The position numbers were made by a program, and so were the translations under genes. 64,000 bases of DNA from Buttiauxella agrestis ATCC 33320 (GTDB lineage: Bacteria; Pseudomonadota; Gammaproteobacteria; Enterobacterales; Enterobacteriaceae): positions 1 through 64,000 of the forward strand of contig NZ_JMPI01000036.1 in assembly GCF_000735355.1 (NCBI RefSeq), read 5' to 3'. Numbering within the stretch: the first letter of the stretch is position 1; every line of letters starts with the position of its first letter. Positions 1 to 64,000 of the stretch are shown one piece after another. Below the pieces are notes generated by a model that was not told the DNA's origin, did no database searches, and saw only the letters and a list, made by a program, of their open reading frames with translations.

Positions 1-16
1 CTCCTGGGGGAGAGGG

Positions 17-568
17 TTAGGGTGAGGGCATAATGCGTTGCCGAATAACCACTGCCGGATTTCCCCGGCAAACGGCATTTGCCGGTAACGATTTATAAAT
101 ACTGCTGCGAGCACCGACGACGGTGCCATTTCCAATCGTGACGCCAGGTGAAACAAAGACATCCGTGGCAAGCCAACATTTCTCACCAATAACAATTGGC
201 GTGGCAGTAATATCGAAATGTTTGCTCATATAATCGTGACTGCCGGTACATAAATAACATTTTTGTGAAACGACAGAATTTGCTCCAATCGTTATTTCAC
301 CCAGCGTATATAACACGGCGTCATCGCCTACCCAGGCATAATCCCCGAGGGTTAATTTCCATGGGTAAGTAATTTTCACTGACGGACGAATCACAACACC
401 TTTACCGATTCGTGCGCCAAACAAGCGTAATAAAAATGCCCGCCAGCGATATAACACTTGTGGTGACCAGGCAAATAATGTTGCTTGTACTGCCCACCAG
501 AGTTGAACCTTAATAGAGTTTGCACCCCGAAAACCTTTCGGCACCGAGAAGCCATTCAATTCCTGCAT
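17..568 (-). CDS. wcaF: Colanic acid biosynthesis acetyltransferase WcaF
   Basis: This 183-residue protein is probably an O-acetyltransferase that modifies the colanic acid repeat unit from acetyl-CoA in the cytoplasm. The sequence shows left-handed beta-helix hexapeptide repeats (for example IGNGTVVGA) from about residue 52 to 160, and a TGSHDY segment with His111 in the usual catalytic position. It is the last colanic gene visible; in E. coli gmd follows, which would lie beyond the left edge. The first 16 bases hold part of a G-rich intergenic repeat. Length and position match E. coli WcaF; the exact acetylated sugar is not shown by the sequence. Confidence 0.93.
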   Translation of the reverse strand: MQELNGFSVPKGFRGANSIKVQLWWAVQATLFAWSPQVLYRWRAFLLRLFGARIGKGVVIRPSVKITYPWKLTLGDYAWVGDDAVLYTLGEITIGANSVVSQKCYLCTGSHDYMSKHFDITATPIVIGEKCWLATDVFVSPGVTIGNGTVVGARSSIYKSLPANAVCRGNPAVVIRQRIMPSP

Positions 569-586
569 AATATTTCCTACTTTTTC

Positions 587-613
587 GTCGGATGTCGCTG
601 ACGCTAATCCGAC
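587..613. repeat. REP-like palindrome between wcaE and wcaF
   Basis: A 27-base imperfect palindrome with GTCGGAT and ATCCGAC arms, followed by CTACA. It resembles the palindromes at 5151-5223 and 11362-11432, so it belongs to the dispersed REP/BIME family of this genome. It fills most of the 53-base wcaE-wcaF gap. Confidence 0.6.
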
Positions 614-621
614 CTACAGAA

Positions 622-1374
622 TCAGGCTTTGTTATATAATGCTTTTGATTTTCCGGTGGTGCGTAAGCGGAGCTTATAAGACAACTCCGCAATAAAGCCT
701 GGGACGTGTAATATTCTGCGCTGCACGCTTCTCGCATCACGGCACAACTCAATATTATTGGTGGTAGAAACACCGCCCATTGAAAATTCGGAGACAATCC
801 CCTTGACGCGTTTAAATGCATAACCGCCTTTATACATTTTGGCCGCCAGGGCGTAATCCGAAGATACTTTGTATTGCAGGTCATACGGGTATTTGAGCAG
901 ACCATCCATAGGGAAAAATATTGCCTGATGGCTTGCTGGCAAACTGTGGTAAATATACCAACCCTGCTTTGCCCGACGCTCTATTTTTGTGCCGTCGCCA
1001 AAGTCTAATAATGCATCGCCAATGATCATGGCATTTTCTGTCAACGGCCTTTCAGCAAGCTGGCGGGCGACATTTACGATATCCTGATGGAAAACATCAC
1101 CTGAGTTAAGGAACAACGCATAACGGCCCTGAGCCATATCAATGCCTTTGTTCATCGCATCATAAATGCCGTTATCTTTCTCACTCACGAACCGTAAGTT
1201 GTACTGCCCATTCAGGTTTTCCAGAAACTCGGCGGTACCATCTTGCGAGCCACCATCAACCACAATCCACTCAAATGTGATACCAGGCGCCTTCGCTAAA
1301 TGGGCCAGCGACTGCCAGGTTTTTTCTATTCCGGCAAGATTTTTATAAGCAACCGTGATGACACTTAGCAGCAT
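622..1374 (-). CDS. wcaE: Colanic acid glycosyltransferase WcaE
   Basis: A 250-residue GT-A fold (GT2 family) glycosyltransferase that adds one sugar to the lipid-linked colanic acid repeat at the inner face of the cytoplasmic membrane. The N-terminus has the family's SVITVAYKN strand and a VDGGSQDGT nucleotide-sugar binding segment near residue 40. A LNSGDVF segment near residue 95 takes the place of the metal-binding DxD. It sits 11 bases downstream of wcaD in the same transcription unit. Assignment rests on order and similarity to E. coli WcaE; donor and acceptor cannot be read from the sequence. Confidence 0.92.
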
Positions 1375-1385
1375 TGTTATTGACC

Positions 1386-2606
1386 TCAGGTGTTCGTAAT
1401 ATTGAGTGCTTTACGTAAAATAAACGGGCAAACAATTAAGAACGCATATTCAGGGCTAAAAATTGAACCGGTAAAAAACAGTGATACAGGGGTAAAGAGC
1501 CATAATTGCACACGGTAATTTTCATTATTACCAAATGCCGTACGCATCATTTTAATGACTTTCCACATATACCAAATTGTTAGTAATACCGCGAGCCATG
1601 AAAAATAAATAATTAGCAGATACAAACCATTGTCTACTGTTTTACCGACATCCGCACCGTTAAAGATTCCGAATGATGCGACATATTCATATAAAGATCC
1701 GAACCGCACTACCCCATCAATATTGGTCAATGAATGCCCGACCATCGCCAGAGGGCCAATAATACGATAATACGATGACGAACCTTCCGTTCCCAAATCA
1801 CCGAGGCGTGTGGCGATATAAGGGAATGCGAATATTAACCCTACTAAAAACACGGAGAGAGAAATTATCGCTAATGGTAACTTCTTCTTTATTGCATTTT
1901 TATTAAGGTATTGAAATGCCCACTCAAGCAAATAGAACAGGATAAAAGTCATTACCCCTGAAAACGATCCGGAAAGCACTATCCCCAAAAGAATCATACC
2001 ATCAGTTTTTGGTGTTTTGATACCGAACTGTTTGATACTGAGCCAAATTGAGATTAACGCCAGAGCGAAGAACGCCGGTTCAAAATAAAGAGCCGTGGTA
2101 CGCTTACCGCCGAAGCTAATAAAGTTCAGAACATAGCTGTTACTGTATATAAGAAACTTCGAAATTTTCTCAATCAGGCTACTGCCACCAGTAAGGATAA
2201 TCTGAGCCATTTCTGCTGCTGCCAACATCACAATAATGCCGACGACACCATAAAATAACCTTAATAACTTACGGTGATTACGTTGGGAAATAGTTTTGAA
2301 GCGGCAGCTCCACGTCATCGCCATGATCAGCACGATATAAACAAACAATAATGTCGAGGTGACATATTTGCTGGCATCCAGCGATTGACCAAAGATGTAG
2401 TTAAATGCGGTGAGTCCCGCACCGATGCCCAAAGCAATCATCAATTTTTTGACGCTAATGCGTTCAATGTACAAAAAGAGAATGGCGGGCAAGAAGGTGA
2501 CTATCGTTATCGGGAAACTTTCTCCGAGTGAGGCCAACTTGACGTTGACCACCAGATAGATGAACGGCAGCAGCAGATAACTACAGATTCTGATAGAACG
2601 AGACAT
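1386..2606 (-). CDS. wcaD: Colanic acid polymerase WcaD (Wzy-like)
   Basis: A polytopic inner-membrane protein of 406 residues with about ten hydrophobic segments, the expected Wzy-type polymerase joining colanic acid repeat units at the periplasmic face. I start it at the methionine beginning [10 protein letters not shown], which aligns with E. coli WcaD (405 aa). A longer open frame extends 24 codons upstream, but that part lies wholly inside wcaC. With this start wcaD overlaps the wcaC 3' end by 26 bases, suggesting translational coupling. The region around residues 165-190 ([15 protein letters not shown]) is strongly conserved in the family. Confidence 0.93.
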
Positions 2607-3798
2607 ATTCCTCCAGCATCTGTTGTCCACTGAACGCCTGGCGACTCGCAGTTTTGAAACTCTGCAAATCCTTGCCAAACACCTGCTGGGCGAGCGCTTC
2701 TTTTGGCATTTTCACCAGTTCCAGCACGCGCATATCGCTAAAGGTTTTACCGTCGACTTTGCGCAGCACTTCATCGGCGGCGTCACTTTGTGTGGCGATA
2801 ACCGGCACGCCAATCGACAGCGCTTCGCACAAAATCAGCGGGTAGTTATCCACCTGCGAACTGAACACCAGCGAGTCCATTTCATTAAGCTCACTCATCA
2901 GCGCTTTTTTGTCGCTCATGTAGCCGTGATTCACGACGTTCGGGCCATTAAACGGCGAGAATTTCCCGAAGGTGTGCAGTTCAATTTCATCCCCCAGCGC
3001 CATAATCGCCTGCACCAGCTGCTGGTTGGTTTTACCGTCATAACGTAAATCGTGTGCCACCACGGCCACTTTGGGCTTGTCACCCGCCGCACTCGTCAGC
3101 GGCAGTTCAGCCAGAATCGCTTCAGTTGCGACGTCGATTCCGTTGTTGATAATTTTGCAGCGCCCTGCCCCGTAGATACGATTAAAAGCATCAGCCACAT
3201 GCTGGCTCGGGGAGATAAACTGGCAGCCCAGCGCTAACATTTCGCGGAACAACTGGCGTTTGGTGTCCACCAGCAAATGGGCGCGATCGGTTTTCACCGG
3301 CGGATAGTTATTTAGCGTCGGGCATTTCTGACAGCCGGTTTTCCAGCCATCGCATCCATCGAGGAACGCACAGCGCCCGGTAATGCTCCAGTGGTCGTGT
3401 AGCGTCCAGACAAAAGTGACATCTGCTTTATGGGCTTTCACGCGCTGGCAAAACGTCACCATCTCTTCCAGATTCAGCCAGTAGCTGTGGACCACATGGA
3501 AATGCAGAACCACCGGGCCGATGCTTCGGGTCACTTTGCGATACAGGTTATTGAGGTTGCCAAACGGGTCGCGGTTGAAAAAGCGGAACAGAATAATGTT
3601 GGCAATCGATGTGAGTCGCGGCGTGTGTTTTACTACGCCCGGGAATTTATCGTGGCTGGCGCTTTTCTTTCCGCCTTTGCCGTAACCATAGATAAAACGG
3701 GAGCTAAAACCGGCGGCGTTGGCGCGCTGATGAAGATCCAGCGCGACACCTGCCGCCCCGCCTTCAGCCAGGCGCACGTTGAATTGTAAGATATTCAT
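2581..3798 (-). CDS. wcaC: Colanic acid glycosyltransferase WcaC
   Basis: A 405-residue GT4-family, GT-B fold glycosyltransferase of colanic acid assembly. The N-terminal half has the acceptor-side Rossmann fold (NVRLAEGGAAGVALDL near residue 10) and a conserved cysteine-rich segment around residues 140-165. The C-terminal half has the retaining-enzyme motif EALSIGVPVIA. It overlaps wcaB by 4 bases (ATGA) and wcaD by 26 bases, so the three are translated in a coupled series. Length equals E. coli WcaC. Confidence 0.93.
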   Translation of the reverse strand: MNILQFNVRLAEGGAAGVALDLHQRANAAGFSSRFIYGYGKGGKKSASHDKFPGVVKHTPRLTSIANIILFRFFNRDPFGNLNNLYRKVTRSIGPVVLHFHVVHSYWLNLEEMVTFCQRVKAHKADVTFVWTLHDHWSITGRCAFLDGCDGWKTGCQKCPTLNNYPPVKTDRAHLLVDTKRQLFREMLALGCQFISPSQHVADAFNRIYGAGRCKIINNGIDVATEAILAELPLTSAAGDKPKVAVVAHDLRYDGKTNQQLVQAIMALGDEIELHTFGKFSPFNGPNVVNHGYMSDKKALMSELNEMDSLVFSSQVDNYPLILCEALSIGVPVIATQSDAADEVLRKVDGKTFSDMRVLELVKMPKEALAQQVFGKDLQSFKTASRQAFSGQQMLEEYVSFYQNL

Positions 3799-4280
3799 TT
3801 TATAACCTTTACTTGCGCTTTCTGGCCGACGACCAGCGCATTGTCCGGCACGTTGTCCAGCACCACACTTCCTGCACCGACCACCACGTTATTACCCACC
3901 GTGATATCACCAATAATCACCACATTCGCGCCGAGTTCGACACCATTGCCAATCACCGGGCAATCATTGCTTTTGCTGCGATTGCCAATGGTGACGCCGT
4001 GGCGAATAGTGAAATCGTCTCCGGCAACCACGAACTTATTGATGACCACGGCATAACCGTGATGAATAGTAAAACGACGCCCGATGGTGGCGCCTGCCTG
4101 GATTTCATAGCCAAACAGGCATTCGGTGATAAAGCGATAAAGCAGGATGACCGGTGCCGCCCAGAGATTGTTGATGACGCTTTTTTTGCGCCACACCGAG
4201 CAAAAATGCGCGATGCGATAAGCCATCACCATGCAGCACGGGCGCAGGCTCCAGGAATTTGCGCGCAGATCTTCAAGCAC
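3795..4280 (-). CDS. wcaB: Colanic acid acetyltransferase WcaB
   Basis: A 161-residue hexapeptide-repeat acyltransferase related to serine acetyltransferase, and the second predicted O-acetyltransferase of the pathway beside WcaF. The repeats run from about residue 65 to 150, with the catalytic-type histidine in TIHHGYAVVI and the segment VIIGDITVGNNVVVGAGSVV. It is separated from wcaA by 2 bases and overlaps wcaC by 4, so it is an operon member. Which sugar each acetyltransferase modifies is inference from E. coli, not visible here. Confidence 0.92.
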   Translation of the reverse strand: MLEDLRANSWSLRPCCMVMAYRIAHFCSVWRKKSVINNLWAAPVILLYRFITECLFGYEIQAGATIGRRFTIHHGYAVVINKFVVAGDDFTIRHGVTIGNRSKSNDCPVIGNGVELGANVVIIGDITVGNNVVVGAGSVVLDNVPDNALVVGQKAQVKVIK

Positions 4281-4282
4281 GG

Positions 4283-5119
4283 TTATTTCCCCCGTAGTCC
4301 GTCGGCAAGACGTTTGGTGTTACGCACGCTCAACAGCGCTAATAACGTGCGTAAAGACATGCGTTTATTGCGGATTTGGTAGAGGGTAAACAGCTGGTAT
4401 TTCTTGCTGGCCCGATCGAATTTATCTTTGTGTTTTCGGTAGAAGTGGAAGTACCCGGCGAATTTTTTCGGCGATTTGGTGATCTGCATTTCACCGTGAT
4501 TAACATGCAAAATTTGCGTGGCTTCTTCCACTTTCCAGGGTTGACCGTACTCGACCACCATTCGCAGGAAGATGTCGTAGTCCTGAGCCGCAGCCAGTGT
4601 GGTATCAAACAGGCAAGCCTTGAAGCGACTGGCGTAGGTAAACACCTGATTACCAATAATATTTCGCTTATAAAACAGCTTTAATGAAAACGGTGATTTT
4701 GGGTACAACGGCAGACTGGCGGGCTGGGAATAAACCTGCCCTTCGCAGACGTAGTCGTTGGCGTATAAAAAGGCGTGTGTCACCAGTTGGTGTTTGTGCT
4801 CCAGAAAAACGGACAGGCGATTAGGCGTCCATTCGTCATCATCATCAATACCCGTGATCAATTCGCCCGTCGCCTGGCTGATGGCCTGGTTACGCACTGA
4901 ACACGCGCCGGAGTTGAAATCATTGCGGGTGTAACGCACGCGCGCGTCACCGAGTTCTTCCACAAAGCGTTGGAGCTGTTCGTAGGATGAAGAGCAGTCG
5001 TCAACGATTAACATTTCCCAGTGTTCATAATCCTGGCGCAACACGGATTTAATGGCGCGGATTGCCAGCTGCTGACGATTCCATGTCGGCATATAAATAG
5101 AGATAAGTGGGTTATTCAT
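4283..5119 (-). CDS. wcaA: Colanic acid glycosyltransferase WcaA
   Basis: A 278-residue GT2 family glycosyltransferase. It has the SIYMPTWNRQ first strand, VDDCSSS near residue 40 and an acidic metal-binding run GIDDDDEW near residue 95. It follows wzc after a 117-base gap holding a BIME repeat and precedes wcaB by 2 bases. The product acts on the undecaprenyl-linked repeat at the cytoplasmic face of the inner membrane. Length and order match E. coli WcaA. Confidence 0.93.
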   Translation of the reverse strand: MNNPLISIYMPTWNRQQLAIRAIKSVLRQDYEHWEMLIVDDCSSSYEQLQRFVEELGDARVRYTRNDFNSGACSVRNQAISQATGELITGIDDDDEWTPNRLSVFLEHKHQLVTHAFLYANDYVCEGQVYSQPASLPLYPKSPFSLKLFYKRNIIGNQVFTYASRFKACLFDTTLAAAQDYDIFLRMVVEYGQPWKVEEATQILHVNHGEMQITKSPKKFAGYFHFYRKHKDKFDRASKKYQLFTLYQIRNKRMSLRTLLALLSVRNTKRLADGLRGK

Positions 5120-5150
5120 GGCGCTCCCCCGAAAATCGTTTTTATTTATT

Positions 5151-5223
5151 GGTGGATGACGCTATCGCTTATCCACCCTACAGGGCGTGAAATGTAGGGC
5201 GGATAAGCAAAGCGTCATCCGCC
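5151..5223. repeat. BIME: two inverted REP-like units between wzc and wcaA
   Basis: Two palindromes in inverted arrangement (5151-5177 and 5198-5223), each with GGAT-type and ATCC-type arms around AGCG/CGCT cores, separated by a CCCTACA...TGTAGGG inverted repeat. They form a strong potential mRNA secondary structure inside the colanic operon, between the export machinery genes and the glycosyltransferase genes. In known systems such elements can stabilise upstream mRNA or attenuate downstream expression; this is inference here. Confidence 0.65.
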
Positions 5224-5236
5224 AGCTGATGCCTGA

Positions 5237-7405
5237 CTATTTCGCATCGGACTTATATTCGTATTCGTAGTAACCGTAATCTTCATATCCCGCCGCACGG
5301 CGGAAGATGGAGTTCAGGATAACGCCGCGGACGTTGATACCGTTTTGTTCAAAGCGGCTAAGGCTGGTTTCGACTTCTTTGAGCGTGTTCACCGCATAAC
5401 GCGCCACCATCAAAGTGGTGCCTGCGTGGCGGCCCACAACGGCAGCATCGGTCACCGCGAGAATTGGCGGGGTATCGATCAATACCAGGTCGTAGTTCTT
5501 GCTTGCCCATGCAATCAGCTCGGCAAAGCGCTCGCTCATCAGCAGTTCAGAAGGGTTTGAAGGCACCACACCGCGCGGGATGAGGTCGAAATTAGGCACT
5601 GACGTTTTTTGCGCACAGCGGGTGATTTCCGCCTGCCCGGTCAGCACTTCGGCCAGGCCATTGTTGTTGGTGGTTCCGAGCAGTTCGTGGGTGTAGCCTT
5701 TGCGCATATCGCAGTCGATAAGCAACACGCGTTTGTTGGTCTGGCTAATTACGGCGGCCAGGTTGGCGCAGACAAAGGTTTTACCAATCGACGGGCTGAC
5801 ACCGGTGAGCATCAGAACATTGTTCGATGCCTGCATCATGGCGAAGTGCAGACTGGTGCGCAGGCTGCGAATGGCTTCGATGGCGAGATCCGTGGGATTG
5901 CCCACCGCCAGCAGTTGGCTTTGTTTATTGCGCTTCGCCGCTTTCACACCGCGAACCGTGGCGTTATCACGAGATTTCTGCCATTCGGAAAGTGGAATGC
6001 TGGCGTAAACACCAATCCCCGCCTCTTCCAGCACCGCCGGGCTTTCGATGCCACGGTTGAACAGCGAGCGTAGCAGCACGCCCATAATAGAAAGCATCAG
6101 GCCAAGAATAATGCTGCCGAGAATAATCAACGCCCGTTGCGGTTTAACCATTCCAGGCTGCGCAATCGCCGCATCAACAATGCGTACATCGCCCACGGTG
6201 CTGGCTTCGGTGATTTTCAGCTCTTGCTGTTTGTTCAGCAATTGCATGTAAACCTGCTGGCCGGATTCCACATCACGCGTCAAACGCACGATTTCTTGTT
6301 GGGTTTTCGGCATGGCCGTCACACGACCATTCAGACGCGCTTTCTCATCTTCCAGCGTTTTACGTTTTTCCAGCAGCGTGCGGTACGCCGGGTGAACTTT
6401 GGTATATAGCTTGGAAATTTCAGCTTCTTTGAAGGTCAACTCGTTAAGCTGCGCGTCAATGTTCACCATGGTGTCGAGCACAGATTTCGCTTCAAGCGAC
6501 AAATCAACCGAATCTTGCTGTTGGCGATAGGCGTTGAGCTTGTTTTCAGCGGCATCCAGACGCGTGCGCACTTCTGGCAATTGTTCGGCAAGGAACTTCA
6601 GGCTTTTCGCCGCTTCTTCCGATTTGCGCTGTACGTTCTGCTCAAGATAATTGCGCGTGATGCTGTCGAGGATATCGCGAATTTTATCCCGGTCTTCACC
6701 GGTGTAAGAAAGGCTTAATACCCCGGTATCTTTACCGTTTTCAGCGACCACCAGGTTGCCCTGTAGCTGGTTGATCATGCCAAGCGTGGAATATTTTGTG
6801 ACGGTAAAGGTATCGCCCACTTGCGCTTTAATCGCACTCACGTTCATGGTGATGCCATCTTTGCTGAGGGTTTGCCCGACCTGCCCTTTGGCGCTAAATC
6901 CGTTATCACTGGTGAGCTGATATTGCGTTGGGCTAGTGACTTCGACGGTGAAGATATTTTTGCCCTGCCCCGCTGGGAGGTTAAAAGTATCGACCACAAC
7001 GGTGTCATTTTGGCGACCCTGCAAGCGGTCCCAACCCGCGCCCAATAACCAGAAGCTGTTTTTCTCCACCGCAATATCAAGGTTGAGATCGTCAACCGTT
7101 TTGCCTAATACCAGGCGCGATTGAATCAGCTGCATTTCCGCAGCAGATGCTGGCGGTTTGTTTGAGAGCGCGGAGCTGATGTCGTTGACCAGCGAGTTAC
7201 CGGCGTTTTGTTCAATTTGCACCAGCGCATCGGCTTTATAGATGGGTGTGGCAAACATCGCGTAGACGGTGGCAAGAATGGCGAAGACGGCGGTGATCCC
7301 CAAAACCCACCAGCGGGCTTCGAGAACCGTGCCAAACAATCGGCCAATATCAATTTCGTCATTGCCCTCAGTCGGGGCGCTCGGACGGCGTGATTTTTCT
7401 GTCAT
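5237..7405 (-). CDS. wzc: Tyrosine autokinase Wzc, polysaccharide co-polymerase
   Basis: A 722-residue inner-membrane BY-kinase that controls colanic acid chain assembly together with the outer-membrane channel Wza; the phosphatase Wzb reverses its phosphorylation. The N-terminal Wzz/chain-length domain is bracketed by membrane helices near residues 33-55 and 425-447, with a large periplasmic coiled region between. The cytoplasmic kinase has a Walker A motif (GVSPSIGKT, about residue 535), a VLLIDCDMRKG motif and DLVLIDTPP. The C-terminus is tyrosine-rich (YEDYGYYEYEY), the autophosphorylation cluster. It lies 2 bases after wzb. Confidence 0.96.
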   Translation of the reverse strand: MTEKSRRPSAPTEGNDEIDIGRLFGTVLEARWWVLGITAVFAILATVYAMFATPIYKADALVQIEQNAGNSLVNDISSALSNKPPASAAEMQLIQSRLVLGKTVDDLNLDIAVEKNSFWLLGAGWDRLQGRQNDTVVVDTFNLPAGQGKNIFTVEVTSPTQYQLTSDNGFSAKGQVGQTLSKDGITMNVSAIKAQVGDTFTVTKYSTLGMINQLQGNLVVAENGKDTGVLSLSYTGEDRDKIRDILDSITRNYLEQNVQRKSEEAAKSLKFLAEQLPEVRTRLDAAENKLNAYRQQQDSVDLSLEAKSVLDTMVNIDAQLNELTFKEAEISKLYTKVHPAYRTLLEKRKTLEDEKARLNGRVTAMPKTQQEIVRLTRDVESGQQVYMQLLNKQQELKITEASTVGDVRIVDAAIAQPGMVKPQRALIILGSIILGLMLSIMGVLLRSLFNRGIESPAVLEEAGIGVYASIPLSEWQKSRDNATVRGVKAAKRNKQSQLLAVGNPTDLAIEAIRSLRTSLHFAMMQASNNVLMLTGVSPSIGKTFVCANLAAVISQTNKRVLLIDCDMRKGYTHELLGTTNNNGLAEVLTGQAEITRCAQKTSVPNFDLIPRGVVPSNPSELLMSERFAELIAWASKNYDLVLIDTPPILAVTDAAVVGRHAGTTLMVARYAVNTLKEVETSLSRFEQNGINVRGVILNSIFRRAAGYEDYGYYEYEYKSDAK

Positions 7406-7407
7406 TG

Positions 7408-7851
7408 TTATCCCTGATGAGCGTTGAGTGCGTTAGCCCATTTCTGAGCGCTCTGGTCCAGAAGACCGTAAACCGCTTCAAAAGCGTCGTGGCTTTTGCG
7501 ATACGGATCGGGAATTTCCCGTTCCGCATCCCAGTGACCGAACAGCATCACTTTGCCGCGCATCTCTGGAGCCATTTCGCAAATTGCGGAGATATGGCGT
7601 TTTTCCATGGCGAGGATCAGGTCGTATTCGCGGCACATTTTTCCGGAGACCTGCTTCGCACAATGCCCCTCAAGCGAGAGGTTGTGCTGCTCGGCCACGC
7701 GGATAGCGCCCACATCCGCCCCTTTTCCCACCAGCGCCCCAAGCCCTGCGGAAGTCACAGTAAGCTGCGGATGGTAATTTTTTAATAACCGCTCAGCGGT
7801 TGGGGAACGGCAAATATTCCCCACACAAACAACCAGAATTTTGTTGAACAT
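7408..7851 (-). CDS. wzb: Low-molecular-weight protein tyrosine phosphatase Wzb
   Basis: A 147-residue cytoplasmic phosphatase that dephosphorylates the Wzc tyrosine cluster. The P-loop CVGNICRS lies at residues 9-16 with the nucleophile Cys9 and Arg15, and the general-acid loop is present as DPYRKS near residue 115. It is positioned between wza (6-base gap) and wzc (2-base gap). Length matches E. coli Wzb. Confidence 0.96.
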   Translation of the reverse strand: MFNKILVVCVGNICRSPTAERLLKNYHPQLTVTSAGLGALVGKGADVGAIRVAEQHNLSLEGHCAKQVSGKMCREYDLILAMEKRHISAICEMAPEMRGKVMLFGHWDAEREIPDPYRKSHDAFEAVYGLLDQSAQKWANALNAHQG

Positions 7852-7857
7852 AGCGCG

Positions 7858-8991
7858 TTACCAGGTATGGATATCTTTGGCGGTATCCGTCATATAACGA
7901 ACGCCACTGATGGTTGGCAGCAGTTGGTTGATCAGGCGATTCCAACGCGTGACTGGTGCGGTGGTCACATACACCACGTCGTAAGGTTGCAGCTGGAATT
8001 CGGTGCCCATCACCAGCGAGGTCGCATCGGACATATCAAGCTGATAAATGTTGGCGATTTTGCCGCCCTGCTTCTCTTTGATTGGGCGAATAACGAAGAT
8101 GCCGCTGGCATTAGATGAGGTCATATCCAGACCTTCGGCCTGGCCGAGCGCTTCGGTCAGCGTCATGCCGCTGAAGTCCATTTTGAGGGTGGTTTGTTTC
8201 TTCACTTCACCCATCACGAACACTTTCAGGTCGTCATTGCGCGGCACGAATAAAATGTCGCCAGGGTACAGAAGATGGTTCTGGCTCAGGTCGCCGTTTT
8301 GCATCAGGGCTTGCAGAGAAATGCGCTTTTCCTGGCCGTTGTGCGTCAGCACCACGTTGCGCCAGTCGGCGGCATCCGTCAGGCCACCTGCGGCATTGAT
8401 CGCATCCAGAACGGTAAGCGGAACGTTGGTAATCGCCTGTTGCCCTGATTTGTTGACCTGGCCCGAGACGTAGGCTTTTTGAGATCTGAACCCAGCGATA
8501 TTAACGTCCACCTGCGGGTCTGCGATGTACGTCGCAAGGCGGCTGGTAATATCACTACGAATTTCAGAAAGGGTTTTACCCGTGACTTTTACTTTGCCGA
8601 CATACGGATAGAACATCGTGCCGTCAGACTGCACCCAGTTACCGGCATCGCTTGAGCTACGATATTGGCCCGCAGGTGTGGTGAGTTCCGGGTGATCCCA
8701 GACGGTGACGTTCAGGACATCCCCTGGGCCAACACGATATTGGTAAGCTGCAATCTCCTGGTCCAGAGACATATTTGGCTGTGCCACCGCAGGGCGTACG
8801 CGTAATTGTTCAACCAGACGCGGCGTTAACGGATAAACGTTAACCATGCGATCCAGATTGAAGTCTGAATCCTGTTGCTTGATAACATCTTTCCCCATCG
8901 TAGACATATTGCTACCGGGGAGCACTGTGCAACCACTCATAAGGGTTACTGACACCAATAAAGGCATCAATTTAAGTTTGTATTTTATCAT
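7858..8991 (-). CDS. wza: Outer-membrane polysaccharide export lipoprotein Wza
   Basis: A 377-residue outer-membrane lipoprotein that forms the octameric channel for colanic acid. It has a signal peptide and lipobox LMSGC with Cys21 as the lipidated residue. The export domain follows ([16 protein letters not shown] near residue 93), then SLBB repeats, and a C-terminal amphipathic segment ending in a tryptophan that would form the outer-membrane alpha-barrel. It is the first gene of the operon, preceded by a leader of about 230 bases carrying the JUMPStart element. Confidence 0.96.
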
Positions 8992-9178
8992 TGAGTATTT
9001 ATCACTATGGCAGAGTAATTATCCTGAGCGAATAAAATAAGTGACTCGTTAGGTATTTGAATGAGGTCTGAATTTAAACCTGGTTGCCGCAGAAATATCT
9101 GGCATCAATCCTAAAAAAACTCTTATTTCCCGACATCCTATTGACAGAATAATTGAGGCTTATTCTCTGGCCTTCGGG

Positions 9179-9216
9179 CATGCTACCGCCCCTGGCTTAC
9201 AGTCACCAACCTACTG
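9179..9216 (-). promoter_or_regulatory. JUMPStart element with ops (RfaH recruitment site)
   Basis: On the minus strand the sequence reads GGCGGTAGCATG at 9190-9179, the ops core, preceded by a conserved CTGTAAGCCAGGG stretch typical of JUMPStart sequences in the leaders of long polysaccharide operons. In E. coli the ops element in the non-template strand recruits RfaH, which suppresses polarity over the long operon. Its place in the wza leader supports the same control here. Confidence 0.85.
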
Positions 9217-9227
9217 AAAAAAGACAA

Positions 9228-9275
9228 GTTATAATGGGCAATCGTTACAGAAATTAAATTCAAAGAATTATCTTA
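9228..9275 (-). promoter_or_regulatory. Probable colanic acid operon promoter with RcsAB-like box
   Basis: A -10-like TATAAC lies at 9233-9228 (minus strand), just upstream of JUMPStart. An RcsAB-box-like dyad, TAAGATAATTCTTT, lies at 9275-9262 and matches the consensus TAAGAATATTCCTA at 10 of 14 positions. A second weaker candidate is at 9449-9462. Activation of wza by RcsA/RcsB is established in E. coli; which box works here is not settled by sequence. Confidence 0.45.
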
Positions 9276-9725
9276 GAAAATAAAACCTGCGGTGCCAGGT
9301 TAAATATCATGGCTTCAGCGAATATAAAAAATACATCTAATATCAGACACCGATATCGATTGTTACAGCTAACCCTATATCAGGCAAGGTTCCGCAGAAG
9401 GAGAACCTGACTTTTAAGATTAGTATTAACAGCACATTTACACGCGTTTAGGATTTTCTTTATATTGACAGAAAATTAATAAGTGATACGCCGAAAGGGA
9501 ATATACAGAACTATCTCATGTAATTTTTAATATAAGAAAAGGCAATTACCCTTTATTTAGCAAAATATTAATTATTTACCCTGGTGATTAAGTGGAATTA
9601 AGCGAGGCAGGCACAATAATTCAGCATGAATGGATTATTCCCGCATCTGGCATTGCAATTTCCCCGGTGAGTATCCATCATTTCATTGTGACATTTGTCA
9701 TCTTTAATGAGGTACTGACCGGCGT
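9276..9725. other. AT-rich divergent intergenic region, wza to yegH
   Basis: About 450 bases without a credible reading frame. It carries upstream promoter DNA for wza on one side and the yegH promoter on the other. A short inverted repeat (AGGTTC...GAACCT) occurs near 9390-9412, and a Shine-Dalgarno-like GAGGTA precedes yegH. I see nothing else in it. Confidence 0.5.
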
Positions 9726-11306
9726 ATGGAATGGATTGTCGACCCCTCAATCTGGGCAGGACTGGTGACTCTGGTCGTTATTGAATTGGTTCTGGGTATC
9801 GATAACCTGGTGTTTATCGCAATACTTGCCGAAAAACTTCCCCCGGCTCAGCGCGACCGTGCTCGTGTCACGGGGTTGATACTGGCGATGTTAATGCGTT
9901 TGCTGTTGCTGGCTTCTATTTCCTGGCTGGTAACGCTGACCCGTCCGCTGTTTCATCTCGGTGAACTGGCATTCAGCGCCAGGGATTTAATCATGCTGTT
10001 TGGCGGCCTGTTCTTGTTATTCAAAGCTACCGTCGAGCTAAACGAACGCCTTGAAGGTAAAGACAGCGAATCCCACACGCAGCGACGGGGGGCGCGCTTC
10101 TGGCCAGTGGTCGCACAAATCGTCGTTCTTGATGCGGTGTTTTCTCTCGACTCAGTGATTACCGCTGTGGGGATGGTCGACCATTTGCCCGTCATGATGG
10201 CTGCGGTGATCATCGCCATTTGTCTGATGCTGCTTGCCAGCAAAGCCCTGACGCGCTTTGTGAACAATCACCCAACCATCGTGATTTTGTGCCTGAGTTT
10301 TCTGTTGATGATTGGCTTTAGTCTGGTGGCCGACGGTTTTGGTTACCATATTCCGAAGGGCTATCTGTACGCCGCAATTGGTTTCTCGGTGATGATTGAG
10401 AGCCTGAATCAGCTCGCCATTTTCAATCGCCGTCGCTTCTTATCAGCCGACCAGTCATTGCGCCAGCGCACCGCCGAGGCTGTTTTAAGGCTCCTTAACG
10501 GTAAAAAGGAAGAAGCGGAGCTGGATGCGCAAACGGCATCGTTGATTGCTGACCACTCGCAACAGGATGAAATTTTTGAGCCTCAGGAACGATTGATGAT
10601 TGAACGAGTGCTCAATCTGAACCGGCGTACCGTCAGCAGCATCATGACGTCACGCCATGATGTCGAGCACATCAAACTTGGCGATCCAGAGGAACAAACG
10701 CGCGCGTTGCTGGACAAAAATCAGCATACCCGCGTGGTCATTACTGGTGAAGGCGATGAAATTTTAGGTGTGGTGCACGTCATTGATTTGCTCCAGCAGT
10801 CGCTGAAGGGCGAGCCGCTTAATCTTGAGGCATTGATTCGCCAGCCACTGATATTCCCGGAAACGCTGCCGCTGTTGGCCGCGCTGGAACAGTTTCGCAA
10901 TGGGCGCACGCACTTTGCCTTTGTGGTCGATGAATTTGGTTCCGTCGAAGGTGTGGTGACATTAAGTGACGTGATGGAGACCATCGCCGGTAACTTGCCC
11001 AACGAAATCGAAGAGATTGATGCGCGCCATGATATCCAGAAAAACCCGGACGGCACCTGGACAGCCAACGGGCATATGCCGCTCGAGGATTTAATCCAGT
11101 ATGTGCCGCTGCCGCTTGATGAGAAACGTAACTATCACACCATCGCCGGTTTGCTGATGGAGTTACTGCAACATATTCCGGTTAGCGGGGAAGCAGTCCA
11201 GGTGGGGGATTTTCTGTTGCGCACGCTGCAAGTGGAAAGCCACCGGGTGCAGAAGGTGCAAATTGTGCCGCTCGAGGATGATGAAGAGATGGATTACGAA
11301 GTGTAA
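9726..11306 (+). CDS. yegH: TerC/CBS/CorC-domain membrane protein YegH
   Basis: A 526-residue inner-membrane protein. Residues 1-235 form a TerC-type bundle of about seven helices with conserved acidic residues within the membrane ([16 protein letters not shown]). Residues about 300-420 hold a pair of CBS domains ([32 protein letters not shown]). Residues about 435-515 form a CorC/HlyC-type transporter-associated domain. The family is thought to handle metal ions, but no substrate is established for YegH. It is a single gene reading away from wza, ending in a terminator hairpin. Confidence 0.92.
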
Positions 11307-11312
11307 AACAAA

Positions 11313-11336
11313 AGAGAGAACCTTTCGGTTCTCTCT
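11313..11336. terminator. Hairpin between convergent yegH and asmA
   Basis: A perfect 10-base stem (AGAGAGAACC and its complement) around a TTTC loop, beginning 7 bases after the yegH stop. On the minus strand it is followed by a T-rich stretch, so it may serve as the asmA-side terminator as well as the yegH one. Confidence 0.65.
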
Positions 11337-11361
11337 GAGGGTGATGACAAACTTGTCGTAG

Positions 11362-11432
11362 GTCGGATAAGCGCCAGCGTCATCCGACAAAAGCCGACAT
11401 ACATGGTGAATGACGTCTACGACTTATCCACC
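11362..11432. repeat. BIME between yegH and asmA
   Basis: Two REP-like palindromes (11362-11388 and 11405-11432) with the same arms as the units at 587-613 and 5151-5223. They are placed between two convergent genes, the usual extragenic setting for such elements. Confidence 0.6.
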
Positions 11433-11445
11433 CTACAAAACAACG

Positions 11446-13290
11446 CTACAGATTATTTAGCAACTCTTTCACGTCTTTCGAATTTTTGCTGTCTTTGTGC
11501 TTATCCAGCCAGTCATTCAACCGACGTTTCGCTTCGCCCTGCAACTGCTTGCGCAGTGCCTGATCCACTTGCAGAGAGTAATTTAGCTTCTGCCACGGGC
11601 CGTAAACCCGAAGCGGAATAGGCGTGGTTTTCAGCACTTCAATCAGCTTGCTGTCCCCTTCCCAGCCTCCCAGCACCGTGACGTTAAACCGCGTGTCGCA
11701 CTGCTGCTTAACCAGGTCCAGCGTCCCTTTGCCAGTGAGTTCCAGCATTGAAGACTTGCCCGACATGTTGCCGAGGGTGAGTTGACCGTTATCAAGGCTC
11801 GCCTGCGCTGCAAAACTTTCAAGCGTGGTGACGTTGTCATAGTTTTGCTGGGCCTGCACATCGCCATTACTGCGGGCAACGGCCTGCTGAATCATTTGCT
11901 GGAAGTTCATCCCCTGCATTGTGGTATTCGACATGGTGATGTTCGCATCGCCCTGCCAGCTGCGGCGGAATGCATCAGCATTGAGCTTGTCACCGCTAAA
12001 GTCGCCCTCCATCGACAGCAATCCTGTCAAAGCAATCGGATAATCGAAGGCAGTGAGGATCGGCCCAATTTCGATGTCAGTGACTTTCGGATTGAAGTTT
12101 AAACTCGGCTCGTTTTTACGCGCATCCAGAACGCCGGGGAATGACATGCTGCCTTTACCAAACTTGCCTGCCAGCTCTGAAACTTTCAGCAAACCATATT
12201 GGTTAGTCATCGCCGACTGAACATCGGTGAAGTCCAGCCCGCGCCAACGCACATTTCCCGCAGCAATTTTCACCTGTGCGCTGAAACCGCGCAGGCTCTG
12301 ATAAGTGTTATCGTCTACGCCGGAGGCAATCACCGGGCGTGGCAAACTGCTTTGCTGTTGCGCCTGCTGCACGACTTTTGTGCTGGTCACGGCATTTTCA
12401 GCAACCAGCGCATCAAGATTCAGTTTACTGGAGCGCAGATCGAGCTGCCATTGAGGCTTATCTTCGAGCACTACACGCCCGTTACCTTGCAGGTCGCTAT
12501 CGTTTGCCGTCAGTTGCAGCTGGTTAAATTCAAGAAGATGTTGCGGATCAGACCAACTGGCTGCGAAGGTCGCATTCCCGGCAATGCCACTGACCGGAAG
12601 GTCGGCACCGCGTAACTGGTAATCCAGCTTCGAGATATTCGCCGTGAGCTGTTGAGGGTAATTACTGGCGTCGAGGTCAGCCACCATAGAAAAATTCAGG
12701 TCGCGCTGATCGCGGTTAATGCGGCTGCTAAGCTCAATGTGCGCCAGCTTTCTGTCATTTTGTTCCATTTGCAGATTGATATTGCGCACGGTGATTTGTT
12801 CATCGCCGTCATGCTGAAACACCAGCACACTATCGGCAACTTTTAGCTTCGCAATATCAAACGACCAGCCACGGTCTTCAGCTGGCGGGGTAATGCCGGT
12901 TGATGGCCCAACGGGCGCATCTTTCGGACGACGCTCTTCAGTTTGCGGAGTGAGTTGAATCACCGCACCTTTGAGCATCACCTGCTGGACTTTCAACTGA
13001 TGGGATAACAGCGGAACTAAAGCCACGTCGAGGCGCATGTTATCGGCACTGACCAACGGCTGGCTTGCCCCTGGAGCCGTCAGCGACATACGCCCTGATA
13101 AAATACTGAGCTGCGGCCAGACATGCCAACGCAGCGGGCCATCCAGATGAAGCTGATAACCGCTACGGGTTTCAACCTGGCGCACCATATATGCACGAAA
13201 ATCATTGGGGTTAACCAACAATACCAACGCAGAAAGGCCGGCCACCAGCACGACCAGCAATATCATCAGCGTGGTTATAAATCGTTTCAT
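11446..13290 (-). CDS. asmA: AsmA family envelope protein
   Basis: A 614-residue protein with an N-terminal membrane anchor (residues about 5-27) and a long periplasmic region rich in beta-strands, as in AsmA-like proteins, which are proposed bridges for lipid movement between the envelope membranes. The N-terminal AsmA domain (NPNDFRAYMVRQVETRSGYQL) and the C-terminal domain (about 400-580) are both recognisable. It is 23 bases downstream of dcd, the order found in E. coli, so the two are probably cotranscribed. Its exact role is inference from family work. Confidence 0.94.
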   Translation of the reverse strand: MKRFITTLMILLVVLVAGLSALVLLVNPNDFRAYMVRQVETRSGYQLHLDGPLRWHVWPQLSILSGRMSLTAPGASQPLVSADNMRLDVALVPLLSHQLKVQQVMLKGAVIQLTPQTEERRPKDAPVGPSTGITPPAEDRGWSFDIAKLKVADSVLVFQHDGDEQITVRNINLQMEQNDRKLAHIELSSRINRDQRDLNFSMVADLDASNYPQQLTANISKLDYQLRGADLPVSGIAGNATFAASWSDPQHLLEFNQLQLTANDSDLQGNGRVVLEDKPQWQLDLRSSKLNLDALVAENAVTSTKVVQQAQQQSSLPRPVIASGVDDNTYQSLRGFSAQVKIAAGNVRWRGLDFTDVQSAMTNQYGLLKVSELAGKFGKGSMSFPGVLDARKNEPSLNFNPKVTDIEIGPILTAFDYPIALTGLLSMEGDFSGDKLNADAFRRSWQGDANITMSNTTMQGMNFQQMIQQAVARSNGDVQAQQNYDNVTTLESFAAQASLDNGQLTLGNMSGKSSMLELTGKGTLDLVKQQCDTRFNVTVLGGWEGDSKLIEVLKTTPIPLRVYGPWQKLNYSLQVDQALRKQLQGEAKRRLNDWLDKHKDSKNSKDVKELLNNL

Positions 13291-13313
13291 ACAGCCCTCA
13301 TACAGATGGGAAC

Positions 13314-13895
13314 TCAGTCCTTATCAATACGGCTTGCAACCGCACCTTGCTGATCGCGATACTTTGCATCCTGGCGGCTGTTGTAAGGACGTGCAGCCGG
13401 GCCAGAAAGGGGTTCAAAGCTTAGCGCGCCAATCATCATACCAGGACGTAAAGCCAAAGGCAGTTTACCGGAATTAAAGAACTCCAGTACGATGCAACCA
13501 TGCCAGCCTGGGTCGATGCGGTGAGCCGTAACGTGAACCATCAAGCCTAAACGCGCTAAAGATGAACGGCCATCTAACCAACCGACTAAATCAGCAGGAA
13601 TGGTCACGGACTCAAGCGTTACCGCTAAAGCCAGTTCGCCTGGATGCAGATAGAAAGCATCGCCTTCGCGGAGAACAATTTCGTCACTCATCACGCGCTC
13701 TAATGCTTCGCTCACTTCATCTTTAGGTCCGCTTAAGTCGATAAACGGAGCAGTATGGCCGCTGAAAGTACGGAATTTATTCCCCAGGCGCACATCAACG
13801 GTAGCACCGCTAATGCGTTCAACTGGCGGACGAGGGGTAATCGTTAAGCGCCCGTCATCAAGCCAGGCCTCTATATCGCGGTCACACAAACGCAT
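13314..13895 (-). CDS. dcd: dCTP deaminase
   Basis: A 193-residue enzyme that deaminates dCTP to dUTP, feeding thymidylate synthesis in the cytoplasm. The conserved segment [22 protein letters not shown] and the catalytic glutamate in GCIVLEFFN (about residue 138) are present, as is the N-terminal [12 protein letters not shown]. Length equals E. coli Dcd. It lies upstream of asmA and downstream of udk, all on the minus strand. Confidence 0.97.
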
Positions 13896-13963
13896 TTCAG
13901 ATGCTCCTTATCTCAAGCTCAGTTTTGTTTACCCTGCCACAGCGCGGCGCAGATAGCCACGCA

Positions 13964-14001
13964 ACGACGGGTAAATAGCGGAATTTCATGATACCCGTCG
14001 T
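13964..14001. other. Inverted repeat in the udk-dcd gap
   Basis: A perfect 10-base inverted repeat (ACGACGGGTA and complement, 13964-13973 and 13992-14001) around an 18-base spacer, within the 145-base gap between udk and dcd. No T-run follows on either strand, so it is more likely an attenuator-like mRNA hairpin or operator than a simple terminator. Confidence 0.4.
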
Positions 14002-14040
14002 CTTTCACATTGCAGGTGCGGTGGTTTTTACGCCTGGAGA

Positions 14041-14682
14041 TTACTCAAAGAACTGACTGATTTTCGCCTTAAGAATATCAATGGCAATACGGTTTTTACC
14101 CCCGCGCGGCACGATGATATCGGCATACTGCTTAGAAGGTTCAATGAATTGCAAGAACATCGGGCGAACGGTTTTCTGATATTGAGCCATAACGGAGTCC
14201 ATGGAGCGGCCACGTTCGTTAACGTCACGCTTCATGCGGCGCATCAGGCAAATATCCAGCGGCGTATCAACAAAAATGGAGAAGTTCATCTCTTCGCGCA
14301 GACGGGCATCCGTCAGCAACAAAATCCCTTCCAGAATGATGACTTTCTTCGGCATTAAATGAACAGTGTTACCCGTGCGGGTGTGTTCCACGTAGCTGTA
14401 AACCGGGAGTTCAATTGGGTTTCCGGCTTTAAGCATTTGCAGGTGTTGGAACAACAAATTGTGATCCATCGCGTTAGGATGGTCATAGTTGGTCTTAACT
14501 CGTTCTTCCATCGAAAGATGGCTTTGGTCTTTGTAGTAACTGTCTTCTGGAATGACACCAATGTGTTCATCACCAACCTGATCGCGCAGTTCGCGATACA
14601 GTGTGCTGGCAATAAGACTTTTTCCTGAAGCCGACGCACCGGCTATCCCGATGATGACGCATTGATGGGACTTGTCAGTCAT
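14041..14682 (-). CDS. udk: Uridine kinase
   Basis: A 213-residue cytoplasmic kinase that phosphorylates uridine and cytidine in pyrimidine salvage. It has a Walker A motif GASASGKS near residue 15, the DSYYKD substrate segment, and DHPNAMDH. Length equals E. coli Udk, and the order udk-dcd-asmA is conserved. Confidence 0.97.
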
Positions 14683-15024
14683 GTTGTAACGAGCCTTGTT
14701 GACTTAAATGTTGAGGAAGGGGGACGCAGATGCGTCAAACGCGGCAATTATAGGGAGATCCGCCCGCTGATACCAGAGCAATGCACGTTGGCGGGTGATT
14801 TTAGCTTTCAGGGTTAATCCAGCAATGCCCTTCCAATAACAGGGACAATTATCAAGAGATGAAAATAAGTATGTCTAATATCACTTTTTATTACCTCTTA
14901 ATGTTAAATTATGACCAACCGACATAGGAAATGTAAATTGTTTGTACTAGCATAAACCGAAACTTATCTTTTTATTTGCATCCGGGCATGGCACCTGGCG
15001 GCACGCCTTAACGGATTTGCGGTA
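14683..15024. other. Divergent promoter region, udk and dgcE
   Basis: These 342 bases hold the outward-facing promoters of udk and dgcE. The dgcE-proximal half is AT-rich. I see no reading frame, tRNA or clear operator, and no promoter hexamers strong enough to call. Confidence 0.4.
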
Positions 15025-18000
15025 ATGATCAAACAAAACACAAAAGAATTAATCGCAATGCCTTCCTTCATACTGCCAGTGGTATTAGGGTTTCTCAGCT
15101 TTATATTTACCCTGTATTCACTCGAATTATCCCTGGTTGGAACTGTTTTAGCGCCGCTTTGGTTCCCGACATCTCTCATGATGGTGGCTTTATTCCGCAA
15201 TTCACTCCGTCAGTGGCCCATGGTTATTGGGGTTTGCGCTGTGGGGAGTTTATGCGCCACAGCAGTATTATTTCCCCTAAACGAAATTAATTTGGGCTAT
15301 ACCGCTATCAATATTATTGAAGCGGTGCTTGGTGCAACATTAATGCGCCGCCTGCTGCCACAGCATAATCCTCTCCAAAATTTGCATAATTGGGTTCGGC
15401 TGGTGATGTGCAGTGCCGTCATCCCGCCGATTGTCGGCGGTATACTGGCGGTATGGTTAGCCGGACCTGATGGCGGAAGCGTTGCCAAAACTTTTTTCGT
15501 CTGGATGCTATCCGAAATGATCGGCAGCCTGGCGCTGGTGCCCACCGCTTTATTGTTTAAACCCAGCACCCTTTTACGCCATAAAAATCCAAAATTATTA
15601 TTAGAAACAATATTCACTTTTGTCATTACCCTGACGTTAAGTTATCTCGCCCTGCGTTATATGCCGTGGCCATTTACCTTTATTATTGTTTTCCTGATGT
15701 GGAGCGCTATTCGCCTGCCCCGCCTCGAAGCCTTTATTGTTTTCCTCGGCACGCTGATGGTGGTCTCATTAATGATGACCACCAACGGTCACATCGCGAT
15801 GCAACAACCCCACACAACCGTCATGGATAATGCACCGTGGCTGCCGTTCCTGATGATTCTATTGCCTGCCAATGTGATGACCATGGTGATGTATTCATTT
15901 CGTGAAGAACGAAAACACATCACCGAAAGCGAAGCACGTTTTCGTAATGCCATGGAATATTCCGCTATCGGTATGGCGCTGGTTTCGACCGACGGGCAAT
16001 GGTTGCAGGTGAATAAATCGCTGAGTAAATTCCTCGGTTACACCTCAGAGCAACTCCGTTCGCTCACCTTCCAGCAAATTACGCACCCGGAAGATTTACA
16101 CGCCGACTTGCACCAGCTCAATATGTTGGTCAGCGGCAGTATCAATAGTTATTCAATGGAAAAACGTTACTACACCAGCAAAGGTGATGTGGTGTGGGCG
16201 CTGCTGGCGGTTTCCATTGTGCGAGATATTGACGGCACGCCACTCTATTTAATCGCCCAAATCGAAGACATTAACGATCTCAAGCACACCGAATGGGTGA
16301 ACAAACGCCTGATGGAGCGCATCACGCTGGCCAATGAGGCCGGCGGTATTGGTATCTGGGAATGGGATCTTGGGACTGATGTGATCAGTTGGGACAAACG
16401 TATGTTTGATCTCTATGAGGTTCCGGCGCACCTGAAACCTACCTACGCATTGTGGCTGGAGCGTATTGTCGCTGATGATGCGCCTGCGGCTGAGAAAACG
16501 GTGCGCGATGCCTTGCAGGCTCGCGTGCCATTTAAGATGGAATATCGCATTCATGTCAAAGAAGGCATTCGCCATATTCGCTCTCTCGCCAACCGCGTAC
16601 TGAATAAAAATGGTGACGTCGAGCGTTTGCTGGGCATCAACATGGATATGACCGAAGTGAAACAGCTGAACGAAGCGCTGTATCAGGAAAAAGAGCGTCT
16701 GCACATTACGCTGGACTCGATTGGCGAAGCGGTGATTTGTACTGATGTGGATATGAATATCACCTTTATGAATCCGATCGCCGAAAAGTTGAGCGGCTGG
16801 CCGCAGCAGCAAGCGGTTGGTCAACATATTCTGGCAATCCTACACATTACCTTTGGTGACAACGGCCCGGTAATGGAAAACATTCATAGCGGTGATTATT
16901 CCCGCGCGACGATTGAACACGATGTGGTTCTGCATTGCCGCAACGGTGGCAGCTACGACATTCACTACAGCATCACACCGCTGACCACACTTGATGGGCA
17001 AAGTATTGGCTCGGTGCTGGTTATTCAGGACGTCACCGAATCGCGTAAAATGCTCAAACAGCTGAGCTACAGCGCCTCACACGATGGGCTGACTCATCTG
17101 GCAAACCGGGTCAGCTTTGAAAACCACCTTAAACGCCTGCTGCAAAGTGCCGGAGAAAATCGTCAGCGCCACGCGTTAGTGTTTATCGATCTCGATCGCT
17201 TTAAAGCGGTGAACGATTCCGCGGGTCACGCGGCGGGCGATGCGCTGTTGCGTGAGCTTTCTTCTTTAATGCTCAGTATGTTACGCACTGGCGATTTCCT
17301 CGCGCGCCTGGGCGGCGATGAGTTTGGATTGCTGCTGCCGGATTGTTCGTCTGACAATGCGCGACATATTTCGGAACGGATTATCCAAAGCATCAATGAT
17401 TACCACTTTACGTGGAACGGGCGTTTACATCGCATTGGTGCCAGCGCCGGGATCACGCAAATTGATGCCGATAATCGCCTGGCATCTGAGGTGCTTTCCC
17501 AGGCAGATATCGCCTGTTATGCCTCAAAAAATGGTGGCCGTGGCCGGGTAACAGTCTTTGAATCTTCCCAGCATGACATCCGCAAAGATGGCCAAAACAT
17601 CACCCTTGCCGAGCAAAAATCTATCATCAATGATAATCCGATCTTGATGATTGCCCTTGGTGTAGCACCTCCGCGCATCCCGGAGACAACCAGCTTCTAT
17701 CTGCTTTCGCTGCGCTTCTGGGGCAACGACGGCGTGGTCATTGACGAGAAAACGTTCCGCACAGCCGTCACCGATGCTGAGTTGCACTGCGCGCTCGATC
17801 TGCGGATCTTCAACGAATTCTTCAGCAAGTTTTCTCAGTCCGTAACCAACAAAGGCTTTGGCGTCGCCCTTGCCCTCTCCTCTCACAGCCTGCCGTGTGA
17901 CAAGGTCGTTGACGAATTGCTGGCACTGTTCGCACGAAGCGCGCTCCCAACCCGCTTGTTGCACCTGATGGTGCATTGCGAAGTACTCCAGAACGACGAT

Positions 18001-18360
18001 GAAAAAATCGAAAGAAACCTGAAAAGGCTGCATGACAGCGGCTGTCAGTTGATTCTTAGCCATGTGGGGCGTGACCTGGATATCTTTAAACGTGTTGCGC
18101 GCCAATACTTCAGTTACATCATTGTCGATGAAGAACTGATTCAGAACGTGCATTGCAACCTGATGGACGAAATGATGGTGACGATTATTCAGGGTCACGC
18201 ACAGCGCCAGACGCTGCAAACTATCGCAGGCCCGGCGGATATCCCGATGGTGATGGATACGCTGTCAGGAATTGGCGTCGATCTGATATTTGGCGAAGCA
18301 GTCACTCAACCGTTACCGCTGGAGATGCTGCTCAACTCCAGTTATTTCGCCATCAATTGA
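15025..18360 (+). CDS. dgcE: MASE1-PAS-GGDEF-EAL diguanylate cyclase DgcE
   Basis: A 1111-residue inner-membrane protein that makes cyclic-di-GMP, in E. coli the master input for CsgD/curli control. Residues 1-285 form a MASE1 membrane sensor of about eight to ten helices. Three PAS/PAC units follow (roughly 300-420, 430-550, 555-680), then a GGDEF domain with an intact GGDEF motif near residue 762 and an RTGD inhibitory site five residues before it. The C-terminal EAL-like domain (about 860-1111) lacks a recognisable EAL motif and is probably non-catalytic. The 3' end overlaps convergent alkA by 8 bases. An alternative start lies 11 codons downstream. Confidence 0.94.
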   Translation: MIKQNTKELIAMPSFILPVVLGFLSFIFTLYSLELSLVGTVLAPLWFPTSLMMVALFRNSLRQWPMVIGVCAVGSLCATAVLFPLNEINLGYTAINIIEAVLGATLMRRLLPQHNPLQNLHNWVRLVMCSAVIPPIVGGILAVWLAGPDGGSVAKTFFVWMLSEMIGSLALVPTALLFKPSTLLRHKNPKLLLETIFTFVITLTLSYLALRYMPWPFTFIIVFLMWSAIRLPRLEAFIVFLGTLMVVSLMMTTNGHIAMQQPHTTVMDNAPWLPFLMILLPANVMTMVMYSFREERKHITESEARFRNAMEYSAIGMALVSTDGQWLQVNKSLSKFLGYTSEQLRSLTFQQITHPEDLHADLHQLNMLVSGSINSYSMEKRYYTSKGDVVWALLAVSIVRDIDGTPLYLIAQIEDINDLKHTEWVNKRLMERITLANEAGGIGIWEWDLGTDVISWDKRMFDLYEVPAHLKPTYALWLERIVADDAPAAEKTVRDALQARVPFKMEYRIHVKEGIRHIRSLANRVLNKNGDVERLLGINMDMTEVKQLNEALYQEKERLHITLDSIGEAVICTDVDMNITFMNPIAEKLSGWPQQQAVGQHILAILHITFGDNGPVMENIHSGDYSRATIEHDVVLHCRNGGSYDIHYSITPLTTLDGQSIGSVLVIQDVTESRKMLKQLSYSASHDGLTHLANRVSFENHLKRLLQSAGENRQRHALVFIDLDRFKAVNDSAGHAAGDALLRELSSLMLSMLRTGDFLARLGGDEFGLLLPDCSSDNARHISERIIQSINDYHFTWNGRLHRIGASAGITQIDADNRLASEVLSQADIACYASKNGGRGRVTVFESSQHDIRKDGQNITLAEQKSIINDNPILMIALGVAPPRIPETTSFYLLSLRFWGNDGVVIDEKTFRTAVTDAELHCALDLRIFNEFFSKFSQSVTNKGFGVALALSSHSLPCDKVVDELLALFARSALPTRLLHLMVHCEVLQNDDEKIERNLKRLHDSGCQLILSHVGRDLDIFKRVARQYFSYIIVDEELIQNVHCNLMDEMMVTIIQGHAQRQTLQTIAGPADIPMVMDTLSGIGVDLIFGEAVTQPLPLEMLLNSSYFAIN

Positions 18361-19198
18361 CGGGAACCCAGCCGTCGCTATACCAGATATGCAACAGCGC
18401 GTATGAGCGCCAGGGTTTCCAGCGCTCCGCATAACGGCGGATTTGCGCGGGCGTCATACCAGGGAAGCGTTGTTTAATCAGGTAATCATCGGGCAAGAAA
18501 ACATCTTTGGCTTGCCAGCCCCGTAGCGCAATGTAGTTTGCCGTCCAGCGCCCAATCCCCGGATACGTGGTTAACACTTTAACGCCCCTCTCAACATCCA
18601 CAGGGCTGTTAAGCGGAAACTCACCATTCACCATGAGTTGCGCAAGATGAATAATGGCTTCGCCGCGTTTTAACGGCATTCCGAGCTGTTTTAGCTGCTC
18701 AGGTTGTAACGCGGCCAGCTTTTGGGGCGTGGGAAAAACAAACCACTCAGGATTTTCCACCAGCGGTTCGCCAAAAGCCTGCGCCAGTTTACTGGTAAGT
18801 TTCGCCGCCATCGCCACACTGACGAGCTGCCCTAAAATCGCGCGAATAGATTGCTCGAAAGTGTCCATACAACCCGGTAAGCGCAAACCGGGACGTGCCG
18901 CCGACAATTCCCCCAGGCTTTCCAGAATGGTGTGCGGCTGGCAATCGAGATCCAACAGTTGCCTGATGCGTTGCAAAACTTCCTGCGCCACCGGCTGCAA
19001 CCCTTCGCTTAATGTCACGTTTAGCTGGCAGCGTGCTTCATCAGGTTCCAGCGTGAGCAGACCCTGATGATCCCCCAAAGCAAAGCTGCGGCAATACTGC
19101 TCTTCGGTAACAATCTCTATGCCGTTAACCGCACGCCCGGCAAGAAAACCAAACATCCAATTCCAGTCGTACGGCGGGTTGTAGTTCAGTTGATACAT
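18353..19198 (-). CDS. alkA: 3-methyladenine DNA glycosylase II
   Basis: A 281-residue base-excision glycosylase that removes alkylated purines. It has the N-terminal TBP-like domain beginning MYQLNYNPPYDWNWM. The helix-hairpin-helix segment TYPGIGRWTANYIALRG is followed by the catalytic aspartate in FLPDDYLIKQ (about residues 237-239). It converges on dgcE with an 8-base overlap of the stop regions. Length is within one residue of E. coli AlkA. Confidence 0.96.
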   Translation of the reverse strand: MYQLNYNPPYDWNWMFGFLAGRAVNGIEIVTEEQYCRSFALGDHQGLLTLEPDEARCQLNVTLSEGLQPVAQEVLQRIRQLLDLDCQPHTILESLGELSAARPGLRLPGCMDTFEQSIRAILGQLVSVAMAAKLTSKLAQAFGEPLVENPEWFVFPTPQKLAALQPEQLKQLGMPLKRGEAIIHLAQLMVNGEFPLNSPVDVERGVKVLTTYPGIGRWTANYIALRGWQAKDVFLPDDYLIKQRFPGMTPAQIRRYAERWKPWRSYALLHIWYSDGWVPVN

Positions 19199-19270
19199 TT
19201 TCTTGTCCTATTGTTTAGTCTTAGTAATTCCGCTAAAGTCGCCCCCCTTCTTCACCGGCATGGGGATTTT

Positions 19271-20629
19271 ATGCAATTTATAGGCTTCGATTATGGTACT
19301 GCAAACTGCTCTGTGGCAGTGATGCGCGATGGTGTTCCGCAAGCACTGGAGATGGAAAACGGCTCGACGCTGCTTCCTTCAATGTTGTGCGCCCCGACGC
19401 GTGAGTCAGTCAGTGAATGGCTATATCGCCATCATGAAGTCCCGGCTACCGGCACTGAAACTCAGGCGTTGTTGCGCCGTGCAGTCTCCTTTAACCGCGA
19501 TGAAGACATCGACGTTTTGCCAGGCAGTGTGCAATTCGGGCTGAGTTCCCTGCGCCAGTACATGGAAGATCCTGAAGAAGTTTACTTCGTTAAATCACCT
19601 AAATCTTTCCTCGGTGCTACCGGTTTAAAACCGCAGCAGGTCGCCGTGTTTGAAGATTTGGTTTGCGCCATGATGCTACACATTCGCAAACAGGCACAAA
19701 GCCAGGTTGCCGAGCCAATTACCCAGGCCGTGATCGGCCGCCCGATAAACTTCCAGGGCTTAGGTGGCGATGAAGCAAACCAGCAGGCGCAAGGTATCCT
19801 TGAACGCGCTGCACATCGCGCAGGTTTTAAAGACGTGGTGTTCCAGTTCGAGCCCGTCGCCGCAGGGCTTGATTTTGAAGCGACGTTAACCGAAGAAAAA
19901 CAGGTACTGGTCGTCGATATCGGCGGCGGGACAACCGACTGTTCAGTGTTATTGATGGGGCCGCAATGGCGCGCTCGTCGCGACCGCGAACAGAGTTTAC
20001 TCGGCCACAGCGGTTGCCGCGTTGGCGGTAACGATCTCGACATTATGCTGGCGTTTAAGCAGCTTTCTCCGTTGCTGGGAATGGGCGGCCAAACCGAAAA
20101 AGGTATCGCGCTGCCGGTATTGCCGTGGTGGAATGCGGTGGCAATCAACGACGTGCCTGCGCAAAACGATTTCTACAGCAGCGCCAACGGTCGCATGCTA
20201 AACGAGTTGGTACGCGATTCGCGTGAACCCGAGAAAGTGGCATTCCTGCAAAAAGTGTGGCGTCAGCGACTCAGTTATCGCCTGGTGCGTGCTGCTGAAG
20301 AGAGCAAAATTGCGCTGTCCGACAGCAAACAAGTCGCCACTATGTTGCCGTTTATCAGCAAAGAGCTGGGTTGCGAAATTACCCAACCAGAACTGGAAAT
20401 GGCGATTAGCCAGCCGCTGCAACGCATCATGGAGCAAGTCACGCTTGCGTTGGAAAACAGCGCCGTGAAGCCTGATGTCATTTATCTGACCGGGGGAAGT
20501 GCGCGTTCGCCGCTGCTTAAACACGCTCTGGCACAGCAGTTACCGGGCATTCCATTAGCCGGAGGCGATGATTTCGGCTCCGTAACCGCAGGCCTCGCCC
20601 GCTGGGCTGATGTGGTGTTCCGCGATTAA
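19271..20629 (+). CDS. yegD: Hsp70-family chaperone-like protein YegD
   Basis: A 452-residue actin/Hsp70-type ATPase without the substrate-binding half of DnaK. The phosphate-1 loop (GFDYGTANCSVAV), phosphate-2 loop (VVDIGGGTTDCS) and adenosine segment (YLTGGSARSPL) are intact. An open frame continues 68 codons upstream, but that part is antisense to alkA. I start at MQFIGFDYG, preceded by a GGGGA ribosome site and aligned with E. coli YegD. Its client is unknown. Confidence 0.93.
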   Translation: MQFIGFDYGTANCSVAVMRDGVPQALEMENGSTLLPSMLCAPTRESVSEWLYRHHEVPATGTETQALLRRAVSFNRDEDIDVLPGSVQFGLSSLRQYMEDPEEVYFVKSPKSFLGATGLKPQQVAVFEDLVCAMMLHIRKQAQSQVAEPITQAVIGRPINFQGLGGDEANQQAQGILERAAHRAGFKDVVFQFEPVAAGLDFEATLTEEKQVLVVDIGGGTTDCSVLLMGPQWRARRDREQSLLGHSGCRVGGNDLDIMLAFKQLSPLLGMGGQTEKGIALPVLPWWNAVAINDVPAQNDFYSSANGRMLNELVRDSREPEKVAFLQKVWRQRLSYRLVRAAEESKIALSDSKQVATMLPFISKELGCEITQPELEMAISQPLQRIMEQVTLALENSAVKPDVIYLTGGSARSPLLKHALAQQLPGIPLAGGDDFGSVTAGLARWADVVFRD

Positions 20630-20659
20630 TCAATGCGCCGTGGGGAAACTCACGGCGTT

Positions 20660-20956
20660 TTAAATCTTGAAGACTTTATTGCCTTCCGGCAGTTGTACCA
20701 GCAAGGAAAGTTTCCCCCCCATAGCCTCGATATAACGTTTCAGAGTTAATACTTTTAGGTCATTGCCGCGTTGTTCAATGGCAGTGATCGCAGGCTGACT
20801 CACCCCCATTTTTTCCGCTACCTGTTTTTGAGAAAGTGAAAGCTCTTCACGCATCAATTGCAAGCCTGTTTCCAGAACCAGTACCTGGGCCATGTGCCAG
20901 ATATCAGCCTGGTCTTCAGCTGAAAATTCGGATATCACGTCCTGTAATGTCTTCAT
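20660..20956 (-). CDS. XRE-family antitoxin (HigA-like)
   Basis: A 98-residue DNA-binding protein with an HTH_37-type helix-turn-helix at about residues 40-75 (LSQKQVAEKMGVSQPAITAIEQ), typical of antitoxins paired with RelE/HigB toxins. It overlaps the preceding reading frame by 4 bases (ATGA), the usual toxin-antitoxin arrangement. It appears intact and could still repress its own promoter through the palindromes at 21150-21190. The paired toxin gene is broken. The pair occupies the yegD-mdtA interval, where E. coli has yegI. Confidence 0.85.
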   Translation of the reverse strand: MKTLQDVISEFSAEDQADIWHMAQVLVLETGLQLMREELSLSQKQVAEKMGVSQPAITAIEQRGNDLKVLTLKRYIEAMGGKLSLLVQLPEGNKVFKI

Positions 20957-21137
20957 TTATTTTTCTCCAGTTCAGCTAAATGCCGGGAAAACTGTTCATC
21001 CGCTTTCCTGATCAAGTCAAAATAAAAATACTTACGTCCGGATTTATCAGTGTCGCAGTCAACCTTTTCTTCAAACTGGCAGGCTGCTCGTGATACCAAA
21101 GATAAAAATCCTGAGTAAAGATTACCGTCCATGTCAT
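20953..21137 (-). pseudogene. Internally deleted, frameshifted RelE/HigB-type toxin gene
   Basis: From an ATG at 21137 with a GAGGTGA ribosome site, the frame reads MTWTVIFTQDFYLWYHEQ and on to about residue 30, a typical N-terminus of Gp49/HigB toxins; it then runs out of homology and stops at 21009. The family C-terminus (DKSGRKYFYFDLIRKADEQF) lies in a different frame from about 21048 to the stop at 20953. The two ends meet near 21050, so roughly 50 middle residues are missing and the frame is shifted. The single open frame at 20953-21141 (62 codons) is an artefact of this fusion. The toxin should be inactive. Confidence 0.72.
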
Positions 21138-21149
21138 ACATTCACCTCA

Positions 21150-21190
21150 TAAACTATAGTTTATATTTAAAGTATAAACCACAGTTTATT
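21150..21190 (-). promoter_or_regulatory. Paired palindromes, probable antitoxin operator
   Basis: Two AT-rich palindromes built on AAAC...GTTT (AAACTATAGTTT at 21150-21161 and TAAACCACAGTTTA near 21175-21188) lie just upstream of the toxin-antitoxin remnant. Such repeats are the usual binding sites of HigA/XRE antitoxins. Confidence 0.55.
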
Positions 21191-21283
21191 AGCGAAGATT
21201 CAAACAGGAAATTATTTAGCCGCATTCCTTCGAGGATGTACGCAAAAAACCGCCATCTAAGACTTATCCATACAGTACTTCAT

Positions 21284-21301
21284 ATTTCCTCCATTTTTCC
21301 G
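21284..21301 (+). promoter_or_regulatory. Candidate BaeR box upstream of mdtA
   Basis: The stretch ATTTCCTCCATTTTTCCG matches the E. coli BaeR consensus (TTTTTCTCCATNATTGGC) at about 12 of 18 positions, with the central CTCCAT intact. It lies about 65-80 bases before mdtA, a fitting place for BaeR activation of the operon. Confidence 0.45.
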
Positions 21302-21366
21302 CCGCTCTCACTCTCTACACTAGTATCATTAGGCCGAATGGTTTCAGGATGAGAACAAATACAACT

Positions 21367-22614
21367 ATGAAAGGCACTTTCACCACACGTGGGTTTGCGA
21401 TTGCAGCCGCCGTCATTGTCGTTATCGCCGCCATTTTTTACTGGCGTCATTCGAGCACGGACAACGAAACCGCTGGTTCGCAGTCAACACAACAGCGCCC
21501 TACTGGTTCACGACAGGGAATGCGTGGTGCATTAGCGCCTGTCCAGGCCGCAACCGCGACCAGCGAATCCGTTCCTCGCTATCTCACCGGTCTTGGCACC
21601 ATCACCGCCGCCAATACTGTTACGGTGCGTAGCCGTGTAGATGGGCAACTGCTGGCGATTCACTTCCAGGAAGGCCAACAAGTTAAAGCGGGCGATTTAC
21701 TCGCAGAAATCGACCCAAGCCAGTTCAAAATTGCCTTAGCCCAGGCTCAGGGACAACTGGCAAAAGATCAGGCCACGCTTGCAAATGCGCGCCGCGATTT
21801 GGCTCGTTTTCAGCAGTTAGTGAAAACTAACCTGGTTTCACGCCAGGAAATGGACGCACAACAGGCGCTGGTCAACGAATCAATGGGCACCATTAAAGCC
21901 GACGAAGCCGCCGTCGCCAGCGCGCAGTTGCAGCTCGACTGGAGCCGGATTACCGCGCCCATTGATGGCCGCGTGGGCCTGAAACAGGTGGATGTCGGCA
22001 ACCAGATTTCCAGCAGCGATACCGCCGGAATTGTCGTATTGACGCAAACACACCCTATCGATTTGATTTTCACCCTGCCGGAAGGCGATATTGCCACCGT
22101 GGTGAAAGCGCAGAAAGCGGGAGCAACACTGGCTGTTGAGGCCTGGGATCGCACCAACAAGTTGAAATTAAGCAGCGGTTCACTGCTGAGTCTTGATAAC
22201 CAGATAGACGCCACTACTGGCACCATTAAACTCAAAGCGCGTTTTAACAATGAAGACGACGCCCTGTTCCCTAACCAGTTCGTCAACGCGCGAATGCTGG
22301 TCGATACCCAGCAAAATGCGGTTGTCATTCCAACCGCTGCGCTGCAAATGGGCAACGAAGGCAACTTTGTCTGGGTGCTTAACAGCGAAGATAAAGTCAG
22401 TAAACACCTGGTGACAACCGGTATTCAGGACAGCCAAAAAGTGGTGATTACCGCTGGGCTTTCCGCCGGGGATCGTGTGGTGACTGACGGTATCGACCGT
22501 CTGACAGAAGGTGCAAAAGTTGAGGTGGTCGAAGCGCAATCAGCGACCGCCGCTTCCCCATCGAATGAAGCTGAACACCCGCAAAAACACAAACGTAACG
22601 GAGCGACTTCCTGA
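21367..22614 (+). CDS. mdtA: MdtABC efflux periplasmic adaptor MdtA
   Basis: A membrane-fusion protein linking the MdtB/MdtC inner-membrane pump to TolC. It has one N-terminal membrane anchor, then lipoyl half-motifs ([20 protein letters not shown] and [17 protein letters not shown]) flanking a coiled-coil hairpin, and a beta-barrel domain. I start at MKGTFTTRG, which aligns with the E. coli start (415 aa there, 415 here). An in-frame ATG at 21349 would add six residues. The stop overlaps the mdtB start (TGATG). Confidence 0.94.
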
Positions 22615-25600
22615 TGCAGGTGCTACCACCAAGCGCCACGGGAGGCCCATCACGCCTGTTTATTCTGCGCCCCGTGGCGACCACATTATTAATGGTGGCT
22701 ATCTTACTTGCCGGGATCATCGGCTATCGTTTCCTGCCCGTTTCTGCGCTGCCGGAAGTGGATTACCCGACGATTCAGGTCGTCACGCTTTATCCAGGTG
22801 CTAGCCCGGATGTGGTGACATCGGCGATTACCGCACCACTTGAGCGCCAGTTTGGGCAGATGTCCGGCCTGAAACAAATGTCGTCGCAAAGTGCCGGCGG
22901 CGCATCGGTGGTGACGCTGCAATTCCAGCTCTCTTTACAGCTGGATGTCGCCGAGCAGGAAGTGCAGGCGGCGATTAACGCCGCAACCAATTTACTGCCG
23001 ACCGATCTGCCCAACCCGCCGGTTTATAGCAAAGTGAACCCGGCCGACCCGCCGATTATGACGCTCGCCGTGACCTCCTCCGCCATGCCGATGACGCAAG
23101 TTGAAGACATGGTAGAAACGCGTGTGGCGCAGAAAATTTCCCAGGTTTCCGGCGTCGGGCTGGTCACGCTTTCCGGCGGCCAGCGCCCGGCGGTACGCGT
23201 GAAGCTGAATGCGCCCGCTATTGCCGCACTTGGCTTAACCAGCGAAACCGTGCGCACCGCAATCACCAGCGCCAACGTCAACTCGGCGAAAGGCAGCCTG
23301 GATGGCCCCGAACGCGCCGTCACGCTGTCCGCCAACGACCAGATGCAGTCGGCCGATGAATATCGCAACCTGATTATCGCCTATCAGAACGGTGCGCCGA
23401 TTCGCCTTGGTGATGTGGCAACCGTTGAGCAAGGCGCTGAAAACGCGTGGCTCGGGGCCTGGGCAAACAAACAGCCCGCGATTGTAATGAACGTGCAACG
23501 CCAGCCGGGTGCCAATATCATCGACACCGCCGATGCCATTCGTGCGATGTTGCCCGCATTAACGAAAAGTTTGCCGAAGTCGGTCGAAGTAAAATTACTC
23601 AGCGACCGCACCACCAATATCCGCGCCTCGGTCAGTGACACGCAGCATGAGCTGATGCTCGCCATCGCCCTGGTGGTGATGATTATTTACCTGTTCCTGC
23701 GCAACGTTCCGGCGACCATTATCCCTGCTGTCGCGGTGCCGCTGTCACTGATTGGTACGTTTGCAGTGATGGTGTTCCTCGACTTTTCGATAAACAACCT
23801 GACGCTAATGGCATTAACCATCGCCACCGGTTTTGTGGTCGACGATGCGATTGTGGTTATCGAGAACATCTCGCGTTATATCGAGAAAGGTGAGAAACCG
23901 CTCGCCGCCTCGCTCAAAGGGGCAGGAGAAATTGGCTTCACGATTATCTCGCTGACCTTCTCGCTGATAGCGGTACTGATTCCGCTGCTGTTTATGGGCG
24001 ATATCGTCGGCCGCCTGTTCCGCGAATTTGCCGTCACGTTGGCGATTGCGATTCTGATTTCAGCCGTGGTGTCACTGACGCTGACACCGATGATGTGCGC
24101 GCGCATGTTAAGCCACGAATCGCTACGCAAACAGAACCGTTTTTCCCGTGCCAGCGAGCGCTTCTTTGACCGGGTCATTGCCGGTTACGGGCGTATGTTA
24201 ACCCGCGTATTAAACCACCCATGGCTCACGTTGGGTGTGGCTTTTGGCACCCTGGCACTCACCGTTGTGCTGTGGATTTTCATCCCGAAAGGCTTCTTCC
24301 CGATTCAGGATAACGGCATTATTCAGGGTACGCTGCAAGCGCCGCAGTCGGTTTCCTTTGCCAATATGGCGCAGCGCCAGCAGCAGGTTGCCGACGTCAT
24401 ATTGAAAGATCCAGCGGTAGAAAGTCTGACTTCGTTTGTCGGCGTTGACGGCACTAACCCTTCGCTTAATAGCGCGCGTTTGCAAATCAACCTCAAACCG
24501 TTAAGCGATCGTGACGACCGTATTCCGGCGGTGATTGAACGTCTGCAAAATGGCGTGGCGAATGTCCCTGGCGTCGAGCTGTATCTGCAACCGGTTCAGG
24601 ACTTAACTATTGATACCACGGTCAGCCGGACGCAGTACCAGTTCACATTGCAGGCCACATCGCTCGATGAACTCAGCACCTGGGTGCCGCAGTTAACAGA
24701 AAAACTGCGTACCTTGCCGCAACTGGCAGATGTCAGCAGCGACTGGCAAGATAGAGGCCTGGTGGCCTATGTGAATGTTGACAGAGCCAGCGCCAGCCGC
24801 CTTGGCATTTCGATGTCAGATGTCGACAACGCCCTGTATAACGCCTTTGGTCAGCGCCTGATTTCCACCATTTACACCCAGGCCAACCAGTACCGAGTGG
24901 TGCTTGAACACGATACCAGCACCACACCGGGCCTGAGCGGGCTGGATAATATCCGCCTCGCCAGTACAGAGGGCGGCAGCGTGCCGTTAAGTGCGATTGC
25001 CAAAATCGAGCAGCGTTTTGCGCCGCTGACTATCAACCATCTTGACCAGTTCCCGTCGACCACATTCTCGTTTAACGTCACAAGCGATCACTCGCTCGAA
25101 GACGCGGTTAAAGCGATCACGGCGGCGGAAAAAGATCTGGCGATGCCTGCGGATATCACCACCCAATTCCAGGGTAGCACCCTCGCCTTCCAGAATGCCC
25201 TGGGCAGCACTATCTGGCTTATCGTCGCCTCCGTAGTGGCGATGTATATCGTGCTCGGCGTGTTGTACGAAAGTTTTATTCACCCGATAACTATTCTTTC
25301 CACACTACCCACCGCAGGCGTCGGCGCACTCATGGCATTAATGCTGGCGGGAGCGGAACTGGACGTGATTGCCATCATCGGCATCATCTTGCTTATCGGT
25401 ATCGTGAAGAAAAACGCCATCATGATGATCGACTTCGCGCTGGCGGCTGAACGTGAGCAAGGCATGAAACCGTATGAGGCCATTTACCAAGCCTGTTTGC
25501 TGCGTTTCCGCCCTATTCTTATGACCACGCTTGCCGCCCTTTTGGGTGCGCTGCCGCTGATGCTTTCAACCGGTGTCGGTGCTGAACTGCGCCGCCCGCT

Positions 25601-25739
25601 GGGGATCGGCATGGTCGGTGGTCTGCTGGTGAGCCAGGTATTAACGCTGTTTACCACGCCGGTTATCTATCTGCTGTTTGATAACCTGTCGCATGCGGTG
25701 CGCCGCCGTTTCGGTCGTCGCGATGAGGAAGTGCTGTGA
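22614..25739 (+). CDS. mdtB: RND multidrug efflux subunit MdtB
   Basis: A 1041-residue resistance-nodulation-division transporter with twelve predicted membrane helices and two large periplasmic loops. The proton-relay region in helix 4 ([16 protein letters not shown]) keeps both aspartates. It forms a heteromultimer with MdtC in the inner membrane, exporting bile salts and novobiocin in E. coli. It overlaps mdtA and mdtC by 1 and 4 bases, so expression is coupled. Confidence 0.96.
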
Positions 25740-28700
25740 AATTCTTCGCACTGTTCATCTACCGGCCCGTCGCCACCATTTTACTGACCGTCGCCATCAC
25801 ATTGTGCGGTGTGCTGGGCTTCCGCCTACTGCCTGTGGCCCCGCTGCCGCAGGTGGATTTCCCGGTGATCATGGTCAGTGCGTCACTCCCTGGTGCATCG
25901 CCTGAAACCATGGCGTCATCGGTGGCTACACCGCTGGAACGCGCACTCGGGCGCATTGCTGGCGTGAACGAGATGACCTCGTCGAGTTCACTCGGCAGCA
26001 CGCGCATCATTCTGGAATTTACCTTTGACCGCGATATCAACGGAGCCGCGCGTGACGTACAGGCCGCTATCAACGCCGCGCAAAGTCTGTTGCCCAGCGG
26101 CATGCCAAGCCGCCCAACGTATCGCAAAGCCAACCCTTCCGATGCGCCCATTATTATTCTGACACTCACCTCTGACACATTTTCTCAGGGGCAACTTTAT
26201 GATTTCGCCTCGACGCAACTGGCGCAGACTGTGGCGCAGATTGATGGCGTCGGTGATGTGGATGTCGGCGGCAGCTCGCTCCCGGCGGTTCGCGTCGCGC
26301 TTAACCCGCAGGCGCTGTTTAACCAGGGCGTTTCGCTGGACGCGGTTCGCAAGTCCATTAGTGATGCCAACGTACGCCGCCCGCAGGGTGCGCTGGAGGA
26401 TGGCTCCCAGCGCTGGCAGTTGCAGACCAATGACGAGCTTAAAACCGCCGCCGAATACCAGCCGCTGATCATTCACTACAACAACGGTGGCGCGGTGCAT
26501 TTGAGTGATGTCGCCACCGTAACCGATTCCGTGCAGGACGTGCGCAACGCCGGGATGACCAACGCCAAGCCCGCGATTTTGCTGATGATTCGTAAATCCC
26601 AGGAAGCGAATATCATTGAAACGGTTGACCGCATCCGGGCGAAAATCCCCGAGCTGCGTGAAACCATTCCGGCATCAATTGATTTGCAAATAGCCCAGGA
26701 TCGCTCGCCGACTATTCGCGCCTCGCTTGAAGAAGTCGAACAATCGCTGATTATCTCCGTCGCGCTGGTCATTCTGGTGGTGTTCTTGTTCCTGCGTTCC
26801 GGGCGCGCCACGCTGATTCCGGCCGTTGCCGTTCCGGTGTCGCTGATTGGCACCTTTATCGCCATGTATTTGTGCGGTTTTAGCCTGAATAACTTGTCAT
26901 TAATGGCGCTGACCATCGCCACCGGTTTTGTAGTGGATGACGCCATCGTGGTGCTGGAGAATATTTCCCGCCATCTCGAGGCGGGCGTTAAACCTTTGCA
27001 GGCCGCGTTACAAGGCGTGCGTGAAGTCGGTTTTACGGTGCTTTCCATGAGCCTGTCTTTGGTGGCTGTCTTCCTGCCATTGCTGTTAATGGGCGGTTTG
27101 CCGGGGCGACTATTCAAAGAGTTTGCCGTCACGCTTTCCGTCGCTATCGGTATCTCGCTGGTGGTGTCGATTACGCTCACGCCGATGATGTGCGGCTGGT
27201 TGCTCAAGAACAAACCGCAACATACGCCAACGCGCCAGCGTGGTTTTGGCCGCTTGCTGATTGCGATGCAGCAAGGCTATGGGCGTTCGCTGAAATGGGT
27301 GCTGAACCATACAAAACTGGTGGGCATAGTGCTGCTGGCAACCATTGCGCTGAACGTCTGGCTCTATATTGCCATTCCAAAAACCTTCTTCCCGGAACAA
27401 GACACCGGGCGGTTAATGGGCAATATCCAGGCCGACCAAAGCATTTCATTCCAGGCGATGCGCGGCAAACTTCAGGACTTTATGAAGATCATTCGTGAAG
27501 ATCCGGCGGTGGAAAACGTGACCGGGTTTACAGGTGGCTCGCGGGTGAACAGCGGCATGATGTTTATCTCGCTCAAACCGCTTTCCGAGCGCAAAGAAAC
27601 CGCGCAGCAAGTGATTGACCGTCTGCGTAAAGCTCTGGCAAAAGAGCCGGGAGCCAGCCTGTTTTTGATGGCGGTGCAGGATATTCGTGTCGGTGGTCGC
27701 CAGGCCAACGCCAGTTATCAATACACTTTGCTTTCCGATAACCTGGCCGATTTACGCACCTGGGAGCCAAAAATTCGCCAGGCGCTGGCCAAACTGCCGC
27801 AGCTTGCGGACGTGAACTCCGACAGCCAGAACAACGGCGCAGAAATGGATCTGATTTATGATCGCGAATCCATGGCGCGGCTGGGCATTAGCGTGGAAGA
27901 TGCCAACGCCCTGCTCAATAACGCCTTTGGTCAGCGGCAGATTTCCACGATTTACCAGCCGCTTAACCAGTACAAAGTGGTGATGGAAGTTGACTCGCGT
28001 TATACACAAGACATCAGCGCGCTGGATCAAATGTTTGTTATCAATAAAGAAGGCAAGGCGATCCCGCTTTCCTGGTTTGCGAAATGGCAGCCCGCAAATG
28101 CGCCGCTTTCGGTCAACCATCAGGGGCTTTCAGCCGCGTCTACCGTGTCGTTTAACCTGCCGACTGGCGTGTCGCTTTCCGAAGCCAGCGACGCCATCGA
28201 CCGCACCATGACCGCGCTCGGCGTGCCTTCAACGGTGCGCGGCATGTACGCCGGAACCGCGCAGGTGTTCCAGGACACCATGAAATCCCAGGTGCTGCTG
28301 ATCATCGCGGCTATTGCCACGGTTTATATCGTGTTGGGGATTCTTTACGAGAGCTACGTTCACCCGCTGACGATCCTCTCCACGCTGCCTTCTGCGGGGG
28401 TGGGCGCATTGTTAGCCCTGGAAATATTTGGTGCGCCGTTTAGCTTAATCGCGCTCATTGGCATCATGCTCTTAATTGGCATCGTGAAGAAAAACGCCAT
28501 TATGATGGTGGACTTCGCCATCGACGCGCAGCGCAACGGCAACCTGCAACCTGAAGAGGCCATTTTCCAGGCCTGCCTGTTGCGTTTCCGCCCAATCATG
28601 ATGACCACGCTGGCGGCGCTATTTGGCGCACTGCCGCTGGTGCTGACCAGCGGTGACGGCGCAGAGCTACGCCAACCTCTGGGGATCACCATCGTTGGCG

Positions 28701-28816
28701 GGCTGGTCGTCAGCCAGTTATTGACGCTGTACACCACACCGGTGGTTTATCTTTTCTTTGACCGTTTGCGGATGCGGTTTGCGCGTAAAGCTCGTAAAGA
28801 TGAGGTATTGAGTTAA
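25736..28816 (+). CDS. mdtC: RND multidrug efflux subunit MdtC
   Basis: A 1026-residue RND transporter paralogous to MdtB (about half identical by eye), with the same helix-4 motif [16 protein letters not shown]. It starts with GTG inside the mdtB stop (GTGA overlap). In E. coli the pump needs both MdtB and MdtC. The stop is directly followed by the mdtD start. Confidence 0.96.
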
Positions 28817-30232
28817 ATGACCGAATTGCCTTCAAGTGTACGGTGGCAGTTATGGATAGTCGCCTTTGGCTTCTTCATGCAATCGCTCGACACCACCATC
28901 GTCAACACCGCCCTGCCCTCTATGGCGGCGAGCCTGGGGGAAAGCCCGCTGCATATGCACTCGGTTATCGTGTCGTATGTATTGACGGTGGCGGTGATGT
29001 TACCCGCGAGCGGTTGGCTGGCGGACCGTGTCGGCGTGCGCAATATCTTCTTCACCGCCATTGTGCTGTTTACCCTCGGTTCACTGTTGTGCGCCCACGC
29101 GTCCACGCTGAACGAACTGGTTATGGCGCGAGTGGTGCAAGGGATTGGCGGAGCGATGATGGTGCCTGTCGGGCGCTTAACGGTGATGAAAATCGTCCCG
29201 CGCGAACAATATATGGCGGCGATGACCTTCGTCACATTGCCGGGGCAAATCGGCCCATTGCTTGGCCCCGCGCTCGGCGGCGTGCTGGTGGAATACGCCT
29301 CGTGGCATTGGATCTTCCTGATTAATCTACCGGTGGGCATTATCGGCGCCATCGCCACACTATGGCTGATGCCGAACTACACCATGCAGACGCGCAAATT
29401 CGACATGATGGGCTTTGTCTATCTGGCGTTTGGCATGGCAGCATTGACCATTGCCCTTGATGGCGCAAAAGGTTTAGGCGTTAGCCCTTCCACCGTGTGG
29501 CTGTTGGTAGGCGGCGGTGCGGCGGCAATGGCGCTCTATTTATGGCACGCCAAAGCCAACGATAATGCCCTGTTTAACCTCAATCTTTTTAAGACTCAGA
29601 CGTTCTCTCTCGGCCTGTTGGGTAGTTTTTGCGGACGTATCGGCAGCGGCATGATCCCGTTTATGACGCCGGTATTCCTGCAAATCGGCCTCGGTTTTTC
29701 GCCCTTCCACGCGGGCCTGATGATGGTGCCGATGGTGCTCGGCAGTATGGGCATGAAACGCATTGTGGTGCAGGTGGTTAACCGCTTTGGCTATCGCAAC
29801 GTACTGGTTGCCACCACGCTCGGTTTAGCGGTGGTTATCCTGCTGTTTATGGCCACCGCGCTTCTAGGCTGGTATTACGCGCTGCCGGTGGTGCTGTTCT
29901 TGCTCGGCATGGTGAACTCCACACGCTTCTCGTCAATGAACACGCTGACGCTCAAAGACTTGCCAGACGACCTCGCAAGCTCCGGCAACAGTATGCTTTC
30001 TATGGTGATGCAGCTTTCCATGAGTATCGGCGTCACCATCGCTGGGCTACTGCTCGGCATGTACGGCCATCACCACCTGGCGGCCGATCCGGCGGTTATT
30101 CACCACGTATTTATGTATACGTATTTGAGTATCGCGCTGGTTATCGCCCTTCCCGCGCTGATTTTTGCTCGCGTCCCGAAAGACACCACCAAAAATGTCG
30201 TGATTGCGCGACGCAAAAGGAGGAGCTCATGA
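28817..30232 (+). CDS. mdtD: MFS transporter MdtD (DHA2 family)
   Basis: A 471-residue, 14-helix major facilitator protein. It has the [11 protein letters not shown] motif near residue 22 and the loop motif [11 protein letters not shown]. In E. coli this gene (iceT) does not supply drug resistance in the MdtABC complex and has been linked to export of iron-chelating citrate; that role is family knowledge, not visible here. It abuts mdtC and overlaps baeS by 4 bases. Confidence 0.94.
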
Positions 30233-31623
30233 AGCTCTGGCGGCCTGGTATTACCGGCAAATTGTTCCTCGCGATTTTCTCGACCTGCCTGCTGGTGCTG
30301 GCAATCATGCACTGGGGTGTGCGGCTCAGTTTCGAACATGGGTTTATTGATTACATCAAGCGCGGCAATGAACAGCGGCTGGAAATGTTGAGCGACGCGC
30401 TGGGCGAACAGTACGAGCAGCACGGCAACTGGCAGTTTCTGCGTAATAACGATCGCTTTATGTTCAAGCTGCTGCGTTCATTCGAGCATGGCGATGTGGA
30501 AAACAACAACCTGCCGCCGCACGGCTGGCGCACCCAATTCTGGGTCGTCGATCAGGATTACAAAGTGCTGGTCGGCCCACGTGGCCCGGTGCCGACCGAT
30601 GGCATGCGCCGGGCGATTAACGTCAACGGGCGTGATGCGGGCTGGGTTGTCGCCTCCCCGGTCGAGCGCCTGACGCGCAACACGGATATTAATTTCGACC
30701 GCCAACAACGGCGCACCAGCTGGATAATCGTCGGCCTGGCGACGCTGCTTGCCGCGGCCGCCACCTTCCTGCTGGCGCGTGGCCTGCTGGCTCCGGTCAA
30801 ACGGCTGGTCGACGGCACGCACAAACTGGCCGCCGGGGACTTCTCCACTCGCGTTGACTCCACGAGCCAGGATGAACTCGGCAAACTGGCGCAGGACTTT
30901 AACCAACTCGCCAGCACGCTAGAGAAAAACCACAATATGCGCCGCGCCTATATGGCAGATATCTCCCATGAATTGCGCACCCCGCTGGCGATTTTACGTG
31001 GAGAGCTGGAGGCGATTCAGGATGGCGTACGCAAATTCACACCGGAATCTGTTGCATCTTTGCAGATGGAAGTGGCGACACTCACCAAACTGGTTGATGA
31101 CCTGCATCAGCTGTCGATGTCCGACGAAGGCGCGCTGGCCTATCAGAAACAGTCTTTGGATATCATCAACCTGCTGGAAATTGTCGCCGGGGCTTTCCGC
31201 GAACGTTTCAATTCGCGCGGTTTGAAAATCAGCCTGGCGCTGCCAGATAGCGTGACTATTTTCGGTGACAGCGACCGTTTAATGCAGTTATTCAATAACC
31301 TGCTGGAAAACAGCCTGCGTTACACCGATACAGGCGGCCAGTTGGTGATTTCCGGAGAACTGGTCAATCAGCGATTTATCATGCACTTTGCCGATAGCAC
31401 GCCGGGCGTGAGTGACGAGCAATTAACCATGCTGTTTGAGCGTTTTTATCGCGCTGAAGGTTCGCGCAACCGCGCCAGCGGCGGTTCTGGCCTCGGTTTG
31501 TCCATCTGCCAGAATATCGTTGCCGCCCATAACGGCAAGCTTTACGCCACGCATTCGCCTTTCGGCGGGGTTAGCATTACAGTAGAGTTACCGCTGGAGC
31601 CAGAATCGTTGAGACCCGTATGA
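30229..31623 (+). CDS. baeS: Envelope-stress sensor histidine kinase BaeS
   Basis: A 464-residue inner-membrane kinase with two membrane helices (about 10-33 and 165-185) around a periplasmic sensor region. A HAMP domain follows, then an H-box [12 protein letters not shown] (about residue 248) and ATP-binding N and G boxes ([23 protein letters not shown]). It phosphorylates BaeR in response to envelope damage and some toxic compounds. It overlaps mdtD and baeR by ATGA junctions. Confidence 0.96.
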
Positions 31624-32342
31624 CCGAATTACCCATTGACGAAAACACACCGCGCATCTTAATTGTTGAAGACGAGCCGAAGCTCGGGCAACTGTTGATT
31701 GATTACTTACGTGCTGCGGGTTACGCCCCGGAATTGATTACCCACGGCGACAAAGTGCTGCCGTTTGTGCGCCAGACGCCGCCGGATTTAATCCTGCTTG
31801 ATTTGATGCTTCCAGGCACCGACGGCCTGACGCTGTGCCGCGAAATCCGCCGCTTCTCGGAAATTCCGATTGTGATGGTGACGGCCAAAATTGAAGAAAT
31901 CGACCGTCTTTTAGGGCTGGAAATTGGTGCCGATGATTACATCTGCAAACCCTACAGCCCGCGAGAAGTGGTGGCACGCGTGAAAACGATTTTGCGCCGC
32001 TGCAAACGCCAGCGTGACCCCGTGGCGGCAGACGACATCAGCCCGTTAATCATCGACGAAGGCCGCTTCCAGGCAAGCTGGCGCGACAAGCTGCTGGATT
32101 TAACGCCTGCGGAGTTCCGTTTGTTGAAAACGCTGTCCCATGAACCGGGCAAAGTGTTCTCTCGCGAACAGTTATTGAACCAGCTTTATGATGATTACCG
32201 CGTCGTCACAGACCGCACCATCGACAGCCATATCAAAAACCTGCGCCGCAAGCTCGAAGCGCTCGATGAAGAACAGTCGTTTATCCGCGCCGTTTATGGT
32301 GTGGGTTATCGCTGGGAAGCAGACGCCTGCCGTATTGCGTAA
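31620..32342 (+). CDS. baeR: Response regulator BaeR
   Basis: A 240-residue OmpR-type regulator. The receiver domain keeps the acidic pocket (VEDEP), the phospho-acceptor aspartate in [10 protein letters not shown] (about residue 61) and the conserved lysine in CKPYSP. The C-terminal winged helix ends [11 protein letters not shown]. It activates its own operon, probably through the box near 21284. It is the last gene of mdtABCD-baeSR, with a terminator about 70 bases downstream. Confidence 0.96.
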
Positions 32343-32410
32343 AGGTAGTTTCTGGAACTAATAAGCGCTACAATTCCCGCCCTAAAATTGTGCCTTATGC
32401 ACGCGCTTTT

Positions 32411-32437
32411 AAACCACCGCAGCCTATGCGGTGGTTT
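32411..32437 (+). terminator. Terminator after baeR
   Basis: A perfect 10-base stem (AAACCACCGC and complement) around AGCCTAT, ending in TTTCT, between baeR and trhP. It separates the efflux operon from trhP. Confidence 0.75.
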
Positions 32438-32464
32438 CTGACCTGAAATCAGACGAGAATCCCC

Positions 32465-33826
32465 ATGTTTAAACCAGAACTTCTATCCCCAGCCGGAACG
32501 CTGAAAAATATGCGTTACGCTTTTGCCTATGGTGCCGATGCGGTTTACGCGGGCCAACCGCGTTACAGCCTGCGCGTGCGTAATAACGAATTCAACCACG
32601 AGAATCTCCAGCTCGGCATCAACGAAGCCCATGAGCTGGGCAAAAAATTCTACGTGGTGGTGAACATTGCTCCGCACAACGCCAAGCTGAAAACCTTTAT
32701 CCGTGACCTGAAGCCGGTTATTGATATGGGGCCAGATGCGCTGATTATGTCCGATCCTGGCCTTATCATGATGGTGCGCGAAGCGTTCCCGGAAATGGAC
32801 GTTCACCTGTCTGTACAGGCGAACGCCGTGAACTGGGCGACGGTGAAGTTCTGGAAACAAATGGGGCTGACGCGCGTGATTTTGTCCCGCGAGTTGTCTC
32901 TGGAAGAGATTGCTGAAGTCCGTGAGCAAGTACCGGATATGGAACTGGAAATCTTCGTGCACGGCGCATTGTGCATGGCTTATTCTGGCCGCTGCCTGCT
33001 TTCTGGCTACATCAACAAGCGTGACCCGAACCAGGGCACCTGCACCAACGCCTGCCGTTGGGAATACAAAGTTGAAGAAGGCAAAGAAGATGATGTCGGT
33101 AATATCGTGCATCTTCATGAGCCAATTCCGGTGCAAAACATTGAACCAACTTTGGGCGCAGGCGCACCCACTGACCAGGTGTTTATGCTGGAAGAAGCCA
33201 AGCGTCCTGGCGAATACATGACGGCGTTCGAAGACGAGCACGGCACGTACATCATGAACTCCAAAGACTTGCGCGCCATTGAACACGTTGAGCGCCTGAC
33301 CAAAATGGGCGTCCACTCGCTGAAAATCGAAGGCCGCACCAAGTCTTACTATTACTGTGCGCGTACCGCTCAGGTCTATCGCCGCGCGATTGACGATGCC
33401 GCCGCAGGCAAACCGTTCGACCCTACTCTTTTAACCACGCTTGAAGGCCTGGCACACCGGGGTTACACCGAAGGTTTCTTGCGTCGCCATAATCATGATT
33501 CTTATCAGAATTACGATTACGGTCACTCCGTTTCGGAAACTCAGCAGTTTGTTGGCGAATTTACCGGTGAACGCCGTGGCGACCTGGCAGCGGTAAAAGT
33601 CAAAAACAAATTCTTGTTGGGTGACAGCCTGGAGATGATGACGCCGCAAGGTAATGTGACTTTCACGCTTGAAGTGCTGGAAAACACCAAGGCGCAACCG
33701 ATTGACGTTGCACCGGGCGACGGTCACACCGTATGGATGCCTGTGCCGGAAGATGTCTCGCTGGATTATGCGCTGCTGATGCGCAATTTAGCCGGTCAGA
33801 CCTCACGCGATCCGCATGCTAACTAG
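32465..33826 (+). CDS. trhP: tRNA U34 hydroxylase TrhP (prephenate-dependent, U32 family)
   Basis: A 453-residue member of the U32 peptidase-like family (formerly YegQ) that takes part in forming 5-hydroxyuridine at tRNA position 34 in a prephenate-dependent route. The N-terminus has LLSPAGTLKNMRYAFAYGAD. The conserved cysteine-rich block HGALCMAYSGRCLLSG followed by GTCTNACRW (about residues 165-200) is intact and is thought to hold an iron-sulfur cluster. It is the last chromosomal protein gene before the prophage, as at the P2 locus in E. coli. Confidence 0.95.
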   Translation: MFKPELLSPAGTLKNMRYAFAYGADAVYAGQPRYSLRVRNNEFNHENLQLGINEAHELGKKFYVVVNIAPHNAKLKTFIRDLKPVIDMGPDALIMSDPGLIMMVREAFPEMDVHLSVQANAVNWATVKFWKQMGLTRVILSRELSLEEIAEVREQVPDMELEIFVHGALCMAYSGRCLLSGYINKRDPNQGTCTNACRWEYKVEEGKEDDVGNIVHLHEPIPVQNIEPTLGAGAPTDQVFMLEEAKRPGEYMTAFEDEHGTYIMNSKDLRAIEHVERLTKMGVHSLKIEGRTKSYYYCARTAQVYRRAIDDAAAGKPFDPTLLTTLEGLAHRGYTEGFLRRHNHDSYQNYDYGHSVSETQQFVGEFTGERRGDLAAVKVKNKFLLGDSLEMMTPQGNVTFTLEVLENTKAQPIDVAPGDGHTVWMPVPEDVSLDYALLMRNLAGQTSRDPHAN

Positions 33827-33861
33827 TTAATTTGGGGTATTTTTTCACGCCAGGACATTTC

Positions 33862-33904
33862 TTAGAAACCGATCACATACCGCTTCGCTTGTTGCGGTTA
33901 TTAT
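33862..33904 (+). promoter_or_regulatory. CRP-dependent promoter of cyaR
   Basis: A CRP-like site, TTAGA-N6-TCACA at 33862-33877, is centred at 33869.5. That is exactly -41.5 from the predicted start at 33911, the class II activation position. A -10 hexamer TATTAT lies at 33899-33904. CyaR is known to be activated by cAMP-CRP in E. coli. Confidence 0.75.
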
Positions 33905-33910
33905 CGCCGG

Positions 33911-34032
33911 GCTGAAAAACATAACCCATAAATGCTAGCTATATCCTGATTATTCAATTTGAAGCATCATGATATATACCAAGAACCACCTCATTGGCCT
34001 GTGGAATCTCCCTTCCGCAGGCCTTCTTTTTT
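33911..34032 (+). ncRNA. cyaR: Small regulatory RNA CyaR (RyeE), extended form
   Basis: The 5' part GCTGAAAAACATAACCCATA and the segment GAACCACCTC are near-identical to E. coli CyaR. The latter is the seed that pairs with ribosome sites of ompX, luxS, nadE and others through Hfq. The 3' end is a terminator stem (GGCCTGTGG/CCGCAGGCC) followed by TTCTTTTTT. The gene lies directly after trhP as in E. coli. About 35 extra bases (33941-33977) sit between the 5' part and the seed, making the RNA about 122 nt where E. coli's is 87. The insert folds on itself: 33940-33950 pairs with 33966-33976 with one mismatch. Confidence 0.82.
34005..34032 (+). other. P2-type attachment core (att) inside the cyaR terminator
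   Basis: The stretch beginning AATCTCCCTT and ending TTCTTTTTT matches the P2 attachment core, which in E. coli is the 3' end of CyaR. The middle bases differ (CCGCAGG where E. coli has ACACGGG). Phage ogr begins about 100 bases beyond, so this is the ogr-side junction; the int-side junction lies outside the window. Recombination here restores the sRNA terminator. Whether these bases are host- or phage-derived cannot be told from one junction. Confidence 0.7.
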
Positions 34033-34100
34033 GGTAGTAAACAATTGAAATAAAAGGATTTATTTCAATCAATGTCCACGCATTGACCACATCGATAAAA

Positions 34101-34127
34101 AAGGCACCTTTTAAGGTGCCTTTTTTT
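34101..34127. terminator. Terminator after ogr
   Basis: A stem GGCACCTT/AAGGTGCC (34103-34120) with a two-base loop has T-runs on both sides. It lies immediately downstream of the ogr stop on the minus strand, so it ends the FETUD-ogr transcript and isolates it from cyaR/trhP. Confidence 0.75.
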
Positions 34128-34347
34128 ACATCCAGTGTATTTGTTGCTGACCACCGGGCATCGGGTGAGGCAGCACCGGCGTTCTCTCACCAGGCTTAAC
34201 GATGTAGTGCTTCACGGTCTCCAGCGTCACAAATGTCGCACTGCAATTCACATTCTGGCACTGGTGATAACGCTCTTTTGTTTCCGTGGAATGATAGCGG
34301 CTGGTTCGAGCGTGGGCGGCGGTCTGACACAATGGGCAATGGAACAT
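34126..34347 (-). CDS. ogr: P2 Ogr-like late-gene transcription activator
   Basis: A 73-residue zinc-binding activator (P2 Ogr is 72) that recruits host RNA polymerase to phage late promoters. The four zinc cysteines lie at residues 4, 7, 30 and 35 (C-x2-C-x22-C-x4-C). I start at MFHCPLCQ, preceded by AGGTG; an open frame continues 27 codons upstream without homology. It lies at the prophage end nearest trhP, as for the ogrK relic of E. coli K-12. Confidence 0.93.
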   Translation of the reverse strand: MFHCPLCQTAAHARTSRYHSTETKERYHQCQNVNCSATFVTLETVKHYIVKPGERTPVLPHPMPGGQQQIHWM

Positions 34348-34424
34348 TTCAACACCTCGACTAAGTTCGTTTGATGTTGATATTTTACCCATCAAATCAT
34401 TTATTAACAATGACTTATAACCAT

Positions 34425-35591
34425 TCATTTACTTCCCCCCTCCTCCTGATACTCCACATCTAAAAGCCGTACCTCAAGCTCTAAGGACGTCGTGAAGCCG
34501 CTATTACTGAGCGAGTGCATCACCTTTGTGATTGTCCATGCCCGCTCGTCTATGACGCGCTTAAAGCCTGACACTCTGACCGGTGTTTCCGGGTAAAGGT
34601 CTGCGCGACCCATGGCAAGGCTGATGGAAAACTCCGCCACCCCGCGTTGCAGTTTGTCCCATTTCGCCTGAGCCGCACGCATGGCCTGCGCTTTACTGGC
34701 GTAAATGGTGGTCAGCGCAAAGACATTATCTTCCTCACCGACCATGTACTCGCCCTCGCGCGCTTCCTTTTCCTTTGGTGCTTTCTTTGCTTTTACCTGT
34801 TTTGCCTTCGGGTGCTGGAGTGCGCGCAGGTGCTGCGGCTTGGCCTTACGTTTGAGTTTCACCTGCTGCTTTTGTTCTTTCGGCTCTTTGGTATGCAGCC
34901 ATTTCACCGTTACACCGGTATAAGCACCCCGGTCAGCAATCGCAAACTGGTGCCGGTCACCGTCACGGCGCTCGATGGTCATCTGTGGAATGGGTCTGCC
35001 GCTGGCCGTAACACCGGCACCGGCTTTGATGAACAGCAGTTTACCCGCCTTGACCGATACCTCAGCGCCGTTGCGCTCCGCCAGGCGGGTGAGGAATTTC
35101 GCGTCGGACTCCTGCGTCTGGTCGATATGCGGGATAGCTATCGCAGCAAACTGCGGGGCAATGCTGGCCGTCAGTTTGTTGCGGCTGGCAATGGTGTTCA
35201 GCACTTCACCGAGTGTGGTGTCGTGATACGACGCTTCACGACGTGAATTGAGCGTGCCGCGAAAATCCGCACTGCGCGCCCGGATGGTCAGCGTATCCGG
35301 TGCACCCCGGTGCTCGATTTCATCCACTGTAAACTGCCCTTTACCCAGCAGCGCCGAACCCTGCCAGCCGAGAAACAGTGACAGCACCGCACCGCGCACC
35401 GGCAACTCAATCAGGCCGTCGGTGTCGTCGAGTTCGATATCGAGCTGGTCAGCCTCAAAGCCCCGGTTATCCGACAGACTGAGGCTTATCAGGCGGTCGC
35501 TGATATTGCGGGTGATGTCCTGATTATTCAGGGTGAGCATAAACGCCGGTGCCATCGTTGCGCCAGCATCGAGTGTCATTCCGGTCAGCAT
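34425..35591 (-). CDS. D: Tail hub protein gpD
   Basis: A 388-residue late control protein D family member (P2 gpD 387), the baseplate hub related to VgrG/gp27 that sits on the tail tube over the spike. The middle has a lysine- and alanine-rich linker around residues 245-280. The start overlaps the gene U stop by one base. It is the last structural gene of the FETUD transcript before ogr. Confidence 0.94.
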   Translation of the reverse strand: MLTGMTLDAGATMAPAFMLTLNNQDITRNISDRLISLSLSDNRGFEADQLDIELDDTDGLIELPVRGAVLSLFLGWQGSALLGKGQFTVDEIEHRGAPDTLTIRARSADFRGTLNSRREASYHDTTLGEVLNTIASRNKLTASIAPQFAAIAIPHIDQTQESDAKFLTRLAERNGAEVSVKAGKLLFIKAGAGVTASGRPIPQMTIERRDGDRHQFAIADRGAYTGVTVKWLHTKEPKEQKQQVKLKRKAKPQHLRALQHPKAKQVKAKKAPKEKEAREGEYMVGEEDNVFALTTIYASKAQAMRAAQAKWDKLQRGVAEFSISLAMGRADLYPETPVRVSGFKRVIDERAWTITKVMHSLSNSGFTTSLELEVRLLDVEYQEEGGSK

Positions 35592-36052
35592 CAGAATAAC
35601 CCTCCGATTTTGCTCTGCACGTTTCCGACCAGGCTGTCGGCCTGTTTCTGGATGTCGCCAAACATCGCCGTCAGCGACTCATCCACACGCGTGAGGTTGA
35701 CGGTGAAATCAATTTTGCGCGCCGAGCCGTCGGCAAAAAACTCGGTGTAGGTCTCACTCACCGAATTAATCACAAACATGCCGTAAATGGTGCCACTGCC
35801 ATCGAGCAGCGGCCAGGCGCGCCCCTCATCGGCCATCAGATTGAGTGCCAGCAGTGACAACCTGCCGCCGGTGATTTCCGGCAACAGGCTTCCACTCAGG
35901 ACGATTTTTTCCTCATTCACGCCAAGAAACTGCATCGCCGGTCGCTGGCCGACGCGACTGTTTGACGGCCAGCGGTAATCCACATCGCGTTGCAGGCTCT
36001 GGTAAGGCAGTGTCTGTAACTGAAAAACAAACATGCCAAGAACAAGCATCAT
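35591..36052 (-). CDS. U: Tail protein gpU
   Basis: A 153-residue P2 gpU family protein needed for tail completion. The segment MLVLGMFVFQLQTLPYQSLQRD at the start is characteristic. It sits between T (12-base gap) and D. Slightly shorter than P2 gpU (159). Confidence 0.93.
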   Translation of the reverse strand: MMLVLGMFVFQLQTLPYQSLQRDVDYRWPSNSRVGQRPAMQFLGVNEEKIVLSGSLLPEITGGRLSLLALNLMADEGRAWPLLDGSGTIYGMFVINSVSETYTEFFADGSARKIDFTVNLTRVDESLTAMFGDIQKQADSLVGNVQSKIGGLF

Positions 36053-36064
36053 GGTTCGGTCTCC

Positions 36065-38515
36065 TTAGTCGTGCATCATGCTGCCGCGTTGTCTGGCACG
36101 CTTTTCACGCTCGTATTTTTCCAGGCTGTCACGGAGCTGGCGGTCAAGCTCGCTGCCGTTCTGCACCCCGCCACCAATGGCAATGTGATACTCGTTGCGG
36201 CTCTGGTCGGTATAACTTTTACCCGCGTTTGCCGTCACCGGCTGATAACTGCCATAACCGCCGGTCAGCACGCCACCGGACGGGGAATAGCCGCCACCGG
36301 AACCGTTAGCGTATGCATTAACCTTCTCGGCTTTCGCATCAAGCTGACTGGATTCCTGATTGATGATGCCGAGCTTGTCGAGCACCCACTCGATACCGTC
36401 ACGCAGCGCGGTAAACGGTGTCATGGCCAGCCGGAAAGCACCGGCCAGTGCCTGACCAAACGCCACGCCAGATTCTTTGCAGCTGTCGAGCGTGTCCTTG
36501 CTGGCTTTAACCGGGGCGATCAGCTCTTTAAACCACTGCCAGACCAGTTGCACCTTCTGCCCAATCGCCTCAAAGAGCGGGGCCAGTGGCGCGAACATCT
36601 CAGTCACCGGTGCAAAGGCGGCTTTCAGTCCTTCCACCACACCGGAGAAAAATGCGCCCAATGGCTCCCAGTATTTGCGGATGAGTATCACACCCGCGAC
36701 AACCGCCGCCCCGACCGCAACTATCGGCCAGGTGAGCGCCCCGAGTACCGTGATGATGGCACTGCCTGCCACGGTAAATGCCGTCCAGAGCAGACCGACG
36801 GCGGCAATAATGCCATTGATGCCCGCAATCACCGGCCAGGCGACCAGACCAATTGCGCCGACCATGCCAATGACTGCCAGTGCAACACCGCCAACCTTGA
36901 GCAGTGTCTGCGCCAGCCCTTTGTTCTGCACAATCCAGTGGTCGAGTTTCAGCACATATTTGGTGGCGGTCTGTGTCAGTTTGCGCAGGGAGGATTCCTG
37001 CTGGTCAAACAGGTCGGTGCCGACCGCTTCATACGCCGACTGAAACTCTTTAAAGTCGCCGCCGAGGTTGTCCTGCATCACCTTGACCAGTTCGGCGGTT
37101 TTGCCGTCCGAGGCTTTAAAGGTGGCGGTGAGTTTGTCGAGTTTGCCGGTCATGGCATCGGTCATCAGTACGGCGGCTGCGGAGCTGGCTTCCTCACCAA
37201 AGATGACCTTCATGTACTCCGCACGCTGCGCCGTACCGAGCTTGTTTTTCTCAAAGCTGCCCTGCATTTCTTTGAGGATGGTAAACAGCGGGCGCATGTT
37301 GCCCTGGCGGTCAGACGTGCTGACTTTTAGCTCACTGAGTGCGGTTTTTGCCTGACCGACCGGAGCCTGCAACCGGCTGATAACCGCACGACTGCCAGTG
37401 CCTGCCATTGAGCCGGTGATTTTGGCGTCATGTAGCGCACCGGCCATCGCGGCGGTTTCTTCAATGCTGATACCGGCATTTTTCGCAACCGGTGCGACAT
37501 AGGTGAGCGCATCACTCAGCCCGTTAAAGTCGGCGGCGGTTTTGTTCATCGTGCTCGAGAGTACATCGCCGATGTGCGCGACTTTGTCGTTGGAAAGCTG
37601 AAAGGCCGAGCGCATCCCCATCAGCAGCGCGGCGTTTTCTTCCATGGTGCGCTGGTTGGCGAGTGCCATATTCAGCGTGACCGGCGTTGCCGCCTGGATA
37701 GCGGCACTGTCCCCGCCGGATTTGGCGATAATAATCTGCGCCCCGGCGGCGTCATCGGCTGAGGCGGCGGTGTTATCCCCGAGCTGGCGTGCCTGTTTGC
37801 GCAGGGCTTCCATTTCCGGTGAGGTTTTTTCCACCCCGAGCACGGCCTGTAACTCAGAGTTTTTCTGCGCAAAGTCATAGCCGGGTTTGAGGATACCGAC
37901 ACCTGCCGCCACACCGGCGGTTGCCATACCGACACCGGCGGCACCCACGGCACCGGCTGTCCCGGCCAGCTCTTTACCGGCCTGATAACGATTTTTTACC
38001 GCGTTGAGTCTGGCCTGTTTCGCGCTGACCTGCTCGAGTGCCAGCTTCTGCCGGTTAAGCTGACTGGTGGTTTCGCTGATGCGACCTTTCAGGCTCTGCT
38101 CGTCGCGGGTGAGATTACGGGTATTAATTCCCGCCTGCCCGAGTTCGCGCTGCTGACGCTTCACCGATTCGGTGAGGCTGTTATATTTGGCCTGCAATCC
38201 TTCGGCGGCTGCCTTTGCCGCTGCCAGGGCTTTCGCCTGCTCGCGGGTCGGGCGTTCGGTGTTCTGAAACTGTCTGGCAAGTGCTTCGGCTTCGGTCTTC
38301 GCTTTATTCAGTGACTGACCGGTGACGGCAAGCTGCGCGCTGGTTTTACGAAAACCCTCAATGCGCGATGCCTGGCCGTTTAACTCTTTAAGGGATTTTT
38401 GCGTATTGCGGATATCACCCGACAGCGTCTTGCTTGCCGTCTGAATGTGTTTAAACGGGCGCGTCGCCTGGTCAACGGCTTTTAACAGCACTTCGATTCT
38501 GACGTTATTACTCAT
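36065..38515 (-). CDS. T: Tail tape measure protein gpT
   Basis: An 816-residue tape measure protein (P2 gpT 815), which sets tail length and is ejected ahead of the DNA. The N-terminal 170 residues are a long coiled coil rich in K, Q and A. The TP901-type conserved region follows (about 210-430). A hydrophobic stretch with several membrane-like segments lies at about 535-625. Its ATG overlaps the end of the frameshifted E+E' product. Confidence 0.95.
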   Translation of the reverse strand: MSNNVRIEVLLKAVDQATRPFKHIQTASKTLSGDIRNTQKSLKELNGQASRIEGFRKTSAQLAVTGQSLNKAKTEAEALARQFQNTERPTREQAKALAAAKAAAEGLQAKYNSLTESVKRQQRELGQAGINTRNLTRDEQSLKGRISETTSQLNRQKLALEQVSAKQARLNAVKNRYQAGKELAGTAGAVGAAGVGMATAGVAAGVGILKPGYDFAQKNSELQAVLGVEKTSPEMEALRKQARQLGDNTAASADDAAGAQIIIAKSGGDSAAIQAATPVTLNMALANQRTMEENAALLMGMRSAFQLSNDKVAHIGDVLSSTMNKTAADFNGLSDALTYVAPVAKNAGISIEETAAMAGALHDAKITGSMAGTGSRAVISRLQAPVGQAKTALSELKVSTSDRQGNMRPLFTILKEMQGSFEKNKLGTAQRAEYMKVIFGEEASSAAAVLMTDAMTGKLDKLTATFKASDGKTAELVKVMQDNLGGDFKEFQSAYEAVGTDLFDQQESSLRKLTQTATKYVLKLDHWIVQNKGLAQTLLKVGGVALAVIGMVGAIGLVAWPVIAGINGIIAAVGLLWTAFTVAGSAIITVLGALTWPIVAVGAAVVAGVILIRKYWEPLGAFFSGVVEGLKAAFAPVTEMFAPLAPLFEAIGQKVQLVWQWFKELIAPVKASKDTLDSCKESGVAFGQALAGAFRLAMTPFTALRDGIEWVLDKLGIINQESSQLDAKAEKVNAYANGSGGGYSPSGGVLTGGYGSYQPVTANAGKSYTDQSRNEYHIAIGGGVQNGSELDRQLRDSLEKYEREKRARQRGSMMHD

Positions 38516-38965
38516 GAGAATTTCCGCTCCGTTTCAGCGCCATCGCGCGCCAGGTGATGAGGTCGCTCAGGCTCAGGGCGTAGAGTTCTGACGGCGGCCA
38601 GTGAAAAATCACCGCGATATCCGCCATCAGGTCGTCGACCGATAAACCCGGCGGGAAACTTAATCCGCCGAAGCCGGAGCCAAAAAACCAATCACCTTTG
38701 CGGCGAGCGTCATCATATCCGGCAGTTCCAGACGAATAATTTCGGCCTCGGTCAGCGCCGGATACGTCATGCGCGGCAGCACCTTAATCAGGGCGTTCAC
38801 GTCAGAGCTGGCGACATCGGCGAGGCTCACCCCGCGTAGGGTGCCTGCATTGGGTTTGGTGAACGTCAGAGTTTTAATGACTTCTTCCCCGCGCTTAACC
38901 GGTGTTTCCAGGGTGATGAGGTTCGGGTTTTCTGCGGTTTTCTTGTCGGCTTTTACTTTGCTCAT
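38508..38965 (-). CDS. E': Tail assembly chaperone gpE+E' (-1 frameshift product)
   Basis: Near the end of E the minus strand has the slippery heptamer T TTT TTG at 38687-38681, in the correct reading phase. Slipping back one base opens a second frame that reads through GGLSFPPGLSVDDLMADIAV and then DLITWR, ending at 38508 just inside the start of T. This matches the P2 E' extension. As in lambda gpG-gpT, the longer product is a low-abundance chaperone for tail assembly around the tape measure. Confidence 0.88.
38660..38965 (-). CDS. E: Tail assembly chaperone gpE
   Basis: A 101-residue gpE/Mu-gp41-type tail assembly chaperone, the unshifted product of the E/E' pair. It has the conserved LRGVSLADVASSDV segment and ends GFLAPASAD after the slippery site. 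It lies between FII and T. Confidence 0.93.
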   Translation of the reverse strand: MSKVKADKKTAENPNLITLETPVKRGEEVIKTLTFTKPNAGTLRGVSLADVASSDVNALIKVLPRMTYPALTEAEIIRLELPDMMTLAAKVIGFLAPASAD

Positions 38966-39026
38966 GATATTTATTCCGTGGTTTTATTCAGGGTTAACCG
39001 GCCAGCAAACCTGACCGGCAAGTCCA

Positions 39027-39548
39027 TTAAGACAGGCCGATATTGCGGCGGCGCTGCTCAAGACGGTCGACGCCGTTGACCTTCTCAATCATGTTGATGG
39101 TGTCGATTTCAATCAGCTCTTTGCCGTTCATCGTCAGCTTGTAGTAGGTGCACACCGTGGTGATTTTGGTCTCGGTGTCCTCACCCTGCTTGCTGTCGCC
39201 GCCGTCAAATTCCTTGTGACGGCCACGCACTACCACCTCGACAGCGGTTTCTTCTTCGGTGTCATCGCGCTGATAAGAGCCTGCAAAACGCAGCGGTACA
39301 GCAGAGGCACCCGGCAGCGCGTACTGCGCCCAGAGTTCCTCATCCGGGAAGCCGCCAAGCGTCCATTCAAATGTCAGCGCGTCATCATCGAGACCAAAAT
39401 CCACATGCGCGGCACCGTTCATCCCGGCACCGCGCCAGGCTTCCAGCTTGCGGGTGAGTTTGGGCAGCGTGACAGAGGACGCCACCCCCATGTAACTGAG
39501 GCCGTCGTTAAACAGGTTCAGCGATTTAAGTTTGCGGGGCATTGCCAT
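39027..39548 (-). CDS. FII: Major tail tube protein gpFII
   Basis: A 173-residue tail tube protein (P2 FII 172) that stacks as hexamers inside the contractile sheath. It begins MAMPRKLKSLNLFNDGLSYMG, characteristic of the family. It is 12 bases downstream of FI. Confidence 0.95.
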   Translation of the reverse strand: MAMPRKLKSLNLFNDGLSYMGVASSVTLPKLTRKLEAWRGAGMNGAAHVDFGLDDDALTFEWTLGGFPDEELWAQYALPGASAVPLRFAGSYQRDDTEEETAVEVVVRGRHKEFDGGDSKQGEDTETKITTVCTYYKLTMNGKELIEIDTINMIEKVNGVDRLEQRRRNIGLS

Positions 39549-39560
39549 GTTTCTGGCTCC

Positions 39561-40748
39561 TTATCCGTTAACCGACGCAATCAGGTTCACCAGGTATTTA
39601 TCGGTGATGCGCTGACGCAGGGTGAGGTTTTCAAGTGGCGGCACCGGCGTGTAGTCGTAATCGAGATACAGCTTCCCGGCTTTCAGCGACTCTTTATCGT
39701 TGGCCGTTTCATCAAACCAGCAGTCCGCATCCACGATATAACCGGCGGTTTTCAGCTCGCGGAATTTGGCCTTGATGCCGTCAACGATGTCGCGAATAAG
39801 CACCGGGGTGATCGGTTTATCCACCGCCCACATATGCCCTTCGGCCATGGTGTCAGCGATGACCTGTGCGGTGCGGGTGTAGTTTTCAAACAGGAATAAC
39901 GGGTCATCAGAACAGGTGCGGTTACCCCAGAAGCGGAAGCCATCCTTGCGGATAAGTGTCGTGACACCCGCCTCATTAAGCAGGTCGGCATCGGTGCCGG
40001 GTGCCTGCAAATCCCAGAATACGGAGGCGCTGATGCCGGTGACACCCTGCACGCCGACATTGGACAAAGTTTTATGCCAGCCGACGGTCTGGTCGATAAA
40101 GGCACGCAGGCCGAGTGCACGTGCCGTGGCATACGCCGGAGCACTGGCATTTTTCACCGTATCCCAGGCGACAAAGTCCGGCCAGATCACCATCAGCTCG
40201 CGCTGGCTGAAATTGTCGCGGTACTTGATGGCATCGCTCAGGGTTTTGCAGTTCCACGCACTGACATAACCAAAGGCACGCAGGCTGATGCAGACCGACG
40301 CCAGCGCGACTGCCACCTCCTGCGAATCCAGCCCCGGCACGCCGAGAATGCGCGGTTTCACACCCGTCACCGCTTCGGCAGTGAGCAGCGCTTTAATACC
40401 GGTGTATTTGCCGGTCGCATCGGTGCCGCCGATGATGTTGGATACCGTCAGCGCGTGCGCCACTTCTTCATCGTCGTCGACACCTTCGGCCACGCGCACG
40501 ACAACGGTGACGGGTTTGCACTGGTCGGCAATGGCCTGCAAGGAGGCGGCCAGGGTGCCACTTTTTCCGGCCTTGCCGATGGCGGCCTGCACGTTGGTAA
40601 TTAAAACGGGTTCATTCAGGGGAAAGGTCGCCGCATCGGCATCGCTGGCGGTACACACCATGCCGATAATTGCGGTGGAGACCGTGGAAATAACACGCGT
40701 GCCGTCGTTGATTTCAACAACCTGCACGCCGTGGTGATAGTCACTCAT
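39561..40748 (-). CDS. FI: Tail sheath protein gpFI
   Basis: A 395-residue contractile sheath protein (P2 FI 396). Characteristic segments are YHHGVQVVEINDGTR at the start, WNCKTLSDAIKYRD in the middle and RFWGNRTCSDDP near residue 285. It is the first gene of the FI-FII-E-T-U-D-ogr late transcript and has an Ogr-like box about 80 bases upstream. Confidence 0.96.
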   Translation of the reverse strand: MSDYHHGVQVVEINDGTRVISTVSTAIIGMVCTASDADAATFPLNEPVLITNVQAAIGKAGKSGTLAASLQAIADQCKPVTVVVRVAEGVDDDEEVAHALTVSNIIGGTDATGKYTGIKALLTAEAVTGVKPRILGVPGLDSQEVAVALASVCISLRAFGYVSAWNCKTLSDAIKYRDNFSQRELMVIWPDFVAWDTVKNASAPAYATARALGLRAFIDQTVGWHKTLSNVGVQGVTGISASVFWDLQAPGTDADLLNEAGVTTLIRKDGFRFWGNRTCSDDPLFLFENYTRTAQVIADTMAEGHMWAVDKPITPVLIRDIVDGIKAKFRELKTAGYIVDADCWFDETANDKESLKAGKLYLDYDYTPVPPLENLTLRQRITDKYLVNLIASVNG

Positions 40749-40819
40749 CCGGTTAACTCCGTGGGTTATGGGTGAGTGTATTTTCGGGGGTACGGGGAAA
40801 GCGGGCTATTGATGCGAGA

Positions 40820-40837
40820 TGGATGAGGAGTGACACA
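40820..40837 (-). promoter_or_regulatory. Candidate Ogr activator box upstream of FI
   Basis: On the minus strand TGT-N12-CCA resembles the P2 late-promoter element TGT-N12-ACA that binds Ogr near -55. Its outer part shares GTTGTGTCA with the box between O and P. A -10-like TACACT lies at 40780-40775. Confidence 0.45.
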
Positions 40838-40854
40838 ACCACGGACAAAGAAAA

Positions 40855-40873
40855 GGCGGGCAATTTGCCCGCC
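40855..40873 (-). terminator. Terminator after the tail fibre assembly gene
   Basis: A GC-rich perfect stem GGCGGGCAA/TTGCCCGCC followed on the minus strand by TTTTC, 8 bases after the end of the G-like gene. It ends the V-to-G late transcript. Confidence 0.75.
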
Positions 40874-40880
40874 TGCATGA

Positions 40881-41456
40881 TTACGGCATCTCCGGCCATT
40901 CAATATCCGGTGCCATTTCCGGCTCGACCCGGCTCAGTAACACCCGGTATTTTTTCCAGGCCATCAGCGAGGCGGTCTCCTCTTCGGTCGCCATTTCAAA
41001 ATCCACCGCATCCTGCAAGGTGGCAATCACATCCCCGGCCTGTTTCATCTGGCCGTTTTTCATGCCCTGCGCGTCGCTCACCTGAGCCGCGTGTTCGGCC
41101 TGTGCATCCGCCACCCACTGGCTGCCGTCCCATCTCTGCCAGGCCGTATCCGGTGCAACAGGGGTTGTTTCTGGCGGATACGCACCCGGCTCGGTGATGT
41201 ACTGCTGCCTGCCGGTGGTGGTGCTGTAAACGACTTCGCCCCGGTGATCTTCGGTAAGCTGCCAGCCCTGTGTTTCACTGTCGAAAACAGGGATGAAACC
41301 TGCCACCGCTTCCGGGGGTTTGACCGTCGTACAGTGAGCGGGCAGTCCGGTAAAGGCCGGGATTAGGGCATCCCCCTGACCAATAAATTCACGGGTATCG
41401 GCACGCAGGTTATAGACGGTTATCGTTCTGTTTTTACTGGTCATAATGAATGTCAT
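40881..41456 (-). CDS. Tail fibre assembly protein (gpG position)
   Basis: A 191-residue tail fibre assembly chaperone of the Tfa/caudo_TAP type. The C-terminal segment TPVAPDTAWQRWDGSQWV and the end region rich in E and W are family features. It occupies the P2 gene G place after the fibre gene and overlaps the fibre stop by one base. It helps fold or trimerise the fibre and usually travels with its fibre by recombination. Confidence 0.9.
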   Translation of the reverse strand: MTFIMTSKNRTITVYNLRADTREFIGQGDALIPAFTGLPAHCTTVKPPEAVAGFIPVFDSETQGWQLTEDHRGEVVYSTTTGRQQYITEPGAYPPETTPVAPDTAWQRWDGSQWVADAQAEHAAQVSDAQGMKNGQMKQAGDVIATLQDAVDFEMATEEETASLMAWKKYRVLLSRVEPEMAPDIEWPEMP

Positions 41457-43393
41457 CAGGCAAGTCTCACAATGTAATTAATCGCGGTATTCTTGACGGT
41501 ATTCTCGGCATTTCCCGTCGCATTCACGGTGATGGCGTGTCCGTGTGCACCCATCACGACCGTGTGGTTGTGCGCCCCAATCGCCACCCAGTGATCGTGC
41601 GCGCCAATACCGACCGAGTGCGCGTGATTGCCGCTGCCGTCGATACGATCCCCGGCGGCCCACGAAATATTGGAGGCGTGCATCCCAAGCCCGGTGCCGG
41701 GGGTGTCCCGGTAGGCTGAGGTGCTGCAATAACGGAAGTTATGCGCGTGCCATCCCCCTTCGGTGGTGGATTTGGTGCCATAGTCAAAACTGGTGGCTTG
41801 CTTAGAGCCGTAGTCAAACTGACTCACCGCTTTGGTGCCTAAATCGGTCTCAGAAGCACTGGCCGTGTGGGCGTGTGACTTAATGCCGTCTTCTTCGTAA
41901 GACAGGACGCCGCGACCTTCGGGCTTTCCTTTGAGGGTCATGCCGCGCAAATCAGGCAGCACGCCTGACGGGTAAACCTGCGCAAGCTGCGGATACGCCG
42001 CTTTGTCAAAACCCTGACCGTGCAGGAAGGCGTAACCCGCCGGGGGCGTATCCGACGGCCACGGAATGGGTGCGCCGACCGGGAAAGTCATGTCGGGTTT
42101 ATTGGTGGTGTTGTAGTCGCGCCGCCAGCCTGGCGAATAGTCATCACCGTGGTGAATATAGGTAAACTGCGCGCTGGCGACCCCGCCACCGGTGGTGGTG
42201 GTCGGTGTGGTGATACGCAGCGTCAGCGACCCCTTTGAACCCATGACTTCGACGACCGCCCCGGCAAGACAGATATGGCCGCAGCCGGTATCCGTGATGA
42301 TTTTATTCCCGGCGTAACTCCATGAGCCTTTGACCATCCAGTAAGGGTGAGCAAATGCGCCTTTTTCCTCCAGCCAGGCAAGAAACTCGGCGGTAGTCCA
42401 CGGATTGCTGTCCCCGCCAATATTCATGCTGCCCGCACTTCGCCCGGCACCAATGTTTCTGACAAATAAATCCCGGTCAGGAATGTCCGCGCCGTTCTGG
42501 TCTTTTTGCAGACGCGACTGCGCATTATCATTCGCCGCTTTGACGGCTTTCGGGGTGGCAGCCAGCACCTCACTGACGCTGTCCGTCGCACTGCTTAACT
42601 GCACAATGCCCTTGCGTCCGGTAGTCGCATCCTGTGCGGTGTATTTTCCGTTTGCCAGGTCATACGCGGCTTTCACCGCTTTCGGCGTGGCGGCCAGCAC
42701 CTCACTGACGCTGTCGGTGGCACTGCTTAACTGCACAATCCCTTTGCGTCCGGTGGTCGCATCCTGTGCGGTGTATTTGGCGTTAGCCAGGTCATACACG
42801 GCTTTGACCGCTTTCGGCGTGGCGGAAAGCACCTCGCTGTCGCTGTCAGTGGCGCTGCTCAGTTGCGTCAGACCTTTGGCGGTCAGTGTCGCATCCGGGT
42901 GTCTGCGTGAGCGCTCATGCTCCGCGAGTTTATCGTCGACATAGTCCTGGGTTGCCATCACGGTAGTGGTGTCGATAACCAGCTCCACAGACTCCAGCGC
43001 ACTGACAATAATCACCATCCGCAGCGTCTGCGCGCGTCCTGAGCCTTCGGCCAGCTCCGGCTTGTAGCTCTCCGCCATATTCGCCACGGCAATCAGCGTA
43101 CCGTCAGTGTCATACAGTCCCATTTCGCGCAGCCAGAATCCGCCCACCTCCGGCGGGATGACCAGCTCGGCCACCACATAATTTTTATTCTTCGCATCGA
43201 CACTGATTTTATTGAGTGCGGCACGCCATTTCTCAGCGATGAGTTTTGTCTGGCCGACATCCGGCACCGGCAGTGTGCCGCCACCGTCACCGACGGCCAT
43301 GTGCGTGAGAGTGATTTTTGTGCCGCTGGCCGTGGCGGCGGCCAGTTTTGCCGCCCCGGCGGTGGTAATGAGTGTTTTATATTTCACGGTCAT
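41456..43393 (-). CDS. H: Tail fibre protein gpH with collar domain and HxH tip
   Basis: A 645-residue fibre. Residues 1-155 are the conserved P2-type N-terminus that joins the baseplate through gpI. Residues about 163-291 hold three 43-residue repeats (KYTAQDATTGRKGIVQLSS type). Residues about 440-490 form a phage collar domain (WPSDTPPAGYAFLHG, LPDLRGM). The C-terminal third carries six H-x-H motifs (HAHT, HAHN, HAHS, HDHW, HNHT, HGHA), like the iron-binding needle of T4-type fibres. This part decides host receptor range and is probably mosaic. Confidence 0.93.
   Translation of the reverse strand: MTVKYKTLITTAGAAKLAAATASGTKITLTHMAVGDGGGTLPVPDVGQTKLIAEKWRAALNKISVDAKNKNYVVAELVIPPEVGGFWLREMGLYDTDGTLIAVANMAESYKPELAEGSGRAQTLRMVIIVSALESVELVIDTTTVMATQDYVDDKLAEHERSRRHPDATLTAKGLTQLSSATDSDSEVLSATPKAVKAVYDLANAKYTAQDATTGRKGIVQLSSATDSVSEVLAATPKAVKAAYDLANGKYTAQDATTGRKGIVQLSSATDSVSEVLAATPKAVKAANDNAQSRLQKDQNGADIPDRDLFVRNIGAGRSAGSMNIGGDSNPWTTAEFLAWLEEKGAFAHPYWMVKGSWSYAGNKIITDTGCGHICLAGAVVEVMGSKGSLTLRITTPTTTTGGGVASAQFTYIHHGDDYSPGWRRDYNTTNKPDMTFPVGAPIPWPSDTPPAGYAFLHGQGFDKAAYPQLAQVYPSGVLPDLRGMTLKGKPEGRGVLSYEEDGIKSHAHTASASETDLGTKAVSQFDYGSKQATSFDYGTKSTTEGGWHAHNFRYCSTSAYRDTPGTGLGMHASNISWAAGDRIDGSGNHAHSVGIGAHDHWVAIGAHNHTVVMGAHGHAITVNATGNAENTVKNTAINYIVRLA
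42521..42907. repeat. Three tandem 129-bp repeats in the tail fibre gene
   Basis: Three head-to-tail units of 129 bases (about 42521-42649, 42650-42778, 42779-42907) encode the 43-residue fibre repeats. The first two (by coordinate) are nearly identical in DNA; the third is more diverged. Copy-number change by recombination would lengthen or shorten the fibre shaft in frame. Confidence 0.75.
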
Positions 43394-43404
43394 GATGGCC
43401 TCTT

Positions 43405-43935
43405 TTATCCGGGGTAAACGGTGATAATGTCGCCGTCATAGCTGACGCCGCCGGTGTACAGATTGCCGGGGATATCCTGAATAATATTCAGGCCGGTCAG
43501 GTGACGACTCGCCGCTTTTGCATCCGCAATCAGCCGCTCCATCTCGTAATACATCTCCTCTGTGATGCCGCTTTCCAGCACGCCGATATCGAGGCGAAAG
43601 GTGCCGGGTGCATCATTGGTCTGCCACCATTCGGTGACGTTAATCAGGTAGCCGAGCGGCTCCACCACGCGGCGAATGGCACCAATCGTCCCTTTATGCT
43701 TATGCAGGTATTTGGCGGCCTTAATTACGCCGCGCTTGATTTCATCCGGCCACGTTTCATCCCAGCGGTCGACGGAAAATGCCCAGGCCAGATACGGCAA
43801 CAGCGGTGCGGGACAGGTCTCCGGGTTCCAGAGCTGGCGCAGTGGCACCGGCACGCGGTTAAGTTCCGCGCAGGCTTTCGCCGCCGCCAGCTCAAGCGGT
43901 GAGGAGCCGACCGGTAGCAGCCGGACGCTATTCAT
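43405..43935 (-). CDS. I: Baseplate protein gpI
   Basis: A 176-residue baseplate wedge protein (P2 gpI 176) to which the tail fibre attaches. I start at MNSVRLLPVGSSPLE, which aligns with P2; a longer frame lies within J. Conserved features are LRQLWNPETCPA and WAFSVDRWDE. It overlaps J by 8 bases. Confidence 0.95.
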   Translation of the reverse strand: MNSVRLLPVGSSPLELAAAKACAELNRVPVPLRQLWNPETCPAPLLPYLAWAFSVDRWDETWPDEIKRGVIKAAKYLHKHKGTIGAIRRVVEPLGYLINVTEWWQTNDAPGTFRLDIGVLESGITEEMYYEMERLIADAKAASRHLTGLNIIQDIPGNLYTGGVSYDGDIITVYPG

Positions 43936-44836
43936 CGGAGCCTCCGATAACGAGGCGGTAATCGGTGCAGTACGAGGCCTGCGTGTCATCAAGCACGATA
44001 TCGGCCAGCGGTTTTGCCAGCTCGACGCGCTGTACCCCTTCCACATGCAGGGCGGCATAAATGGCAGATTTGCGGATATCCCGCCCGAGGCGGTGCTGCG
44101 CGGTGATGTAGGCTTTTAACTTTGCCTCGGCGGCCTGCCTGACCGGCTCCATTTCAGGACCAGGGTAAAGGTACAGGGTCGCATCAATTTCATAGTCGAC
44201 GATGGCCGCCGACTGCACCGTCACCCGGTCGGCCACCGGGCGCACGTTCTCATCATTGAGCGCCAGGCAGACAATATTCACCAGCTCGGCGCTGGCGGTG
44301 CCGTTGCCTTCACGCGACAGCACCGAAATGGTGACGCAGGCCGGTGACGGGCTGATAACCGACACATCGGCGACCCGTCCGTCGGCACTGCGGCCATGGA
44401 ACTGATACGCCCCGACCGGACCCGCAACACTCAGCCCTTCAAACGACTGCTGAATACGCAGCCGGAAATCACTGTCGGACTCCATCACCGCCGCCACCGG
44501 CGGGATGGCGTTCTCATCGGCAGGGATAATGACCAGGCGCTCAACGTTATTGTTTGCGCCGAGCACATCAAGGTCATTTGCTCCGGAAAATGCCAGCATC
44601 ACTGCCAGCGCCGACTCGTTAACACGCTGGCGCAAAATCAGCTCACGATAGGCGTTTTCTTCCAGCAGTTTCACAATCGGCTCGGATTCGAGCGACAACG
44701 TGCGCGCAACGGCTTCCTGCTCCTCTTCGGGATAGAGGGAAATCAGCGTCGCTTTGCGTTCAGAAAGCAGGGTTTCATAGTCCAGCACCTCGACCACATC
44801 CGGTGGAGGTAACTGGCTCAGGTCGATGGTTGCCAT
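43928..44836 (-). CDS. J: Baseplate wedge protein gpJ
   Basis: A 302-residue baseplate J-like protein (P2 gpJ 302), the large wedge subunit. The start MATIDLSQLPPPDVVEVLDYE and the segment DLDVLGANNNVERLV are typical. It overlaps I by 8 bases and follows W by 4. Confidence 0.96.
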   Translation of the reverse strand: MATIDLSQLPPPDVVEVLDYETLLSERKATLISLYPEEEQEAVARTLSLESEPIVKLLEENAYRELILRQRVNESALAVMLAFSGANDLDVLGANNNVERLVIIPADENAIPPVAAVMESDSDFRLRIQQSFEGLSVAGPVGAYQFHGRSADGRVADVSVISPSPACVTISVLSREGNGTASAELVNIVCLALNDENVRPVADRVTVQSAAIVDYEIDATLYLYPGPEMEPVRQAAEAKLKAYITAQHRLGRDIRKSAIYAALHVEGVQRVELAKPLADIVLDDTQASYCTDYRLVIGGSDE

Positions 44837-44840
44837 AGTC

Positions 44841-45191
44841 TCAGCTCAGGGGGATGGTTAAGGAAAATGACGCACCACCGGTGCCGGTACGCACGCCGGT
44901 GATGTCGACAAATAACGTGCCAGCGGTGGTGCTCTCAAAGGTGATGGCCGTCAGCCGGATGCGTGGCTCCCATTTCAGGATCGCCATGTAGCAGGCCGAC
45001 ATAATTTGCAGGCGTAGCGCCGGGTTATCGGGCTGGTCAATCAGTGCCGACAGCAGCGAACCATAATCACGGCGCATCACACGCGAGCCAATGGGGGTGA
45101 TAAGAATGTCGCGCACGCTCTGACTGATATGTCCGGAATCGGACACACTCAGACCAGTGGCACGATTCATGCCGAGATAACGAACGGTCAT
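44841..45191 (-). CDS. W: Baseplate wedge protein gpW
   Basis: A 116-residue T4 gp25-like protein (P2 gpW 115), the inner baseplate subunit that starts sheath assembly. The segment DILITPIGSRVMRRDYGS is the family signature. It overlaps V by 4 bases. Confidence 0.95.
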   Translation of the reverse strand: MTVRYLGMNRATGLSVSDSGHISQSVRDILITPIGSRVMRRDYGSLLSALIDQPDNPALRLQIMSACYMAILKWEPRIRLTAITFESTTAGTLFVDITGVRTGTGGASFSLTIPLS

Positions 45192-45829
45192 TGCGTCCCC
45201 TCCGTCTGGCTTCCACCACGCTCGACGCCACCGTGCTTATGGTCATCAACCTGCACGCCGTTGGATTTAAAGGTGCCGCCGCTGTGCTCAATGTTGCCGC
45301 TCATGCTGCCGCCCTGTTTCACTTCCAGCGTGCCGGTGGTCAGCTTACTGGTGCAGACCACTTCCGGGGTATCGAGGGTGATTTTCTGGCTGGCCTTCAC
45401 CGTCACAAGCGGCACCGTGACGACAACAGATTCAGACGCCGTCACCGAGGCGGTTTTAATGCCCGACACGGTCAGTGCGCCGGTCTCCGGTTCGTATTCG
45501 ATAACGGCACCATCAGGAAAGGAAATGTGCAGCGCATCGGCAGACGCTGACGGTGCAGGGTTATCGTCGGAATAGATGCCAGGCAGCACAAAAGCGGTAT
45601 CCAGCTCGCCGCCAATTGCCAGCAGCAAAACCTGCTCACCGACAGAGGGTGCCCACCATGTACGCGAACGACCCGCGCGGGGCGTCAGCCAGTGCAGCCA
45701 GTCGGTTGTGATGCCGCCCGTTTCCACACGACATAACGCCCGCGTGGTGTCGACTTCGGTCACGATGCCGGTGCGGATGAGGTTGCGCAGAAGACGCGCG
45801 AGATCCTGGAGTGATGAGAAAGTATTCAT
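45188..45829 (-). CDS. V: Baseplate spike protein gpV
   Basis: A 213-residue membrane-piercing spike (P2 gpV 211). I start at MNTFSSLQDL, which aligns with P2; 21 codons of open frame upstream have no homology. The OB-fold domain (TWWAPSVGEQVLLLAIGGEL) is followed by a beta-helix and a C-terminal DHKH, the iron-binding H-x-H tip. It is the first gene of the V-W-J-I-H-G transcript. Confidence 0.95.
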   Translation of the reverse strand: MNTFSSLQDLARLLRNLIRTGIVTEVDTTRALCRVETGGITTDWLHWLTPRAGRSRTWWAPSVGEQVLLLAIGGELDTAFVLPGIYSDDNPAPSASADALHISFPDGAVIEYEPETGALTVSGIKTASVTASESVVVTVPLVTVKASQKITLDTPEVVCTSKLTTGTLEVKQGGSMSGNIEHSGGTFKSNGVQVDDHKHGGVERGGSQTEGTQ

Positions 45830-45903
45830 GGAGAAATAATGCCGCCCAGAACAAGGGGCGACAATCAGACAGAGATTTGTGGTAAACGACACAACATTGT
45901 GAT

Positions 45904-45921
45904 TGTCGTATACTCAACACA
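45904..45921 (-). promoter_or_regulatory. Ogr-type box for the V late promoter, overlapping a moron -10
   Basis: TGT-N12-ACA, an exact match to the P2 late-activator consensus, is centred at 45912.5, about 83 bases before V. The 12-base spacer contains TATACT (45909-45914), well placed as the -10 of the opposite-strand RipA-like gene. Another sequence with the shared GACACAAC motif lies at 45888-45895, so the true Ogr site is not certain. Confidence 0.5.
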
Positions 45922-45948
45922 AATCTCGTCAAACAAGGAAATTGAAAG

Positions 45949-46662
45949 ATGACACAGGACGAATATAATAAAAAATTTGGTATTGATATAAGTAACGAAA
46001 CAACTATCAACGCAGATGCAAAATTATTTCGAGCGTTCGAGAAAGCGCACGACATAAGAAAATTCGAGATAGAGCTTTACTGGAAACGAACAGCATATTT
46101 CTGGACTTTAATTGCAGCTATATTTACTGGTTACTTTCTACTTCTCACAACAGAAACAGCAAAGTTACCACTAAAAGAATTTTATCTTATTTTAGTTGCA
46201 TCAATTGGCCTGGCATTTTCTTTTGGATGGTTTTTAGCTGCCAAGGGCAGCAAATTCTGGCAAGAAAACTGGGAGGGCCACCTTGATTTACTTGAAGATA
46301 AAATCACTGGCCCATTATATAAAACGGTACTAATGGATAGAGAACCAGCTAAGCGCCTCACTGCATCATCAGCACCATTCTCCGTTACTAAAATTAATCA
46401 TTGGATTGCAGTAATGGTAATATTTATCTGGTTTATTCTTTTGCTCACCCCTTTAGTCAAACAAATACTCCCTATTTTGACCATAATCAAAAACATCACT
46501 GGTATTAAGATGATTGTTATTATCTTTTTTGAGATGGCGATTATTATTTGTACTTTTATTTTTATACGCCAAATGTATCTCAAAACACGCACAAAATTCA
46601 AATCAAAACCCGACATAAGAAATGTAAAGGCTATTGACCGAGAAGCAACATTAGATAAATAG
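45949..46662 (+). CDS. RipA-like four-helix membrane protein (moron)
   Basis: A 237-residue protein with four hydrophobic helices at about 48-67, 78-98, 151-172 and 187-209, and a cytoplasmic loop between the second and third. The segment KFWQENWEGHLDLLED followed by GPLYKTVL is what I remember of the RipA-type octameric membrane protein family; this assignment is from memory and moderate. It reads against the late genes, has a strong ribosome site (AAGGAA) and is much more AT-rich than V and S. It lies in the S-V interval of P2-like phages and ends at a bidirectional hairpin. Function unknown; a lysogen-expressed exclusion role is possible but not shown. Confidence 0.7.
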   Translation: MTQDEYNKKFGIDISNETTINADAKLFRAFEKAHDIRKFEIELYWKRTAYFWTLIAAIFTGYFLLLTTETAKLPLKEFYLILVASIGLAFSFGWFLAAKGSKFWQENWEGHLDLLEDKITGPLYKTVLMDREPAKRLTASSAPFSVTKINHWIAVMVIFIWFILLLTPLVKQILPILTIIKNITGIKMIVIIFFEMAIIICTFIFIRQMYLKTRTKFKSKPDIRNVKAIDREATLDK

Positions 46663-46672
46663 CACGGGCAAA

Positions 46673-46706
46673 AACCAGCTTTCGAATATCACTTCGAGAG
46701 CTGGTT
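46673..46706. terminator. Hairpin between the RipA-like gene and S
   Basis: An inverted repeat AACCAGCT/AGCTGGTT with an inner TCGAA/TTCGA pair, followed by an AT-rich stretch on the plus strand. It includes the last codons and stop of S, so it may terminate both the moron and the lysis-region transcript. Confidence 0.6.
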
Positions 46707-47138
46707 AATTATAATTTCTTCAATAGTTTTCTTTTCATCTTGGCCGAAACCCAACAACTTGCGCGCATCATACTGCACACTCTCACTATAGCGGTTTGGC
46801 TTGTCCCGTAACCCATCCTGATGCACCCGCGCCATACGCTGTACCCTCCCGACAAACTCCACAGCCGCAGCATCATTAGTGCCTTTCGCTTTCATATATC
46901 GGTTAGTGCGCAGTTTGGTAAACATTTCACGCTTTACACGACCCTTTTTACCTTTCACCGGCTGACGCTTTCGGGCGGCGTACGGCGTGCCGTCCGGTGC
47001 CTGCTGGCGCTTGATGCGTTGCTGCTGCGAGGCTCTGAGCTGTTTTGCAATCTCAGCGGTCATTCTGCGGCGCGCAGCAGGTGACAGGCTGGCAATCAGC
47101 CCGGCGAGCTTGTCCTCAAAGGGTCTGAACTCATTCAT
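46689..47138 (-). CDS. S: Tail completion protein gpS
   Basis: A 149-residue P2 gpS family protein (P2 150) needed to finish tails before joining to heads. It has the basic segment RMTAEIAKQLRASQQQRIKRQ. It overlaps R by 8 bases. Its last codons lie in the terminator hairpin shared with the neighbouring moron. Confidence 0.94.
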   Translation of the reverse strand: MNEFRPFEDKLAGLIASLSPAARRRMTAEIAKQLRASQQQRIKRQQAPDGTPYAARKRQPVKGKKGRVKREMFTKLRTNRYMKAKGTNDAAAVEFVGRVQRMARVHQDGLRDKPNRYSESVQYDARKLLGFGQDEKKTIEEIIINQLSK

Positions 47139-47598
47139 GCCACTGGCTCACCAGCTCGCCGTGAACATAAAGCTCCATAGGCCGCGTGACATTCTCCGGT
47201 AACGGCGGCTCGGCGGCATGCTTCACGTGCAGGGCTTCACCTTCCTGCCTGACCAGTGTGCGCTCAGTCAGCAACAGGCTGATACTCACGTCGACACTCT
47301 CGTCATCGTTAATATCGGCGATATAGGTGAAGCCCTTTTTGCGCCCTTCATCGGTAGTCATGATGTCGGGCTGGTTCTCACGCAGCCAGGCATTGACCGG
47401 CACGATAAGGTAATCCAGATCGCCGTGATAATCCGTGACGACGATGTTGAGCGTGTACTGATTTTCAAACGACAGCGAGGTCGCAAGTGTTGCGGCAATT
47501 TTCCCGCTGTCGATAAAAATGCGCAGCATATCCGGGTTATTACGCAGCACCGGAGCCGCATCACATAGGGCTTTGCGTAAACTGGCGGGCTTGAGCAT
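47131..47598 (-). CDS. R: Tail completion protein gpR
   Basis: A 155-residue protein equal in length to P2 gpR. I start at MLKPASLRKALCDAAP; the longer frame upstream lies within lysC. It overlaps lysC by 38 bases and S by 8. Confidence 0.93.
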   Translation of the reverse strand: MLKPASLRKALCDAAPVLRNNPDMLRIFIDSGKIAATLATSLSFENQYTLNIVVTDYHGDLDYLIVPVNAWLRENQPDIMTTDEGRKKGFTYIADINDDESVDVSISLLLTERTLVRQEGEALHVKHAAEPPLPENVTRPMELYVHGELVSQWHE

Positions 47599-47851
47599 CG
47601 AGTTCGTCCTGGCAGTGTCTGATAGTTTCAGTCTGGGCGGCACAACTGACTAGTGCCGCCTCAAGCTGGCGAATATCCGCGCTTAAATCGCCGTTAGTGC
47701 GCGGGCTGCTTGCCGGTATCGGACACAGCGCCACTTTCGGACAGCCACTGTAAATAATCGGCGGTGGTGGTGAATGCGGGGCGGGTGTGCAACCGGATAA
47801 TGTCATCAGGCAAATCAGACTCATACCACTCACGCAGCGCTTTATTTTCAT
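47561..47851 (-). CDS. lysC: Outer-membrane spanin lipoprotein LysC
   Basis: A 96-residue o-spanin (same length as P2 LysC) with a signal sequence and lipobox LSGC, so the mature chain begins at Cys21. It is proline-rich after the lipid anchor. The gene overlaps lysB by 158 bases in another frame, the nested spanin arrangement. With LysB it fuses the inner and outer membranes in the last step of lysis. Confidence 0.9.
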   Translation of the reverse strand: MKIKRCVSGMSLICLMTLSGCTPAPHSPPPPIIYSGCPKVALCPIPASSPRTNGDLSADIRQLEAALVSCAAQTETIRHCQDELDAQARQFTQSPM

Positions 47852-48119
47852 TGAGTAACCTCGTCACGGTGTTGCCACGATTCGCCGCCAGCGCATTAGC
47901 CGTGGCGAGTTTATTGCGTAAATCGACCTGCGCCTGCTCGTTGCGCTGCCGAATACTGGCGGCAACATCGAGTTGATTGCGCTGCATGGTTATCTGGGTT
48001 TTCTGCTCTCCGGCGACACGGTTGGCCTTTTCAAATGAGCGGGTCAGCGTGCTGTTTTCGCGCTTCATCCACACCAGACCGGCGACGGCCAGCAACAGCA
48101 GAATAATCAGCGTTTTCAT
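47694..48119 (-). CDS. lysB: Inner-membrane spanin LysB
   Basis: A 141-residue i-spanin with an N-terminal membrane anchor (residues 3-18) and a long coiled-coil periplasmic region (about 20-100, rich in N, Q, R and A). It partners the LysC lipoprotein nested in its 3' half. It overlaps gene K by 4 bases; in P2 a lysA gene stands between K and lysB, and it is absent here. Confidence 0.92.
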   Translation of the reverse strand: MKTLIILLLLAVAGLVWMKRENSTLTRSFEKANRVAGEQKTQITMQRNQLDVAASIRQRNEQAQVDLRNKLATANALAANRGNTVTRLLNENKALREWYESDLPDDIIRLHTRPAFTTTADYLQWLSESGAVSDTGKQPAH

Positions 48120-48640
48120 TCAATCCCCCTGAGACAGTAAGCGCGCTCACGTGCGCGGCGGTTTTCCAGCCCGGTATTTTTCTGCCCGTTGACGTATACC
48201 CAGCGGGGAAGCTGGTTGCACGCCTGCCCCCACTGCTGGCGCTTGATAAACGAGACCAGCGTCGAGCGACAGGCTGCACCGGTGCCGACGTTAAACGCAA
48301 AACTGACCACCGCGTCATACACCGGCTGCGGCATGGCAACCGGTGCGCAGACCGCAAGACGGCGCTCAACATTCAGCACATCGCTGACCAGGTTCTGCGC
48401 GGCCTGGCGTTCGGTAATATCGCCTTTCGGGGTGACGCCTGCTGTATGGCCGATGCCTGACGTCCAGACACCGGCGCTGCACTGGTACGGTTTGAGGCGG
48501 CACCCTTCGAGGTCAGCAATCAGCGCCAGCCCGTCGGGTGAGGTTTTCAGTAAGCGGAAATCCGGCATCAGGACGGCAAGCGCCAGCACCACGGCCACGC
48601 TGCAACGTTTAACGATTGATGCCACGCACCACCTCCTCAT
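48116..48640 (-). CDS. SAR endolysin, GH24 lysozyme (gpK position)
   Basis: A 174-residue lysozyme-type endolysin. The N-terminal hydrophobic segment (about residues 13-30) is a weakly hydrophobic signal-anchor-release type. The T4-like catalytic pattern E-x8-C-x5-T is visible as Glu45, Cys54 and Thr60, the cysteine variant known from P1- and P21-type SAR lysozymes. P2 itself carries a different gpK without this segment, so the lysis cassette has been exchanged. It overlaps the holin gene by 32 bases. Confidence 0.9.
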   Translation of the reverse strand: MRRWCVASIVKRCSVAVVLALAVLMPDFRLLKTSPDGLALIADLEGCRLKPYQCSAGVWTSGIGHTAGVTPKGDITERQAAQNLVSDVLNVERRLAVCAPVAMPQPVYDAVVSFAFNVGTGAACRSTLVSFIKRQQWGQACNQLPRWVYVNGQKNTGLENRRARERAYCLRGIE

Positions 48641-48830
48641 TCAGCCCCATGGCGCGCAGATAGCGGAAGGTCTGGCGGCGATACCAGAAATTGACCAGCG
48701 CGGTGAAAATCGCACAACCTCCGCCGACATACAGCGCCATTTTTTCCGGCGTCTGCGTCCCGAAATACGCCAGCGCCACCGACAACCAGTAGGTGACAAA
48801 CGTCGTGATTTTTTCCATTGTCAGTCCCAT
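48609..48830 (-). CDS. Holin (gpY position)
   Basis: A 73-residue small membrane protein with two hydrophobic helices (about 9-24 and 32-50) and a charged C-terminus (YRRQTFRYLRAMG), the pattern of two-helix holins or pinholins. A second start lies at codon 5. It overlaps X and K. With a SAR endolysin a pinholin would be enough to trigger lysis; that pairing is inference. Confidence 0.85.
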   Translation of the reverse strand: MGLTMEKITTFVTYWLSVALAYFGTQTPEKMALYVGGGCAIFTALVNFWYRRQTFRYLRAMGLNEEVVRGINR

Positions 48831-49024
48831 AAGTTCAGCGTCTCCGCAACAGGGGAAGAATCGATATCCGGTAGCTCAACAGCGGTGCCGTGGGGCATTT
48901 CCTCGCCCAGCTCGGCGAGACCCGGATTCGCCAGCAGCACCGCTTCGACCACGCCCCCGGTGCGCCCGTAATGGCGCGCGCACAGTGCATCCAGCGTGTC
49001 ACCCTGGAGGGCAATCACCTGCAT
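48821..49024 (-). CDS. X: Tail protein gpX
   Basis: A 67-residue protein equal in length to P2 gpX, with a LysM-like fold common in tail proteins. It starts MQVIALQGDTLDALC and ends AVELPDIDSSPVAETLNLW. It starts at TGATG overlapping the stop of L, and is essential for tails in P2. Confidence 0.93.
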   Translation of the reverse strand: MQVIALQGDTLDALCARHYGRTGGVVEAVLLANPGLAELGEEMPHGTAVELPDIDSSPVAETLNLWD

Positions 49025-49521
49025 CAGATTTGCCCGATGATGCAGCGTGATTTCCCCTGCAAGCGGGACACCGCCCAGCGCATATCGCGCCACAGCTCAT
49101 CAATGGTGCTTTCTACGTCGTCAGCTTTCTTGTCGCCTTTGGCACTCGCATCCACGCCGCGATAACGCTCGTAAAGGGTTGCGGTGGTCATCGCCACAAC
49201 CGCGCGCAGGTAGTAAAAACAGCGCACGCTTTCCCCGTCGAGTATTTCGGCAGGTACATCGGCCAGGTGCTCAAAACCGAGTGCCATCTGCACGCTGCGG
49301 TACTCGAATAACTCGGCGTTGGTCTCGGCGATACCGTCCTTAATCGCCACGCGCAGCCGCTCCGGGGTGACGGTGTGCTCAAGGCGCATCAGCTCCCGGA
49401 CGCGCACCGGGTCGACCGACGGGAAAAAGAAGGTGTTGCTGATAACCGGCTCGCGCACCGGCTGCGGGGGAATAACCACACCCGGCGAAACGTCGGGTTT
49501 GCTGATAATCACTGTCGTCAT
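49024..49521 (-). CDS. L: Head completion protein gpL
   Basis: A 165-residue P2 gpL family protein (P2 169) that completes and stabilises the filled head. I start at MTTVIISKPDVSPG; the upstream open frame has no homology. The stop overlaps the X start. Confidence 0.93.
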   Translation of the reverse strand: MTTVIISKPDVSPGVVIPPQPVREPVISNTFFFPSVDPVRVRELMRLEHTVTPERLRVAIKDGIAETNAELFEYRSVQMALGFEHLADVPAEILDGESVRCFYYLRAVVAMTTATLYERYRGVDASAKGDKKADDVESTIDELWRDMRWAVSRLQGKSRCIIGQI

Positions 49522-49613
49522 GACAACCTCTGAAAAGGTGGACGGTGGACGCCGGTATCGATGAGGAATTAATCCAGTCTCAACCGGCGTGCCGTCCGGC
49601 GCGGGGCGCATTC

Positions 49614-50366
49614 TTAACCGGTGGTTTTATCCACTTTGCGGGGGCGACCGCGTTTGCCTGGTGTGGTCGCAGGTTTACGCGCTCTGGGTTTTGTCTTTGG
49701 CTTTTTAACCGGTGCAGGTTTCGGCTTAAGCGCGCTTTCGAGGCGCTCAATATCCTTTTTCACACCCGCCTGCGCATCGAGCTGCATCGCACGCTTGAGG
49801 TGCTCCAGCGCATCTGCCAGCCGTCCCGCGTCACGCAGTACCAGACCGGTGATTTTGTGCAGGCGTCCGCGCACTTTGTCGGGCATATCGGCGGCGCTGG
49901 TCAGGGTCTGGGTGGACAGCAGCAGACCGATATCCACCGGTTCACCGGCGGCGTGAGCACGCATGGCCGCCAGTGCCACATCTTCGGCCAGCATGTAAGG
50001 CGTGGTGCGCTTATGTAGCGCGGGCATGGTGAGACCGTACTGCATGGCATAGCGGGCAATTTCCAGCGCACCGGCAATGTCACCGGCATCGAGCTTCCAC
50101 AGCATGACGGTCATCACGATGTCATCCTGCGCGCCTTTGCCCTCACTCAGCACCCCGGCAACCCACGGCGCATAGGACGGCAGCAGCGCACGCTTTTTGT
50201 CGGCCTTGCGCTCAATGGAGTGAATGGTTTTTAACGTGCGTTGGTCGGCGGCCAGCTTGACGAGCATCTGCTCATAAGCGCTTGCATGGCGCAGCGGGTT
50301 ATCGACCCGCTGCGCGGTCACAATGGCCGAGACCCGCATCATGTGACGTGCGGCGGGACTCGTCAT
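49614..50366 (-). CDS. M: Terminase small subunit gpM
   Basis: A 250-residue terminase endonuclease subunit (P2 247) that cuts at cos. It starts MTSPAARHMMRVSAI and ends in a lysine- and proline-rich tail (about 215-250) probably binding DNA. It works with gpP and recognises the cos site at 60682-60700. It follows N by 3 bases. Confidence 0.94.
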   Translation of the reverse strand: MTSPAARHMMRVSAIVTAQRVDNPLRHASAYEQMLVKLAADQRTLKTIHSIERKADKKRALLPSYAPWVAGVLSEGKGAQDDIVMTVMLWKLDAGDIAGALEIARYAMQYGLTMPALHKRTTPYMLAEDVALAAMRAHAAGEPVDIGLLLSTQTLTSAADMPDKVRGRLHKITGLVLRDAGRLADALEHLKRAMQLDAQAGVKKDIERLESALKPKPAPVKKPKTKPRARKPATTPGKRGRPRKVDKTTG

Positions 50367-50369
50367 GGC

Positions 50370-51443
50370 TTACGCCTCCTGCACCGGTTCATCTTTCGGC
50401 GGCTCAGGGAACTCACCGAGCGTGATGTTTTCCACCAGGCAACCGGCGGCGTAGTCTTCAATGACGTAATCAATGTTCATTGATTCGTAGTTTTCGACGC
50501 GGTCGAGCTTGCCGTTCTCATCAATGATGCGGCGGTGACTGTCGTCCATGTAGTAAATGGACAGGTTTTCGAGGGTGGTGACCATCAGGCCGTTGGCCGG
50601 GAAATACGGCACGCGCACCGCTGGCAGGTTGCCGATGCGCTTCTGGCTGACAATCACGTCGGCGGCCATCGCTTCGGTGTTGGCCTGCTCCTGGTTCACA
50701 ATTGGAAAATACTTATCCGCCAGCAACTGACGGCCACAGATGACCACAAGGTCAGGGTCTTCCTGATACCACGGCGCAATCAGGTTGTTGGTCGCATCCA
50801 TCACCAGCGCGTCGAGGTTGGCAAAATCGCCGTTTTTACCCACGCGGATCACATCAGAAATAATGCTGCCATCATCTGCGGTGACTTTATCCATCACACG
50901 CGCTTTGGCTTCGTTGCGGTACTTCTGCAACCAGCCGACCGCCACGTCCTGCAACAACGGGTTTTTGCTGCGGTCAGAGGTCGCCGCACGCTTGATACCG
51001 TTAAATCCGGCCATCATTAAATCGAGCGACTGACGTTTGATAATGGCGTTGCGAATACGGAGCTGGAAGTCCTGGAAACGCGCCCATAAATCGAGGGTGC
51101 GGAAACGAATATGGAAGTCGAAGTTAATCTGGTCACATTCGTATTTGTTGGACTCCAGTGCCGCGAAATCTTCGGTCTGACGTTCATCACCGCTGGCGGT
51201 ATCGGCGGTACTGGCAATTGAGCCGGAGACACCCACACCGATTTTTTCACCCTTCATTTCAGCGACCGGCACCATGTTAATGCGGGTCAGAAAGTCGGAT
51301 GACTCCTGCATGGTGTTCATCAGCGTCTGCGTGACGGTCGGGTCGACGCTGAATTTTTTGGTCATATCACCGGCGTCGACGTTATTGAGCTTCGCCACCT
51401 GGGTGAGATAGGCATTAAATTTAAATCGGGTCTGTGGCTTCAT
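50370..51443 (-). CDS. N: Major capsid protein precursor gpN
   Basis: A 357-residue capsid protein equal in length to P2 gpN. Segments such as TQTLMNTMQESSDFLTRIN and EMKGEKIGVGV are conserved. In P2 about 31 N-terminal residues are removed by the gpO protease; the same processing is expected here. It follows O by 48 bases. Confidence 0.96.
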   Translation of the reverse strand: MKPQTRFKFNAYLTQVAKLNNVDAGDMTKKFSVDPTVTQTLMNTMQESSDFLTRINMVPVAEMKGEKIGVGVSGSIASTADTASGDERQTEDFAALESNKYECDQINFDFHIRFRTLDLWARFQDFQLRIRNAIIKRQSLDLMMAGFNGIKRAATSDRSKNPLLQDVAVGWLQKYRNEAKARVMDKVTADDGSIISDVIRVGKNGDFANLDALVMDATNNLIAPWYQEDPDLVVICGRQLLADKYFPIVNQEQANTEAMAADVIVSQKRIGNLPAVRVPYFPANGLMVTTLENLSIYYMDDSHRRIIDENGKLDRVENYESMNIDYVIEDYAAGCLVENITLGEFPEPPKDEPVQEA

Positions 51444-51491
51444 AATGATTCCTGAATGAGTTTTGGTTTTGTTCCGGCAGTGCGTCCGGGC

Positions 51492-52346
51492 TTAACAGTT
51501 GGTCAGCATCGAGTCGCCATTACCGCCGCTCGACGGTTCACGGCGGCGCTGCGCAAAGCTCTCGGTCTTATCGAGTGAGGTTTCCAGTGAGGTGAGTTTC
51601 TGCTGACTTTCCTCAAGCTGACCGGTGAGGTCGTCTTTGAGGGTTTTGAGAGATAATTCCATCGCAGAAATGCGCTGCTCGGTGCTTTCGTGGTTAGCCT
51701 GCACCTGCTCAGTGACCACCGTCACCGCTTCATGCACATCGTTAAAACGTGCATCGTCATCGGCCTGTTTGCGGCTGAAAATGCCTTTCACGGTGTCGGT
51801 CAGTTTGGTCAGCAGGGTGTCGGGCTGGTCTTCAAATTCCAGCTCGGCCAGAGTGGCGACAGAAAACAAATCTTCCGGGCGCTCTTTGCGGCCAGAGAGC
51901 GGATTGGTTTTCGCGCGGGAGCAGAATTCCAGATATTCCGTGCCGAGGCTTGCCGGGTCGTCAGTGACCGCGAGGCCAATCAGATAGCATTTGCCCGAGT
52001 TGGAGAAATTCGGGCGAATTTCCATGGAGGTGTAAACCTTCTGGCCCTTGCCGACCATTTCCACCAGGTTCGCCAGCGGAGTGATGCGGGCAAACAGCGC
52101 CAGCTTGCCGTTCAGCGCGGAATCATCATCAATGATTTCAGCTTTCAGTTCGGTGACATCACCGTAACGGCAGAATGGGCTGTCGGGTAACACACTGGTG
52201 ATGTGTTCGAGATTAATGCGGGCGCCATAAACACGCGGGTCGAATGAATCGGCCATTTCCTGAATATCGGTGCCGCTGATCACGCGACCGTCGCAGGTGT
52301 CACCTTCGACGCCGATGCGGAACCATTTAGAAACTTTTTTTGCCAT
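51492..52346 (-). CDS. O: Capsid scaffold and protease gpO
   Basis: A 284-residue protein equal in length to P2 gpO. The serine protease triad falls exactly at Asp19, His48 and Ser107. The C-terminal half (about 200-265) is the coiled-coil scaffold. I start at MAKKVSKWFRIG; a longer frame of 23 codons upstream lies in the promoter region. It is the first gene of the O-N-M-L-X... late transcript. Confidence 0.95.
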   Translation of the reverse strand: MAKKVSKWFRIGVEGDTCDGRVISGTDIQEMADSFDPRVYGARINLEHITSVLPDSPFCRYGDVTELKAEIIDDDSALNGKLALFARITPLANLVEMVGKGQKVYTSMEIRPNFSNSGKCYLIGLAVTDDPASLGTEYLEFCSRAKTNPLSGRKERPEDLFSVATLAELEFEDQPDTLLTKLTDTVKGIFSRKQADDDARFNDVHEAVTVVTEQVQANHESTEQRISAMELSLKTLKDDLTGQLEESQQKLTSLETSLDKTESFAQRRREPSSGGNGDSMLTNC

Positions 52347-52425
52347 GGTCAGGAGTCCTGAGTGTGGGGTGATTGGGTCAGGCTTAGTTTCCAGACTCCG
52401 CACCCGGCCTGCCATTCATCCCGGA

Positions 52426-52443
52426 TGGCTTACCCCTGACACA
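52426..52443. promoter_or_regulatory. Candidate shared Ogr box between divergent O and P
   Basis: TGG-N12-ACA (plus strand; TGT-N12-CCA on minus) lies near the middle of the 165-base O-P interval, centred 77 bases from P and 88 from O. A single activator box about 55 bases before each start could serve both late promoters. It shares GTTGTGTC with the FI box. Confidence 0.45.
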
Positions 52444-52511
52444 ACAGCACCTTAGCGCACATCACCCGCCGCTTAAGTAGCCTTGCCTTTATCAAATAAT
52501 GCGAGGCAATC

Positions 52512-54284
52512 ATGACCATCATCACAGACACCTCCCTGACTCTTGACCCACGTCGACAGGCGTCACTGCTTTACTGGCAGGGGTTTTCCGTGCCGCAGAT
52601 TGCTGAAATGCTCGGCCAGAAACGCCCGACGGTGCAGAGCTGGAAACAGCGCGACGGCTGGGATGGCATTGCGCCCATCACCCGTGTGGAAAACAGTCTT
52701 GAAGCGCGATTAATTCAGCTCATCACCAAGACGAAAAAAGACGGCGGCGACTTCAAAGAAATCGACCTGTTAGGCCGACAGATTGAGCGGCTGGCGCGGG
52801 TGAACCGCTACAACCAGACCGGCAGTGAAGCGGATTTAAACCCCAACGTCGCCAACCGCAATAAGGGCGAGCGTAAGAAGCCGAAAAAGAACTTTTTCAG
52901 CGACGAGGCTATCGAAAAGCTGGAGGAGATTTTCTTTGCCGAATCCTTTGAATATCAGCTCGGCTGGCACCAGGCGGGACTGCAACACCGTATCCGCAAT
53001 ATCCTCAAATCCCGCCAGATTGGCGCAACCTTTTATTTCTCGCGCGAGTCACTGCTGCGCGCCCTGAAAACCGGCCATAACCAGATTTTCCTCTCGGCCA
53101 GTAAAACGCAGGCGTATGTGTTCCGCGAGTACATCATCCAGTTTGCCCGCCTTGTCGATGTTGACCTGACCGGTGACCCGATTGTCATCGGTAACAACGG
53201 GGCAAAACTGATTTTCCTCGGCACCAATTCCAACACCGCGCAGAGCCATAACGGTGACCTGCTGGTCGATGAGATTTTCTGGATACCCAACTTCCAGAAG
53301 CTGCGCAAAGTGGCATCGGGCATGGCTTCGCAACAGCACCTGCGCTCGACCTATTTCTCGACACCGTCCACGCTGGCGCATGGGGCTTACCCGTTCTGGT
53401 CAGGCGAGCTGTTTAACAAAGGGCGTGCGGATAAAAGCGAGTGCGTCGACCTGGATATCAGCCACGCGGCATTAAAGAACGGCATAGCCTGCGCGGATGG
53501 TCAGTGGCGGCAGATTGTCACCATTGAGGACGCACTCGCCGGGGGCTGCGACCTGTTTAATCTCGACACGCTGAAACGCGAAAACAGCGCCGATGATTTC
53601 CGCAATTTATTCATGTGTGAGTTTGTCGATGACAAAGCCTCGGTGTTTCCGTTCGAGGAGCTGCAACGCTGCATGGTCGACAGCATGGAAGCCTGGGCGG
53701 ATGACTGGCAGCCGTTCGCCACGCGTCCGTTTGGTTATCGCCCGGTGTGGATTGGTTACGACCCGTCACACACCGGTGACAGTGCCGGGTGTGTGGTGCT
53801 GGCTCCGCCGGTGGTAGCCGGTGGCAAGTTCCGCATTCTGGAGCGCCACCAGTGGAAGGGCATGGACTTTGCGACACAGGCCGAGTCCATCAAAAAACTG
53901 ACCGAAAAATACCACGTCGAGTACATCGGTATCGACGCGACCGGTATCGGCCAGGGGGTTTACCAGCTCGTCAGAGCGTTCTACCCGGCAGCGCGGGAGA
54001 TCCGCTACAGCCCCGAGGTGAAAACCGCGATGGTGCTCAAAGCCAAAGACACCATTGCGCGTGGTTGCCTGGAATATGACGTGAGTTACACCGACATCAC
54101 CGCCTCGTTTATGGCTATCCGCAAAACCATGACCGGCAGCGGTCGAAGTGCCACCTATGAAGCCAGCCGCAGCGAAGAAGCCAGCCACGCCGATGTCGCG
54201 TGGGCGACCATGCACGCGCTGTTAAATGAGCCACTCACCGCCGGAAGCGGTCAGGCATCCACCTCAATTCTGGAGTTCAACTGA
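52512..54284 (+). CDS. P: Terminase large subunit gpP
   Basis: A 590-residue packaging ATPase equal in length to P2 gpP. The N-terminal helix-turn-helix (about 18-45, FSVPQIAEMLGQKRPTVQSW) binds DNA. The ATPase core has SRQIGATFYF in the Walker A place and LLVDEIFWI as Walker B, and a nuclease-like C-terminus follows (WIGYDPSHTGDSAG). It overlaps Q by one base (TGATG) and reads toward cos. Confidence 0.96.
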   Translation: MTIITDTSLTLDPRRQASLLYWQGFSVPQIAEMLGQKRPTVQSWKQRDGWDGIAPITRVENSLEARLIQLITKTKKDGGDFKEIDLLGRQIERLARVNRYNQTGSEADLNPNVANRNKGERKKPKKNFFSDEAIEKLEEIFFAESFEYQLGWHQAGLQHRIRNILKSRQIGATFYFSRESLLRALKTGHNQIFLSASKTQAYVFREYIIQFARLVDVDLTGDPIVIGNNGAKLIFLGTNSNTAQSHNGDLLVDEIFWIPNFQKLRKVASGMASQQHLRSTYFSTPSTLAHGAYPFWSGELFNKGRADKSECVDLDISHAALKNGIACADGQWRQIVTIEDALAGGCDLFNLDTLKRENSADDFRNLFMCEFVDDKASVFPFEELQRCMVDSMEAWADDWQPFATRPFGYRPVWIGYDPSHTGDSAGCVVLAPPVVAGGKFRILERHQWKGMDFATQAESIKKLTEKYHVEYIGIDATGIGQGVYQLVRAFYPAAREIRYSPEVKTAMVLKAKDTIARGCLEYDVSYTDITASFMAIRKTMTGSGRSATYEASRSEEASHADVAWATMHALLNEPLTAGSGQASTSILEFN

Positions 54285-55318
54285 TGGCGAAGAAACGCAA
54301 ACATCACACAGCAAAAAACACATTCGCGGCACCGGCTGCGGCACCGCAAAAAATGGAAGCTTTCACCTTTGGTGAGCCGTCGCCGGTGCTCGACCGTCGT
54401 GACATTCTCGATTACACCGAGTGCGTCGGTAACGGCAAATGGTTTGAGCCACCGGTCAGTTTTACCGGGCTGGCGAAAACGCTGCGTGCCGCCGTTCACC
54501 ACAGCTCGCCGATTTACGTGAAGCGCAATATTCTCGCTTCGACCTTTATCCCGCACCCGTTGCTTTCACAGCAGGACTTCAGCCGCTTTGCGCTGGATTT
54601 TCTGGTGTTTGGCAATGCCTTTTTAGAAAAGCGCATGAGCGTCACCGGCAAGCTGTTAAGGCTCGAAACCTCACCGGCCAAATACACCCGCAAGGGCACC
54701 GGCGAGGATGCGTACTGGTTCGTGCAGTCGTTTGTCACACCGCATGAGTTCGCGCCCGGTTCCGTTTTCCATCTGCTGGAGCCGGATATTAATCAGGAGC
54801 TGTACGGCCTGCCGGAATATCTCAGCGCACTTAACTCTGCCTGGCTGAATGAATCGGCGACGCTGTTCCGGCGCAAGTATTACCAGAACGGTGCACATGC
54901 GGGTTACATCATGTATGTGACGGACGCCGCGCAGAGCAGCACCGACGTGGAAGCGCTGCGCGAGGCGATGCGCAGCTCGAAGGGATTAGGGAACTTCAAG
55001 AACCTGTTTTTCTACGCACCGAACGGCAAACCGGACGGGATTAAAATCGTCCCGCTCAGTGAGGTGGCGACCAAAGACGATTTCTTTAACATCAAGAAAG
55101 CCAGTGCCGAGGATTTAATGAGTGCGCACCGCGTACCACCTCAAATGATGGGTGTTATTCCCAATAATACCGGCGGGTTTGGTGACGTGGTCAAAGCTGC
55201 ACAGGTGTTTGTGCGTAACGAGCTGACGCCTTTGCAGGAGCGAATTAAAGAGGTGAATGAGTGGATTGGCGCCGAGGTGATCCGCTTTAAACCTTACGAG
55301 CTGACTACCGCCGAATAA
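54284..55318 (+). CDS. Q: Portal protein gpQ
   Basis: A 344-residue portal protein equal in length to P2 gpQ. Conserved segments are YTECVGNGKWFEPPVS, SGLAKTL-type loop FTGLAKTLRAAVHHSS and AHRVPPQMMGVIPNNTGGFGD. It forms the dodecameric ring through which DNA enters the head. In P2 it is the last gene before the left cos end; here about 5.3 kb of cargo separates them. Confidence 0.96.
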   Translation: MAKKRKHHTAKNTFAAPAAAPQKMEAFTFGEPSPVLDRRDILDYTECVGNGKWFEPPVSFTGLAKTLRAAVHHSSPIYVKRNILASTFIPHPLLSQQDFSRFALDFLVFGNAFLEKRMSVTGKLLRLETSPAKYTRKGTGEDAYWFVQSFVTPHEFAPGSVFHLLEPDINQELYGLPEYLSALNSAWLNESATLFRRKYYQNGAHAGYIMYVTDAAQSSTDVEALREAMRSSKGLGNFKNLFFYAPNGKPDGIKIVPLSEVATKDDFFNIKKASAEDLMSAHRVPPQMMGVIPNNTGGFGDVVKAAQVFVRNELTPLQERIKEVNEWIGAEVIRFKPYELTTAE

Positions 55319-55327
55319 ATCTGATTG

Positions 55328-55350
55328 AAGCCGCTCACGAAGCGGCTTTT
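55328..55350 (+). terminator. Terminator after gpQ
   Basis: A stem AGCCGCT/AGCGGCT with a five-base loop and a TTTT tail, 10 bases after the Q stop. It ends the P-Q transcript before the cargo genes, which read toward it from the other side. Confidence 0.8.
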
Positions 55351-55597
55351 AACACCCTCACCTTACTTCCTCAGACGCTCCACAAAGCAATCTGCTGATA
55401 GCTACAACCAAACGCAGCAGTATATTTAAAAAATCCCACGACGATGCAATGAGACAATAATAATCTGTAGAAGCCGAATCCTTTTCTGACTGTGTGATAC
55501 GGCAATGCGAGATTAGAATTACAGTCGGCTAAGAGCGAGGAACGGACGTGATACAAACCTTCTAGCTAAGAGGATTTAAACTGGTAGGGGTTGGCTC

Positions 55598-56572
55598 TCA
55601 CTTCACGTCGACATCAACAGGCGCAGGCCCTCGAAAAGCTCTACGCCATTCGCTTGGACTGACGCTGAATCTCGCTTTGAAGCTCTGACGAAATGAGACT
55701 GGCGACTGAAAACCCACCATTTCGGATACACGTTCAATACTAATGTTTGTCGTTTCCAGTAACTCCTGACTTCTCTGAAGGCGTTCCGCGTTCAGCCAGT
55801 CGCCAAGCGTCGTTCCGGTTGCCCTGAAAAAATGACGCGTTAACGTTCGTCGACTCATGCTGACAAACCCGGCAAGTGAGTCGAGATCATGAGGCTTGTC
55901 CAGGTTACGGCGCAGATACTCTATCAGTTCATTCATTTTGCTATCCCGGGTCGATACCGGGACCGGGCGTTCAATAAACTGGGCCTGGCCACCTTCCCGG
56001 TAAGGTGGAACAACCATTCTTCTTGCCACCCGGTTAGCTATAGCAGAACCGTAATGGTCACGGATAATATTCAGGCAGCAATCAATACCGGCGGCGGTGC
56101 CCGCTGAGGTAATCAGACGTTCATCACTGGTATACAGCGAGTTGCTGTCCAGATGGACAGCAGGAAATCGTTCAATAAAGTCCTGTTCGTATTCCCAGTG
56201 TGTGGCAGCACGGTGCCCATCCAGTAAGCCGGAATAGGCAAGTACGTAAGCACCGAGACAAAGTCCCACCACTTCTGCACCACGCTGCCATGCTTTTATT
56301 AACCCATCCAGCAGGGCCTGAGATGGTTTTTCTTCCGGATGATTCCAGTAAGGCACGATAATAATGTCTGCGGTGTCCAGCAGCTCAAGTCCATGCTCCA
56401 CGTTGATGGACAGGCCCATATCAGACATAACAACGCCAGGGTTTTCAGCGCAGATTTCGACGCAGAATAAATCCGGTTGCGGCATAGACTGCCCGAAAAT
56501 AATACAAGGGACTGAAAAGTGAAATGGGCTAAATCCGGCCGTGGCAATCACGGCGACCGTCAGTGCAGACAT
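55598..56572 (-). CDS. GlxA-type transcriptional regulator (DJ-1/PfpI + AraC HTH)
   Basis: A 324-residue regulator with an N-terminal DJ-1/PfpI-like domain (about 1-190, with the nucleophile-elbow-like GLCLGAYVLAYSG) and a C-terminal double helix-turn-helix of AraC type (about 225-315). I start at MSALTVAVIA with GGTAAGG upstream; the ATG ten codons earlier lacks a site. Most of the 279 bases between it and Q hold no gene. Co-orientation with the hydrolase and transporter genes suggests it controls them; no effector is evident. Not a P2 core gene. Confidence 0.85.
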   Translation of the reverse strand: MSALTVAVIATAGFSPFHFSVPCIIFGQSMPQPDLFCVEICAENPGVVMSDMGLSINVEHGLELLDTADIIIVPYWNHPEEKPSQALLDGLIKAWQRGAEVVGLCLGAYVLAYSGLLDGHRAATHWEYEQDFIERFPAVHLDSNSLYTSDERLITSAGTAAGIDCCLNIIRDHYGSAIANRVARRMVVPPYREGGQAQFIERPVPVSTRDSKMNELIEYLRRNLDKPHDLDSLAGFVSMSRRTLTRHFFRATGTTLGDWLNAERLQRSQELLETTNISIERVSEMVGFQSPVSFRQSFKARFSVSPSEWRRAFRGPAPVDVDVK

Positions 56573-56700
56573 AACGTTAACCTTACCGTAAATGATAGCC
56601 ACCGGCTTACCGGCGGCTAAAACGCTTATTTTAACTGACCAAACAATAACAGGTGACCAGTAGTAATGGCATTCCTCATCAGGTCAGGTGGGATGGCCTG

Positions 56701-57480
56701 TCAGAAAGCCATTGTCTCGCCGTCTGCGGGAATCAGAACCTTATCTTCAATACCATGTTCAAGCGTGAACTCGCGAAGTTCCGCACGGGTAAGAAGGCAA
56801 TGATTAATCGATTCCATATGAGACGCCACGACGGTGGCATTGGGCAACATTTTCAGTGTGCGCAGTGTGTCCTCTTTGCCCATGATAATCGGACCGTAAA
56901 GGTCATTTACCGCATAACCGGTGTTCAGCACCACAATCTCCGGTTTGAAACGTTGCAGGTTTTTTGCGTAAGGCTTAACCCAGACAGTATCACCCGCGAT
57001 ATACAACGTTTTTTCATCATGGTGAGTGAAGACCAGCCCACATGCATCACCGAGTAGCTCACCCCACTGGGCATCAGCGTACAATTCGTTGCTGCCATGC
57101 TGGCCGTCGGTTTTGTAAATAGTCATGCCGTCTACGAAATGATTTTCCTCTTTCAGAACGCGAATGTTGAGAAAGCCCTGAGAGCGGAGAAGTGCCGCAT
57201 CTTTTTCATCCTGCGTGTAGATAAGCATGTCTTTGGGAATAGCCTGCTGGGCAGCCTCATCCCAGTGATCGGTATGGGTGTGAGTCAGGATAACGGCATC
57301 AACCGTCAGTAAATCCTTAACGGCCACAGGCAAGGCCACCATTGGATTACGCAGATGTGGGCGTGCACTTCCAGCAAAGCCGTCCCAGGCTTCTTTTTCG
57401 GCCAGCATAGGATCGATAAGGAATTTTTTACCGGCATATTCCAGTACCAGCGTGGCGTTGCGGATTTGCGTTAATTTCAT
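56701..57480 (-). CDS. Metallo-beta-lactamase-fold hydrolase (UlaG-like)
   Basis: A 259-residue MBL-fold enzyme with the metal motif HTHTDH at residues 67-72, and further ligands His128, Asp164 (YIAGDTVW) and His221. The fold suggests a cytoplasmic hydrolase of the UlaG/YtnP-type group; the substrate is unknown. It has no signal peptide. It is 128 bases upstream of the GlxA-type regulator and separated by a terminator from the other hydrolase, so it probably has its own promoter in 57481-57680. Confidence 0.85.
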   Translation of the reverse strand: MKLTQIRNATLVLEYAGKKFLIDPMLAEKEAWDGFAGSARPHLRNPMVALPVAVKDLLTVDAVILTHTHTDHWDEAAQQAIPKDMLIYTQDEKDAALLRSQGFLNIRVLKEENHFVDGMTIYKTDGQHGSNELYADAQWGELLGDACGLVFTHHDEKTLYIAGDTVWVKPYAKNLQRFKPEIVVLNTGYAVNDLYGPIIMGKEDTLRTLKMLPNATVVASHMESINHCLLTRAELREFTLEHGIEDKVLIPADGETMAF

Positions 57481-57684
57481 TTATTGCTCCAGTCATTAAT
57501 CAGATTTATTCACCCACCGTATTGGCTGTTGTGCTGCCGGGGGGATGCGAGTGGGCTTACTATAAAATGAGGAAGGGAGAGGTCGTGACATGCTCTCTGG
57601 TCATTAACCGATGAAATCAGGTCAATCGTAATGCGCAGGGTTTAGTGGTATTCCGTTACAACCCAATGACGGTTCAAATGAAAT

Positions 57685-57719
57685 AAAAAAGGGATGTGTT
57701 ATCTGAAAAAACACATCCC
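57685..57719 (-). terminator. Terminator after the isochorismatase-like gene
   Basis: A stem GGGATGTGTT/AACACATCCC (57691-57700 and 57710-57719) followed on the minus strand by a run of six T. It ends the MFS-hydrolase transcript. The rest of the 272-base gap to the MBL gene has no reading frame. Confidence 0.8.
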
Positions 57720-57752
57720 CTGGATAGGCCTGTACTTAACAAAATCAGTTGG

Positions 57753-58241
57753 TTAACTCACATTGCAGCGTGCACTCAGTCCGAACAGGGCAAGATCGCT
57801 CAGAGCTTTGGTGGGTGCAGCGCATGCTTGCGCAATGATATGCATCTTCATGCCCTGAGCTTGCGGGGAAAGCGCAGTATGTGTGACACAGTGCTGCGTC
57901 ATCATGCCGGTAAGATAGATATCAGTGATGCCATTCTCACGTAGCAACTGCTCAAGGCTGGTTTCGAAGAAGCTGTCTGCCTCTTTCTTGATAATCACGG
58001 GTGCATTTCCCAGTGCAGCAACAACATCCGGATGAATGTTCGCGCCTTTACTGTCAGGTTTGAAGAAAGGAGCTTCGGGCGTTGCAATATGCTGGATGCC
58101 GACGATAAGCCAACCTTCTTTGCGCGCTTTTTCAATCGCAGTCATTGCAGCTTTACAGGCTAGCTCAGGCTCCTCAAGCGGAAAGGCTCCGCCCGGGAAA
58201 TAATCATTCTGAATATCAATAACAATCAGAGCATTTTTCAT
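57753..58241 (-). CDS. Isochorismatase-family cysteine hydrolase
   Basis: A 162-residue cysteine hydrolase. The catalytic triad of the family is visible: Asp9 (VIDIQNDYF), Lys85 or Lys86 (IIKKEAD) and Cys118 (MTQHCVT). I start at MKNALIVIDIQ with AAGGA upstream. Relatives hydrolyse amides or vinyl ethers such as nicotinamide, ureidoacrylate or isochorismate; which one cannot be said. It lies 45 bases after the MFS gene and is probably cotranscribed with it. Confidence 0.85.
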   Translation of the reverse strand: MKNALIVIDIQNDYFPGGAFPLEEPELACKAAMTAIEKARKEGWLIVGIQHIATPEAPFFKPDSKGANIHPDVVAALGNAPVIIKKEADSFFETSLEQLLRENGITDIYLTGMMTQHCVTHTALSPQAQGMKMHIIAQACAAPTKALSDLALFGLSARCNVS

Positions 58242-58286
58242 GTTGAGTCCTTGGGGTTTATTGGTTGGAAGGTTCACAGAGTCAAT

Positions 58287-59495
58287 TTACTGCAGTGGTA
58301 AAGTGACCTCATTCTCAGCGTTATCCTGACGTTTTTTACGCACAGCGAGCCACAGTAGCGGCACCATAAGAAACAGGACCCAGGGTACTAAAAGGAGGTG
58401 CATGGTTTTCCAGCCATAAGCATTTAGCAGTGGGCCGGCACCCAGCGAACAAATCAGGCTGAAGATAAAGACGCTCATGTCATTGGTCGCCTGCGCAACC
58501 CCCTTTTCCTCTGTAGTGTAAGTTGTTGCCAATAAGCTGGTTCCGCCGACATAGAGAAAGTTCCAACCGATTCCCATCAATATTAATGCACCCGTAAACA
58601 CTCCCCAGGTGACGCCTGAAAACGCCAGAGCAAGGTAAGCAAGCATGAGAAGAATGCCCGCCAGCATAATGTTAATGACGCCAAATCGGTCGATCAGTTT
58701 TCCGGTGAAGAATGACGGTACAAACCGGCCCAGTATGTGGAGCTGTATCACGGTAGCAATTTGAGGCAAGTCAAAATCGTAGTGCTTCATCGCGATAGGT
58801 GTCGCGGTCAGGCCCAGTACCATAATTCCAAATCCTGACGCGCCGGAAAAAAGGGCAACAAGATAAGCGGGCTGAAAAACGACTTTTTTCCATGACCTCG
58901 CGATAACGTGTTCAGAAGCTTCCATTGACTGAACCGGTATCTGTAAACGTGATAATAGCAACAGACCCACCGAAGCCATTATTCCCATAAAGAGGAATGA
59001 CCCTGCATAGGAAACGCTAAAAAATGCGCTTCCGAAGCTTGCCAGAAACGGGCCAAGCAGAGCGGCAACGACACCTCCAGCCAATACCAGCGAAATAGCT
59101 TTAGTCCGGAATGCCGGGAGAACGACTTCACCGGCGGCAAAGCGATAAAACTGAGCGAACGCCTGATAAATCCCCAGAAAGAACATACCAATACACAGCA
59201 GAATGAAGGAATATTGGATCATTGCCGCCATGGAAATAATAGCCGACATAATTCCGCTCAGAGCACCGGTTATAAAGCCGGTTTTCCTGCCTATCCGGCT
59301 CATCCATAACGATGCAGGAAACATCACTAACACAGTGCCAAGACTTGCCATTGCGAGCGGTACGGTGCTCAGCGCGGGGCCGGGGGCAAGAAGCGCACCT
59401 GCAAGCCCACCGATAGTCATTATCAGTACCGCTATGGATTGAAAGATGGCCTGAGAACCTGCAAGTATCAGGACCTGTCGATGCATATTCCTCAT
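58287..59495 (-). CDS. MFS transporter
   Basis: A 402-residue major facilitator protein with about twelve membrane helices. The loop-2 motif is weak (LWMSRIGRKTGF near residue 65) and is echoed in the second half (GKLIDRFGVIN). It heads a two-gene transcript with the isochorismatase-like hydrolase, so it may import the hydrolase's substrate or export its product. No substrate can be assigned. Confidence 0.85.
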   Translation of the reverse strand: MRNMHRQVLILAGSQAIFQSIAVLIMTIGGLAGALLAPGPALSTVPLAMASLGTVLVMFPASLWMSRIGRKTGFITGALSGIMSAIISMAAMIQYSFILLCIGMFFLGIYQAFAQFYRFAAGEVVLPAFRTKAISLVLAGGVVAALLGPFLASFGSAFFSVSYAGSFLFMGIMASVGLLLLSRLQIPVQSMEASEHVIARSWKKVVFQPAYLVALFSGASGFGIMVLGLTATPIAMKHYDFDLPQIATVIQLHILGRFVPSFFTGKLIDRFGVINIMLAGILLMLAYLALAFSGVTWGVFTGALILMGIGWNFLYVGGTSLLATTYTTEEKGVAQATNDMSVFIFSLICSLGAGPLLNAYGWKTMHLLLVPWVLFLMVPLLWLAVRKKRQDNAENEVTLPLQ

Positions 59496-59937
59496 TTTTT
59501 TGAAGCTCCGAAAGACACGAAATTAAGCATCAATACAATTTCAGTCTCAGTGACTATTACTGACTGAGTTAAGGTTGCGTCACTCAGAAAGATGCTGGGC
59601 CAGGATGGCGATCAGGTTTGAACAAGGCGATTTTTCATGAGAAAGATGAGCTAATGGCCTGCTGACGTTGCCATTATAGGGAGAGTGATGAGTAGTCAGT
59701 GAGTGGGCTGCACGCCAGGAATCAATGAAATTGGGCCAATATGTCATGCGGTCGAGTAAAGACCTAATCAGCCAATGCCATCCAGGAAATCATTCAACGT
59801 TAATATGCTTTTTTATCTGGGTGTCCGCTCCTGGCACTGAGCGGACAGTCCAAACGGCTGCCCGGTACGCTATGAGCGAGGAACATAAATAACAAATGTG
59901 ATGGTCCTCAAAAACCATATCTGCATATCTGCTGAAT
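59496..59937. other. Intergenic region upstream of the MFS gene
   Basis: No reading frame is credible. Near 59540-59570 there are overlapping inverted repeats of CAGT/ACTG type (CTCAGTGACTATTACTGACTGAG), about 45-75 bases before the MFS start, which could be an operator for the GlxA-type regulator. At 59824-59844 is one copy of the palindromic repeat described separately. Confidence 0.4.
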
Positions 59938-60422
59938 TTAACCAAAAACATGCATAGTTTCCAACTGCTCGGTTTTCATTTCATTGCAAGACGATAAAAA
60001 ATCATCCTTAAAACTTGGCGGGGGAGATCTTAGTTGCTGCACTGCCTCTTTATTTACTTCTAATTCCCGTAATTGTGCAATTGTACTTCTATGAATCGAT
60101 GAGAGAAAAAAATCGCCTGCGTTTGTTTTATGACTCTCCAGATAATTAGTTAGTATTTTAGACGATGCTTGAATTGCTTTTTCCTCAGAAAAACCCAAAG
60201 CAAAGCGAGAGTAGATGACATTATATTGGTACAGGCATGCTGCTTCAGCCATTTGTTTAGCTTGCTCCTTTGGGGAGGGCTGACTTGCCCACGACTGGGA
60301 ACTGATGATAAATATAAGCAGTAACAATCGTATTTTCATGTGTAGAATCCATATCCATTGGGAATACAATATGTAAACCTAACTAGCGTGGCTTTGCAAC
60401 ATCCGCTTTTGGCACAGAGCGG
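59824..60422. repeat. Paired palindromic repeats flanking the small secreted-protein gene
   Basis: Two 21-base copies in the same orientation, at 59824-59844 and 60402-60422, share TCCGCT, GGCAC and GAGCGG in order and differ at about four bases. Each can fold (CCGCT against AGCGG). They bracket the gene at 59938-60339, suggesting that gene moved as a unit between such repeats. Confidence 0.55.
59938..60339 (-). CDS. Small secreted protein of unknown function
   Basis: A 133-residue protein that I do not recognise. It has a clear signal peptide (MKIRLLLLIFIISSQSWA), so it is likely periplasmic. The mature part is mostly helical by composition and has two cysteines (Cys35 and Cys118) that could form a disulfide. 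I use the second in-frame ATG; the first adds ten residues before the signal. Small two-cysteine periplasmic proteins of this kind include toxin-immunity and inhibitor proteins, but nothing here proves that. It is AT-rich and flanked by repeats. Confidence 0.65.
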   Translation of the reverse strand: MKIRLLLLIFIISSQSWASQPSPKEQAKQMAEAACLYQYNVIYSRFALGFSEEKAIQASSKILTNYLESHKTNAGDFFLSSIHRSTIAQLRELEVNKEAVQQLRSPPPSFKDDFLSSCNEMKTEQLETMHVFG

Positions 60423-60458
60423 CCCATCAGATTATGTTTAGCCCTATGCTGTACCATT

Positions 60459-60494
60459 GTCAGTTCAAATCTAAGCTAATACATTTGAACTGAC
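60459..60494. other. Perfect 12-bp inverted repeat near cos
   Basis: GTCAGTTCAAAT at 60459-60470 is exactly complementary to 60483-60494, with a 12-base spacer. No long T-run follows. It lies in the gene-free stretch 60340-61015 about 190 bases from cos. It could be a protein-binding site or a transcript hairpin. Confidence 0.5.
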
Positions 60495-60681
60495 ACCCGC
60501 CGCATAATCCATGGTATCACCAACTCAGGTAGCGCATTTTCAACGCCCTCTTCTCGCTTACTCAGACATCCCTCACACCGCGTAACGCCACAACCACAAC
60601 GTGCATACCTGCGCATCGCTCAACACCTCAGCGAGGCGTTCATGTGGTGGAAAATAAAATAATTAAATGCTCCAGCGCGCA

Positions 60682-60700
60682 ATGCTATCCCCGCCACGCC
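60682..60700 (-). other. cos: Phage cos site (19-base cohesive end)
   Basis: The 19 bases ATGCTATCCCCGCCACGCC are the complement of the P2-family cohesive end. As I recall them, they match the 186 end at 18 of 19 positions and the P2 end at 16 of 19. In P2 cos lies between Q and the old/tin region, as here between Q-side cargo and the RloC-like gene. The flanking region 60500-60800 has several short inverted repeats that may be terminase-binding sites. No gene lies in 60340-61015 besides this. Confidence 0.8.
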
Positions 60701-61015
60701 TGCCCACTTCATGGGTCGGTTTTAATGCATTTGCATGATCACTCGTGATCCGCGCCAACTCAGGCGGCGCATGACCAGAACAGGCGAGCTAGGCACATGC
60801 AAAAAAATGCACCTAATGCATGGTGTACATAACAAAAATTACTGTTTGTAAGCATGATATTTTTGCAAAAGTGATTTAGGCCGTAATTCCCTTGATTAAA
60901 TTGTTTTTTTCTTGAAAAAACCGAAATGGTAGAGTAGATCTTTATAATAGAACCAACTATATTCGCTCCGAGCATTTATTTACTTAATAGCTTATTAAAA
61001 AGATGAGATGTTAAA

Positions 61016-63232
61016 ATGGAACTTAGACTAAAGAACATAACCAGCTATCAAAAAGACACTGTTACAACTATAAATCTAAGTAAAAAAATCAACATATTAT
61101 ATGGTCATAATGGTAGCGGAAAATCCACCATATCTAATTTTTTTTATAATACAGCGCATGCCGATTTTCAGGACTGCGAATGCTCATCATTAGAAAATTT
61201 CCGCCCAGTTGTTTACAATTCAAAATTTATTGAGGATAATTTTTATAATACTAAAGAACAAAAAGGTGTATTTACATTAAGTAAAGCAAATGCAGATATT
61301 GAAAAAGAGATAGCAGAAAAAGAGATTCTGAAAGAATCCCTAACTAATCAATATAGAGAAAAAATAAATTCCGCAAAAAATTTAACCGAAGAGAAAAATA
61401 AAGAAGAATTAAAAATCCAAGATTCCATTTGGACTAAAACCGAATCAACTCGGTTATCTGATTTAAAATTATTGATGAGAGGGAGTTTAGGGAGTAAAAG
61501 AGATTTCTTTACCCAAACAGCTAAAATACCAAGACTTCCGAATATAAACCTTAGCTTGCTAGCGAAAGAATATAGTGAACTACTGAAACATAAAAATAAT
61601 GAACTCCTTCTAATAACTCCTTTCTTAAACTACACCTTTTCAGCAGATGATATACATGTTTTAGTAACGCCAATCATAGACTCAAGTAACAGTTATCTCT
61701 CGGAAGCAATCAAAAAAATTCAAAACCTCGATTGGGTCAAACGAGGGAAAGAACTTTACCTAAATGGAACCACATGCCCTTTCTGCCAAGAAAACACGAT
61801 AACACCTATATTTCACAAGGCTATTGAATCCATATTTGATGAAAGCTATGAACAAAAAGTGCGTCAAATATCTTCCATAAAATCAGCTTATGAAGCTGCA
61901 ACTAAAAACATTTACAGTAGATTGCAGCAAGAAATTTCAGCATGTGAAATAATACCTTTTGAAGAAAAAGAAAAAAGTACAGCGCACCTGAAAATTTTGG
62001 AAGCCGAAGCAAATAAAAACTTAGCTCTAATTTCAGAAAAAATAAAAAACCCGTCATCTGTAGTCACACTACAATGGGATAACTCAACTGCATCAAAACT
62101 TCAGGAAAGCATAACCGAATATAACAAAAAGATAAATGAAATAAATATAAAAGTCAGAACATTTAAAACAAGTGAAAATTCTATACGTGGAAGGATATGG
62201 GGTGGTATTAGAGACTTGTGTAATCCAGAATTTGAAACACTCTCCGAGCTTGAAAAATCACACAACGAAAATTATAAAAAAATAAAATTAGAGACAGATG
62301 AGATAACGAAACAAGGGAAAAAGAACAATGAGGAAATAAAAGCACTTCGAGATCAAGTGTCTAATATAGATTTAACAATAGACTCAATTAATCTAAGGCT
62401 TAAGAATCTTGGGATACACGGTTTCAACATAACCAAACACAATGAATCTGAAGACAAGTATATTATATCTCGCACTGACAAACCTGAAAATGAAAATGTA
62501 TATAGATCTCTTAGCGAAGGTGAAAAAACACTAATAACCTTCCTCTATTTCCTAGAGTGCTGCAAAGGAAAATTAAATAAAGACGATGTAGATATGCGAG
62601 ACACTTTCATCATCATTGATGATCCAATTTCCAGCCTCTCCCAGAATTATATTTATGATATCGCATCTATTATTCACTTTGAAATAATAAAAAGTGACTC
62701 AGCAAAAAAAATATTATTACTTACTCACAACCTCTATTTTTTCCATGAGCTTATTAAGCTTGCTCCAAAAAGCAAAGAAGATAAAACATTCAAGCGAGAT
62801 TACTATCTTGGAAGAGTAACAAAGAATCAATACAGCATAATATCTGACATTGAAAAAAACAGTATCCAAAACGAGTACCAGTCATTATGGCAAATTTTAA
62901 AAGATGCAAAAGCAGGGAAAGTCAACAGAATAATAATACCCAATATAATGAGAAATATTTTAGAGTATTATTTTGCATTTGTTCATAGAACAGATGCGCT
63001 ACAATCAGAGTTAATTAAACTCGCAAATGATGATGGCAACAATGATTTTAGAGCATTTTATAGATACATAAATCGAGGTTCTCATTCAGATGCTGTTAAT
63101 ATCACCGACATGGGAGATATAGCACCAGAAAAATATATGGAGCAATTGCGAATAATATTTACTATGACTGGAGATGAAAAGCATTATATAAAAATGATGG
63201 ATGAGGAAGAAGAGGAAGTTGCTACCGCTTAG
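61016..63232 (+). CDS. RloC-like ABC-ATPase anticodon nuclease (probable anti-phage protein)
   Basis: A 738-residue protein with all marks of RloC. It has Walker A GHNGSGKST (30-38), long coiled coils (about 95-135 and 270-460), a CPFC zinc-hook motif at the apex (254-257), and signature LSEGEKT (499-505). Walker B with D-loop is FIIIDDPISSLSQN (531-544), and the switch histidine is His571. The C-terminal domain has Arg646-x3-Glu650 and His690, matching in spacing the R-E-H triad of PrrC/RloC nucleases that cut tRNA anticodon loops. It is AT-rich, stands alone without restriction genes, and reads opposite to A in the tin/old region of the phage. Confidence 0.85.
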   Translation: MELRLKNITSYQKDTVTTINLSKKINILYGHNGSGKSTISNFFYNTAHADFQDCECSSLENFRPVVYNSKFIEDNFYNTKEQKGVFTLSKANADIEKEIAEKEILKESLTNQYREKINSAKNLTEEKNKEELKIQDSIWTKTESTRLSDLKLLMRGSLGSKRDFFTQTAKIPRLPNINLSLLAKEYSELLKHKNNELLLITPFLNYTFSADDIHVLVTPIIDSSNSYLSEAIKKIQNLDWVKRGKELYLNGTTCPFCQENTITPIFHKAIESIFDESYEQKVRQISSIKSAYEAATKNIYSRLQQEISACEIIPFEEKEKSTAHLKILEAEANKNLALISEKIKNPSSVVTLQWDNSTASKLQESITEYNKKINEINIKVRTFKTSENSIRGRIWGGIRDLCNPEFETLSELEKSHNENYKKIKLETDEITKQGKKNNEEIKALRDQVSNIDLTIDSINLRLKNLGIHGFNITKHNESEDKYIISRTDKPENENVYRSLSEGEKTLITFLYFLECCKGKLNKDDVDMRDTFIIIDDPISSLSQNYIYDIASIIHFEIIKSDSAKKILLLTHNLYFFHELIKLAPKSKEDKTFKRDYYLGRVTKNQYSIISDIEKNSIQNEYQSLWQILKDAKAGKVNRIIIPNIMRNILEYYFAFVHRTDALQSELIKLANDDGNNDFRAFYRYINRGSHSDAVNITDMGDIAPEKYMEQLRIIFTMTGDEKHYIKMMDEEEEEVATA

Positions 63233-63260
63233 GCCGCATATCATCGATTTGGGTAAGATC

Positions 63261-63280
63261 GACGGTGTCTACACACCGTC
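63261..63280. terminator. Hairpin between the RloC-like gene and A
   Basis: A perfect 8-base stem GACGGTGT/ACACCGTC with a CTAC loop, 29 bases after the RloC-like stop. It lacks a clear T-run, so termination is uncertain. The remaining 180 bases to A hold another short inverted repeat (GCTATT/AATAGC near 63357-63375) and no gene. Confidence 0.4.
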
Positions 63281-63459
63281 TCCCAACGTCCAAAACGGTA
63301 GCGGGAGTACTGACGTACGTTCACTAGCTTTAACATGAGGTTATCTCCATGCAAGCGCTATTGTTGCCAATAGCAGCCTTTACACCCTTTGTATAAAGCT
63401 AATACCAAGAGTAATGCAATGTTGATATCCCAAGCGGTAGCGCGGGCATTCTAGGTCAG

Positions 63460-64000
63460 TTATTTAGAAATATCAAAGCTAAAATTATACCCCGGCCACT
63501 TATCAGCTGCTGGGTAAGAGAATTTTGTATCTCCATATATGACTGCGGCCCCACGCGTAAGCGCCTCAAGCTCCCAGCGCTGCGGGTTGATTCCCTGCCT
63601 CGAAAGCTCAAAGCAGATCTGTGGTATGCGTTCGCGTTCCTGCCGGGTTAATCGTGCTGACGGCGCGTGATTACTGACGTTTGTGGCGTCATGGTTTTGC
63701 TGTCGTGTTCTCGCCCTAGCTTCTTGCACTTTCAGAGCCTCCCGGAGCGCCACTTGAACATCGCTATCGCTCCAGTTCACCTCTCCGCTTTCGAGTAGAT
63801 TTAACACCACTGCGGTGTGCTCAGAAGGTGTAGGTGTCGATTCTGCACTGGTGTTAAAAACACTTAACCCACAGTTATTGACAGGACTCCGAGTCGCGGC
63901 GGAGCCGCTCTTTAAGGTCAAAAGATTAAGGTCAACGTCAACGGCTTTAGCAACGATGCGCCATTGAGTTGTACGCGTAACATGAACATTGTCAGAACCA
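63460..64000 (-). CDS. A: Replication initiation endonuclease gpA, C-terminal part (cut by window edge)
   Basis: The frame is open through position 64000, and the visible 179 codons are only the C-terminus. They start with a VHVTRTTQWRIV segment that matches the C-terminal region of P2 gpA, so the TTG at 63921 is not a real start. gpA (761 aa in P2) nicks the origin through tyrosines and starts rolling-circle replication; its catalytic motifs lie outside the window. The end (RGAAVIYGDTKFSYPAADKW) is complete. Confidence 0.85.
   Translation of the reverse strand, partial: GSDNVHVTRTTQWRIVAKAVDVDLNLLTLKSGSAATRSPVNNCGLSVFNTSAESTPTPSEHTAVVLNLLESGEVNWSDSDVQVALREALKVQEARARTRQQNHDATNVSNHAPSARLTRQERERIPQICFELSRQGINPQRWELEALTRGAAVIYGDTKFSYPAADKWPGYNFSFDISK

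Follow-up and report, generated by a model that had tools for sequence, protein, structure and literature searches.

The anticodon nuclease RloC was defined by Davidov and Kaufmann (PMC2610378) as a protein of 658-897 aa in which an ABC ATPase is split by a coiled coil with a CX2C motif, together with the triad R-x3-E-x36-52-H, whereby the His is often preceded by a Ser. The smaller PrrC proteins comprise 341-416 aa and are linked to type Ic restriction-modification (R-M) loci (PMC2610378, PMC3874168). Anticodon loops are the site of cleavage by PrrC and by the two RloC proteins that have been characterised (PMC2610378, PMC3874168), and tRNA cleavage is lost in RloC triad mutants (PMC2610378). 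A mark of RloC cleavage is that the wobble nucleotide is excised. Linear DNA together with the ATPase turns the RloC nuclease on, and a break-inducing drug activates Acinetobacter baylyi RloC in vivo, even in R-M mutants (PMC3874168). In the literature searched, RloC was found to be studied in vitro and in A. baylyi, and no phage-exclusion test was found; a recent survey enters RloC as not tested (PMC12322248).

In P2-like phages, the slot that holds old and tin has been described as a defence hotspot, for which 169 systems were curated; apart from old-tin, eight more systems taken from it were tested, and three of them protected against phages (PMC9122126). Four of 21 independently selected systems also lie in it (PMC9519451). 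Anantharaman et al. (2013; PMC3710099) presented APECO1_4465 as the prototype of prophage ABC-HEPN proteins, placed this group beside RloC and not inside it, and in the same passages proposed an R-M-independent phage exclusion for it. The idea of a prophage-borne member of such a kind is therefore not new and was noticed in 2013. PMC3710099 was the only paper naming APECO1_4465 that was found in the open-access literature searched, and no experiments on the clade of relatives in the P2 slot were found there.

The gene and its P2-like prophage

The window, that is the whole stretch of 64,000 nucleotides analysed here, comprises positions 1-64,000 of contig NZ_JMPI01000036.1 from Buttiauxella agrestis ATCC 33320 (GCF_000735355.1). 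PHROG matches identified prophage genes for tail, tape measure, sheath, tail fibre, major head, scaffold, terminase and portal. The gene of interest and the features that frame it are the following:

34012-34033, no strand: 22-bp direct repeat, probable att core, the second copy lying beyond the window at contig base 69237
34126: transcriptional regulator of the prophage, by PHROG match
54284-55318, plus strand: P2 portal gene Q, by PHROG match
60682-60700, minus strand: cos-like site, with a match in one of 100 shuffles
61016-63232, plus strand: gene of a probable RloC-family ABC ATPase and putative anticodon nuclease, 738 aa, ATG start, intact ORF
63460-64000, minus strand: 3' end of P2 gene A, which encodes the replication endonuclease, the remainder lying beyond the window

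The two 22-bp repeats probably bound a prophage of about 35.2 kb, whose integrase gene lies beyond the window's end on the gene A side. A complete gene A ORF was read in the locus L011 (3461-5842; Phage_GPA, 2.3e-107). As for the cos-like site, the linear genome of phage P2_4E6b (31128 bases) has its end at the corresponding point, its base 31127 being aligned with window base 60702, and the sequence around the site aligns in all 11 P2-slot relatives compared. The RloC-like gene is the sole gene between cos and gene A. Flanked by portal gene Q, the cos-like site and gene A, it occupies the tin/old position to which an earlier note on this DNA, made from the sequence alone, had assigned it. The same note called the gene solitary, which holds on the cos-gene A side and fails on the portal side, where about 5.3 kb of metabolic cargo precede cos in an interval that measures only a few hundred bases in 11 relatives. 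The old and tin genes of P2 share the slot with the window gene and encode different proteins with different effectors; Old is also an ATPase nuclease and acts on DNA.

The only ORF between cos and the RloC-like gene (60760-60975, minus strand, 71 aa) gave no Pfam or PHROG match at E 1. A promoter scan of 60640-63480 found 10 promoters, which is not above the mean of 11.6 in shuffled sequences, and SOS regulation was rejected, a LexA-like box with at most two mismatches being absent from 60701-61016. A toxin-antitoxin pair was rejected, since an ORF of at least 60 aa is absent between the RloC-like gene and gene A. In sliding windows the GC content of the gene is 0.29-0.34, compared to about 0.50-0.60 over 50-55 kb, as expected from its description as an AT-rich gene among GC-rich phage genes. 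The 738-aa product matches Pfam AAA_13 (residues 14-715, 1e-107) and is spanned as a whole by PHROG 2801, a family of unassigned function. Its best PADLOC model is PDC-S06 (residues 2-731, 1.3e-250), a candidate label without description in the library, and the PADLOC PrrC model matches with 1.8e-13, the best stretch being residues 480-728. With the AAA_13, PDC-S06 and PrrC matches, the HMM comparison that had been proposed for this protein came out in favour of an RloC/PrrC-like ATPase.

Comparison with RloC and PrrC

Conservation was read from an alignment of 101 sequences, consisting of the window protein and homologues from 100 of 105 loci with a homologue. L005, L011, L019 and L032, which are identical to the window, and L027, which is identical to L026, were left out, and L031, with 120 residues, was too short for the ORF limit and is missing from both alignment and tree. 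The genome scan took the best 80 of 287 relatives, so that the following figures on conservation apply to the nearer part of the family:

61103-61129, plus strand: Walker A, residues 30-38; G30, N32, G33 and K36 in 99/101, the two gaps being fragments
61775-61786, plus strand: CPFC zinc-hook motif, residues 254-257; C254 and C257 in 99/101, the two gaps being fragments
62510-62530, plus strand: ABC signature LSEGEKT, residues 499-505; LSEGE in 101/101
62606-62635, plus strand: Walker B and D-loop, residues 531-540; D535, D536, P537, S539 and S540 in 101/101
62726-62728, plus strand: H-loop or switch histidine H571; 101/101
62849-63199, plus strand: C-terminal helical domain, putative nuclease, residues 612-728; from the profile alignment with PrrC and a predicted model
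62951-62965, plus strand: triad part R646-x3-E650; R in 101/101, E in 100/101 (one Asp)
63083-63085, plus strand: triad H690, preceded by S689; 99/101

All of these motifs lie at the residues where the earlier note had placed them, and the triad, on whose conservation among homologues its proposal had been made to depend, is kept apart from one Asp and two missing His. Measured against the RloC definition, the 738 aa of the protein fall within the published size range, and the triad reads R646-x3-E650-x39-H690 with S689 before the His, whereby the spacing of 39 lies inside x36-52. The CPFC hook falls between Walker A and the ABC signature, and the predicted model contains long helices at residues 90-141, 276-309, 315-344 and 403-446, as expected for an ATPase that is split by a coiled coil. 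Among the 99 aligned sequences with the full triad, the E-H spacing ranges from 33 to 40, and seven of the 99 lie below the published 36. A relative from Campylobacter sp. US33a (L081; not C. jejuni) is 36% identical over residues 3-728 and is located between hsdS and hsdR in the order hsdM-hsdS-gene-hsdR, the neighbours being confirmed by Pfam HsdM_N, Methylase_S and HSDR_N; its best PADLOC model is likewise PDC-S06. Judged by the published sequence criteria and by this Campylobacter relative, the 738-aa protein is very probably a member of the RloC family, in line with the identity first suggested for it. It has the size, the split ABC ATPase, the CxxC hook and the R-x3-E...S-H triad in common with RloC from Geobacillus kaustophilus, A. 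baylyi and Campylobacter, whereas its gene is prophage-borne and without R-M linkage, and a tRNA substrate and a DNA-end trigger are what we infer for it by analogy.

Some observations from the alignment stand beside this comparison. The Campylobacter locus (L081, 2862-11129) is a clean example of the original restriction-linked arrangement, from which the name rloC derives. H690 is missing in L017 and L018, both AAA_13 proteins of Firmicute phages, which keep R646 and have no His at the aligned triad position; L017 carries the annotation RloC, and automatic RloC labels may overreach. A C-terminal H-x3-M element (H723 and M727) is invariant in 101/101 sequences, also where the triad His is missing, and is absent from those passages of PMC2610378 that define RloC.

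The model of the full-length protein (pLDDT 82.3, pTM 0.48) is most like Rad50 and SMC heads with low TM-scores, the best PDB match being Rad50 (E 8.7e-7, TM 0.20). Such a low TM-score is to be expected for a head with long coils. Rad50/SbcC was rejected, since the protein has a C-terminal domain of its own and a Mre11/SbcD-type nuclease partner is not located beside the gene. With PrrC, the window protein has the triad, the C-terminal domain and the ABC motifs in common, whereas PrrC is without coiled coil and hook and the 738-aa protein contains an insert. PrrC proper was rejected on size, hook and R-M linkage, the neighbours here being cos/portal cargo and gene A.

For the C-terminal domain, ORFs could be used from 19 of the 20 PrrC loci tried. 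Two of the loci, L116 and L117, were verified by a match to the PrrC model and a preceding HsdS-like gene, and the other PrrC loci come from the profile search. An hhalign comparison of the domain with the 19 PrrC C-terminal domains yielded a score of 36.4 and a probability of 75%, with R/E and S-H in register. The reversed control reached 0.2%, and none of 200 column shuffles was as good (maximum 23.7). The PrrC HMM gave no match reaching E 1 against the last 139 residues alone. The predicted model of the domain is helical with a mean pLDDT of 78.8 and low values around the His loop. Foldseek with this model alone against the PDB gave a best E of 1.6, none of the 83 matches being at E 0.001 or better, and sequence searches of the PDB returned no PrrC or RloC chain (0 matches, or none among 60 of 72 matches listed). 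The HEPN motif Rx4-6H is present as R683-x6-H690, with R683 in 98/101 sequences. Overall, the C-terminal domain appears as a putative PrrC/RloC-type nuclease whose triad aligns with that of PrrC, and by this analogy it is probably a tRNA anticodon nuclease. The case that would have spoken against the earlier note, a C-terminal domain that aligns with no PrrC/RloC nuclease, did not occur, the profile-profile alignment having the triad in register. The fold search returned no significant match and did not confirm a HEPN-like fold.

Relatives and history

Among 5426 complete E. coli genomes, 115 contain a match, which covers at least 80% of the gene in 72 of them. Eight E. coli loci were read, and in six of these (L001, L002, L003, L148 from APEC O1, L149 and L151) the homologue is the only gene annotated in the interval from portal to gene A of a P2-like prophage. 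The two weakest E. coli matches read are without the P2 slot, L150 having genes for a cytosine methyltransferase and for type II restriction nearby and L152 lying on a plasmid. Each of the 13 IMG/VR loci adjoins one or more P2 genes from among portal, terminase and gene A. In a phage collection nine of 50,697 records match the protein, with Enterobacter phage ENT4 as the one P2-like case, and in a plasmid collection 218 of 72,556 records match, all with less than 60% identity. Of these plasmid records, 154 are predicted conjugative, and Klebsiella (44), Enterobacter (43) and Citrobacter (28) are represented. Closer to the source, six of 40 genomes around and including the window's own have a match, two of them near full length (the own genome and G039). 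Among the E. coli copies from MS 198-1 (H136) and APEC 16-1068 (H149), one has an IS5-type element inside the match and the other is annotated in pieces.

Over all 738 residues, and without a gap, the APEC O1 protein WP_000423308.1 (APECO1_RS04465) has 63% identity with the window protein, and it represents another allele; its gene is found at 926 kb, likewise between gene A and portal of a P2-like prophage. Deduced from strain, prophage and protein type, it is almost certainly APECO1_4465. What is new here is that the APECO1_4465 group agrees with the RloC definition including the zinc hook and that it is almost wholly P2-associated.

This association is seen most clearly among the near relatives: 14 of the 15 loci with at least 58% identity to the window adjoin P2 genes, 13 of those 14 having both portal and gene A, and the fifteenth (L033) lies on a Pantoea chromosome where P2 neighbours are absent. 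Full-length P2-slot relatives are 58-68% identical to the window protein, whereas aligned relatives from outside its own clade are only about 30-43% identical. A quick tree was built from 98 rows after the fragments L028, L075 and L086 had been dropped, with SH-aLRT as the support measure and without bootstrap. In this tree, the window, 13 P2-flanked loci and L033 form one clade with a support of 100, outside which the three enterobacterial plasmid copies included are placed. These sequence relationships would fit a single entry into the P2 slot with later divergence to 58-68% among full-length copies, as seen in a limited sampling of the best 80 of 287 relatives. An exit from the slot or a second entry is also possible, because the tree leaves the order of L003, L033 and the other clade members unsettled.

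Proposed function and further cargo

We consider it probable that the RloC-family gene is a single-gene phage-exclusion cargo of the P2-like prophage, encoding an anticodon nuclease that is switched on by DNA ends. Beyond family membership, tRNA cleavage, trigger and defence are inferred. As in characterised RloC, the protein would be silent in healthy cells. Superinfection would then expose free double-stranded DNA ends, be it from breakdown of host DNA or on injected or replicating linear phage DNA, which the ATPase and hook part would sense and thereby turn the nuclease on. The nuclease would cut one or a few tRNAs in their anticodon loop, so that translation stops and the infection is aborted; a linked restriction system would not be needed. 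Within this proposal, exclusion of other phages as the benefit is held with fair confidence, and the DNA-end trigger, taken over by analogy from RloC, with slightly less. The stand-alone phage-carried clade in E. coli (the 72 genomes with at least 80% of the gene) offers a simple laboratory model for the trigger, the tRNA target and a possible phage exclusion by RloC without a restriction system.

As for the trigger, it is rather unlikely, though the best of the alternatives, that the protein responds to the failure of a restriction system in trans, as a PrrC-like guard of type I R-M, and not to DNA ends. Type I R-M-like loci, recognised by SWI2/SNF2 and HsdS-like matches, are present elsewhere in the genome to which the window belongs, on the contigs C11, C13 and C47, because of which a partner in trans is possible, and some relatives lie inside hsd loci, as in Campylobacter (L081). 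Against this, a type I R-M-like match occurs in the examined flank of none of the 14 P2-slot loci and of 11 of 100 loci overall, counted with six query proteins, in uneven flanks and for type I only. A mobile prophage could presumably not rely on a given host R-M system, and A. baylyi RloC was activated in R-M mutants. R-M linkage of RloC is called rare in the passages concerned (PMC2610378, PMC3874168), and the founding paper counts 8 of 72 at a type I or III R-M locus (PMC2610378). The earlier note's view of RloC as a frequent neighbour of type I restriction genes is thus not borne out, whereas it was right that no R-M gene lies beside the window gene, whose neighbours are cos/portal cargo and gene A. 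It is plausible that the window gene acts alone.

Compared to the anticodon nuclease proposed here, an RloC-family ATPase whose C-terminal nuclease cuts other RNA (mRNA, rRNA or phage RNA), still as an abortive defence, is unlikely. In its favour are the mRNA-cutting RNase LS and LsoA, which are HEPN nucleases with the same active-site plan (PMC3710099), and the identity of only about 30-43% to aligned relatives outside the own clade; on the other side, anticodon loops are what PrrC and the two characterised RloC proteins cut, and the triad is in register with PrrC. Less probable still is a role in DNA-damage response or prophage maintenance (persistence, stabilisation) in place of phage exclusion. 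A. baylyi RloC responds to nalidixic acid without infection, and persistence and prophage-thwarting roles are discussed by the authors (PMC3874168). The position in the tin/old slot speaks against it, phage protection having been seen there for old-tin and for three of eight other systems tested (PMC9122126), and so does a distant Lactococcus plasmid copy that adjoins a type II R-M pair. The slot position alone does not prove defence either, because only three of the eight further systems tested there protected. A degenerate AAA_13 ATPase without current function is very improbable, since the window copy is intact with every motif and 58-68% identical to full-length P2-slot relatives, even if some E. 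coli copies (H136, H149) are interrupted or annotated in pieces.

Returning to the phage-exclusion cargo switched on by DNA ends, a tentative and rather doubtful extension is that a single entry of one RloC lineage into the P2 cos-gene A slot was followed by its retention as a guard independent of R-M, since P2 makes few free ends. P2 packages from closed circles. If true, T4-, T7-, T5- and lambda-type invaders would expose many DNA ends and P2 few of its own, and it would be the prophage life cycle, not a silencing partner, that makes a DNA-end-triggered suicide nuclease tolerable.

The cargo on the portal side of cos is of another type. The region 55598-59495, between portal and cos, encodes a GlxA/AraC-type regulator, a metallo-beta-lactamase-fold hydrolase, an isochorismatase-fold hydrolase and an MFS transporter, and this cluster is an unusual non-defence cargo. 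Between it and cos lies a 143-aa ORF (59938-60369, minus strand) with a start that by eye resembles a signal peptide and a best family match of only E 0.07. Clusters like 55598-59495 are carried by plasmids, the best one being from Pantoea agglomerans with 92.5% over 75% of the query.
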